A stretch of 35,837 nucleotides of DNA from the NCBI GenBank assembly GCA_021372815.1, contig JAJFTS010000009.1:1-35837 (forward strand), written 5' to 3'. Made by a program: the position numbers and the translations under genes. The stretch comes from Deltaproteobacteria bacterium (lineage in GTDB: Bacteria; Desulfobacterota; Syntrophia; Syntrophales; Smithellaceae). Shown in pieces: positions 1 through 35,837 of this stretch (its first letter is position 1; every line of letters starts with the position of its first letter). The notes beneath the pieces were generated by a model. It was given only the letters and a program-made list of their open reading frames with translations. It was not told the DNA's origin and searched no databases.

Positions 1-288
1 AAAGTCGGCGCCCCGGTCAGAGCCTCGATTAATTCCGCTATTATTTTTATAAGGTCTTTTATTCATCCCACCAAGAACGGCAAAGAATTCAACCTCTGGC
101 AAAGGTTCATCGACGCCATATGTTCGGCGGTTTCCCAGACAGCCGTCAGCCTTTATAAAGAACAGGGAGATTCTCTCGTGAGGTCCAAACATGGCGTCAG
201 AGGCATTATGGAACGGCTTTACGACATGGAAAAAAATCCTGAAATAAGAAAACGGTTTAAAAATTACATACCTCAGTTCACCGAATAA
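1..288 (+). CDS. C-terminal end of an unidentified protein (5' truncated)
   Basis: An open frame runs from the first base of the window to a TAA at 286-288 and gives 95 residues with no stop. The start lies outside the window. The fragment has a mildly hydrophobic stretch near its beginning (INSAIIFIRSF) and then a charged, probably helical tail rich in Lys, Arg and Glu that ends YIPQFTE. I do not recognise the family and no catalytic motif is visible. Codon use looks like that of the neighbouring genes, so it is probably real. The 254 bases between it and uvrC suggest a separate transcript. Confidence concerns the existence of a gene, not its function. Confidence 0.6.
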   Translation, partial: KVGAPVRASINSAIIFIRSFIHPTKNGKEFNLWQRFIDAICSAVSQTAVSLYKEQGDSLVRSKHGVRGIMERLYDMEKNPEIRKRFKNYIPQFTE

Positions 289-444
289 GCGGACAGCCGA
301 GAAGACGTTGATGAAATGAAAATCCCGACACTTTAAAAAATCCGCTTTCAGCTGCGGGAGCGTTCTTTTTTATCTTTATCTTCGAACCCGGACATAGATG
401 AAAAGCGGGACAACTTTTCAGTTTAATTTTGTGTGATACCGGGC

Positions 445-473
445 TTGATTAAATCAAAAATAACGACTAAAAA
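445..473 (+). promoter_or_regulatory. Weak candidate promoter for uvrC
   Basis: TTGATT at 445-450 and TAAAAA at 468-473 are 17 bases apart, about 60 bases ahead of uvrC. The -35 element also forms half of a 13-base palindrome (TTGATTAAATCAA, 445-457). Both hexamers match the sigma-70 consensus only partly, so this is a suggestion. The rest of 289-542 shows no gene. Confidence 0.25.
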
Positions 474-542
474 CTACAGGGGATATCTTCTGAACCGAAG
501 CCGATTTTTCAGCTTTTTATCGAGAGGTTTTGTATTGAATTT

Positions 543-2387
543 ATGAAAAAAGAATACGCTCTAAAAGATAAAATCTCGTCTTTCCCGCGCAGTCCCGGCG
601 TTTATTTAATGAAGGACTCGGCGCAAAAGATCATTTACGTCGGTAAGGCCAATGATTTGAAAAGTCGCGTTGCCTCCTATTTTACGGGCAAGGACACCCG
701 CCCGATGGCGCCTTTTCTGATGGCGCGAGTGCATGACATCGAATTCATCAACACCACGACGCCCAAAGAAGCTTTGATTCTGGAAAACAATTTAATCAAG
801 CGTCATCGCCCGCGTTACAATGTCACTCTGCGCGACGATAAAACCTACTATCATTTGTCGTTGGACCCGACGGATAAATTCCCCCGCCTGCAACTGGTGC
901 GCAAACGCTTGAATAACGCCGCGCTTTATTTCGGCCCTTATCCTTCGGGACTGGCGGCAAAGGAAACACTGCGTTTTGTTCAGCAGATATTTCCGCTGCG
1001 AACCTGTCGCAACCGCGATTTTAATCTTCGTTCCAGACCGTGCCTGGAATATCAGATCGGCCGTTGTCCGGCCCCCTGTAAAGGATTGATCGATGAAGAA
1101 GCGTACCGGAAACTGATACAGGGCACGGTATCCTTTCTTCAGGGGCGTCGCCGCGAATTGATCTCCGAACTGAAAAAACAGATGTCTGACGCGTCGCAGG
1201 AGCTCAATTACGAGGAAGCGGCGCGCCTGCGCGACCGCATCGCGGCGCTGGAGCATGCCCTGGAAAAGCAGAATGTCGACTGGGGCGGCGCAAAAGATCA
1301 GGATGTGCTTGGATTATATCAACACGACGATCATTATCAGCTCTGTATTTTATTTGTGCGCGGAGGAAAGCTTCTGGGCAGTAAATCGTTCTCGCCGGTT
1401 AAAGTCAGGACGGATACGGCCGAAATCGTGTCCTCCTGCCTGACCCAGTATTATGACGGCGACGTGAATATTCCCGATGAGATTATTATTCCGTGCCGCC
1501 TGCCGGACGAAGAAGTAATAGTCGAGTGGTTGACGGAGAAAAAAAATAAAAAAGTCGTATTGACTGTGCCCGCTATCGGAACAAAAAACGCTCTTTTGGA
1601 TATGGCTCATGAGAATGCCCGCAATCTCTGGGAAGCGGCGCATAAGAGCCGCGAGCAGAAAGATGCGGCCATGCAGATTCTTCAGGAAAAATTATCGCTT
1701 ACCGGATTGCCGCGACGCATGGAGTGCTATGATATTTCCAATATCGGTGGCAAGCACGCAGTCGGTTCGATGGTTGTTTTTCAGGACGGGGAACCTGATA
1801 AAAACAGTTACCGGCGCTATCGTATCAAAGCGCCGGCGGAACCGGATGATTACGGAATGATGTATGAAGTGCTTTCACGCAGGTTTGAGGGGGGAGAACA
1901 TCTGCCGGATCTCGTCGTTGTCGATGGAGGCAAGGGGCAGCTCAACATTGCCCTTCTGGTCCTGAGGGATTTAAAAATTAAATTGGATGTCATCGGTCTG
2001 GCCAAGGAAGAACGCACCGTTGTTTCCGGCGGCGCGGTCATGAAAAAGAAAGTTGCCAAATCGGAAGACCGTGTTTACCTGCCGGGACGGAAAGACGCCG
2101 TTTATTTATCCGCCTGGCCGCAGGCATTGCGTCTGCTGCAGCAGATTCGCGACGAGGCGCACCGTTTCGCCTTAAGCTATCATCATCAGTTGAAACTCAA
2201 AGAGGATTTGCGTTCCGTGCTGGATAATATTACAGATATCGGAGGGGAACGCAGAAAAATGCTGTTGAAATATTTCGGTTCCAGCGAGCGGATAAAGGAA
2301 GCGACGCCTGATGAATTGCAAAAAGTTCCGGGAATTGGTAAGTCTCTGGCGGAAAAGATTTATAATACGTTAAAAAGCAAGGAATAA
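543..2387 (+). CDS. uvrC: UvrABC excinuclease subunit C
   Basis: UvrC makes the dual incisions in nucleotide excision repair after UvrA/UvrB find the lesion. All expected parts are visible in 614 residues, the usual length. These are a GIY-YIG nuclease at about 10-95 (GVYLMKD and IYVGKA), a four-cysteine segment near 155-180 that matches the reported iron-sulfur site of UvrC, a UVR helix pair at about 205-240 that contacts UvrB, an RNase H-like nuclease at about 390-540 (ECYDISNIGG and VVVDGGKG carry the acidic residues), and C-terminal helix-hairpin-helix motifs (DIGGERRKMLL, VPGIGKSLAEKIY). The ATG at 543 has its nearest Shine-Dalgarno, GAGAGG at 522-527, 15 bases away. That site is 6 bases from an in-frame ATT at 534, which would add three residues. 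Confidence 0.97.
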   Translation: MKKEYALKDKISSFPRSPGVYLMKDSAQKIIYVGKANDLKSRVASYFTGKDTRPMAPFLMARVHDIEFINTTTPKEALILENNLIKRHRPRYNVTLRDDKTYYHLSLDPTDKFPRLQLVRKRLNNAALYFGPYPSGLAAKETLRFVQQIFPLRTCRNRDFNLRSRPCLEYQIGRCPAPCKGLIDEEAYRKLIQGTVSFLQGRRRELISELKKQMSDASQELNYEEAARLRDRIAALEHALEKQNVDWGGAKDQDVLGLYQHDDHYQLCILFVRGGKLLGSKSFSPVKVRTDTAEIVSSCLTQYYDGDVNIPDEIIIPCRLPDEEVIVEWLTEKKNKKVVLTVPAIGTKNALLDMAHENARNLWEAAHKSREQKDAAMQILQEKLSLTGLPRRMECYDISNIGGKHAVGSMVVFQDGEPDKNSYRRYRIKAPAEPDDYGMMYEVLSRRFEGGEHLPDLVVVDGGKGQLNIALLVLRDLKIKLDVIGLAKEERTVVSGGAVMKKKVAKSEDRVYLPGRKDAVYLSAWPQALRLLQQIRDEAHRFALSYHHQLKLKEDLRSVLDNITDIGGERRKMLLKYFGSSERIKEATPDELQKVPGIGKSLAEKIYNTLKSKE

Positions 2388-2426
2388 AAAATAAGTAACA
2401 GGTATCAAGAGACTGGGGTAAGAAAA

Positions 2427-2503
2427 TTGTCATTTCGAGGATCGCAGAGACGAGAAATCTTTTTTAAAGGGACAAGATGTCTTCCTGCGATTCGACATGA
2501 CAA
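2427..2503. repeat. MITE-like hairpin repeat, copy 1
   Basis: A 77-base intergenic element between uvrC and mntP has imperfect terminal inverted repeats, starting TTGTCATTTCGAGGATCGCAG and ending as the near-reverse complement. About 31 bases (2429-2459) match the reverse complement of one end of the element at 9898-9997 with a single mismatch. It has no coding capacity. It ends 15 bases before the mntP start, so it lies in the leader or promoter of mntP. Confidence 0.7.
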
Positions 2504-2518
2504 TGATAATGACGGAAT

Positions 2519-3076
2519 ATGAGCTTAATAACAATTTTTATCATTGCTATCGGACTGGGGATTGACGCTTTTTCGGTGGCCATCGGCATCGGTGCAACCA
2601 ACAATAAAAAATCCTGGTCTCCGGTGCTGAGACTGGCGACAGCCTTCGGATTATTTCAGTTTGTCATGCCGGTTATCGGCTGGCTGGCCGGCAAGACGGT
2701 TGTCGATATAATTGCCGGTTACGATCACTGGATTGCTTTCGCGCTGCTGGCTCTGATCGGAGGCAAGATGATCTGGGAGGGATTTGAAAAAGAAAGTGAT
2801 GAGGAAAAAAATGATCCGACGCGCGGCTGGCCTCTGCTGATGCTTTCCATTGCCACCAGCATCGACGCGCTGGCGGTGGGTTTCAGCTTCTCCATCTTGA
2901 AAAATCAGATCCTGCTGCCGGCGATAATCATTGGCATTGTCTGTTTCCTGATGACGGTCACCGGCATGATTTTCGGCAAGGTGCTGGCAAAAATATTCGG
3001 CAAGAAAGTGGAAATATTCGGCGGACTGGTTTTGATCGGGATAGGGATAAAGATACTAATCGATCATTGGGTGTGA
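2519..3076 (+). CDS. mntP: Manganese efflux pump MntP
   Basis: This 185-residue protein is nearly all membrane segments (about six) and belongs to the MntP/YebN family, which exports Mn2+ from the cytoplasm. The two internally related halves each carry the family's acidic motif: GLGIDAFSVAIGIG at about 8-21 and IATSIDALAVGFSFS at about 110-124. Length is normal. The Shine-Dalgarno is poor (ACGGA just before the ATG). No manganese riboswitch is evident in the short leader, which is mostly filled by a hairpin repeat. It stands alone between repeats. Confidence 0.93.
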   Translation: MSLITIFIIAIGLGIDAFSVAIGIGATNNKKSWSPVLRLATAFGLFQFVMPVIGWLAGKTVVDIIAGYDHWIAFALLALIGGKMIWEGFEKESDEEKNDPTRGWPLLMLSIATSIDALAVGFSFSILKNQILLPAIIIGIVCFLMTVTGMIFGKVLAKIFGKKVEIFGGLVLIGIGIKILIDHWV

Positions 3077-3077
3077 C

Positions 3078-3198
3078 AGGCTGTTGAAAAATACTCATCT
3101 GCTGCGTTGCGCTGCAAACCGCACCGCTCAACGTATATCTATATACGCCTCGCGATACGGTTATTGCGCGCCTTCATCTAAGCATTTTTGAACAGCCT
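3078..3198. repeat. Long palindromic intergenic repeat directly after mntP
   Basis: A 121-base element starts AGGCTGTTGAAAAATACTC and ends as its near-reverse complement (GCATTTTTGAACAGCCT). A central self-complementary core, CGTATATCTATATACG, lies around 3130-3147. The whole element could fold into one long imperfect hairpin. It begins two bases after the mntP stop codon, so it could act as a 3' end or terminator structure. No ORF is present and there is no second copy in this window. The design resembles dispersed intergenic repeats common in deltaproteobacterial genomes. Confidence 0.75.
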
Positions 3199-3246
3199 AA
3201 AATATGTGGACTTTAAAAAAACAGAAAAAATTATAATTTATTCAGT

Positions 3247-4401
3247 ATGATGAAAAAAACAGCATCCCTTGTCTTATTACTTTTAAGCCTTTTCCTTTTT
3301 TCGTGTTCGTCGCTTCTTCCTGAAAAGTACACGGCCGGTATTACTCCGAATCAGTGCCTGCCCGCTTTTCCCGATAAGGACGGCTGGTACGGCGGCGACG
3401 GTGCCTACTCTATCAAGCTTGATCAGGAAAGAACCTTATGGCTTTTCGGAGATACGTTTGTTGCTCCCGAGGCTGGCAGAAGAGACCGGGTTGACATGGA
3501 CGTTATTCTCGGAACGACAGTGGCTGTCTCTTCGTGCTCCGTCAATAACGAATTTAAGATTCAGTATTATCTGAAAAATAAAAACGGAAAGTTTGTATCA
3601 TCGTTTGACGGGAACGAATGGCTCTGGCCGCAGGATCCGTTTATCGTAAATTATGTTTTATATATTCCTTTGGTAGCGGTTGCTCCCGCGAACAAAGAAG
3701 GCGAAGTTTTTAATTTCAAGATTACGGGTCATAAATTTGCCAGAATAAAAGATTTTTCATCCGCCGATCCCCGCGAATGGAAATACGATTATATTGATTT
3801 AACGCCGGCGCTCCCTAAAGAGATAGCCGCTTTCGCGACGACGTCTGTGGTTCATGATCTTTATGTCTATTTTTATCCTTTTTATTCCTATTCGCAGGAC
3901 AAGTTGAATATCCTGGGCAATATCCTTGTCCGCGTTCCTCTAAGCAGGATTGATAATCCTGCGGGGGCTATTGAATATTTTACGAACGATGGAACATGGG
4001 AGAATAAGCTCAATCCCGAAAAAATTAAAGTGGTGCTGAATGCCTGTGTTTCCGAGTTAAGTGTAAGATACCATGATTCCGACAAGAAATGGCTGGCTGT
4101 TTATTTAACCACGCAAAACAAAGGAAATAAGTTATTATATCAGTCAGCCGACAGGCCCGAAGGTCCGTGGAGCGAGCCCAAACCTTTGAACGTCAATGTT
4201 TCCGAAGTTGATCCGCGCAGCCCGCTGTATGACAGGAATACTTTTTGTTACGCGGGCAAAGAGCATATTGAGTTTTCGCGGGATAAAAATCTCGTTGTCA
4301 CATACGTATGTAACTCTTCGGAAGATATGCAGAGCCAGACCAGCTTTATACGCCGCAATTTGTTTCTCTACCGGCCGGTGGTGAGGGAAGTTGGGTATTA
4401 A
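3247..4401 (+). CDS. DUF4185-like lipoprotein, probable beta-propeller
   Basis: A 384-residue lipoprotein: the N-terminus is MMKKTASL followed by a hydrophobic stretch and a lipobox ending FSCSS, so it should be lipid-anchored after export. The mature part resembles DUF4185 proteins, which have a sugar-hydrolase-like propeller fold. Visible hallmarks are WYGGDGAYSIKL, LWLFGDTFV near residue 72, LWPQDP near 130, and repeated aromatic strands such as WLAVYLTTQNKG and LYQSADRPEGPWSEP. No catalytic residue can be assigned. There is no clear Shine-Dalgarno. A TATAAT lies about 11 bases before the ATG, so a nearly leaderless message is possible. It stands alone; function is unknown. Confidence 0.7.
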   Translation: MMKKTASLVLLLLSLFLFSCSSLLPEKYTAGITPNQCLPAFPDKDGWYGGDGAYSIKLDQERTLWLFGDTFVAPEAGRRDRVDMDVILGTTVAVSSCSVNNEFKIQYYLKNKNGKFVSSFDGNEWLWPQDPFIVNYVLYIPLVAVAPANKEGEVFNFKITGHKFARIKDFSSADPREWKYDYIDLTPALPKEIAAFATTSVVHDLYVYFYPFYSYSQDKLNILGNILVRVPLSRIDNPAGAIEYFTNDGTWENKLNPEKIKVVLNACVSELSVRYHDSDKKWLAVYLTTQNKGNKLLYQSADRPEGPWSEPKPLNVNVSEVDPRSPLYDRNTFCYAGKEHIEFSRDKNLVVTYVCNSSEDMQSQTSFIRRNLFLYRPVVREVGY

Positions 4402-4430
4402 AAACTTTCTAAGAGATTGCTTTATCTTGT

Positions 4431-4503
4431 CATACCGGCGAAGGCCGGTATCTAGTTATAAATAAAAAATAAAGCACAATTGATGAAAACACTGGATTCC
4501 GAA
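4431..4503. repeat. REP-like intergenic hairpin
   Basis: ATACCGGC (4432-4439) and GCCGGTAT (4444-4451) form a perfect 8-base stem with a 4-base loop. A degenerate outer pair follows (TATCTAG near 4450, CTGGATTCC near 4493). A similar element lies at about 29584-29661. There is no T-run after the stem, so it is not a clear intrinsic terminator. Confidence 0.5.
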
Positions 4504-4511
4504 ATTACCAA

Positions 4512-4538
4512 TTGACTATGTATCTCAAATGTGATACA
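4512..4538 (+). promoter_or_regulatory. Candidate promoter/operator of the dinJ-yafQ operon
   Basis: A perfect inverted repeat, TGTATC (4519-4524) and GATACA (4533-4538) with an 8-base spacer, lies 37 bases ahead of the antitoxin start. A TTGACT -35-like hexamer (4512-4517) overlaps it. DinJ-family antitoxins bind such palindromes as dimers to repress their own operon, so this is the natural operator candidate. The -10 element is not clear. Confidence 0.45.
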
Positions 4539-4574
4539 AAAACGCCAAGAGATCTAAATGCAAGAGGTGAAATT

Positions 4575-4835
4575 ATGGCAAAATCAGCAATGATTCACGC
4601 CCGCACGGAGACGGAATTGAAAAAAGAAGTGGAAGCAATATTTTCAGCGTTAGGGCTTTCCACAACTGCCGCGTTAAATCTCTTTTTTCATCAGGTAAAG
4701 ATGAGACGCGGTCTTCCTTTTTCCGTGGAAATTCCCAATGAAGAAACCCTAAAGACATTCAGAAAAAGCGAATCCGGCAAAGGGCTTGTGGAAAGTAAAT
4801 CCGCCAAAGATATGTTCCGTAAATTGGGCATCTAA
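4575..4835 (+). CDS. dinJ: RelB/DinJ-family antitoxin
   Basis: An 86-residue antitoxin with an N-terminal ribbon-helix-helix DNA-binding part (MIHARTETELKKEVEAIF, ALGLSTTAALNLFFHQV) and a DinJ-like tail (RGLPFSVEIPNEET, SAKDMFRKLGI) that wraps the toxin. The ATG at 4575 is chosen because AAGAGGTG sits just upstream and the family begins here; an in-frame ATG at 4512 would add 21 non-conserved residues and lies on the probable promoter. Its stop overlaps the toxin start by one base, which couples translation. Expected roles are neutralising YafQ and repressing the operon through the palindrome at 4519-4538. Confidence 0.88.
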   Translation: MAKSAMIHARTETELKKEVEAIFSALGLSTTAALNLFFHQVKMRRGLPFSVEIPNEETLKTFRKSESGKGLVESKSAKDMFRKLGI

Positions 4836-5104
4836 TGCTTATTCCGGTCTATACAACCCGTTTTGAAAAAGATTTGAAGCGAGTAAAAAAACGCGGATAT
4901 GATATCTCCAAAATAAAAGTAGCAATGACTTCATTAATAGATGAAAAATCTCTGGATGTGCGATTGAAAGACCATCTGCTTCGTGGTAATTTTAAAGATC
5001 GTCGTGAATGCCACCTGGAACCGGATTGGCTTTTGATCTACCGGTTTGACGGAGACAGAATAATTTTTGAACGTACAGGAACCCATGCCGATTTATTTCG
5101 CTGA
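4835..5104 (+). CDS. yafQ: YafQ-type mRNA interferase toxin
   Basis: An 89-residue RelE-superfamily toxin. It closely follows E. coli YafQ, a ribosome-dependent mRNA endonuclease: LKDHLLRGNFKDRRECH, LEPDWLLIYRFDGD and the C-terminal ERTGTHADLF. The histidines and aspartates used by YafQ for catalysis appear to be present (DH near 47, ECH near 60, EPDW, and the terminal TH). No truncation or frameshift is seen, so the toxin should be active. It is the second gene of the pair, directly coupled to the antitoxin, and ends 33 bases before a convergent gene. Confidence 0.92.
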   Translation: MLIPVYTTRFEKDLKRVKKRGYDISKIKVAMTSLIDEKSLDVRLKDHLLRGNFKDRRECHLEPDWLLIYRFDGDRIIFERTGTHADLFR

Positions 5105-5137
5105 TTGAATAATTAATTATCCTCGTCCCCAGAATTT

Positions 5138-6340
5138 TCAGGGCTTTTTGCTATCAACGATGGACTTGAGGAATTTAATTCGCTTATCCGTTTCATCTTG
5201 TATACATAAGGCAGACTGATGCGTAACCCAAAGATTGCTACCTCCTTCTTGGCCGCCTATGAGAGTACAATTATCATCTCGATACTTTAACCAAGCCCTT
5301 TGAGCTTTGACGAGCTGATCCCTCTGCTTCCGAGAGTCATAGTTGTGTTTTTCGGGTAACAATGCGAGTGCTTGTTTATAAACTTGGTTTAGCTTTCTAT
5401 CTTGCTTTTCCAAGGTTTTGTTGAGGCATTGAACCTCTTCAATATGCGACTGCGACTTCTCAAAACATTGTTCATCACTGTTATTATTGTCAACAGAATT
5501 AACATCTGCACCCTTATCGATTAGCAACTTGGCTAAATTGGCATTTTGTTGAAAGTCTGCCACATTCAGAGGGGTATTTTGGGAATCGTTTTTAGCATTA
5601 ACATCAGCACCTTTCTCAATCAAAAGCTTTACTAATTCAGCATTTTCAGCCTGAATGACCGCCTTGTGCAGCGGTGTATTCTGTTCTTTATCTCTGGTAT
5701 TCACATCTGCGCCCTTTTCTATAAGAAGCTTTGCTATCTTGACCCTTATCTCGACCTTTTTCATGGAGAACATTGCCCAGTGGAGCGGAGTTGCTTGCTC
5801 ATTGTTCCTGGCATTCACGTCTGCTCCTTTCGCTATCAGAAGCTTAGCTACTTCAGCTGTGGTTGCAAAGTGCAGAGCTGTATTTTGGCCGATATCTTTT
5901 GCATTAACATCAGCACCATTCTCAATCAAGAGTTTGACTACCTCGTCATTGCCATAGGAAGCTGCATGCTGCAGAGGGGTCATCCTGGTTGCCTGCTTTG
6001 CATTCACATCCGCGCCCTTCTCAATAAGAAGCCTCGCTATTTCGGCATTGGCTGCCCAGTGCAGAGGGGTAACTTGGCCAATATTCTTTGCATTAACGTC
6101 CGCACCCTTTTCAATTAAGAGCTTGACTACCTCAACACTTCCAGTCATGGCTGCTTCGTGCATCGGGGTATTCTGTCCTTTGTCTCTGGCATTTACATCT
6201 GCACCCCTGTCGATCAGCTGCTTTACTTTCGCAACATCACCACTCTTCGCTGCAACATGGATGTCCGCAGCTTGGGCAGGGAAACCTAACCATAAACCAG
6301 CAAACACGAGCAAACTAAAAATAATAAATCTTCTTTTCAT
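5138..6340 (-). CDS. Secreted ankyrin-repeat protein with C-terminal LprI/DUF1311-like domain
   Basis: This 400-residue protein begins with a Sec signal peptide (MKRRFIIFSLLVFAGLWLGF, cleavage near AQAA). About eight ankyrin repeats follow at about 25-290, each with a GADVNA-type turn and TPLH-type start; repeats 3 and 5 are short. The C-terminal ~100 residues have the LprI/DUF1311 pattern: paired cysteines, an LNQVYKQALALL helix, and QRAWLKYRDDNC. LprI-type domains act in the envelope and some inhibit lysozyme, so an envelope protein-binding role is an inference. The start at 6340 is chosen over one at 6367 because the signal peptide begins here and the predicted transcription start lies about 32 bases upstream, almost on top of the longer start. 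Confidence 0.85.
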   Translation of the reverse strand: MKRRFIIFSLLVFAGLWLGFPAQAADIHVAAKSGDVAKVKQLIDRGADVNARDKGQNTPMHEAAMTGSVEVVKLLIEKGADVNAKNIGQVTPLHWAANAEIARLLIEKGADVNAKQATRMTPLQHAASYGNDEVVKLLIENGADVNAKDIGQNTALHFATTAEVAKLLIAKGADVNARNNEQATPLHWAMFSMKKVEIRVKIAKLLIEKGADVNTRDKEQNTPLHKAVIQAENAELVKLLIEKGADVNAKNDSQNTPLNVADFQQNANLAKLLIDKGADVNSVDNNNSDEQCFEKSQSHIEEVQCLNKTLEKQDRKLNQVYKQALALLPEKHNYDSRKQRDQLVKAQRAWLKYRDDNCTLIGGQEGGSNLWVTHQSALCIQDETDKRIKFLKSIVDSKKP

Positions 6341-6378
6341 ATTTTCTTCACAATAAGTCCGCAACATTTATCTTTTAC

Positions 6379-6406
6379 ATTATTTCTTTTCCCAGCATTA
6401 TGTCAA
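6379..6406 (-). promoter_or_regulatory. Sigma-70-like promoter for the ankyrin/LprI gene
   Basis: Read on the minus strand, TTGACA (6401-6406) and AATAAT (6379-6384) are 16 bases apart. Transcription would start near 6372, giving a leader of about 32 bases to the start at 6340. The match is perfect at -35 and five of six at -10. Confidence 0.6.
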
Positions 6407-6615
6407 ATACTGAATATCAGTCAAGTGATGATTATTATTTGTACTCAAGCATAAAAAAGTAAAACAGAAAAATGTAACTATCAGAAAGAAACACGGGATC
6501 AGTATTTTTAAGAAAATTATATTTATGATTATACGCATAATCATAAAGTTGTCAGTTCTACATTCAAAAGAGAACTCGGCAATTATTGTTTTCATGCTTT
6601 ATTGAACTTTCAAAT
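6407..6615. other. AT-rich intergenic stretch without a recognisable gene
   Basis: About 200 bases of AT-rich sequence between the ankyrin promoter and the repeat behind feoAB. The short frame inside it gives a low-complexity hydrophobic peptide without a ribosome-binding site, so I do not call it. No RNA structure stands out. Confidence 0.5.
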
Positions 6616-6734
6616 CAAAGATGATATCGAGGCGGCGAGGAAGAGGTGACGCAGTCGTATAGTACAATACGTCGAGGACGTCGATGACCCCGGCCTGCGC
6701 CGGGGCAGGCTGTGCCAACAAAGATAGCGCTTTG
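6616..6734. repeat. Dispersed CAAAG-ended repeat, copy A (3' of feoAB)
   Basis: A 119-base element starts CAAAGATGATATCGAGGCGG and ends GCGCTTTG, so the ends are short inverted repeats. A related element lies at 25967-26082 (CAAAGTTGATATTGAGGCGG to AACTTTG). Inside is a GC-rich hairpin, CCCCGGCCTGCGCCGGGG near 6689. It ends 14 bases from the feoAB stop codon, on the 3' side of that minus-strand gene. It may serve as a transcription end. Confidence 0.65.
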
Positions 6735-6748
6735 AGTTGGAAGTTAAA

Positions 6749-8989
6749 TCAGATTCCCAGCCATTTAACAAGGTTGTACGCCGCTATTCCACCCAGGTAG
6801 GAAACAAAAAGCGTCATGATAATGCTGGCGTAAAACCATTTGTTGTTGTTCATTTCCTTTTTCAGCACGGCGACGGTCGCGGCGCAGGGGATGAAGAGCA
6901 TCATCACCACGAGAAATGCCGCCGCCGATGCGTGGCTCATGATGGCGGGCAGCATATTGGACAGCCCGTCCCGTCCCACGGAATAAAGAACCCCCAGTGT
7001 GGCGATGACATTTTCCTTCGCCACCAGTCCGGTCAAAAGTGAAGTAATCATTTTCCAGTCCAGCCCCAGCGGTACACCCAGAGGCTGAAGCAGTCTGCCG
7101 AATGATGCCAGGAAACTTTCCTCGACGTTTCCGGTGGGGAAATAAGACAGAAGCCAGACAATCAGGGACACGCCCAGGATGACGGTTCCCGCCTTGCGGA
7201 TAAAGGACAGCGTTCTCGACCAGACAGCCATCAGAATGGTTTTCATGTCGGGCGCGTGATAAATGGGCAGTTCCATGATAAAAGGCGCGTCCTGCTTCCA
7301 GAGCGTCTTGTTGACGAAAATTCCGGCAATGCCGAGCACGGCGATGTTCAGCGCCACGATGCTCCAGGACACGTAAGCGGCGTTCGAGCCGAAAATGGCA
7401 GCGGAAATGAGCGTCAGCACGGCGAGCCGCGCGGTGCAAGGAACAAACGGGATTAACAGCAGGGTAATCATTCTGGCTTTTTTCGTTTCGATGATGCGTG
7501 TTCCCAGAACAGCGGGCACATTGCAGCCGAATCCGAGGCACATGGGAATGAAACTTTTCCCGTGCAGGCCGACCAGATGCATGATTCTATCCATGACAAA
7601 AGCCGCGCGCGCCATATAACCCACATCTTCCAGAAGAGCCATGATGGCGAAAAATATCAGCAGAACCGGCAGAAAAGTAAGGACGGAACCGGCTCCGCCG
7701 ATGACGCCGTTGAGCAATAAGCCACCCAACCAGTCCGGCCATCCTTTTATAAAGGGTTCACAAAATTTGATAAAATTCTGAATTTGATCGCTCAGCCACA
7801 CCTGAAGAGGGACCCCCACCGCATAGGTCAGAAAAAATACAAAGGCCATGACCGCCAGCAGAATGGGAATGCCGAATACGGGGCGGGTGAGAATATGGTC
7901 GATTCTGTCGGTCAGCACCACCTGACCCATTTTAAATCGGGCGACGGCGGCGCGGGTGATTTTTTCAATCCAGTCATAGCGTCCGTTGACAACGGCATGC
8001 AGAGCGTCTTCGTGTTTGATGAGAAGTGCATCGATCTTTTCGCAGGTAGCTTTTGAAACACTTTGTTCCACCATCTTTGATACTTCAGGATCGCCTTCCA
8101 TCAGTTTTACCGCGACCCATTCCGGTGTGTAGGGTTCCTTAATATAAGGCCGGACAAGCTTCAAAATTTCCTGATAAATCTGGTGATGATCGAGAGAAAC
8201 TTCCGGTATGTCAGGTGTATATTTACTGTCAAAGGAAGCAATCGTGGTAATCTGGTTGACCAGTTCCTTTATCCCGCTGTTGCGTTTGGCGACCATGGGA
8301 ATAACCGGAATTCCCAATGAGTCCTGTAAGGCCCGCGTGTCGATTTCGATTCCCTGATCGGAAGCGACATCCAGCATATTAACGGCCACAACGACCGGCC
8401 GGTTAAGCAGAAGCACCTCGGACAAAAGATAAAGGCCGCGCTCCAGCGCCGCCGCGTTCAATACCAGCACCACCAGGGCAGGTTTTTCCCTGATGATAAA
8501 ATCACGAGTGACCCTTTCTTCTTCGGAGAACGCTGTCAGGCTGTATGTTCCCGGCAAATCGACAATCCTGATCAAAATGTTATCGGCGTGATGAGTCCCT
8601 TCCTTTTTCTCCACCGTTTTGCCCGGCCAGTTGCCGACGTGCTGGGACAAACCGGTGAGAATATTGAACACGGTTGATTTGCCGACGTTGGGCTGCCCGA
8701 CAAGAGCCACGAAGATTTCCTTTTCGATGGGAGGCAGGCAGATCTCGGCTTCAGGTTCAATTTTGTAAACCATGATTTTTGACGCTTCGCCCTGACCCAG
8801 CGCAATGCGTGTGTTCGCCACCTGAATGACGATCAGGCCGCCGCTGACCTGAGCGACGCGAAAGCGGGCGTTCGTGACGATGCCCATTCCCGCCAGACGG
8901 CTGGTGATAGCCGAACCGCCTTCGATGGAATAAATGACTCCCTGATCGCCTTCACGCAAGGAGGTTATGTTTATCGGATCATTCATCAT
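6749..8989 (-). CDS. feoB: Ferrous iron transporter, FeoA-FeoB fusion
   Basis: A 746-residue fusion. Residues 1-78 are a FeoA SH3-like domain (SLREGDQGVIYSIEG), then the FeoB GTPase: G1 GQPNVGKST near 97-105, G3 DLPGTY near 145, G4 NMLD near 210. A helical linker follows, and from about 375 a polytopic membrane part with the two Gate regions (FIPMCLGFGCNVPAVLGTR is characteristic). FeoB imports Fe2+ across the inner membrane and FeoA supports it; fusing them keeps the ratio at 1:1. There are two adjacent ATG codons and a weak Shine-Dalgarno. The gene starts 12 bases after the upstream DUF2156 gene, so the two are likely co-transcribed. No Fur-like site was recognised. Confidence 0.96.
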   Translation of the reverse strand: MMNDPINITSLREGDQGVIYSIEGGSAITSRLAGMGIVTNARFRVAQVSGGLIVIQVANTRIALGQGEASKIMVYKIEPEAEICLPPIEKEIFVALVGQPNVGKSTVFNILTGLSQHVGNWPGKTVEKKEGTHHADNILIRIVDLPGTYSLTAFSEEERVTRDFIIREKPALVVLVLNAAALERGLYLLSEVLLLNRPVVVAVNMLDVASDQGIEIDTRALQDSLGIPVIPMVAKRNSGIKELVNQITTIASFDSKYTPDIPEVSLDHHQIYQEILKLVRPYIKEPYTPEWVAVKLMEGDPEVSKMVEQSVSKATCEKIDALLIKHEDALHAVVNGRYDWIEKITRAAVARFKMGQVVLTDRIDHILTRPVFGIPILLAVMAFVFFLTYAVGVPLQVWLSDQIQNFIKFCEPFIKGWPDWLGGLLLNGVIGGAGSVLTFLPVLLIFFAIMALLEDVGYMARAAFVMDRIMHLVGLHGKSFIPMCLGFGCNVPAVLGTRIIETKKARMITLLLIPFVPCTARLAVLTLISAAIFGSNAAYVSWSIVALNIAVLGIAGIFVNKTLWKQDAPFIMELPIYHAPDMKTILMAVWSRTLSFIRKAGTVILGVSLIVWLLSYFPTGNVEESFLASFGRLLQPLGVPLGLDWKMITSLLTGLVAKENVIATLGVLYSVGRDGLSNMLPAIMSHASAAAFLVVMMLFIPCAATVAVLKKEMNNNKWFYASIIMTLFVSYLGGIAAYNLVKWLGI

Positions 8990-9001
8990 TTTTACTTTAA
9001 A

Positions 9002-9859
9002 TTATTTTAAGCTCACATGGTATTTCTTAAGCAGAAATTCCGGGCCATAGGAACTTTTTGTCCGGCGCAGATTTTTATTGCCCATGTCTTCTTCCAGATT
9101 GAGATACTTGTACTGCGATTGCAGTATTTTTGCCGTATCGTTGAACATATATTCGTAAATACCGTGATACGTGGTGGAAGCTTTGGCAAAATGCAGGCAA
9201 AAGGTATCTTTGTTCAGTTCTTCGCCGATAATAAATCCTGCCGGTTTATCGGCAATGTAATATATTGTTCCCCGGAGCGCAAGTCCGGAAAATTTTTGCA
9301 GGGCTTCACTGCATTGTTCAAAATCGGTTTTATCCGCCGCCGTTCTGGAATTGTCTTGCCATTCCCGCAGAACATTCATCGCGTCATGATAATTATTATT
9401 CGATAGAGGTTCGCCCTGTGGTACGTAGGAAGAAAGAAATTGACTCAAATGATTGCGGTGGCGGACATATTGTTTCCCCTTGAAACCGGCCATCTTTTCG
9501 GTGAGATAAATGTAATCCGATTCACTGTCTTCATAACTGATGAAAAATTTATCCTCCGGGAAATAATGAAGCCATTCCTCGGGAATGGGGAAGAAAAAAT
9601 TCCGCTGTCCCAGAATTTCCTTGTATGTTTTGACATCGCAGCCTTGCGGATCGGTCAGGGGCATGACATAACTTTGTTTTTGCCTGTTCCGGCCCGAAAC
9701 AAACAAACCGCATTCCTTGGTGACGAATTCGTAGTTGCTGATGCTGCGGAATAAATAAACATTGGCGAAAGTGTAATCGGAAATCTGTAAATTCATCTGA
9801 TGAAAGCGCTCAGTCAGACAATCATGATGTTTCACATCAACAGTTTCAATGGTTTCCAT
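9002..9859 (-). CDS. DUF2156 family protein (GNAT-fold)
   Basis: A protein of 285 residues resembling DUF2156, the domain also found in the aminoacyl-transferase part of lysyl-phosphatidylglycerol synthase. Family features include an early DYTFANVYLFRS segment near residue 28, a central KQYVRHRNHLSQF, and a C-terminal block with YEYMFNDTAKIL, NLEEDMGN and LRRTKSSYGPE. There are no membrane helices, so a cytoplasmic acyl- or aminoacyl-transferase is likely; the substrate is unknown. The start at 9859 has GGAAA upstream. A longer start at 9895 adds 12 residues but lacks a Shine-Dalgarno and abuts a MITE-like repeat. feoAB follows 12 bases later. Confidence 0.8.
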   Translation of the reverse strand: METIETVDVKHHDCLTERFHQMNLQISDYTFANVYLFRSISNYEFVTKECGLFVSGRNRQKQSYVMPLTDPQGCDVKTYKEILGQRNFFFPIPEEWLHYFPEDKFFISYEDSESDYIYLTEKMAGFKGKQYVRHRNHLSQFLSSYVPQGEPLSNNNYHDAMNVLREWQDNSRTAADKTDFEQCSEALQKFSGLALRGTIYYIADKPAGFIIGEELNKDTFCLHFAKASTTYHGIYEYMFNDTAKILQSQYKYLNLEEDMGNKNLRRTKSSYGPEFLLKKYHVSLK

Positions 9860-9897
9860 GTAAATATTTCCAAATCCTTTTTTAATAAACATCAATT

Positions 9898-9997
9898 TGT
9901 CATTTCGACCGAAGGCTATGGTCCAGCTATGCCGGGGAGAAATCTAACAGAGAACATAAAAGAAAGATTTCTCGTCTCTGCGATTCTCGAAATGACA
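9898..9997. repeat. MITE-like hairpin repeat, copy 2
   Basis: A 100-base element has perfect 11-base terminal inverted repeats (TGTCATTTCGA and TCGAAATGACA). A second internal inverted pair (GAGAAATCT near 9941 and AGATTTCTC near 9965) lets the whole element fold on itself. About 31 bases of its right end (9966-9996) match copy 1 at 2429-2459 in reverse orientation with one mismatch. It lies between the YgjP and DUF2156 genes and has no coding capacity. Non-autonomous mobile elements have this form; the transposase family is not evident here. Confidence 0.75.
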
Positions 9998-10035
9998 TGT
10001 GAATAAGTTTTAAAAATTCAATTTTTTTCAACGGC

Positions 10036-10722
10036 TCAAAGATTGAAAATTTGATGATTGTCTTTAAGCCAGCGCCGGTGCTTCTTGTACGCCGGTATGA
10101 CTTCTGCCACCCGCTGCCAGAATCGCGGTGCATGATTTTTTTCTTTGATGTGCGTCAGCTCATGCACAATTACATAATCAATTATATCCGGAGGCGCCAT
10201 GATCAGCCGGAAGCTGAAAGCCAGATGGCTATCCCCCGAACAAGAACCCCACCGGCTTTGAGCCGATGTTATTTTTATGCTTTCCGGTTGTAATTTAAGC
10301 ATCCGGCCGAAAAAATCAACGCGTTGACGTATAAAATCATCAGCTTTTTTCTTATACCATGAAACGAAATAATGTTTTTTTGAATCTTTATTTCCCTGCG
10401 CGTTAAGATAAAATCGGTTATTCCAGAAGACAACACCCGCATGTTCAAACGGTTCGAAAAACACTTCCAGGGGATAGGATTGCCCCAGATACAAAAAATG
10501 CTCGCCGGTTTTATATTCTTTGACTCTAATTTTCAGAGAATCTTCTTTGTTCTTTTGAATGACTTTATTGATCCAGTTCTGTTTTTCTTCGACGAAGCGA
10601 TTGATTTCTTCCGCTGGTGTATAATAAGGTGCGGAAATAACAATTTCCGCTTCATTACGGATCTGGAGAGAAATGGTTTTTCTTCTTTTCCTGCTTCTGT
10701 TGACCGTGTAGGTAATATCCAT
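10036..10722 (-). CDS. YgjP-like zinc metallopeptidase (DUF45)
   Basis: A 228-residue protein of the YgjP/SprT-like family. The zinc-site signature HELTH is at about 185-189 (VIVHELTHIKEKNH), with the third ligand expected in the following NHAPRFWQRV segment. The family motif RWGSCS precedes it near 158. The N-terminal half has the usual beta-rich part (KTISLQIRNEAEIVISAP). No signal peptide is present, so it is cytoplasmic. The physiological substrate of this family is not established. No Shine-Dalgarno is visible before the ATG. It heads a minus-strand group with the DUF2156 and feoAB genes, though a repeat separates them. Confidence 0.9.
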   Translation of the reverse strand: MDITYTVNRSRKRRKTISLQIRNEAEIVISAPYYTPAEEINRFVEEKQNWINKVIQKNKEDSLKIRVKEYKTGEHFLYLGQSYPLEVFFEPFEHAGVVFWNNRFYLNAQGNKDSKKHYFVSWYKKKADDFIRQRVDFFGRMLKLQPESIKITSAQSRWGSCSGDSHLAFSFRLIMAPPDIIDYVIVHELTHIKEKNHAPRFWQRVAEVIPAYKKHRRWLKDNHQIFNL

Positions 10723-10869
10723 CTAAGATAATTATTTCAAGTCGTAATTATTAGTTTATCTGATTATCATAATTCAGCGTCTAAAGCGAGTGCGGAAAGT
10801 CATGAAAGAGGCCTTTTCATTAAATTTATTTTGTGCTAGTGAAAAAAGCAAAATTTTCGGGAAAGCAAA

Positions 10870-11214
10870 ATGAAAAAAATCACCAAATGCCCCTGGGGCA
10901 GTTTTGAAGTTTTGTCGGAAGCCCCTGACCATAAAGTAAAGAGAATTATTGTTGAACCCGGCGGATGCCTGAGTTTGCAGCTTCATCATTTCCGCTCTGA
11001 ACACTGGTTTGTGGTTGCCGGCAGGGGGGACGCAGTCGTTGGCGATAAAAAAATATCTTTGCAGGCAGGCGGTTCGCTTGATATTCCCGAAAAAGAAAAG
11101 CACCGCGTCCAAAATTATACGGAGGAAAATTTGATCATCATCGAAATTCAGAAAGGCGTATACTGCGGCGATGATGATATAGAACGATTCGAGGATAAAT
11201 ACGGCCGGGCTTAA
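10870..11214 (+). CDS. Cupin, mannose-6-phosphate isomerase type II-like
   Basis: A single-domain cupin of 114 residues resembling the C-terminal isomerase domain of bifunctional ManC/AlgA proteins. It has the opening PWGSFEVL, the first cupin motif (LQLHHFRSEHWFVVAGRG, with histidine and glutamate metal ligands) and the second (GGSLDIPEKEKHRVQN). It could interconvert mannose 6-phosphate and fructose 6-phosphate, or be a sugar-binding relative. A short standalone form like this is common. GGGAAAG lies upstream of the ATG. The next plus-strand gene is glycosyltransferase-like, which would fit a role in surface sugars, but 247 bases separate them. Confidence 0.85.
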   Translation: MKKITKCPWGSFEVLSEAPDHKVKRIIVEPGGCLSLQLHHFRSEHWFVVAGRGDAVVGDKKISLQAGGSLDIPEKEKHRVQNYTEENLIIIEIQKGVYCGDDDIERFEDKYGRA

Positions 11215-11227
11215 TACCCTTTCTCTT

Positions 11228-11255
11228 GTAATGGCCGTTTTGAAGCAGCCATTAC
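11228..11255. other. Inverted repeat after the cupin gene
   Basis: GTAATGGC (11228-11235) and GCCATTAC (11248-11255) form a perfect 8-base stem with a 12-base loop, 14 bases after the cupin stop. No T-run follows, so a classical intrinsic terminator is not supported. The rest of 11215-11461 shows no gene I can support on either strand. Confidence 0.4.
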
Positions 11256-11461
11256 CGGTAAGGCCGGGTTGCTTGTTCATTATACGTTTTCCTCCGGGAT
11301 GCATTTCCGGTCTTCGGCTAACCCTGCCGGCAGAGCCTGCCCGATACAGACCGGGGGCGTCGGCTTCCTCAGCGTATGCCCATAGCTGCTTCCGGTGCCT
11401 TCTTCTCGCCGTCTCTCGTTATCCTCTGAAAGCGAAATGGTATGGCCCATGATAAAACGAT

Positions 11462-12454
11462 ATGCGTAATAGGTTGAAACGACTATTGATCCGATCCACG
11501 TGGATATCGTCTCAAAAATATGATCCGCCTTGCCTGTGGTCAAAGGGAATCAGCCGTTATTGCGATTTCAAGGGTCCCGACGAGTACTGGCGGGAGGAAA
11601 CGGAATCATGTCAGCCGGATTTTTTCTTTCGCAGATACTATACCGGTTCCAGCGGTCTTGTATGGGTGCGATTGAGTTCTCGAACGAAGGATGGAGAACC
11701 GTGTGATTTGGATAATTTCGTTCGCGGGGCGCTGCCGTCAATTCGAAAACCTTTTTCTTTGATTACTACAGACGGTGATGCTGCGGTTCCTTCCGACATG
11801 GCGGCATCGACGGTTGAGGCTCTGCTTGGAAATCCGTGGCTGGTGTCATGGCATACTCAGAACTACGACGGCTATACGCATCCCAAACTTTTTCCTTTTC
11901 CGATCGGGCTAGATCTTCATACGCCGCGTTTTTGCAGCAGTCCAAGCCGGCTTTTAGCGCGGCTGCAGCGGATTCGGGCTTGTCGTATGCCGCTTAATCA
12001 ATTGCCGCTTAGAGTGTTTTGCGATCTGGATGTAAGTCTTAATTCGAAAGAAAGAGATCGGGCGGTTACTGCGCTGCGGGATTGCGATCATGTTGACTTT
12101 TTAAAGAAGCGCGTTTCGCAAACCGCGATTTGGCGGCGCTATGCCGAATATCCCTTTGTTGTCAGTACGTCGGGACATGGAATCGATTGTCATCGAACAT
12201 GGGAATTGCTCTACCTTGGCGCCATCGTCATAACGAAAACCTCATCGCTTGATCGCCTGTACGATGGGCTTCCCGTTATAATTGTAGAGGACTGGGAAGA
12301 AGTACGTGAAAAGCAAAACCTTGCCAAATGGCTGCAATACTATGACAAGTTCACAGACAAAGATAATGTCTGGAACAGGCTGAATCCAAACCATTGGATC
12401 ATATCTATTCGCGAGAAACTGTCCGGATCTTTAAATGGGAGAAGTATTCGATAA
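11462..12454 (+). CDS. Exostosin/GT47-like glycosyltransferase, tentative
   Basis: A 330-residue soluble protein. The C-terminal part is the most informative: FVVSTSGHGIDCHRTWELL (about 237-255), then YLGAIVITKTSSLDRLYDGLP and VIIVEDWEEV. This layout matches the nucleotide-sugar-binding end of exostosin-like (GT47) glycosyltransferases, where a conserved Gly/Asp/Arg motif precedes a Glu and a G-x-I/P-V segment. The N-terminal half (SLITTDGDAAVPSD, WLVSWHTQNYDGYTHPK) resembles related hypothetical proteins. An in-frame stop at 11453 limits the start to the ATG at 11462, which has no Shine-Dalgarno. Its cupin neighbour hints at sugar metabolism. The substrate is unknown and the family call is moderate. 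Confidence 0.5.
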   Translation: MRNRLKRLLIRSTWISSQKYDPPCLWSKGISRYCDFKGPDEYWREETESCQPDFFFRRYYTGSSGLVWVRLSSRTKDGEPCDLDNFVRGALPSIRKPFSLITTDGDAAVPSDMAASTVEALLGNPWLVSWHTQNYDGYTHPKLFPFPIGLDLHTPRFCSSPSRLLARLQRIRACRMPLNQLPLRVFCDLDVSLNSKERDRAVTALRDCDHVDFLKKRVSQTAIWRRYAEYPFVVSTSGHGIDCHRTWELLYLGAIVITKTSSLDRLYDGLPVIIVEDWEEVREKQNLAKWLQYYDKFTDKDNVWNRLNPNHWIISIREKLSGSLNGRSIR

Positions 12455-12465
12455 TTTAAAAAACA

Positions 12466-12495
12466 GGAGAGCCGGATGCCGAATTCCCGCTCTCC
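12466..12495. terminator. Hairpin between convergent genes
   Basis: GGAGAGC (12466-12472) and GCTCTCC (12489-12495) form a 7-base GC-rich stem, with a small inner CGG/CCG pair in the loop. A T-rich run (TATTTTT) follows about 9 bases later on the plus strand. It lies just after the glycosyltransferase stop and may end transcription of that gene. Confidence 0.45.
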
Positions 12496-12593
12496 CGTGT
12501 AATATTTTTCGTTTGCTTTTTTGAGTGCAGACCCAAACGCCGTTGCCGCGTTTCACGCAGCAATCCTTTTCATTCAGTCACGCCCGATCTTTA

Positions 12594-13358
12594 TCAGGCA
12601 AGAGCGCCTCCATCGACCACAAAGCTCGCGCCGGTGGTGAAGGACGCCGCGTCGGAAACCAGGTAAAGAACGACGCCGGCGATCTCCCGTGGTTCGGCAT
12701 GCCTGTTCAGGGGAATCATCTTCACCGCGATGTCGTGGATGGCTTCATTGTCCATGATGGCCTTGGAGAAATGCGTGGCCACCAGACCGGGCAGAAGCGC
12801 ATTTACCCTTATTTTCTTTCCCGCCAGCTCTTTGGCAAAAGCCTGCGTCATGGAAATGAGTCCCGCCTTGGTGATCGAGTACACACCCTGAAACGGAGCC
12901 GGTTTTACGCCGTTGACCGAGGAAACATTGACGATGGAACCGCCGCCGGTGGTTTCCATGAGTTTCGCCGCCTGCTGAATCATGAAGAAGGGTCCTTTCA
13001 AATTCACATCAAAAGTCTTGTTCCACACACCTTCGTCCGCACCGATCATTTCCCCGAAGTAGGGATTAGTGGCGGCATTGTTGATGAGGATGTCAAGCCT
13101 GCCGTGACGCTCCTTGATCTTGGCAAACAGTCCTTCTATCTGCTTAATATCACCAACGTGACAGGCCATAACTTCGGCCTTCCCGCCCCGGGATGCAATC
13201 TTGGATGCCACGCCTTCCAGGGCATCCGCCTTTCGGCTGACGAGAATGCAGTGGGCGCCGTAATCAGCCAGTGTAATGGCGATGGCTTCGCCGATGCCTC
13301 TGCTGGCTCCGGTGACCAGGGCAATTTTATTGTCCAGATTAAAATTTATTTTTTCCAT
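12594..13358 (-). CDS. Short-chain dehydrogenase/reductase
   Basis: A 254-residue classical SDR with an NAD(P) Rossmann fold. It shows TGASRGIG at about 16-23, NNAATNPYFG near 93 (the NNAG position with an unusual Thr-Asn-Pro), a catalytic serine in NVSSVNG near 145, YSITK near 158-162, and the family ending FVVDGGALA. The Asn-Pro-Tyr segment and overall pattern are closest to DHRS4-like carbonyl reductases and glucose-dehydrogenase-like SDRs rather than to housekeeping FabG, so the substrate is open. A strong Shine-Dalgarno (AAGGAG) lies upstream of the ATG. A small possible gene lies 110 bases upstream on the same strand. Confidence 0.92.
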   Translation of the reverse strand: MEKINFNLDNKIALVTGASRGIGEAIAITLADYGAHCILVSRKADALEGVASKIASRGGKAEVMACHVGDIKQIEGLFAKIKERHGRLDILINNAATNPYFGEMIGADEGVWNKTFDVNLKGPFFMIQQAAKLMETTGGGSIVNVSSVNGVKPAPFQGVYSITKAGLISMTQAFAKELAGKKIRVNALLPGLVATHFSKAIMDNEAIHDIAVKMIPLNRHAEPREIAGVVLYLVSDAASFTTGASFVVDGGALA

Positions 13359-13468
13359 ATGTTTCTCCTTTATGGTTTTTTACTTTTAGACAGTGTCCTT
13401 ACGCATAATTTTTTAGCATAAACCGACAACATTCGCAAAGCTTTCTCCCAGGAGTTTTCTTCTGATCT

Positions 13469-13678
13469 TTACATCCGCGAAAATATTTTCGATTCGACGC
13501 TTGATAAATCCTTAATCGAATTGATCTTTCCCCGTCCTCTGCAGAAGGAATGTTTCAGGAGAATCTGGAGCGCTCCGATTAAAAAACCGGGACGGTTTGG
13601 AAAAAGATCCATGAGGCTGTCCATGAGAGCAACTTTGTCGACACCGGATTCCCGCATCTCACGGATCAGCCGGTCAAT
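13469..13678 (-). CDS. Possible small protein with ATT start
   Basis: An open frame of 69 codons on the minus strand between an in-frame TGA at about 13697 and the stop at 13469. The protein-like sequence reads IDRLIREMRESGVDKVAL, then MDSLMDLFPNRPGFLIGA, then a basic tail. An excellent Shine-Dalgarno, AAGGGAGGG at 13686-13694, is 7 bases from the ATT at 13678. The first ATG (13657) is 28 bases from it and has no site of its own. Codon use resembles the neighbours. I do not recognise the family. It could be a real small gene with a rare start, or the remnant of a larger one. Confidence concerns coding potential only. Confidence 0.45.
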   Translation of the reverse strand: MDRLIREMRESGVDKVALMDSLMDLFPNRPGFLIGALQILLKHSFCRGRGKINSIKDLSSVESKIFSRM

Positions 13679-13685
13679 TGTAAAA

Positions 13686-13694
13686 CCCTCCCTT
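13686..13694 (-). promoter_or_regulatory. Strong Shine-Dalgarno that points to an ATT start
   Basis: AAGGGAGGG on the minus strand, spaced 7 bases from ATT at 13676-13678. No ATG, GTG or TTG lies at a usable distance in the open frame. Confidence 0.5.
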
Positions 13695-13747
13695 CAAGAT
13701 GATAATGGCAATCAATGATTATGACTTTTATCCCATATGCCGTATTT

Positions 13748-14731
13748 TTATATACTGCGTAATATAGCGGAGCGTTGTATCAGCGCCGCTATATTATTTC
13801 GTTCAGGGTCTGTAATTTGCGGCAGCGGACTTCTAACGGTTGCGGTAATCGGATGACCCAGCTGACGCAATGTTTCTTTAAAAACAGCCTGCCGCGAATT
13901 CCTGCCGATCCTGGTGGGGAACGGCAAACGGCTTATGACTTTAAAAACAGATTTTTGAATGACCGCGGGAATATCGAAAGTGTTCATTAGTCCGATGTGG
14001 TTGTATATGGCGTCTTCAATCCCGTGTGCCCTGGCGTGATCACCGGACATCCAGCAATTATAGCATTCGACAACCGCGCGGGGAGCCACCGACGGTATGG
14101 GACACATGACGCCGGCGCCGCCTGCTTCCAGATTTGTCAGCAGAAGCTGGGTTGTTCCGCTGAATAACGAAAAATCCTTTCCGCACACTGTCTGAATATC
14201 CCGCTTCATTTCTCTTACACATACGGAACTTTCTTTGGCACCCGTTATGCTTTTGATATGGTATAATCGGTTCATCTGATTTGAGTTGAAAAACAAGCCG
14301 GTTATTTGCGGGAAATGATAATACATGATCATTTTTTTTGTATGCCGACCTAGACGGGAATAGAAACCGAACACATTATCGTAGCGTAAAGGGTAATAGG
14401 CGGGAAGCGCTACAAGGTAACCGTCGAAGGGAAGCATATCGACTTTCTCAAAGAAAGAAAGTATTTCAGCAAGACTGAAGAACGTGCAGCCGACAATGAC
14501 GGGTATTCTGCCTTTTACTTTTTCAGCCGCCGTTTTAACGATAACGCATTTTTCATCAAGTGAAAAATAGGGTGATTCACCTCCGCTGCCGAGAACCAGA
14601 AGTCCATGACAGCCTTCTGTTATATAATACTCGATAAGATGTTCCATCCCCGCCGGGTCGAACCTTTCATCATCTTTCAATGGGGTGGGAACAACAGGAT
14701 ATACGCCGCAAAATTTTTTTGAGCCGCTCAT
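13748..14731 (-). CDS. DapA/NAL-family aldolase-lyase
   Basis: A 327-residue (beta/alpha)8 enzyme of the dihydrodipicolinate synthase/N-acetylneuraminate lyase family. These form a Schiff base between a lysine and pyruvate or a similar keto acid. It shows the opening GVYPVVPTPLKDDERFD, GSGGESPYFSLDE near 48-60 (the family GTTGE region, altered), the Tyr region MIMYYHFP near 134-141 (YHFP rather than YNxP), and the Schiff-base lysine in GAKESS near 163. The altered motifs and longer tail argue against housekeeping DapA. GAGGTAA lies upstream of the ATG. It follows lutC on the same strand after 88 bases containing a hairpin. The substrate is unknown. Confidence 0.85.
   Translation of the reverse strand: MSGSKKFCGVYPVVPTPLKDDERFDPAGMEHLIEYYITEGCHGLLVLGSGGESPYFSLDEKCVIVKTAAEKVKGRIPVIVGCTFFSLAEILSFFEKVDMLPFDGYLVALPAYYPLRYDNVFGFYSRLGRHTKKMIMYYHFPQITGLFFNSNQMNRLYHIKSITGAKESSVCVREMKRDIQTVCGKDFSLFSGTTQLLLTNLEAGGAGVMCPIPSVAPRAVVECYNCWMSGDHARAHGIEDAIYNHIGLMNTFDIPAVIQKSVFKVISRLPFPTRIGRNSRQAVFKETLRQLGHPITATVRSPLPQITDPERNNIAALIQRSAILRSI
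13761..13795. other. Inverted repeat inside the 3' end of the DapA-family gene
   Basis: AATATAGCGG (13761-13770) and CCGCTATATT (13786-13795) are a perfect 10-base inverted repeat with a 15-base loop, overlapping the last codons of the gene. The transcript could fold here just before its stop. An A-rich rather than T-rich tract follows in the direction of transcription, so a normal terminator is not supported. Confidence 0.4.
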
Positions 14732-14778
14732 AAAGTTACCTCAATTATTGATTTCCGTATCCACGATATTCGTGAATT

Positions 14779-14817
14779 CTTTGCCTTGCCGCTCCATTGG
14801 CGCGGATTAAGGCAAAG
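14779..14817 (-). other. Hairpin between lutC and the DapA-family gene
   Basis: CTTTGCCTT (14779-14787) and AAGGCAAAG (14809-14817) form a perfect 9-base stem with an inner CCGC/GCGG pair. It starts three bases after the lutC stop in the direction of transcription. Without a U-tract it may be a weak terminator or an mRNA-stabilising end of the lut transcript. Confidence 0.45.
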
Positions 14818-14819
14818 GT

Positions 14820-15491
14820 TTATTGTCCCATAATGAAAATAACGATTACTTTCGTTGGACCATGCATCCCCTTGAAACTTATCGCCTGAATATCGGCTGT
14901 GGCGCTCGGACCTGTAATAAAGGCAAACTGGCTGGGAATTTCATTCACGTTGCCGAATACCTGTTTTACAGCATCCTCATATACCGGGTAAAGTTTTTCA
15001 ATCGAAACGATCGCGATATGGACAGGCGGCGCAATGGAGGCGAGCCGGGGCTGGTCTTTACTGAAGATAATACCCAAAGTTCCGGTTTCGGCGATGGCAA
15101 AGTCGGCAGATGTGATGCCCGCATCTGCTGCAAACGCCGCTTTGCGTAAGGCTTCGCGGTCCTTCAGATCGGCAAGGGTTCTGACCGTGATGCCGTTTGA
15201 ATTGCCGAACGATTTTATATCAATGCCTTGCAGATTTTTTCCGACGGCAATGACTTGCTTGAATCCTTCCGCTGCTGCGATTTCAGACAATACTCGCTCC
15301 GCATCTTTCCGGTCTTTTGCTCTGTACACGGTTCCGGTTTGAGAGGTGAGTTCCGCAGTGAAACGCTCAAGCATCTGCTCTCTGTCGAGTGCTCTTTCCG
15401 ACAGGAAAGGGAGTTGGGGCCTGGGGAGAGGATCATTTCTTTGGGCAGATTTGATCTTAGAAAGGATTTCGTTGCGGACCTGTGAACTCAT
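14820..15491 (-). CDS. lutC: Lactate utilization protein C (LUD domain)
   Basis: A 223-residue LUD-domain protein, normal for LutC, one of three subunits of the iron-sulfur L-lactate dehydrogenase complex that oxidises lactate to pyruvate. Features are the N-terminal helix (EILSKIKSAQRND), the middle block ITSADFAIAETGTLGI near 127-142, PPVHIAIVSIEKL, and the C-terminal ITGPSATADIQ near 190-200 with KVIVIF. The start has AAGGAG upstream and overlaps the lutB stop by four bases, so translation is coupled. The gene order on the minus strand is lutA, lutB, lutC. Confidence 0.93.
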   Translation of the reverse strand: MSSQVRNEILSKIKSAQRNDPLPRPQLPFLSERALDREQMLERFTAELTSQTGTVYRAKDRKDAERVLSEIAAAEGFKQVIAVGKNLQGIDIKSFGNSNGITVRTLADLKDREALRKAAFAADAGITSADFAIAETGTLGIIFSKDQPRLASIAPPVHIAIVSIEKLYPVYEDAVKQVFGNVNEIPSQFAFITGPSATADIQAISFKGMHGPTKVIVIFIMGQ

Positions 15492-16945
15492 AGGGTCTCC
15501 TTTTTTCGGACGTCGTCAGGATTTGGAAGGTTAAGTTTTTTCCATATCTCATGGAACGTCTTGTCCGGCATTGCTCTCAGGTTCCGGCAGGAAAACCAGC
15601 CTTTTGCACCAAAGGGCATGTCACGAATATATCCGTCTTCGGCAAGAGAGTTAAAAAGCGGTCTTACGGTTTTCACTGCAAGATTCCACAGCATGCTGCT
15701 GCTCATAGCCAGCGACGAACAGGTGGCCAGGTTGTTTTCAAAACGCGCAGACAGTGTCTGATGCTTCCTGTCTTTGATCTGTCGTGCCCGGTATTCAAGA
15801 ATTATCGAAGGATGGTCGATACCTGCCGGGCATATCTTTTTGCAGGCTCCGCACAGAGTGCAGGCACGGAAGAGGTCGCTGGTGTGTTCTATACCAAGGA
15901 GCATGGGATTGAGGATTTGCCCCATGGGACCGGAGTAGCTGAAACCGTACGGGTAACCGCCTATCTTCGCATAGATCGGACAGGCGTTCAGGCAAGCGCC
16001 GCAGCGGATGCATTTGAGAATCTCCCTTACTTTTATGTCCCTGTAGATTTCGGAGCGGCCGTTGTCTACAATGATAATGAAGAGTTCTTCCGGTCCGTCC
16101 ATTTCGTCGGATTTTTTCGGTCCGGTGTCCATCGAAACATATCCCGTCAATTTCTGTCCGGTGCAATTCCTTGAGAGAATCCTCACCATGTGCAGAGCAT
16201 CGGCCATGGTGGGCACCACTTTTTCGATACTCATGATGGCCACCAGAGTCCTCGGTGAAGACTTGTTCATCCGGATGTTACCCTCGTTTTCCACATTAAT
16301 AATGGTACCGGTTTCAGCTACAGCCATATTGACTCCCACGATGCCCATATCAAGATATCGGAATTTCTCTCTCATATACTCGCGTACCGCTTTGCCGAGC
16401 TCAACCGGATTTACGGTTGGCTGCTTGATGACGCCTCTTTTCAGGAATACCGCAGAAATTTCCTCGGGCGGCACATTGAGGGCAGGTCCCACGATGTGGA
16501 AGGGTGCCCGGGAAAGCATCTGGGTGATAACCTCGCCAAGATCGGTCTCAAAAACATCTACCCCGTTGCTGATCAGGTGCTCATTGAGGCCGATTTCTTC
16601 GGTAACCATTGATTTTCCTTTGGTGATATAATTAATACCTCGTTTCTTTGCAATGTCCAGAACGGATGCTTTCGCTTCGGCAGAGTCCCTTGCCCAGATC
16701 ACTTTTGCCCCTTTTGCCTGAGCATTCTTCTTGAACTCCTCAAGCAGCTCCGGCAACCTTTCGATGGATTCAGTCCGGATAGCCCGGCCGTATGCTTCGG
16801 CAGCAGCCGGGTCAGGGAAGGAGGACATGCCGATTTGACGCATGATGGGCGCACCAAGGGACAACATCAAAAGGAATGCCTGGGAGAGTTCATTCTTCAT
16901 TTCCGCGCGGGCGGTTTCCTTGAATTTATCGACGCGGTTATGCAT
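15488..16945 (-). CDS. lutB: Lactate utilization protein B (LUD plus 4Fe-4S)
   Basis: A 485-residue LutB. An N-terminal LUD domain spans about 60-290 (SMVTEEIGLNEHL, NMAVAETGTIINVENEGN, STDTGPKK-like region). Two [4Fe-4S] motifs follow: CIRCGACLNACPIY near 307-320 and CTLCGACKKICPAG near 360-373. The C-terminus has a shorter helical tail (GAKGWFSCRNL, TFHEIWKKLNLP). It is the electron-carrying subunit of the LutABC complex. Its start overlaps the lutA stop by eight bases with GGGAG upstream, which again suggests coupling. Confidence 0.94.
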   Translation of the reverse strand: MHNRVDKFKETARAEMKNELSQAFLLMLSLGAPIMRQIGMSSFPDPAAAEAYGRAIRTESIERLPELLEEFKKNAQAKGAKVIWARDSAEAKASVLDIAKKRGINYITKGKSMVTEEIGLNEHLISNGVDVFETDLGEVITQMLSRAPFHIVGPALNVPPEEISAVFLKRGVIKQPTVNPVELGKAVREYMREKFRYLDMGIVGVNMAVAETGTIINVENEGNIRMNKSSPRTLVAIMSIEKVVPTMADALHMVRILSRNCTGQKLTGYVSMDTGPKKSDEMDGPEELFIIIVDNGRSEIYRDIKVREILKCIRCGACLNACPIYAKIGGYPYGFSYSGPMGQILNPMLLGIEHTSDLFRACTLCGACKKICPAGIDHPSIILEYRARQIKDRKHQTLSARFENNLATCSSLAMSSSMLWNLAVKTVRPLFNSLAEDGYIRDMPFGAKGWFSCRNLRAMPDKTFHEIWKKLNLPNPDDVRKKETL

Positions 16946-17678
16946 GGGAGAACTCCCTGGTGTTTTCTGCGAGGAAGGTGGCCAGATGCATGGATCGCTT
17001 TTGAGGATGATTGCGGTGCAGATAACCGCTGATGTTAAGAAGACAGCCGGGCTCGTTCAGCAGAAGTACGTCGGCTCCCGTGTTTATGAAGTTTACCGCC
17101 TTTGCCTTCACCATGGCCTCGGATATTTCAGGAAAACCTGTAGAGAATTCTCCGCCGAACCCGCAACAGGCAGTGGCATTGCCCAGTTCCACAAGTTCCG
17201 CTCCTCTGACCGAAGCAATAAGCTTCCGGGGTTGTTCGGAGATGCCCAACGCTCTGAAAATGTGACAGGATTCATGATAGGTTACCTTGCCTTCAAAAGA
17301 TGCGCCTACGTCGGTGATGCCTAAAACATCCACGATAAACTGGCTTAACTCATACATTCGCTTTGAGATATTACGGGCACGATCACACCAGGACGGCTCG
17401 TCAGCGAGTAACTCAGCGTAGTGTTGTTTAACCGTGGAAACGCAGGATCCTGAAGGACTTACAATGTATTCATCGTCACCGAAGACCTTGATGAAGTGCC
17501 TTGCGGCCCGTTTGGCCTGATCGCGGTATCCCGCATTGTAAAGCGGCTGGCCGCAGCAGGTCTGGCCGCTGTGGTATACGGGTCTTGTATCAAGATGCGA
17601 GAGAATCCGATAAACCGCCACGCCGATCTCCGGCATCATGAGGTCCACAGTACATGGTATAAAGAGGGAAACTTTCAT
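16938..17678 (-). CDS. lutA: Lactate utilization protein A (CCG domains)
   Basis: A 246-residue LutA with two cysteine-rich CCG domains: C-9 in PCTVDLMMPE and CCGQPLYNAG near 41-50 for the first, YHESCHIFRALG near 132-143 and CCGFGGEFS near 174-182 for the second. These domains bind iron-sulfur clusters in heterodisulfide reductase-like and glycolate oxidase-like proteins. It heads the lut operon; GAGAGG lies a few bases before the ATG. A TATAAT is present about 200 bases upstream (near 17880), but no good -35 goes with it, so the promoter remains uncertain. Confidence 0.94.
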   Translation of the reverse strand: MKVSLFIPCTVDLMMPEIGVAVYRILSHLDTRPVYHSGQTCCGQPLYNAGYRDQAKRAARHFIKVFGDDEYIVSPSGSCVSTVKQHYAELLADEPSWCDRARNISKRMYELSQFIVDVLGITDVGASFEGKVTYHESCHIFRALGISEQPRKLIASVRGAELVELGNATACCGFGGEFSTGFPEISEAMVKAKAVNFINTGADVLLLNEPGCLLNISGYLHRNHPQKRSMHLATFLAENTREFSHA

Positions 17679-17942
17679 GATTTCCTCTCAATGATATTGA
17701 TGAGCATTGCGTTTATTTTCGCGGTTCTCTTAAATCGTAATTTTTTGTGGCGGTGAACTTATGATTGTGATGTTAATACTATTTATTGTGCGTTTCCTCA
17801 ATCTCTTTTTGATATGTCTTGGCCTGATTTTCATAGTATTTGTAAATTTTTTGGTGGCGTGCCAAAAGCCTGACCGGGAATTATAGAACGCTTGATCTGT
17901 TCATATCCGTTTTTCAATATTTCTGAATCGCTTTACGTTTAT
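17679..17942. other. Leader region of the lut operon, no clear gene
   Basis: 264 bases between lutA and the upstream ferredoxin-like gene. Two tiny open frames occur, a 41-codon hydrophobic one on plus from 17761 and a 28-codon charged one on minus. Neither has enough support to be called. The region is the natural place for the lut promoter and any regulator site, but no palindrome stands out. Confidence 0.4.
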
Positions 17943-18848
17943 TTAATTTTTATTCGCTACCAGTTTGTGAATGTCGAGCGGAATGCCCTTATCAGTTGCC
18001 GATGACATGACAATTGCCTCTTCGGGACAGACATGAGCGCAATTACCGCATCCCATACAGAGATCCGCGTCAACAACGGGTATCTTTTTATTGCCGTCTT
18101 GTCGGGACAGAGCTCCGAACGGACAAGCAGGAACGCACTTTCCTTTTCCTTTACATTTTTCCGAGCTTATCGTCGGCAGATAACCCGATTGGGCAAGTGA
18201 ACTTTCTTTTAGCCCAAGTGAACGGAATAATCTGTGCGCCGATATCGAGACACAGCATTCGGGACAGCAGTTACAGATGGCATACATTCGATTGCCCGTG
18301 CCATCCTTGCAATAGGCGTTGCTGACGTACCCTTTTCCTTTGCAAGTATTTAGAAGATCAATCGCTTCCCGGGAAGTGAGTTTGACCGGTTTGGCTGTTT
18401 TATTCTGCTCCAGCATGAATGACGCGAACGGTTCGCCGATGATCAGGCACTTGTTTGCAGGCAGGCAGTCGTGGCCCCGGGCATCGCGACACGCGCAACG
18501 CGCGGCAACAATTGAATCTGGATTGCTGATGATAATATTGTAAGCCATTTCATAAGGGATAACCGATTTGGCAATATCCTCCGGAACGGAGACGCTTTTG
18601 TTCAGGCTGATAATTTTACGCGCGTCTTCCAGTATTATGATTTTGCCGTGATAACGGCTTGTCAGGAATTTTATTACGGGATGGAAAATAAACGCATTTG
18701 ATTTGTTGATGATCTTGGAAACAAAATTGAAAGCCCCCGCGATAAAACCGACATAAATGGAAATGTATTTTAAATACAAATATCCGTCGATTTTTAGATA
18801 AAGATTCTTCTTGTGAAGATCGAATAATCTCTTTGTTGATGTTTTTAT
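17943..18848 (-). CDS. Cysteine-rich 4Fe-4S protein, probable ATA start
   Basis: A 301-residue iron-sulfur protein of unknown role. Near the C-terminus are two ferredoxin motifs, CKGKGKCVPACPFG and CMGCGNCAHVCPEE. Upstream are further cysteine groups (CACRDARGHDCLPANKC near 117-133, ICNCCPECC near 190-198) that may hold another cluster. The conservative start is TTG at 18779, without a Shine-Dalgarno. I prefer 18848: the frame stays open upstream, 23 more residues look protein-like (KRLFDLHKKNLYLKIDGY), AGGTGA is 6 bases ahead, and a near-consensus promoter gives a leader of about 42 bases. The codon at 18848 is ATA, so either a rare start or an ATG-to-ATA change is involved. The gene lies between ygiQ and lutA. 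Confidence 0.75.
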   Translation of the reverse strand: MKTSTKRLFDLHKKNLYLKIDGYLYLKYISIYVGFIAGAFNFVSKIINKSNAFIFHPVIKFLTSRYHGKIIILEDARKIISLNKSVSVPEDIAKSVIPYEMAYNIIISNPDSIVAARCACRDARGHDCLPANKCLIIGEPFASFMLEQNKTAKPVKLTSREAIDLLNTCKGKGYVSNAYCKDGTGNRMYAICNCCPECCVSISAHRLFRSLGLKESSLAQSGYLPTISSEKCKGKGKCVPACPFGALSRQDGNKKIPVVDADLCMGCGNCAHVCPEEAIVMSSATDKGIPLDIHKLVANKN

Positions 18849-18897
18849 TTTACGTCACCTGATTTTGTCTGATAAGAACATGATGCTCTAATGCAAA

Positions 18898-18925
18898 AGT
18901 ATAGCAAAGATCTTTTGTGTGTCAA
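18898..18925 (-). promoter_or_regulatory. Near-consensus sigma-70 promoter of the 4Fe-4S gene
   Basis: Read on minus, TTGACA (18920-18925) and TATACT (18898-18903) are separated by 16 bases. A start of transcription near 18890 would place AGGTGA (18855-18860) and the ATA at 18848 in an ordinary leader. Confidence 0.7.
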
Positions 18926-18938
18926 CGCTTAATAACCG

Positions 18939-20633
18939 TTATCGGATCATCTTTCCCATAACGATATCTTTTTGTCTTTGTTTTTTATCCGTTTTTTTTT
19001 CTACAAAAATTTTCCTTCCGGTAAAAGGATCGAGTTCCGTGAAATACATCAGGCTCGAATATGTCGAAGGCAGCGGTGTAAAGATCTGTATCTGCCGCGG
19101 GTTTGTCTTGAGCTCTCGGCCAGCGAAAGATTTCAGATAACGCATATCTTCTTCAGTGCATCCCGGATGCGCGGCAATAAAGTAATAGGTCAGGAACTGC
19201 CTGTGACCTGACGATCGGACTGTTTTTTCAAAAATCTGTTTGAAGTGCAGCAATGTCTGCGCCTGCGGCTTGCCCATGATTTTTAAAACATTCGGAGTGA
19301 TATGTTCAGGCGCCACTTTCAACTGGCCGGAGGTGTGATGTTTTACCAGTTCCTGCATATAATCCATGCAATGTTTCTTATCGGCAAGAAGCAAATCGTA
19401 TCGGATGCCGGAGGCGACAAATACTTTTTTGATGCCATTTATCTTTTGCAGACTTTTTAATAAATTTATTTGCCGGCCATGATCCGCTTTTAAATTTCCG
19501 CAGACTCGCGGATAGAGGCATCTTTTATTTTGACAGGCTCCATATATCTGTTTTCTTGAGCATTCGATGCCGTACATATTTGCCGTAGAGCCGCCCACAT
19601 CCAGAATATAGCCTTTGAAATCGGGAAGTGCGGCAAGTGTTCGCGCTTCGTCGATAATTGATTTTTCGGAACGGCTGATGACCGTTCTGCCTTCGTGCAG
19701 GCCGATTGAACAGAAATTGCATTCGCCGTAGCACCCGCGATGGGAGGTGAGGGAAAATTTAATCGTCTCCATGGCTTTGACCTTGCCCTCCGCGCTGTAA
19801 AAAGGATGAACGTCTCGGGCAAAATCGAGCGCGTAGATTTTATCCAATTCCTCCACACTTGGAGCAAACTGCGGCGGATTTTGCACCAGATAACGCGGAC
19901 CGTGCTTCTGAAATAAGCCCTGTGCGGTCAAAGGATCGTTATTCTGATAAAAGGTATTGAACATTCTGATAAAAGATTTTTTATCAGCGATAACATTCTC
20001 ATAATTTGGCAATTCCATATATCCCTGCGGCGGTGTTGGGGAAATATAACAAATGCCTTTCGTGTCTTTTATATCCAGGCCTTCACGCAATTTTTGAGCT
20101 ATTTCCAGTATGGATTTTTCGGCCATACCGTAAGCGAGTGCGTCAGCGCGGGCATCAAACAAAATCGAACGGCGAATGGAATCAGACCAGTAATCGTAGT
20201 GGGCAATACGCCTCATACTTGCTTCAACGCCGCCGAGGATCAGCGGTCTGGTATCTTTGAAATACCGGCGAATTAGATTAGCGTAAACCACGACGGCGCG
20301 GTCGGGGCGGCGGTTATTTTTGCCGCCGGCAGTCAGGTCGTCGCTCAGCCTTTTTTTCTTTATCGCCGTGTAATTGGCGACCATGGAATCCATACAGCCG
20401 CCGGTGATGCCCCAGAAAAGTTTTGGTTCTCCCAGACGGCAAATGTCGGCTTCGCTGTGCAAGTCCGGCTGGGCGATGATCCCCACATGAAAACCCGCGT
20501 TGGCTAAAACATGGCCGATGACGGAAACGCCGATAAAAGGGCTGTCGATGTAAGCGTCGCCGGTGACAAGAATGACATCAAGCTGATTCCATTTTAATTT
20601 TTTTAATTCAGCGGATGTTGTGGGAAGAAACAT
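18939..20633 (-). CDS. YgiQ-family radical SAM protein
   Basis: A 564-residue radical SAM protein of the YgiQ family. It has the family opening (DVILVTGDAYIDSPFIGVSV), a stretch resembling the YgiQ N-terminal domain with TAGGKNNRRPDRAVVVYAN near 110-130 and LGGVEASMRRIAHYDYW, then the radical SAM cluster motif CYGECNFCS near 310 in a TIM-barrel fold. The C-terminus is shorter than in E. coli YgiQ (about 740 residues), which is common in anaerobes. The reaction of the family is not established. Alternatives in the radical SAM superfamily are unlikely given the full-length pattern. No clear Shine-Dalgarno is seen. Confidence 0.9.
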   Translation of the reverse strand: MFLPTTSAELKKLKWNQLDVILVTGDAYIDSPFIGVSVIGHVLANAGFHVGIIAQPDLHSEADICRLGEPKLFWGITGGCMDSMVANYTAIKKKRLSDDLTAGGKNNRRPDRAVVVYANLIRRYFKDTRPLILGGVEASMRRIAHYDYWSDSIRRSILFDARADALAYGMAEKSILEIAQKLREGLDIKDTKGICYISPTPPQGYMELPNYENVIADKKSFIRMFNTFYQNNDPLTAQGLFQKHGPRYLVQNPPQFAPSVEELDKIYALDFARDVHPFYSAEGKVKAMETIKFSLTSHRGCYGECNFCSIGLHEGRTVISRSEKSIIDEARTLAALPDFKGYILDVGGSTANMYGIECSRKQIYGACQNKRCLYPRVCGNLKADHGRQINLLKSLQKINGIKKVFVASGIRYDLLLADKKHCMDYMQELVKHHTSGQLKVAPEHITPNVLKIMGKPQAQTLLHFKQIFEKTVRSSGHRQFLTYYFIAAHPGCTEEDMRYLKSFAGRELKTNPRQIQIFTPLPSTYSSLMYFTELDPFTGRKIFVEKKTDKKQRQKDIVMGKMIR

Positions 20634-20663
20634 ATTTTAATCAAATAAACGGATTATTGATTT

Positions 20664-21056
20664 CTAAATTATATTTATCAGCAACAGTCCCAAAGTTACA
20701 GCCGTCAAACACATCAACAGAGAAAAACGTCCCAGCCAGCGGTGCGCCGTTCTAACGGCAGATATATGATGGGATTTGAATTGATAAAATCCTGCGAGAA
20801 AAGCGGCTGAAGCGGAAATAAAGGCGGTCAACCCGATAATCTGATGCATTCCGTCCAAATGCTCACCGCCTGTTGTATAAACAGAGCTAAACGCCATGAT
20901 TATTCCCGCTGCGATTCCCCCCAGGCAGAAGGAATTGACTGATCTATGAATCTTCAGCCAGTTTTTTTTCTTCCGGAAGAACATCGCCACGCTCACACCG
21001 ATGATGATCCCCGACGTCGCGGTTGCCATCAGTAAAATGTGCAGGAAAAAAAACAT
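20664..21056 (-). CDS. Cytochrome b561-like four-helix membrane protein
   Basis: A 130-residue protein with four predicted membrane helices (about 1-25, 41-60, 67-88, 105-128). Histidines occur at the first helix (FFLHILLM), between helices 1 and 2 (KIHRSVNS), at the third (LDGMHQIIGL) and before the fourth (RTAHRWLGR). This pattern of paired histidines is what a b561-type dihaem cytochrome would need. AAAGGA precedes the ATG. It lies between the MBL hydrolase and ygiQ genes on the same strand with short gaps, so they are probably co-transcribed. The haem assignment is inferred from helix and histidine layout only. Confidence 0.6.
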   Translation of the reverse strand: MFFFLHILLMATATSGIIIGVSVAMFFRKKKNWLKIHRSVNSFCLGGIAAGIIMAFSSVYTTGGEHLDGMHQIIGLTAFISASAAFLAGFYQFKSHHISAVRTAHRWLGRFSLLMCLTAVTLGLLLINII

Positions 21057-21088
21057 AAATTCCTTTTTCCGGAACCGGGACAGGAAAG

Positions 21089-21928
21089 TTAAAGTTTAAA
21101 TTCCATGGACTGGCCAACGGCAAAGCACTCCAGTTTTTTGCCGCTCTTTTTGATTACTTTATGACAATTACTCACAATGTCGTCGATTTCGGAATCGATT
21201 CTTTCCTGATTGTGATGAAATAAACCTAGTTTTCTTACTCCGGCATCAAGCGCGAGTTTCAAAACGTCCTTGTAGAAAGAGTGTCCCCAACTGCGGGTTC
21301 TTTGATATTCTTCTTCAGTATATTCGGCATCGTGGAAGAGCAGATCGGCGCCTTTGGAAAACTCGAGATAATCCTGAAAATCAAGTCCGCCTTCATGTTT
21401 GAATCCCAGTTCATTATCGGTGAGAAAAACAAAACATTTGCCGTCTTCTTCAAATTTGTAGCCCGTCCCGCGATTGGGATGGCTCAACGCAATGGGAGTG
21501 ATAAGCAGTGACCCGAGTTTGTAAGAATCAAAGAAATCTTCCTGGTATGATATTCTTGCACGGATATAATCAAATTTTATGGGGAAGTTGGGAACCGCCA
21601 TGATGCGTGAAAGTATTTCTTTTATCGAAGTCTTGGCAAAAGGACAGCCCCAGACATTCAAATTTATTCGAGGTGAATAAATTGGTTTGAAGAAAGGAAA
21701 GCCCATAATGTGGTCCCAGTGAGCGTGTGTCAATAAAAGAGTAAGATCGCGATGACCTTCCGCCATCAAAGAAATTCCCGCCTCACGAATGCCGGAACCG
21801 GCATCGACGATTAAAACTTTATCATCATTTGTTCTAATCTCGAGACAGGTGGTATTGCCGCCGTAGCGCAAATATTTTTTTCCCGAAACCGGGATAGATC
21901 CTCTGGAACCCCAACAGCGAATAATCAT
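21089..21928 (-). CDS. MBL-fold metallo-hydrolase
   Basis: A 279-residue metallo-beta-lactamase-fold protein. Metal ligands are visible: THAHWDHIMG near 66-75 (HxHxDH), ALSHPNRG near 148, a later aspartate and histidine in LLFHDAEYTEEEY near 200-212, and a C-terminal LFHHNQER. The N-terminus MIIRCWGSRGSIPVSG with YGGNTTCLEI is typical of a subgroup often annotated as PhnP-like or cyclic-nucleotide phosphodiesterase-like and sometimes attached to signalling proteins. GAAGGT lies upstream of the ATG. The substrate is not known. It heads a minus-strand run followed by the b561-like and ygiQ genes. Confidence 0.88.
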   Translation of the reverse strand: MIIRCWGSRGSIPVSGKKYLRYGGNTTCLEIRTNDDKVLIVDAGSGIREAGISLMAEGHRDLTLLLTHAHWDHIMGFPFFKPIYSPRINLNVWGCPFAKTSIKEILSRIMAVPNFPIKFDYIRARISYQEDFFDSYKLGSLLITPIALSHPNRGTGYKFEEDGKCFVFLTDNELGFKHEGGLDFQDYLEFSKGADLLFHDAEYTEEEYQRTRSWGHSFYKDVLKLALDAGVRKLGLFHHNQERIDSEIDDIVSNCHKVIKKSGKKLECFAVGQSMEFKL

Positions 21929-22020
21929 TTTTTACCTTCGGCATTCAAAGCATGGATTGAATTAAACTATTGGTTTATGCAATAATACAGAATAAATTTT
22001 AAATCAAGCAGGATATATCT

Positions 22021-22033
22021 CCTTAAATTAAGG
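22021..22033. promoter_or_regulatory. Perfect palindrome upstream of copZ
   Basis: CCTTAAATTAAGG is a 13-base perfect palindrome located 25 bases ahead of the best -35 candidate of copZ. It could bind a copper-responsive regulator, but it does not match the CueR or CsoR sites I know, so this is only a candidate. Confidence 0.3.
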
Positions 22034-22057
22034 TCATTAAAAAATTAATTATTAAAC

Positions 22058-22085
22058 TTGCTATTATGATAAAAGTTCTTAAATT
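22058..22085 (+). promoter_or_regulatory. Candidate copZ promoter
   Basis: TTGCTA (22058-22063) and TAAATT (22080-22085) are 16 bases apart. Transcription would start near 22092, just before the AAGGAGG ribosome-binding site of copZ. Confidence 0.35.
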
Positions 22086-22110
22086 ATTTGAAAAGTAAGG
22101 AGGCGTTTTC

Positions 22111-22311
22111 ATGAAAAGCATAAAAATAAAAGGAATGAGTTGTCAGCACTGTGTTATGGCCGTGATGAAAGCGTTGAATGCCGTAGAGGGCATAAAAGAT
22201 GTAAAGGTGGATTTGAAAAGCGGAATAGCAACTTTTACCGAGATCAAAGCGGTTGAACCTGAAGTTCTTGCCATGGCGATAAAAAAGGCGGGATACGAAA
22301 TCGTTGAATAA
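22111..22311 (+). CDS. copZ: Copper chaperone CopZ-like HMA protein
   Basis: A 66-residue heavy-metal-associated domain. The metal-binding motif is MSCQHCVMAV, with cysteines at 11 and 14. The rest follows the ferredoxin-like beta-alpha-beta fold through VEGIKDVKVDLKSG and KKAGYEIV. It is expected to carry Cu(I) to the ATPase encoded next to it. A strong AAGGAGG precedes the ATG. Its stop is one base from the copA start, so the two are translated together. A mercury- or zinc-type HMA protein is less likely given the partner. Confidence 0.92.
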   Translation: MKSIKIKGMSCQHCVMAVMKALNAVEGIKDVKVDLKSGIATFTEIKAVEPEVLAMAIKKAGYEIVE

Positions 22312-22312
22312 A

Positions 22313-24574
22313 ATGAATGACCGGGGGAAAATAACAGTTGCCGTCGGGGGAATGACCTGCGCAGCCTGTGTGAGGCGTGTGGAAAACGCCATTAAAGAAG
22401 TTGATGGCGTAATGGATGCCGCAGTAAATCTGGCCAGCGGACACGCTACAATTATTCATACGGCAAAATGGGGCGGTACGGAAGCGCTTCGGGAAATTAT
22501 TACCGAACAAGGTTATGAATTTTTAGGTGAAATTAAAGATAATCTTGCCGATCCCATTGAAGCTTCCCGTGTCCGGGAACTCAAAGAGCTTAAACTGAAA
22601 GTAACCTGCGGCGCGATATTAAGCGTTATTATTTTTATGGGTTCCATGCAGCACTGGTTCGGTTTCCTGAATTTCATTCCGCGCCGGACCATGCTTTGGA
22701 CAATGTTTGTTCTGACAGCCCCCGCCGTTTTCTGGGTGGGCAGCCGTTTTTTTACCGGCGCATACAAAGCCGCGCTCCAGAAAACTTCCGATATGAACAC
22801 CCTGGTTGCCGTCGGCGCTTTTTCGGCTTATGTCTATTCCGCCGCCGCGACTTTTTTCCCTCAGTTTTTTACAACCGCCGGCATAATGCCTCACGTCTAT
22901 TATGACGGGGCGGCAATGATTGTTACGCTTATTCTGGTGGGCAGGCTTCTGGAAGCCCAAGCAAAAGGAAAAACTTCCACGGCCATTAAAAAGCTGATGA
23001 ATCTGAAACCGAAAACAGCGCATCTGATTAGAAAGGATGAGGAGTTGGAAGTTGCCGTGGAAGAGGTAGAGGTCGGAGACACCTTGCTGGTGAAACCGGG
23101 AGAGCGAATTCCCGTTGACGGCATAATTATAACGGGCGAATCTACAATTGACGAATCGATGCTGACCGGCGAAAGTATGCCGGTGATAAAAGAACCGGGA
23201 CAGAAGGTGTTTGCCGCCACGATAAACAGAACAGGCAGTTTTACGTTTCGTGCGACAGGCGTGGGTGCCGAGACGGCTTTGGCGCAAATTATCCGGCTGG
23301 TGGAAGAGGCGCAGGGATCCAAGGCGCCCATTCAGCGGTTGGCGGACAAGGTTGCTTCCGTTTTTGTGCCGTCAGTTTTTCTTATCGCCTTTATCACCTT
23401 TGTCATATGGTATTTTATACCGGCGGAGAGCAATTTCAGCCGAGCATTGATTAACTTTGTTTCCGTGCTGGTGATTGCCTGTCCCTGCGCGCTGGGGCTG
23501 GCCACGCCGACGGCAATCATGGTGGGCACGGGGCTGGGAGCGCAAAGCGGAATTTTAATCAAAGGCGGCGAAGCTCTGGAAAAAATACATAAACTCTCCA
23601 TGGTCGTTTTTGATAAAACAGGCACTCTGACCCGCGGCGAACCGGCTGTAACCGATATTGTGGCCGCGGAAGGTTTTAACGAAAAGCAGGTTCTTGCCTG
23701 TGCTGCGGCACTGGAGAAAAATTCCGAACATCCGTTGGCGCAGGCAATTCTGCTCAAAGCGAAAGCTGATGGAATAAATATTGCCGCGGCTGAAAAATTC
23801 TCTGCCGTATCGGGTATGGGCGCAAAGGCTTTAATTGAAAATAAAACAAGTATTGTCGGCAACCTCTATTTTATGAAAAGCGAGGGTATTTCTGTAAAAG
23901 ACTGGGATACAAAGGCGGCAAAACTTGCGAGGGAAGGAAAAACCACTATTTTTATTGCTTCCGAACAATCCATCCTCGGCATCATCGCTCTGGCCGATAC
24001 GCCGAAAACTTCGGCTAAACGGGCGGTCGAAAACCTGAAAAACAGGGGATTGAAAGTGGCGATGATTACCGGCGACAACGTTAGCACCGCTGAGTCCATT
24101 GCCGCTCAGCTGGGTATTGGACGGGTACTGGCGGAAGTTCTCCCCGGTAAAAAAGCTGAAGAGATAAGAAGTCTGCAGGTCGCGGGTGAAGTCGTGGCGA
24201 TGGTCGGCGACGGGATCAACGACGCTCCGGCACTGGCGGCGGCTGATGTCGGCATTGCCATCGGTGCAGGAACTGATGTAGCTATTGAAGCCAGCGATAT
24301 AACTCTAATCCGTGATGATTTACTGGGAGTGCCCGAAGCCATCAGCTTGTCGCTTGCTACAATGCGCGTCATCAAACAAAATCTGTTCTGGGCATTTTTT
24401 TACAACGTGGTCGGTATCCCGATTGCTGCGGGCGTTCTGTATCCCTTCTTGGGAATACTTTTGAATCCTGAATTTGCTGCTGCTGCGATGGCTTTGAGTT
24501 CATTTTCCGTTGTGAGCAATTCTTTGCGCCTGCGCAGAGTTTGGGAAAAAAAGTCAACTCGGTTGATAACCTGA
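22313..24574 (+). CDS. copA: Copper-exporting P1B-type ATPase
   Basis: A 753-residue P-type ATPase that pumps Cu(I) out of the cytoplasm. It has one N-terminal HMA domain (GGMTCAACVRRVENAI, cysteines 16 and 19), the actuator motif TGES, the intramembrane CPC near 389 (VIACPCALGLATPT), the phosphorylated aspartate in DKTGTLTRGEP near 434, the nucleotide-binding SEHPLA, and GDGINDAPAL near 635. CPC with the later YN and MxxSS-type residues (FFYNVVG, AMALSSFSVVSNS) marks the Cu(I) class. The ATG at 22313 is chosen over a TTG nine bases earlier, because it follows the copZ stop by one base. Length is normal. Confidence 0.96.
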   Translation: MNDRGKITVAVGGMTCAACVRRVENAIKEVDGVMDAAVNLASGHATIIHTAKWGGTEALREIITEQGYEFLGEIKDNLADPIEASRVRELKELKLKVTCGAILSVIIFMGSMQHWFGFLNFIPRRTMLWTMFVLTAPAVFWVGSRFFTGAYKAALQKTSDMNTLVAVGAFSAYVYSAAATFFPQFFTTAGIMPHVYYDGAAMIVTLILVGRLLEAQAKGKTSTAIKKLMNLKPKTAHLIRKDEELEVAVEEVEVGDTLLVKPGERIPVDGIIITGESTIDESMLTGESMPVIKEPGQKVFAATINRTGSFTFRATGVGAETALAQIIRLVEEAQGSKAPIQRLADKVASVFVPSVFLIAFITFVIWYFIPAESNFSRALINFVSVLVIACPCALGLATPTAIMVGTGLGAQSGILIKGGEALEKIHKLSMVVFDKTGTLTRGEPAVTDIVAAEGFNEKQVLACAAALEKNSEHPLAQAILLKAKADGINIAAAEKFSAVSGMGAKALIENKTSIVGNLYFMKSEGISVKDWDTKAAKLAREGKTTIFIASEQSILGIIALADTPKTSAKRAVENLKNRGLKVAMITGDNVSTAESIAAQLGIGRVLAEVLPGKKAEEIRSLQVAGEVVAMVGDGINDAPALAAADVGIAIGAGTDVAIEASDITLIRDDLLGVPEAISLSLATMRVIKQNLFWAFFYNVVGIPIAAGVLYPFLGILLNPEFAAAAMALSSFSVVSNSLRLRRVWEKKSTRLIT

Positions 24575-24597
24575 TCATCTGAAAGGCGACAGAATAG

Positions 24598-24613
24598 CCT
24601 GCCTACCGGCAGG
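24598..24613. terminator. Hairpin between convergent copA and ankyrin genes
   Basis: CCTGCC (24598-24603) and GGCAGG (24608-24613) form a 6-base GC stem with a tetraloop, in the 64-base gap between the two stops. T-rich sequence after it is weak on both strands, so a bidirectional terminator is only plausible. Confidence 0.35.
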
Positions 24614-24638
24614 ACTTGAAAAGTATTTTGTCAGTCGT

Positions 24639-25838
24639 TTATTCCCTGGCGCCGGATTTTTCCAGGATTTCCGCAATATCGCTTCTATTGCGATATTTTG
24701 CGATTTTCAGAGCGGTATAATCAACGCCGTCAATCGTTGCCTTGACGTTGACATCAGCACCCCGATCAAGAAGAAGTTTTACAGTATCCAGATGACCGTT
24801 TTGCGATGTTACCATTAACGCTGTTATTCCGTCGTTATTCTTTGTGTTTATATCGGCGTCCTTATCCAGAAGGAGTTTGACAATTTCCGTATGACCGTTT
24901 TCCGCTGCCATCATCAGGGCGGTAACGTTGTTGAAGTTTGTTTTTGCATTTACATTAGCGCCCTTATCCAGGAGCTGTTTAACAATCGCTATATAACCTT
25001 TTTGTGCCGCCATAATGAGGGCGGTTGCGCCGTTTAATTTACTCTTTACATTTGTATCAGCACCTTTATCCAGCAGGAGTTTGACAATTTCCGCATGGCC
25101 GTTTTCCGCTGCCATCATCAGAGCGGTTACGTTGTCGGAGCCTCTCTTTTCATCGGCGTCAGCGCCCTTGTCCAGCAGGAGTTTGACAACCTCCGTATGG
25201 CCTTTTTCCGCAGAAATAATCAGAGCGGTTGCGCCGTCGGCAGCCCTCTTTACGTTTACATCAGCGCCCTTATCCAGCAGGAGTTTGACAACTGCAGCGT
25301 GACCGTTCTCTGATGCCGCTATGAGAGCCGTTATTTTTTCGATGTTTCTCTTTATATTTACATCGGCGCCCTTATCCATGAGGAGTTTGACAATTTCCGC
25401 ATGGCCGTTTTGCGCTGCCGTCATCAGGGCGGTTACACCAAATTTACTCGTTGCGTTTACATCATTGCCTTTATTTAAAAGCAGTTTCACGACTTCCGTA
25501 TGGCCGTTTTCCGCAGCCAGCATCAAGGCCGTAACGTTGTCGGGTGTCCTGTGTATGTTTATATCGGCACCTCTGTCCAGAAGGAGTTTAACCACCTCTG
25601 TATGGCCGTTTTCGGATGCCGCAATAAGAGCGGTTATTCCTTTTGCAAAAACGCCGTAATATTTTTTTAGTGTCATTGCGTTAATATCAGCGCCGTCAGC
25701 AAGCGCTGTCCTGACGTCCTGAAGGATTCCTTTTTCTGCGGCTTGAATCAAACCGGTGTTTTTTTCCGTTATCCCTGCCTGGGCAAAAACTGCTGAAATG
25801 AGAAAAATGAAAACCATAAAAAACAGCGTTCGTTTCAT
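24639..25838 (-). CDS. Secreted ankyrin-repeat protein
   Basis: A 399-residue protein made of a signal peptide (MKRTLFFMVFIFLISAVFAQ) and about 11 ankyrin repeats, nearly to the C-terminus (ILEKSGARE). Repeats follow TALMMAAENGHTEIVKLLLDKGAD with little variation, and their DNA is also highly alike, spaced about 100 bases. It should be periplasmic or outside the cell and mediate protein-protein contacts; no partner can be named. The start at 25838 is preferred over an upstream ATG at 25886, because the latter lies at the predicted transcription start, lacks a Shine-Dalgarno, and would put a charged stretch before the signal peptide. It is convergent with copA. Confidence 0.88.
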   Translation of the reverse strand: MKRTLFFMVFIFLISAVFAQAGITEKNTGLIQAAEKGILQDVRTALADGADINAMTLKKYYGVFAKGITALIAASENGHTEVVKLLLDRGADINIHRTPDNVTALMLAAENGHTEVVKLLLNKGNDVNATSKFGVTALMTAAQNGHAEIVKLLMDKGADVNIKRNIEKITALIAASENGHAAVVKLLLDKGADVNVKRAADGATALIISAEKGHTEVVKLLLDKGADADEKRGSDNVTALMMAAENGHAEIVKLLLDKGADTNVKSKLNGATALIMAAQKGYIAIVKQLLDKGANVNAKTNFNNVTALMMAAENGHTEIVKLLLDKDADINTKNNDGITALMVTSQNGHLDTVKLLLDRGADVNVKATIDGVDYTALKIAKYRNRSDIAEILEKSGARE

Positions 25839-25892
25839 GGGATAAATATTTTTAATGATATTTTCTGATAAGGATCTCTTTTTCATGCGGAG

Positions 25893-25921
25893 AACATATA
25901 AAGAAGTTTTTTATATGTCAA
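25893..25921 (-). promoter_or_regulatory. Sigma-70-like promoter for the second ankyrin gene
   Basis: On the minus strand TTGACA (25916-25921) and TATGTT (25893-25898) are 17 bases apart. Transcription would begin near 25886, which makes the ATG at 25838 the usable start. Confidence 0.5.
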
Positions 25922-25966
25922 TGAAATACAAACGGAGAAATAAGAAGAACAATATAAAAGTCGGAT

Positions 25967-26082
25967 CAAAGTTGATATTGAGGCGGCAGGGAAGACAACG
26001 AGACGTATTGTGCAAACGATGAAAAAAACACCAACCCCGGCTTGAGCCGAGGACTGATTCTGTCAACAACGACAGAACTTTG
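25967..26082. repeat. Dispersed CAAAG-ended repeat, copy B (3' of the acyl-CoA dehydrogenase-like gene)
   Basis: A 116-base relative of the element at 6616-6734, in the same orientation, starting CAAAGTTGATATTGAGGCGG and ending GAACTTTG. It keeps a hairpin around CCCCGGCTTGAGCCGAGG near 26035. It ends 20 bases from the stop of the acyl-CoA dehydrogenase-like gene, matching the position of copy A behind feoAB. In both cases an ankyrin gene lies beyond it. Confidence 0.65.
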
Positions 26083-26102
26083 ACTGAAAATTGGTAAGAT
26101 GT

Positions 26103-27227
26103 TTATCGTGCGCCGTGCAGCAGTTCGTCTCCCAGCTTGGCCTGCTTGTCCTGCAGGGTTTTTTCCTGAAGCGCACCCAGAACGTTAATGTCGGTTTGAA
26201 GAATATTGTAGCGATCTCTGGTTTTGATTTCCCATTTGGCGAGGGCAGCCGATATTCTTGCCTGAAAACCGGCAGCCAGTTCCTTAAAAGTCACCATGAG
26301 CGGCACGGCGGCGCTGTCCTGCTCATCCAGTTTTCGAGCGGCCTCGCGCGAAATGGCGCGCATGGTTTCCAGCAGGGAATCCAGCGCACCAACTGCGCTC
26401 TGCAGGGATTTGTCTCTGTGAATATTACGTTTATCGCTTTCCATGATGAGATCCATAAGTTCCGCGCCCATTCCACCGGTGACGGCGCCCATCAGGACGA
26501 CATTTTCCGCGTCGCTGAACGGTATGACGATATTCGTGTAGGCGGTGTCTTTTTCGCCCAGTACGGCGGAAGCGGGCAGACGGCAATCGTTTAATTTAAT
26601 GCCGCCGTGAGGCGCCGGTTTGAGAAAATCGAATTTCATCCGCGGTCTGACCGCAAGACCTTCATCGTTCGTCGATACTAGAAAAGCGGTGAATTTTTTC
26701 TGTTCCTTTTCTTCACCGGTTACGGCAATGACGATAAAAAGTCCGGCAATAGGCGCATTGGTCAGATAGGTTTTTTCGCCGTTAAGCTTGTAGCCTGTCC
26801 CTTCGGGCGTTGCCGTAGAGGTCAGTAACTTGGGACGCGCTCCGTGCTTGGGCTCGGAAACGGCAAAGGACACGGTCAGTTTACCCTGAGCCATCAGCGG
26901 CAGATACTTTTCTTTTTGTTTTTTATCTCCGAAGCAGGAGATAATACGAATGGCGATAATCTGCTGATAAAGCCATGACAATGCCAGTCCCATATTAAAA
27001 CCGCTGCGGACGAAAACTTCCCCCGCTTCGGTGAGCTGTTTGAATCCGCCGCCGCTGCCGCCGAAATCCTTCGCGATTCCTATCTTGAAGAATCCCGCTT
27101 CACCCATTTTCTGCCAGATGTCGTGGGGAAAATCCTGCATGGTCTGAAGATCGGTGCGGGAAGCCACATGCTCTATTGCAAAACGCGATATCCAACTGTA
27201 AGATTGATCCGGTGTCTTGTTGTTCAT
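26103..27227 (-). CDS. Acyl-CoA dehydrogenase family protein lacking usual catalytic motifs
   Basis: A 374-residue protein of the acyl-CoA dehydrogenase fold. The N-terminal helical part (MGEAGFFKIGIAKDFGGSGGG), the central FAVSEPKHGA (usually SEPGAGSD) and NGEKTYLTNAPIAGLFIVIA near 150-170 are recognisable. In the C-terminal domain the usual YGGxGY, the RDxR and the E-G-T segment that often carries the catalytic glutamate are not visible; it ends KQAKLGDELLHGAR. It may bind flavin and acyl-CoA but not dehydrogenate, or use a glutamate elsewhere. Its ATG directly abuts the stop of the VWA gene (zero gap), so it is the third gene of the MoxR operon. Confidence 0.75.
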   Translation of the reverse strand: MNNKTPDQSYSWISRFAIEHVASRTDLQTMQDFPHDIWQKMGEAGFFKIGIAKDFGGSGGGFKQLTEAGEVFVRSGFNMGLALSWLYQQIIAIRIISCFGDKKQKEKYLPLMAQGKLTVSFAVSEPKHGARPKLLTSTATPEGTGYKLNGEKTYLTNAPIAGLFIVIAVTGEEKEQKKFTAFLVSTNDEGLAVRPRMKFDFLKPAPHGGIKLNDCRLPASAVLGEKDTAYTNIVIPFSDAENVVLMGAVTGGMGAELMDLIMESDKRNIHRDKSLQSAVGALDSLLETMRAISREAARKLDEQDSAAVPLMVTFKELAAGFQARISAALAKWEIKTRDRYNILQTDINVLGALQEKTLQDKQAKLGDELLHGAR

Positions 27228-28607
27228 TTATAAAACCAGCTCCTCAATGAAAGTAAATAATTGATTGACGTTGCGGCACTGGCGCACCTCGTGACAGTGA
27301 GGCATGTAAGACCTGATTTCACTGTCGCCTGAGCCCCAGAGATTTTCCTGCTCGGGATTGAGCCAGATGACGCGACGGCAGCGTTCGCGCATCTGGCCGA
27401 GAATCGCGTCTTCCGGGTTCATATAATTGGTGCGGCCGTCGCCGACAATAATCAAAGTTGTTTTCTTGGTCAGGAGTTCCATATAATCTTTTTTGAAATT
27501 GCGCAGCGTTTCGCCGTAATCGGTTGAAGCATTATAGTTCACGTCTGATTTCTCCAGGACCAGACGGATTGCTTCATTGATGTCATTTTCTTCGAAGATG
27601 CCGGTTACGTCCGACAAGTGGTCGATAAAAACGAAACTGTGAACCTTGTCAAAGCAGTCCTGCAGGGAATAAAGCAGGTTCAGCATGAAACGCGCCGCCG
27701 CCCAGACGGAACCGGAAACATCGCACAGCGTAACAATCCGGCTTTTGCGTTTTGCCCTGCGGCGATATTTTACTTCCACGGGCACACCGTTATATTTGGC
27801 CGAAGCACGCAGCGTTTTCTTGACATCGATGCTTCCTCTGTTGCGGACGGCATAGCGGCGGCTGACGATGTTTTTCAATTTGCGCACCAGCTTGTCGATT
27901 GCTTCGCGCATTTCTTCGACTTCTTCGCGGGAAAAGGAAGAAAACGATTTTTCGCCCAGTCCTCTGAGCTTTTGCTCTTCCGTTTTTGTTTTTCGGGTGC
28001 CGCTGTCTCCCTGGTTCGGCTCATGGATGAGCATGGAGCGGGCGGCGGCCACGCGCTCCTCGAAATAGGCGGCAAGCTCACGCCCGGCGGCCAAATCGGT
28101 TTTGGCATAATTGTCCTCAACAAGCTCCTGTGCAGCCGATGCGGCTTTATTAATCTGCATCATGACATTGAGACGGTTGCCCAAAGGTCCGAGATTAAAA
28201 CGCAGCATTACCGCTTCTTCTTCCGTTTGAATCCGACGCATTTCCCGCAAAAGAGCGATGGGATTTCCCTGCATAAAGTCCACCACGGCGTCGTAAAGCG
28301 GATTGTCGTGAGGCCTTCGCTTGAGAGCTTCTGCGGTTTGTCTTATCTGTTCGGAATAAGAAGCCGCCTGTCTGATATCGGCTGTTTCCATGCGCATTTC
28401 ATGGAAAAAAAGATGGTAGAGCCTGTCGAAGTGCTGGATGTCTTTCATGCTTTTGGCAAAATTGGAACGAAGCAGGGAACGGAACTGCTGTTCATCGGTT
28501 GGATCGATCAATTGCATCTGGTTGAGACTGTCAAGAACTTCCGATGTCGATACCCGCATTCCTGCCGCACGGCAGCAGGCGACGAATTGTTGGATGAGTT
28601 TGACCAT
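27228..28607 (-). CDS. CoxE-like von Willebrand factor A domain protein
   Basis: A 459-residue cytoplasmic protein. The C-terminal VWA domain (from about 285) has an intact MIDAS: DVSGS near 295, a threonine in STDYGETL near 380, and a later aspartate (IIVGDGRTNY). The N-terminal two-thirds is helical and charged (LRALSEEFRRLR-like segments, RGLGEKSFSSFSREEVEEM). Proteins of this kind (VWA_CoxE) pair with a MoxR-type AAA+ ATPase and are thought to act as chaperones for maturation of a partner enzyme. Here the AAA+ gene lies 11 bases upstream and an acyl-CoA dehydrogenase-like gene directly follows, so the three are likely one unit. No CO dehydrogenase genes are in the window. Confidence 0.88.
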   Translation of the reverse strand: MVKLIQQFVACCRAAGMRVSTSEVLDSLNQMQLIDPTDEQQFRSLLRSNFAKSMKDIQHFDRLYHLFFHEMRMETADIRQAASYSEQIRQTAEALKRRPHDNPLYDAVVDFMQGNPIALLREMRRIQTEEEAVMLRFNLGPLGNRLNVMMQINKAASAAQELVEDNYAKTDLAAGRELAAYFEERVAAARSMLIHEPNQGDSGTRKTKTEEQKLRGLGEKSFSSFSREEVEEMREAIDKLVRKLKNIVSRRYAVRNRGSIDVKKTLRASAKYNGVPVEVKYRRRAKRKSRIVTLCDVSGSVWAAARFMLNLLYSLQDCFDKVHSFVFIDHLSDVTGIFEENDINEAIRLVLEKSDVNYNASTDYGETLRNFKKDYMELLTKKTTLIIVGDGRTNYMNPEDAILGQMRERCRRVIWLNPEQENLWGSGDSEIRSYMPHCHEVRQCRNVNQLFTFIEELVL

Positions 28608-28618
28608 AATGATTTACG

Positions 28619-29527
28619 TTACTGTAAAATCCGGTTGATATTTTTTCGGACTTTTTCCATATCCACCTGGTGCTTGCAGATGATGTTGAGCGTTTCCGAA
28701 ACAACTTCCGGTGTCAGTTCGTTGATCTGCAGAGCAATCAGTGATTGCGCCCAGTCAATCGTTTCCGAGATGCTGGGGCTTTTTTTCAAATCCAGCTTGC
28801 GGATTTTACGGATCGCGTCAACCAGAGCTGCGCAGAGATTTTCTTCTATCCCCGGGATTTTCAGCCGGACAATGGAAATTTCCGCCTCCCGCGCAGGGTA
28901 ATCGATGTAGAGATGAACGCAGCGGCGCTTCAGTGCATCGCTCATGTCGCGATAATTGTTGGAAGTCAAAAGGACAAAAGGAATCTGAATGGCCTTGCGC
29001 GTGCCTAACTCGGGAATGGAGACCTGGAAGTCGCTCAGCAGTTCCAGGAGAAACGCTTCGAATTCCGGATCGGATTTATCCACTTCATCAACCAGCAAAA
29101 CGACAGGGCGTTCCGAACTGATGGCCTGCAGAAGCGGACGGTGCTGAATGAAACGGTCGGAGAAAAAAGCGTCCTCCTGCGCGGCTATCTGGTCAACGGC
29201 CTGGGTCAGGGTTGAAGCGGAAGAAATGATGTCGTTGAGCCTGTCCTTGACCATTTGGGTGTAAAGAAGCTGCTTGGCGTATTCCCACTCGTAAAGCGCC
29301 TTGGCTTCATCCAGGCCTTCATAGCATTGGAGACGGATAAGTTCCCTGTCCAGAGAACGGGCGATAGCCTTGGCCAGTTCCGTCTTGCCGACGCCGGCGG
29401 GTCCCTCAACTAAAACCGGTTTTTGCGTTGCGGCGGCCAGAAAAACAACCGTGGCTATTTCCCGGGAAGGAATATATCCCGCGTTGGTCAGTTTTGATTG
29501 AACATCATCTACATTTTTATATTCCAT
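28619..29527 (-). CDS. MoxR-family AAA+ ATPase
   Basis: A 302-residue AAA+ ATPase of the MoxR group. It has Walker A GPAGVGKTELA near 40-50, Walker B LLVDEVDKSD near 143-152, a sensor 1 asparagine in LLTSNNYRDM near 190, and an arginine finger region (ALKRRCVHLYI). MoxR ATPases work with VWA proteins in the assembly or metal loading of enzyme complexes. The coupling to the VWA gene (11-base gap) supports that. AAGGAA lies before the ATG. It is the first gene of the operon MoxR, VWA, acyl-CoA dehydrogenase-like. Confidence 0.94.
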   Translation of the reverse strand: MEYKNVDDVQSKLTNAGYIPSREIATVVFLAAATQKPVLVEGPAGVGKTELAKAIARSLDRELIRLQCYEGLDEAKALYEWEYAKQLLYTQMVKDRLNDIISSASTLTQAVDQIAAQEDAFFSDRFIQHRPLLQAISSERPVVLLVDEVDKSDPEFEAFLLELLSDFQVSIPELGTRKAIQIPFVLLTSNNYRDMSDALKRRCVHLYIDYPAREAEISIVRLKIPGIEENLCAALVDAIRKIRKLDLKKSPSISETIDWAQSLIALQINELTPEVVSETLNIICKHQVDMEKVRKNINRILQ

Positions 29528-29583
29528 AAGAAATTCCTTCTGATATTTTGGGCATTTTGCAAAACGGTTCAGAACGTATAAAG

Positions 29584-29661
29584 TGTCATCCGGTCGAAAG
29601 CCGGTATCCGGAAAGATTTATGAATTCCCTGAATTTCGTCCTGCGCCGGAATGCCGGAAAG
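29584..29661. repeat. REP-like intergenic hairpin, second example
   Basis: TCATCCGGTCGAAAGCCGGTATCC and a later GCGCCGGAATGCCGG give two short hairpins, similar to the element at 4431-4503. It lies in the leader between the MoxR promoter candidate and the MoxR start, and ahead of the divergent HD-GYP gene. Confidence 0.4.
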
Positions 29662-29692
29662 AGCAGTTTTGCCGATCTCTGATCCTGCACAA

Positions 29693-29721
29693 ACAATAGG
29701 TGATTTATATCTGTATGTCAA
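29693..29721 (-). promoter_or_regulatory. Candidate promoter for the MoxR operon
   Basis: On the minus strand TTGACA (29716-29721) and TATTGT (29693-29698) are 17 bases apart. The leader would be about 160 bases and contain the REP-like repeat, which makes this less certain. Confidence 0.4.
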
Positions 29722-29772
29722 AGAAAAACTAATTGCATCCGGAAAAGCTTTTTCTTCAAAGATTTTCGTGCT

Positions 29773-31200
29773 ATGGTTCTTTACAAATTTGCTGCCGCAA
29801 GAGAAAATGAATCCGGTACGTTAATGGAAGTTAGCCCTTTAAAATCAGCTTTAAAAAATTTTTTCACTTTCTGGAAACCAACGTTGTCCAGAAGATTGAC
29901 CCTGTCCTTTACCGTTTTCGGTCTGGTCATCGGCTACGCCGTTTTTATTTTCTTTGCCGTTACCTCGACCAATACCTTCGTTAAACTGACATCCGATTCG
30001 ATTCAACGGTATCTGGAATCCGTTTCCAGAGAAAGTATGAGCGAAAATCAGGATGAACTTCTTAAGATCATCAACCAGCGCATGATCAGCATTGTCAACG
30101 AAGCGAAAGCTTTTCAAGGAATATTTCCCGATTTGAAATTCGATCTTTATTTGCAGAAGGACAGGTCGTGGCAGCACACTTTCATGAATGAAGAGGGAGC
30201 CGTTAAATCGGAAGAGATAAACAGTCCGGCCGTTTCCGCGACGCTGGAGAAGGTGAAAGTCAAAAGGGTTCTGACCTCTTCGCATTTTTTTTACGGCGCC
30301 AGAGATACGGTTAATGTAAAAATCAATATCAGTCCCATTGGAAGCAATTATACGCAAATAATTTCCTTCGATATTCATCGCGAAGGATTTCTGAAAATCA
30401 TCAGAGAAAATATCTACAAGGCGATTCTTTTCTTTTTCCTTTTGCTGCTTATTTCACGCACACTGGGACAGATTTTCAGCGCCCGGCTGGCCCGGCCCAT
30501 CGAGCAGCTTTCACGGGAGGCGGAAATCATCGCCTCGGGACAGTATGAGCGCCGTTTTACAACCGGACGAAAAGATGAAATCGGAATGCTGGCGGAAGCG
30601 CTCAATACCATGGCTTCCCGGATTATCGACGGGACAAGGGAAAGAGAAAATATTCTGATCGGAATATTGATTGCTCTGACCAGGGCGATTGATGCCAAGT
30701 CGCCGTGGACCGCGGGCCACAGCGAGCGGGTTACCAGATTTGCGGAATTAATCGGCCGCGGCCTGAACCTGAGTGACGATCAGATGCAGGTTCTGACGGT
30801 TTCCGCCATTCTCCACGACATCGGCAAAATCGCCGTTCCGGAACAGATTCTGGATAAACCGGGAAAGCTGACCGATGAAGAATTCGCCGTTGTCAAGAAA
30901 CATCCGCGGGCGGGAGCGGACATCATTTCCTCCATTCCTTCTTATGAAAAGATTCTCCCGGGAATCCTCCATCATCACGAGCGCTGGGAGGGAGGCGGCT
31001 ACCCGCAGGGCCTTCGGGAAAAGGATATTCCTCTTTTTGCGAGAATTATCTGTATCGCCGATGTTTATGACGCGCTGACGGAAGACCGTCCTTACCGCAA
31101 GGCCTGGAGCCGGGAAGAGGTCTTCAAATTTTTTGAAGAGCAGAAGGGAAAAATGTTCGATCCGGAACTCGTGGATATTTTCCTTAAGCTCGACTTTTAA
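29773..31200 (+). CDS. HD-GYP cyclic-di-GMP phosphodiesterase with HAMP domain
   Basis: A 475-residue membrane receptor. It has a first membrane helix near 39-60, an extracytoplasmic sensor region to about 205, a second helix (ILFFFLLLLISR) near 215, a HAMP domain near 230-285 (ARPIEQLSREAEIIASG), and an HD-GYP domain: GHSERV near 315, ILHDIGKIAVPEQIL near 345, HHERWEGGGYP near 400 and DVYDALTEDRPYR. HD-GYP enzymes hydrolyse cyclic-di-GMP, so it should lower this messenger in response to an envelope signal; the ligand is unknown. No Shine-Dalgarno is seen before the ATG at 29773; an in-frame ATG at 29824 is an alternative. Its stop overlaps the convergent DUF3443 stop by three bases. Confidence 0.93.
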   Translation: MVLYKFAAARENESGTLMEVSPLKSALKNFFTFWKPTLSRRLTLSFTVFGLVIGYAVFIFFAVTSTNTFVKLTSDSIQRYLESVSRESMSENQDELLKIINQRMISIVNEAKAFQGIFPDLKFDLYLQKDRSWQHTFMNEEGAVKSEEINSPAVSATLEKVKVKRVLTSSHFFYGARDTVNVKINISPIGSNYTQIISFDIHREGFLKIIRENIYKAILFFFLLLLISRTLGQIFSARLARPIEQLSREAEIIASGQYERRFTTGRKDEIGMLAEALNTMASRIIDGTRERENILIGILIALTRAIDAKSPWTAGHSERVTRFAELIGRGLNLSDDQMQVLTVSAILHDIGKIAVPEQILDKPGKLTDEEFAVVKKHPRAGADIISSIPSYEKILPGILHHHERWEGGGYPQGLREKDIPLFARIICIADVYDALTEDRPYRKAWSREEVFKFFEEQKGKMFDPELVDIFLKLDF

Positions 31201-32864
31201 TAAGCCAGATAGGGGCCGGTGCCGATGCTCGATGTTTTCCCCTCAATTCCGACATAAACGCTTCGTCCCAGGAAAAACGGGAGTCCCCAGTCAAACGATT
31301 CGTAAGTACCGCCCAGTTCGCTAAAAACATTGTTTACGGAAGCAAAAAGAGTTGAAGCGTTGCCTATCTGAAACGAAACAGTGTAATTTCCTTCAATGGT
31401 CGCGGACAAACTCTGAGTGGAAGAAGGACAGTACCAATCACCGCATATTGTAAGAGCAGTCACGTAATTTCTGTTAAAGAATAATCCGTTTGATCCGCTG
31501 TCCATGAAACTGTCGCTGTAGCTTATTCCGTTAAAAGCAGTAGTGAATTCTCCGTTGGCATCCGTTGCAAAAGCGGCGGTAATTACGGAGGGTGAATTGT
31601 TTGACTGTGTGCCGATGCCCAGAATAAGGATTCCGTCAACAGAGACTGCTCCTCCGCTGGCAACAGCAGGCAGCCGAATGATAAAACCGTTATTGTCCAC
31701 GGGAAGAAGCGCTACCGGATTTTGAACCTGGTCGGATAACGGGACTGCTGTTGTCGTGCATGTGGAACCGCTGCAGGAATAGTAGAATTCAATACTTGAA
31801 GAACTGACGCATTCCGAACCGCAGTCTGCGGTAAAAAGGCCGATGCCCAGAATTCCGTTGTATCCCGCCTGTGTCGGAGACTCGTCCGGCGTCCCGCATG
31901 ATGAAGGAACGGTGCCGAAGGTGGAATCAATAATCTGGATGGGTACATGAGATGCTTTTTCATTTCCCAAAATGACATCGGCTATCTGAACAGGTCCCCA
32001 GTTTGCCGATTCGTCAACATATTGAATACAACTTGCGAGTGATCCGGCGCCGCTTGTTGCTTGTGTCAGGGTAAGATCTGCAAGAACGGATTTGAAAACC
32101 CGCAGACCGATACTTCCCGTATCCAGAAGAATATCATTGATTGTTTTGCAATTGGAAGTGCCCGGTTCACAGACGGTGACGCTGACACAAGGCTTGTTTA
32201 CGTAAGAGCTGGCTGAGCAAAGAGAACCATTCACCGAAACTTTCATCACGTTATCCATCGGTGTAACTGTCATTTGGGTGGAATCGGACAAGCCGCTTAA
32301 ACTGGCAGTTATTGTCGCATTCCCCGCGGCAAATGAGGTGGCCAGGCCTTTGGATCCGGTTGTATTGCTGATTGTAGCAACGGACGGCGACGATGAACTC
32401 CAACTTACCACGTTTGTCATAATCTGATTTGTGCCGTTTAACAGTGTTCCCGTGGCGATAAATTGTTGCGTTGCTCCCAGCGCAATAGCCGGGGATGCCG
32501 GAGTTATTGCCAGAGATGTTAGGGTGGCTACCGTCATTGTGGCGGTGCCTGATATGCTTCCTGATGAAGCAGTAATGGTTGTTGTGCCTGCGGCTATGGC
32601 GGTGGCCAGGCCCGAAGAATTGTTGATTGTAGCGACAGCGGTATCGGATGAACTCCACGTCACCGATGCTGTTATATCTTTAGACGAGTTGTCTGAATAG
32701 GTTCCTGTGGCGGTGAATTGTCCGGTTGTTTCCGGGGCGATAGACACGCTTGATGGAGTTATTTCAATAGAGGTTAATGTTGCGGGAGAAGAACCACCGC
32801 CGCCTCCACAACTTATTATCAAAAAGAGAATAAAAACGAAAAAAAAGAGTTTATTTAATTTCAT
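31197..32864 (-). CDS. DUF3443 lipoprotein with aspartic-protease-like motifs and Ig-like repeats
   Basis: A 555-residue lipoprotein. The signal is MKLNKLFFFVFILFLIISC, and CGGGGGSS follows the lipobox. Two bacterial Ig-like (BIG2) repeats follow (LTSIEITPSSVSIAPETTG and LTSLAITPASPAIALGATQ). From about 210 comes a DUF3443 region, with DTGSIGL near 247 and DSGSNGL near 453. Asp-Thr/Ser-Gly in two copies about 206 residues apart is the layout of bilobal pepsin-like proteases, and many cysteines (for example CGSEC) could form disulfides. The start at 32864 overlaps the DUF2844 gene by 14 bases, with AAGGA upstream; a longer start at 32900 would lie inside that gene. Function is unknown; a protease or protease-derived binder is an inference. 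Confidence 0.8.
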   Translation of the reverse strand: MKLNKLFFFVFILFLIISCGGGGGSSPATLTSIEITPSSVSIAPETTGQFTATGTYSDNSSKDITASVTWSSSDTAVATINNSSGLATAIAAGTTTITASSGSISGTATMTVATLTSLAITPASPAIALGATQQFIATGTLLNGTNQIMTNVVSWSSSSPSVATISNTTGSKGLATSFAAGNATITASLSGLSDSTQMTVTPMDNVMKVSVNGSLCSASSYVNKPCVSVTVCEPGTSNCKTINDILLDTGSIGLRVFKSVLADLTLTQATSGAGSLASCIQYVDESANWGPVQIADVILGNEKASHVPIQIIDSTFGTVPSSCGTPDESPTQAGYNGILGIGLFTADCGSECVSSSSIEFYYSCSGSTCTTTAVPLSDQVQNPVALLPVDNNGFIIRLPAVASGGAVSVDGILILGIGTQSNNSPSVITAAFATDANGEFTTAFNGISYSDSFMDSGSNGLFFNRNYVTALTICGDWYCPSSTQSLSATIEGNYTVSFQIGNASTLFASVNNVFSELGGTYESFDWGLPFFLGRSVYVGIEGKTSSIGTGPYLAY

Positions 32865-33336
32865 TAATACCGATTCCTTCAGGTATGAGAGCTGGCACAT
32901 AGGCGCGTCCCTGCAAATTTCTCATGTGACCCCATTTCTCCACGACAATATTATCAGATTTAATCCTCGAGTGTCTGCTCCCCGGCTGTCGCTTTGCGTG
33001 ACTTGCCGCCTTTTTATGTTCGGGAGCGTAGGTTCCCAGAAGCGGTGTCAGATCAGGATGAGTCAGGCCTTTCCAGGCGATACCGAAGACAATGCCGGAA
33101 GACGAAACATATTCCCGGATAATAGTCCCTCCGGACTGGAACTCATGAACGGTGTATTTTGAAGAGGTTACGGTTGCGCTACGGACTGCCTTTAAAGCTT
33201 TCTTATCCGAAGCGATGGAATCGGATGATCCGCCCAGAGCGGCATAAGCCTGTCGCCCGGGAATGATGATCAAAGTCAAGATCAGGCATAGCAAAAAGAC
33301 TGAAAGTTTTTCCGTTGTTATGATTTTTTTTTGCAT
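32851..33336 (-). CDS. DUF2844 secreted protein
   Basis: A 161-residue exported protein of the DUF2844 family. The N-terminus has a long signal peptide with cleavage near AYAALGG. The mature part keeps the family's ALGG opening, a DKKALKAVRSATVTSSKYTVHEFQ-like segment and a G-rich block around GGTIIREYVSSSGIVFGI. The end overlaps the DUF3443 start by 14 bases, and the start lies five bases after the Hrb gene, so the three are one operon. DUF2844 and DUF3443 genes are frequently adjacent, which suggests they act together in the envelope. No enzymatic motif is visible. Confidence 0.85.
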   Translation of the reverse strand: MQKKIITTEKLSVFLLCLILTLIIIPGRQAYAALGGSSDSIASDKKALKAVRSATVTSSKYTVHEFQSGGTIIREYVSSSGIVFGIAWKGLTHPDLTPLLGTYAPEHKKAASHAKRQPGSRHSRIKSDNIVVEKWGHMRNLQGRAYVPALIPEGIGINEIK

Positions 33337-33341
33337 CTTAT

Positions 33342-34031
33342 TTATTTTTCTTTCTCAAATTTCGATTTGTCGGCTCCGCAGACAGGGCATGTCCAGGAAT
33401 CCGGCAAATCTTCAAACTTGGTTCCGGGTGCGATGCCGTTGTCCGGATCGCCCTTTACCGGATCATAAACGTAGCCGCACACGCTGCAAACATAATTGGA
33501 TGCGGCCTGAGGCGCTGTCGCCGGTTCTTCTTTCGAATAAGTCGGAGCGGTTTTCGGTGATCTGCCGCCCTTGACTTTCTGATAATAAGCATACGTCATG
33601 GGGACGGCATCGCTCAATACGTCGCAGTCCACGATATTGCCGATAAAAATGGTATGTGTTCCGCAATCCAGTTCCTTTTCTACTTCCACTTCAATGTAGG
33701 AAACAGCATTTTCCAGAACGATGGGCACTTTGGTTGCCCCTGTTTTTGCTTTTACGTTTTGCAGTTTGTTGACTTCGCGTCCGCTCTTGAAACCGAAAAG
33801 GCCGATAAAAGTCATGGGCGTTTCTTCGGAAAGGATGGAGACGACAAATTTGCGGCTGAGTTTAATCAATTCACTGGTGTAGTTTTGTTTGTTGATGCTG
33901 ATGGCTACGGTTGCCGGATCCGAGGTGACCTGAAACATGGAGTTGGCGATTTGGCCGTTGAATTTACCGTCCTGGCCGGAAGTTACGATATAAAGGCCAT
34001 AGCTGATTTTGTGAAGAGCGGCTCTGTTCAT
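33342..34031 (-). CDS. Flavin reductase-rubredoxin fusion (high molecular weight rubredoxin, Hrb-like)
   Basis: A 229-residue two-domain electron carrier. Residues about 1-155 are a flavin reductase-like split barrel ([37 protein letters not shown]). After a Pro/Ala linker comes a rubredoxin with its two CxxCG motifs, [12 protein letters not shown] near 180 and [13 protein letters not shown] near 214, whose cysteines bind one iron. The arrangement matches Hrb of acetogens and other anaerobes, which takes electrons from NAD(P)H to flavodiiron oxygen or NO reductases; no such partner is in this window. AAGGAG precedes the ATG. It is the first gene of the operon with DUF2844 and DUF3443. Confidence 0.93.
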
Positions 34032-34047
34032 TAATCTTCTCCTTTTT

Positions 34048-34064
34048 TTCGACTTTTTGTCGAA
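34048..34064. promoter_or_regulatory. Inverted repeat in the Hrb leader
   Basis: TTCGAC (34048-34053) and GTCGAA (34059-34064) surround a five-base spacer, 16 bases before the Hrb start. It could be an operator or a leader hairpin that controls translation. Confidence 0.35.
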
Positions 34065-34166
34065 TAATTTTATAACCCAATTTTAATTCCAGCGCAAATA
34101 GAATTGAGTCAAAGATAAGACCCTCAAAAATATGGTATTTTGATACATTGAATAAATATTTTTCTT

Positions 34167-34193
34167 TTGACAAAAAAGTTCTTTTCTTATAAT
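34167..34193 (+). promoter_or_regulatory. Consensus promoter of the FabA/ACP cluster
   Basis: TTGACA (34167-34172) and TATAAT (34188-34193) match both sigma-70 hexamers perfectly, with a short 15-base spacer. It lies 139 bases ahead of the fabA-like start. The spacer length lowers certainty. Confidence 0.55.
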
Positions 34194-34331
34194 TGACCGG
34201 AATCAGAATTAAAATCCGGTCTTAAAATTTATCGCGTGGTTTGTTCCGTCCGGATTTTCAACAGAAACGAAATAAATTTTTATCCGGAGACCGTTTCCTG
34301 CTCCCAGTTCATCACAAAAGAGAATATAATT

Positions 34332-34922
34332 ATGAAATATCAGGAATTTTTAAAGAAAGACCATTTTAATTTCGAAGAAATTCTTGCTTTTGCCTATGGG
34401 ACGCTGATTTCCGATCCTCCGGAACATTTTGATGCGAAATTTCCGGCGCCGCCTTTTTTGATGGTTGATCGTATCCTGTCAATTGAAAGCGACGGGAAAA
34501 AAGGTAAAATAATCGCCGAACAGGATATAAGGCTGGATGCCTGGTATTTTCATTGTCATTTCCTTGGCGATCCGGTGCAGCCCGGATGCCTGGGCGTGGA
34601 TGCGATATGGCAATTGCTTGGTTTTTTCTGTGTCTGGAGCGGTTCGCTGGGTACGGGCAGGGCGTTGGGTTGTGGAGAGGTGGCTTTCAGCGGCCAGATT
34701 CGTCCGTATAACAAATGTGTCCGTTATGAGGTTGATGTGCGGCGTTATTCGCGGTTGAAGGAATCCGGTGCGAGCATCGTCATCGGTGACGGCCGTATTT
34801 ATGTAGATGATGAATTGATCGCCACCGTGGGGCAGGCTCGCACGGGTATTTTTAAAGACATCGCTTATAAAGATTATCCGCTTCGTTCAAAATATTCAGT
34901 CGGCGGAATCATGGAAAGATAA
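34332..34922 (+). CDS. fabA: FabA-like 3-hydroxyacyl-ACP dehydratase
   Basis: A 196-residue hotdog-fold protein of the FabA type. The catalytic pair is clear: His76 in CHFLGDPVQPGC and Asp90 in GVDAIWQL, with the same 14-residue spacing as His70/Asp84 of E. coli FabA. The segment GRALGCGEVAFSGQI is also typical. FabA dehydrates 3-hydroxyacyl-ACP and can isomerise the product. Here it is followed by a membrane protein, an acyl carrier protein and a probable radical SAM gene, so it likely serves a special acyl chain. The ATG at 34332 is chosen because FabA proteins begin near it; an earlier ATG at 34236 would add 32 unrelated residues. The Shine-Dalgarno is weak. Confidence 0.9.
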   Translation: MKYQEFLKKDHFNFEEILAFAYGTLISDPPEHFDAKFPAPPFLMVDRILSIESDGKKGKIIAEQDIRLDAWYFHCHFLGDPVQPGCLGVDAIWQLLGFFCVWSGSLGTGRALGCGEVAFSGQIRPYNKCVRYEVDVRRYSRLKESGASIVIGDGRIYVDDELIATVGQARTGIFKDIAYKDYPLRSKYSVGGIMER

Positions 34923-35006
34923 TCGGTAAATTCATAAAGGTGATTCACTGTCTCTGTTTTAAATTGCCGTTAAAAAATATCAAAAATATTTTTTACAGGA
35001 AATGTT

Positions 35007-35429
35007 TTGGGTATCATAAAAAAAGCGGCGCTTCATTTCGCCCGTAAAGAATTTTGCAGAAACGCGATCAATGAATGCGCTGATTTGAACTTTATTAAAG
35101 AAAAGCATACATTGCCGGTCATCATCGGCCTTTTTCTGATTGTTCTCAGTTATCTTATGGTCATCCCCTCTTTTTTTGCGGTAGGGTTGATTGCCGCCAG
35201 GTTGAAAAAACCAATGATCGGTGTTATCGGGATACCGCTGGCTTACGGTTTTTCGTGGCTGATTTTAATGCTGGGCATGTATCTTACCGGCCCGGATTAC
35301 GCGAAAGCTCTGGGCAAGTGGATTGTCAGGATTGTACTGGAGGGAATTCTTAGTGATGAGGCGAAAAAGATCGCGTCGAATCCTGACGGAAATGTTGAAA
35401 AAAAAGAGGTGTTAAATGGGTCAGATTGA
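35007..35429 (+). CDS. Two-helix membrane protein of unknown function (TTG start)
   Basis: A 140-residue protein with two membrane segments (about 36-62 and 70-95; VIIGLFLIVLSYLMVI and GVIGIPLAYGFSWLILM) and charged ends. I do not recognise the family. The start is TTG, supported by CAGGA six bases upstream; no in-frame ATG fits. It ends 14 bases inside the acyl carrier protein gene, so it is part of the same transcript as fabA and acp. A role in membrane attachment of the acyl assembly line is only suggested by position. Confidence 0.75.
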   Translation: MGIIKKAALHFARKEFCRNAINECADLNFIKEKHTLPVIIGLFLIVLSYLMVIPSFFAVGLIAARLKKPMIGVIGIPLAYGFSWLILMLGMYLTGPDYAKALGKWIVRIVLEGILSDEAKKIASNPDGNVEKKEVLNGSD

Positions 35430-35688
35430 AGAAATCATCAAGGAACTTAAAGTTAAAATTATTGAAACGCTGGGCTTGATTGATGTTGTGCCTGAAGATA
35501 TCAAGGATGATGACAGGCTGGTGGGCGGCGATCTGGGAATCGATTCCATTGATGTTCTGGAACTGGTGATGATGATTGAAAAGGACTATGGCGTCAAAAT
35601 CGAAAGCAAGGAAGTGGGCGTGAAAGTTTTTGCTTCCGTGCGCGCCCTGGCCACTCACATTTTCCAGAATCAGAAAAAGAAGGATTAG
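35416..35688 (+). CDS. Acyl carrier protein
   Basis: A 90-residue acyl carrier protein. The phosphopantetheine serine is Ser44 in LGIDSIDVLEL, inside the usual four-helix arrangement; acidic residues flank it (GGDLGIDS). GAGGTG is just before the ATG, and the start overlaps the membrane protein gene by 14 bases. It differs from housekeeping AcpP by its GGDLGIDS context and basic tail (QKKKD), which fits a dedicated carrier for the FabA-like enzyme and a following radical SAM gene. Confidence 0.92.
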   Translation: MGQIEEIIKELKVKIIETLGLIDVVPEDIKDDDRLVGGDLGIDSIDVLELVMMIEKDYGVKIESKEVGVKVFASVRALATHIFQNQKKKD

Positions 35689-35743
35689 CTTTTTTTACGC
35701 AATGAATAATCCATAAAAGTTGTCGCGTGGTTCTATTCCTTTT

Positions 35744-35837
35744 ATGAAAGTACTGCTCATTTCGGCAAATACCCTGAAAATTCCGTATCCGGTGTATCCG
35801 CTGGGACTGGATTACGTCGCCGGCTGTCTGGATTCCC
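35744..35837 (+). CDS. N-terminus of a probable B12-binding radical SAM protein (3' truncated)
   Basis: The frame is open from ATG at 35744 to the window edge, giving 31 residues. MKVLLISANTLKIPYP and YPLGLDYVAGCLDS match the opening of cobalamin-binding domains in B12-dependent radical SAM enzymes. The radical SAM part is outside the window. It follows the acyl carrier protein gene by 55 bases, so it likely belongs to the same cluster. No Shine-Dalgarno is visible. The call rests on 31 residues. Confidence 0.55.
   Translation, partial: MKVLLISANTLKIPYPVYPLGLDYVAGCLDS

Follow-up and report, generated by a model that had tools for sequence, protein, structure and literature searches.

The paired families DUF3443 and DUF2844 as a candidate envelope protease module with a pepsin-like fold

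Two neighboring genes on the minus strand of a 35,837-nt window (the whole stretch of DNA analyzed, contig JAJFTS010000009.1 of a Smithellaceae genome) probably encode an envelope-anchored endopeptidase with a pepsin fold, DUF3443, and a co-made secreted partner, DUF2844, that acts on the protease as a folding helper and/or inhibitor. An earlier note on this DNA had read the pair overall as a candidate envelope aspartic protease system, and this reading is now supported by the predicted fold and conserved aspartates of DUF3443. Both genes lie where that note had placed them, as matches to PF11925 (DUF3443; E 2.8e-130, 435 bits, above the Pfam cut-off of 25) and PF11005 (DUF2844; E 1.7e-43, 148 bits, above the Pfam cut-off of 22.4) confirmed. 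A search against NCBIfam gave no useful match, and the literature library searched contained no paper on DUF3443 or DUF2844, the accession hits being Plasmodium gene names. Pepsin-type proteases have been described as widespread among eukaryotes but rare in bacteria, and most of the bacterial ones as cytoplasmic (PMC2761423, PMC6819658).

Gene and domain layout of DUF3443

The DUF3443 gene (31197–32864, minus strand) encodes a lipoprotein of 555 aa with a pepsin-like domain when translated from the ATG at 32864. This start is likelier than an alternative in-frame start at 32900, which would give 567 aa, because it yields a lipoprotein signal (MKLNKLFFFVFILFLIIS, followed by Cys) and has GAAGGA 10 nt upstream. 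The lipobox, IIS before Cys and then GGGGG (32808–32819, minus strand; Cys codon 32808–32810), was read from the sequence, and the lipobox pattern occurs in 96/116 relatives. Ahead of the DUF3443 domain are two Big_2 bacterial Ig-like domains on the same strand, the first at 32529–32774 (Pfam PF02368, with LigA and teneurin-like chains matched) and the second, another PF02368 stretch, at approximately 32268–32525, with limits taken from the LigA match. The earlier description of this protein as a lipoprotein with two Ig-like repeats was correct. The remainder comprises a predicted pepsin-like catalytic domain of 352 aa (31200–32255, minus strand), assigned with AlphaFold2, Foldseek, and VIA-align.

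Predicted fold and catalytic motifs

A pepsin fold in DUF3443 is strongly supported by structure prediction. The AlphaFold2 model of the catalytic region (pLDDT 95.8, pTM 0.93) has the bilobal beta fold with two homologous lobes that characterizes family A1 and clan AA, and the two pepsin-like lobes proposed beforehand from motif spacing are present in it. Two-lobed pepsins were the top solved-structure matches to the domain (model range 1–352), with Irpex aspartic proteinase 1wkr aligned by VIA-align over 275 residues (Z 24.1, rmsd 2.9) and human pepsin 1psn over 266 residues (Z 22.4). Foldseek returned 423 matches to the domain model at E ≤ 1e-3, and the 50 listed of these 423 are all pepsin-type proteases.

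Each lobe carries the hydrophobic-Asp-Thr/Ser-Gly-Ser/Thr motif of family A1, namely DTGS in the first (32112–32123, minus strand; Asp 45 of the domain, codon 32121–32123) and DSGS in the second (31491–31502, minus strand; Asp 252, codon 31500–31502). The two are 207 residues apart by our count, compared with approximately 206 in the earlier note. When conservation was checked in 115 distinct relatives, the first Asp was kept in 114, the single exception being a fragmented gene copy, and the second in all 115, so the motifs cannot be attributed to chance. The full tetrad is DTGS in 98/115 relatives in lobe 1 and DSGS or DTGS in 109/115 in lobe 2. From the model, we infer that the Asp side chains of DTGS and DSGS meet.

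Other pepsin landmarks were located using an alignment of 71 DUF3443 members. The hydrophobic-hydrophobic-Gly motif of the first lobe, NGILG (31845–31859, minus strand), has invariant G134 and G137, with I135 and L136 in 70/71 members. The corresponding position of the second lobe was assigned by eye to DWGLPF (31275–31292, minus strand), in which G, P, and F are invariant across the 71 members; with columns matched by eye, D322-W323-G324 has one hydrophobic residue where pepsins have two. Tyr 79 of the domain (32019–32021, minus strand) is a candidate for the flap aromatic; its motif and position make it the putative counterpart of pepsin Tyr75, and it sits in a turn between model strands 71–78 and 83–96. 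This position is Phe in 52/71 members and Tyr in 19/71, and Phe at the pepsin flap position is a change associated with activity that is weak or unknown (PMC2761423).

Two deviations from pepsins, Asp-Trp-Gly in lobe 2 and Phe at the flap in most members, would fit DUF3443 being a non-catalytic pepsin-fold binding protein, comparable to plant xylanase-inhibitor proteins, with DUF2844 as its binding partner. One bacterial pepsin-fold protein, PE_PGRS16, was indeed inactive when tested (reported in PMC6819658). We nevertheless consider this explanation unlikely, as Tyr occupies the flap position in the window copy, and both Asp with their flanking Thr/Ser-Gly-Ser/Thr are kept in almost all of the 115 distinct relatives, which come from several phyla. 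Pseudoenzymes usually lose one of the two.

Relationship to known aspartic proteases

Homology of DUF3443 to family A1 rests mainly on predicted structure, because sequence searches find no pepsin. Neither single-sequence nor profile searches of PDB sequences recovered solved pepsins from DUF3443, and hhalign against human pepsin aligned only a 12-column DTGS segment. PF00026 also had no significant match among DUF3443 members (best 0.082). Pfam aspartyl-protease models do match DUF3443, weakly but repeatedly and at both lobes, with two members above the Pfam cut-off, and PF13650 matched at E 2.6e-5. The strongest sequence match outside DUF3443 was the mycobacterial PE-PGRS_C family (PF20729; best E 1.5e-6), found in 8/71 members. 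In the three members inspected, the match lies in the first lobe and scores 25.2, 22.6, and 16.1 bits, below the Pfam cut-off of 33 bits.

DUF3443 resembles family A1 pepsins (clan AA) in the two-lobed fold across the whole domain (Z 22–24), in DTGS and DSGS, in the NGILG-type psi-loop motif of lobe 1 and a putative flap hairpin with an aromatic residue, and in being secreted and cysteine-rich. It differs from them in lacking a significant whole-domain sequence match, in the Asp-Trp-Gly assigned to lobe 2, in the Arg of DTGSxGLR where pepsin has Trp39, and in its predicted lipid anchor and separate partner gene. Among bacterial proteins, PecA (PE_PGRS35) and PE_PGRS16 of mycobacteria likewise have a surface-located pepsin fold with DTG and DSG, and PecA demonstrates the use of such an enzyme by bacteria at the surface (PMC6819658). 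However, PecA is exported through the type VII system by means of a PE domain, and has a shorter aspartic domain (profile 265 positions), whereas DUF3443 is a predicted lipoprotein of Gram-negative-type bacteria, has DUF2844 as a partner, and matches PF20729 only below the Pfam cut-off. Two pepsin-type lobes and a pair of catalytic Asp are also found in shewasins and further pepsin homologues of bacteria, but shewasin-type proteins are without a signal peptide and predicted to be cytoplasmic (PMC2761423), whereas DUF3443 is exported and cysteine-rich. The account of bacterial pepsin homologues by Rawlings and Bateman in 2009 (PMC2761423) mentions no DUF family. RloA of Pseudomonas is also secreted and has operon partners, but this aspartic protease is of the one-lobe retropepsin type (PMC12239564), whereas a single DUF3443 chain contains both lobes.

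DUF2844, a secreted partner

The DUF2844 gene (32851–33336, minus strand) encodes a secreted protein of 161 aa. Its signal peptide (33241–33336, minus strand) ends in QAYA and leaves a mature protein starting with ALGG; the Ala before and the Leu-Gly after the cut are kept in at least 90% of 61 relatives. The predicted structure (pLDDT 90.1) is one compact, mostly confident domain without a long linker. It resembles PepSY/BLIP-like and CAP-associated N-terminal domains, which are also small alpha/beta secreted domains, weakly (Z 5.3–7.1, all below 8), with the best match to 4h0a (Z 7.1) and with BLIP-like and DUF2874 structures at Z 5.3–5.6. Sequence comparison likewise sets it apart from these domains, with no significant match to PepSY_2 (0.088 in 2/61 relatives). 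Kinship of DUF2844 to inhibitors is not established, because the fold matches fall below Z 8.

Export and co-production of both proteins could also mean that DUF2844 is the main substrate, trimmed or matured by DUF3443 at the cell surface to give a product that is the active agent, in the manner of mycobacterial PecA, whose cleavage targets are PecA itself and surface proteins secreted along with it (PMC6819658). This seems improbable to us: the compact DUF2844 domain is predicted to have no long linker to cut, and its synthesis ahead of DUF3443 on a shared mRNA fits a chaperone or inhibitor no less well than a substrate.

Gene pairing and neighborhood

The two reading frames are joined by ATGAAATTAAATAA (32851–32864), an overlap of 14 nt because the DUF3443 start is taken at the ATG at 32864; DUF3443 thus starts inside the DUF2844 gene, as had been claimed. 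An overlap of 14 nt is also the commonest in relatives (47 of approximately 100 loci with a neighboring DUF2844), and 4 nt occurs in 11. The gene pairing is obligate, with DUF3443 present in 17/17 DUF2844-bearing genomes and no DUF2844-only genome among the 417 sampled. The genes are adjacent in 48/54 copies, and copy numbers match, with one genome carrying as many as 6 of each; a few DUF3443 genes (four loci) are without DUF2844. This co-occurrence and adjacency make the functional link stronger than the earlier note claimed, and DUF2844 is a real partner of DUF3443. That nothing but descent and overlap links the pair, with no shared function, is highly improbable: overlap makes separation costly, and the correlated divergence of the two genes (r 0.87, 60 pairs) is not evidence of contact, because shared descent alone gives the same correlation, but such hitchhiking sits poorly with the absence of DUF2844-only genomes, the matched copy numbers, and adjacency that persists in reversed gene order, without such overlap, at three loci.

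Upstream of DUF2844, at a distance of 5 nt, is the stop of a flavin reductase-rubredoxin gene. No third gene was found to accompany the pair comparably often in different lineages. The flavin reductase-rubredoxin gene was rejected as a third member, since it neighbors the pair only in close relatives of the Syntrophaceae type (three loci) and at varying distance. A convergent HD-domain gene was likewise rejected as a partner; its relatives occupy scattered positions in a small number of loci, and only common signaling domains account for the matches.

Proposed mechanism

We infer that DUF3443 is the catalyst and that DUF2844 binds it. DUF3443 would be exported and lipidated at the Cys encoded by 32808–32810, with its glycine-rich linker and two Ig-like domains keeping the catalytic domain off the membrane, and would cleave exported or surface proteins by means of the Asp pair (DTGS, DSGS) and an activated water. 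DUF2844, probably a small periplasmic protein translated just ahead of DUF3443, would act on it in trans as a folding helper and/or inhibitor. Pepsins normally carry an N-terminal propeptide; many DUF3443 members lack the space for one, and DUF2844 may take its place. We raise more tentatively, as a doubtful but possible arrangement, that DUF2844 is itself a propeptide in trans, without which DUF3443 could not fold or stay silent, the two forming a two-gene zymogen of a pepsin-type enzyme in which the conserved N-terminus of mature DUF2844 (x-Leu-Gly) enters the active-site cleft.

Implications

DUF3443 and DUF2844, curated families of unknown function, appear to form one envelope protease module. 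The pair was found in Syntrophaceae, relatives of Geobacter, Nitrospirae, Acidobacteria, relatives of Bdellovibrio, and Burkholderiales, with up to six copies of the module per genome. This would extend pepsin-type enzymes, so far considered rare in bacteria, to a wide range of them. The protease reading gives both families a concrete, testable function, and predicts that the enzyme may be sensitive to inhibition by pepstatin. DUF3443 further offers bacterial material on the origin of two-lobed pepsins, and its pairing with DUF2844 offers material on how a pepsin fold may be controlled without a built-in propeptide.

Predicted fold and active site of DUF3443

The domain of DUF3443 almost certainly has a pepsin fold, judging from an AlphaFold2 model built on an alignment of 71 domain sequences (pLDDT 95.8, pTM 0.93). 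Foldseek returned 423 PDB matches at E ≤ 1e-3, with 50 of the 50 listed being pepsin-type aspartic proteases, and VIA-align matched the entire model to Irpex aspartic proteinase 1wkr (Z 24.1, rmsd 2.9, 275 residues) and human pepsin 1psn (Z 22.4 over 266 residues). Two-lobed pepsins are thus the top matches, as the pepsin-like fold proposed in the earlier note implied. TM-scores were moderate (about 0.5–0.6), which could be expected of distant kin with lobes set at different angles.

Both candidate catalytic aspartates, whose conservation bears directly on that proposal, are kept: among 115 distinct near-full-length domains, 114 have the first and all 115 the second, and the first motif reads DTGS in 98, the second DSGS or DTGS in 109. 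The sole exception, NTGS instead of DTGS, belongs to a fragmented gene copy (relative locus L122:1-901, G297:C58), the only catalytic-Asp loss seen. The hydrophobic-hydrophobic-Gly motif of pepsin lobe 1 is matched by the kept NGILG of DUF3443, and a hairpin-turn aromatic (Phe in 52/71 domains, Tyr in 19/71, including the window protein) appears to sit where pepsin carries flap Tyr75. In contrast, Arg (in DTGSxGLR) takes the place of pepsin Trp39, and the second lobe, with columns matched by eye, departs from pepsin with Asp-Trp-Gly. Ten cysteines are conserved in 66 or more of the 71 domains, as suits an exported protein.

When all 71 members were scanned against Pfam, aspartyl-protease matches were weak: PF20729 PE-PGRS_C in eight (best 1.5e-6, spanning the first lobe in members inspected), PF13650 in 18 (best 2.6e-5) and PF00026 in two (0.08). 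For PF13650, the region around the first motif scored above the cut-off in two members, and a third member matched this model around the second motif. Neither these matches nor DUF3443 sequence searches, which found no pepsin among PDB sequences, place the family formally in A1 by sequence; by modelled structure and motifs, it belongs with the pepsin fold.

Gene layout and export signals

DUF2844 (33336-32851, minus strand) lies upstream of DUF3443 (ending at 31197, minus strand), where the earlier note had put them, and both families are matched far above Pfam cut-offs. The longest DUF3443 frame opens at 32900, but ATG 32864 is the likelier start because the protein then opens MKLNKLFFFVFILFLIIS|CGGGGG, a lipoprotein signal, and GAAGGA is located 10 nt upstream. 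This start falls inside DUF2844, as had been claimed, with an overlap of 14 nt (ATGAAATTAAATAA); among relatives, 47 share the 14-nt overlap and 11 have one of 4 nt. Two Big_2 stretches N-terminal to the domain agree with the two Ig-like repeats described earlier on this lipoprotein, and 96 of 116 relatives carry the lipobox pattern. The DUF2844 signal peptide ends ..AYA, and the mature protein begins ALGG.

A flavin reductase-rubredoxin fusion gene (33342-34031, minus strand) may share the transcript here, since its stop precedes the start of DUF2844 by 5 nt; elsewhere, only the close relatives L011-L013 have it in the vicinity of the pair, at variable distance. A HAMP and HD-domain (HD-GYP-like) sensor gene (29773-31200, plus strand) is convergent with DUF3443, and the two overlap by 4 nt at the DUF3443 end. 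Relative L012 gave no match to this sensor gene and has a MoxR-type ATPase gene in its place.

Relatives and distribution

A bacterial genome scan confirmed at least 578 DUF3443 stretches; the best 80, which were retained, come from Syntrophaceae, Geobacter-type, Nitrospirae, Acidobacteria, Bdellovibrio-type bacteria and Burkholderiales. Burkholderia, Paraburkholderia and Caballeronia also carry copies on plasmids, among them a Burkholderia/Caballeronia subgroup (L008:5851-7161, L009:5773-7092) that lacks DUF2844, follows a TAXI-type TRAP solute-binding gene and has DTGT as its second motif. In another relative (L018:5407-7101), a dockerin type I domain and a CarboxypepD_reg match replace the Ig-like domains, and both lipobox and adjoining DUF2844 are absent. 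Paraburkholderia xenovorans LB400 has six DUF2844-DUF3443 pairs, two of them in tandem (L171 and L173, G324:C1:867940-871930).

DUF2844 as a partner of DUF3443

DUF2844 is very probably a functional partner of DUF3443. Five genomes of a 297-genome phylum sample encode DUF3443, and these five are also the ones with DUF2844; among 120 Burkholderiales genomes DUF3443 occurs in 13 and DUF2844 in 12, all 12 common to both and with matching copy numbers; no DUF2844-only genome was found in either sample. Across 29 genomes picked for DUF3443, 48 of 54 copies adjoin DUF2844. A third "unpaired" DUF2844 in this count (G324 C1 869556) was an assignment artefact, lying 498 nt from a DUF3443. Gene order is flipped yet still adjacent in three loci (L037, L039, L166). 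In the two from Nitrospirae (L037:5335-7711, L039:5368-7675), DUF3443 precedes DUF2844 and lacks a lipobox, and the two genes before the pair resemble, by eye, the MsrP/MsrQ periplasmic methionine sulfoxide repair pair. No third gene recurring across lineages at comparable frequency was found around the pair, and the module therefore consists of two genes.

The DUF2844 model is a compact alpha-beta4-alpha-beta3 domain (pLDDT 90.1). Among the top structural matches, the N-terminal domains of secreted CAP proteins reached Z 6.8-7.1 and BLIP-like or DUF2874 proteins Z 5.3-5.6, none of them high enough to be trusted.

Proposed function

In 2025 Pfam, both families are still labelled as of unknown function. 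We found no mention of either in the open-access library searched, and searches by family accession gave unrelated matches only; earlier notice in subscription papers or preprints may exist. The closest working precedent for DUF3443 is mycobacterial PecA, a pepsin-fold enzyme at the cell surface that carries DTG and DSG and requires its Asp293 to cleave itself and other surface proteins (PMC6819658). Shewasin-type bacterial pepsins, unlike DUF3443, are without signal peptides (PMC2761423).

The protease reading of the earlier note stands, given the predicted pepsin fold and conserved Asp pair, and DUF3443 is likely an active protease. Together with the lipobox and signal peptides, these features suggest that it would be a lipid-anchored envelope endopeptidase. 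Pepsins of family A1 normally carry an N-terminal propeptide when synthesised. In many DUF3443 members, nothing but a short Gly/Ser/Pro linker separates lipid anchor and domain, which leaves little room for one.

DUF2844 had been proposed as substrate, inhibitor or folding partner. Co-occurrence and adjacency uphold the partnership. The main rival is that DUF2844 is the substrate of DUF3443. We consider a folding or inhibitory partner acting in trans the best explanation, and such a role somewhat more probable than not: DUF2844 is secreted, usually precedes the protease in translation from the shared mRNA and never occurs without it in the sampled genomes.
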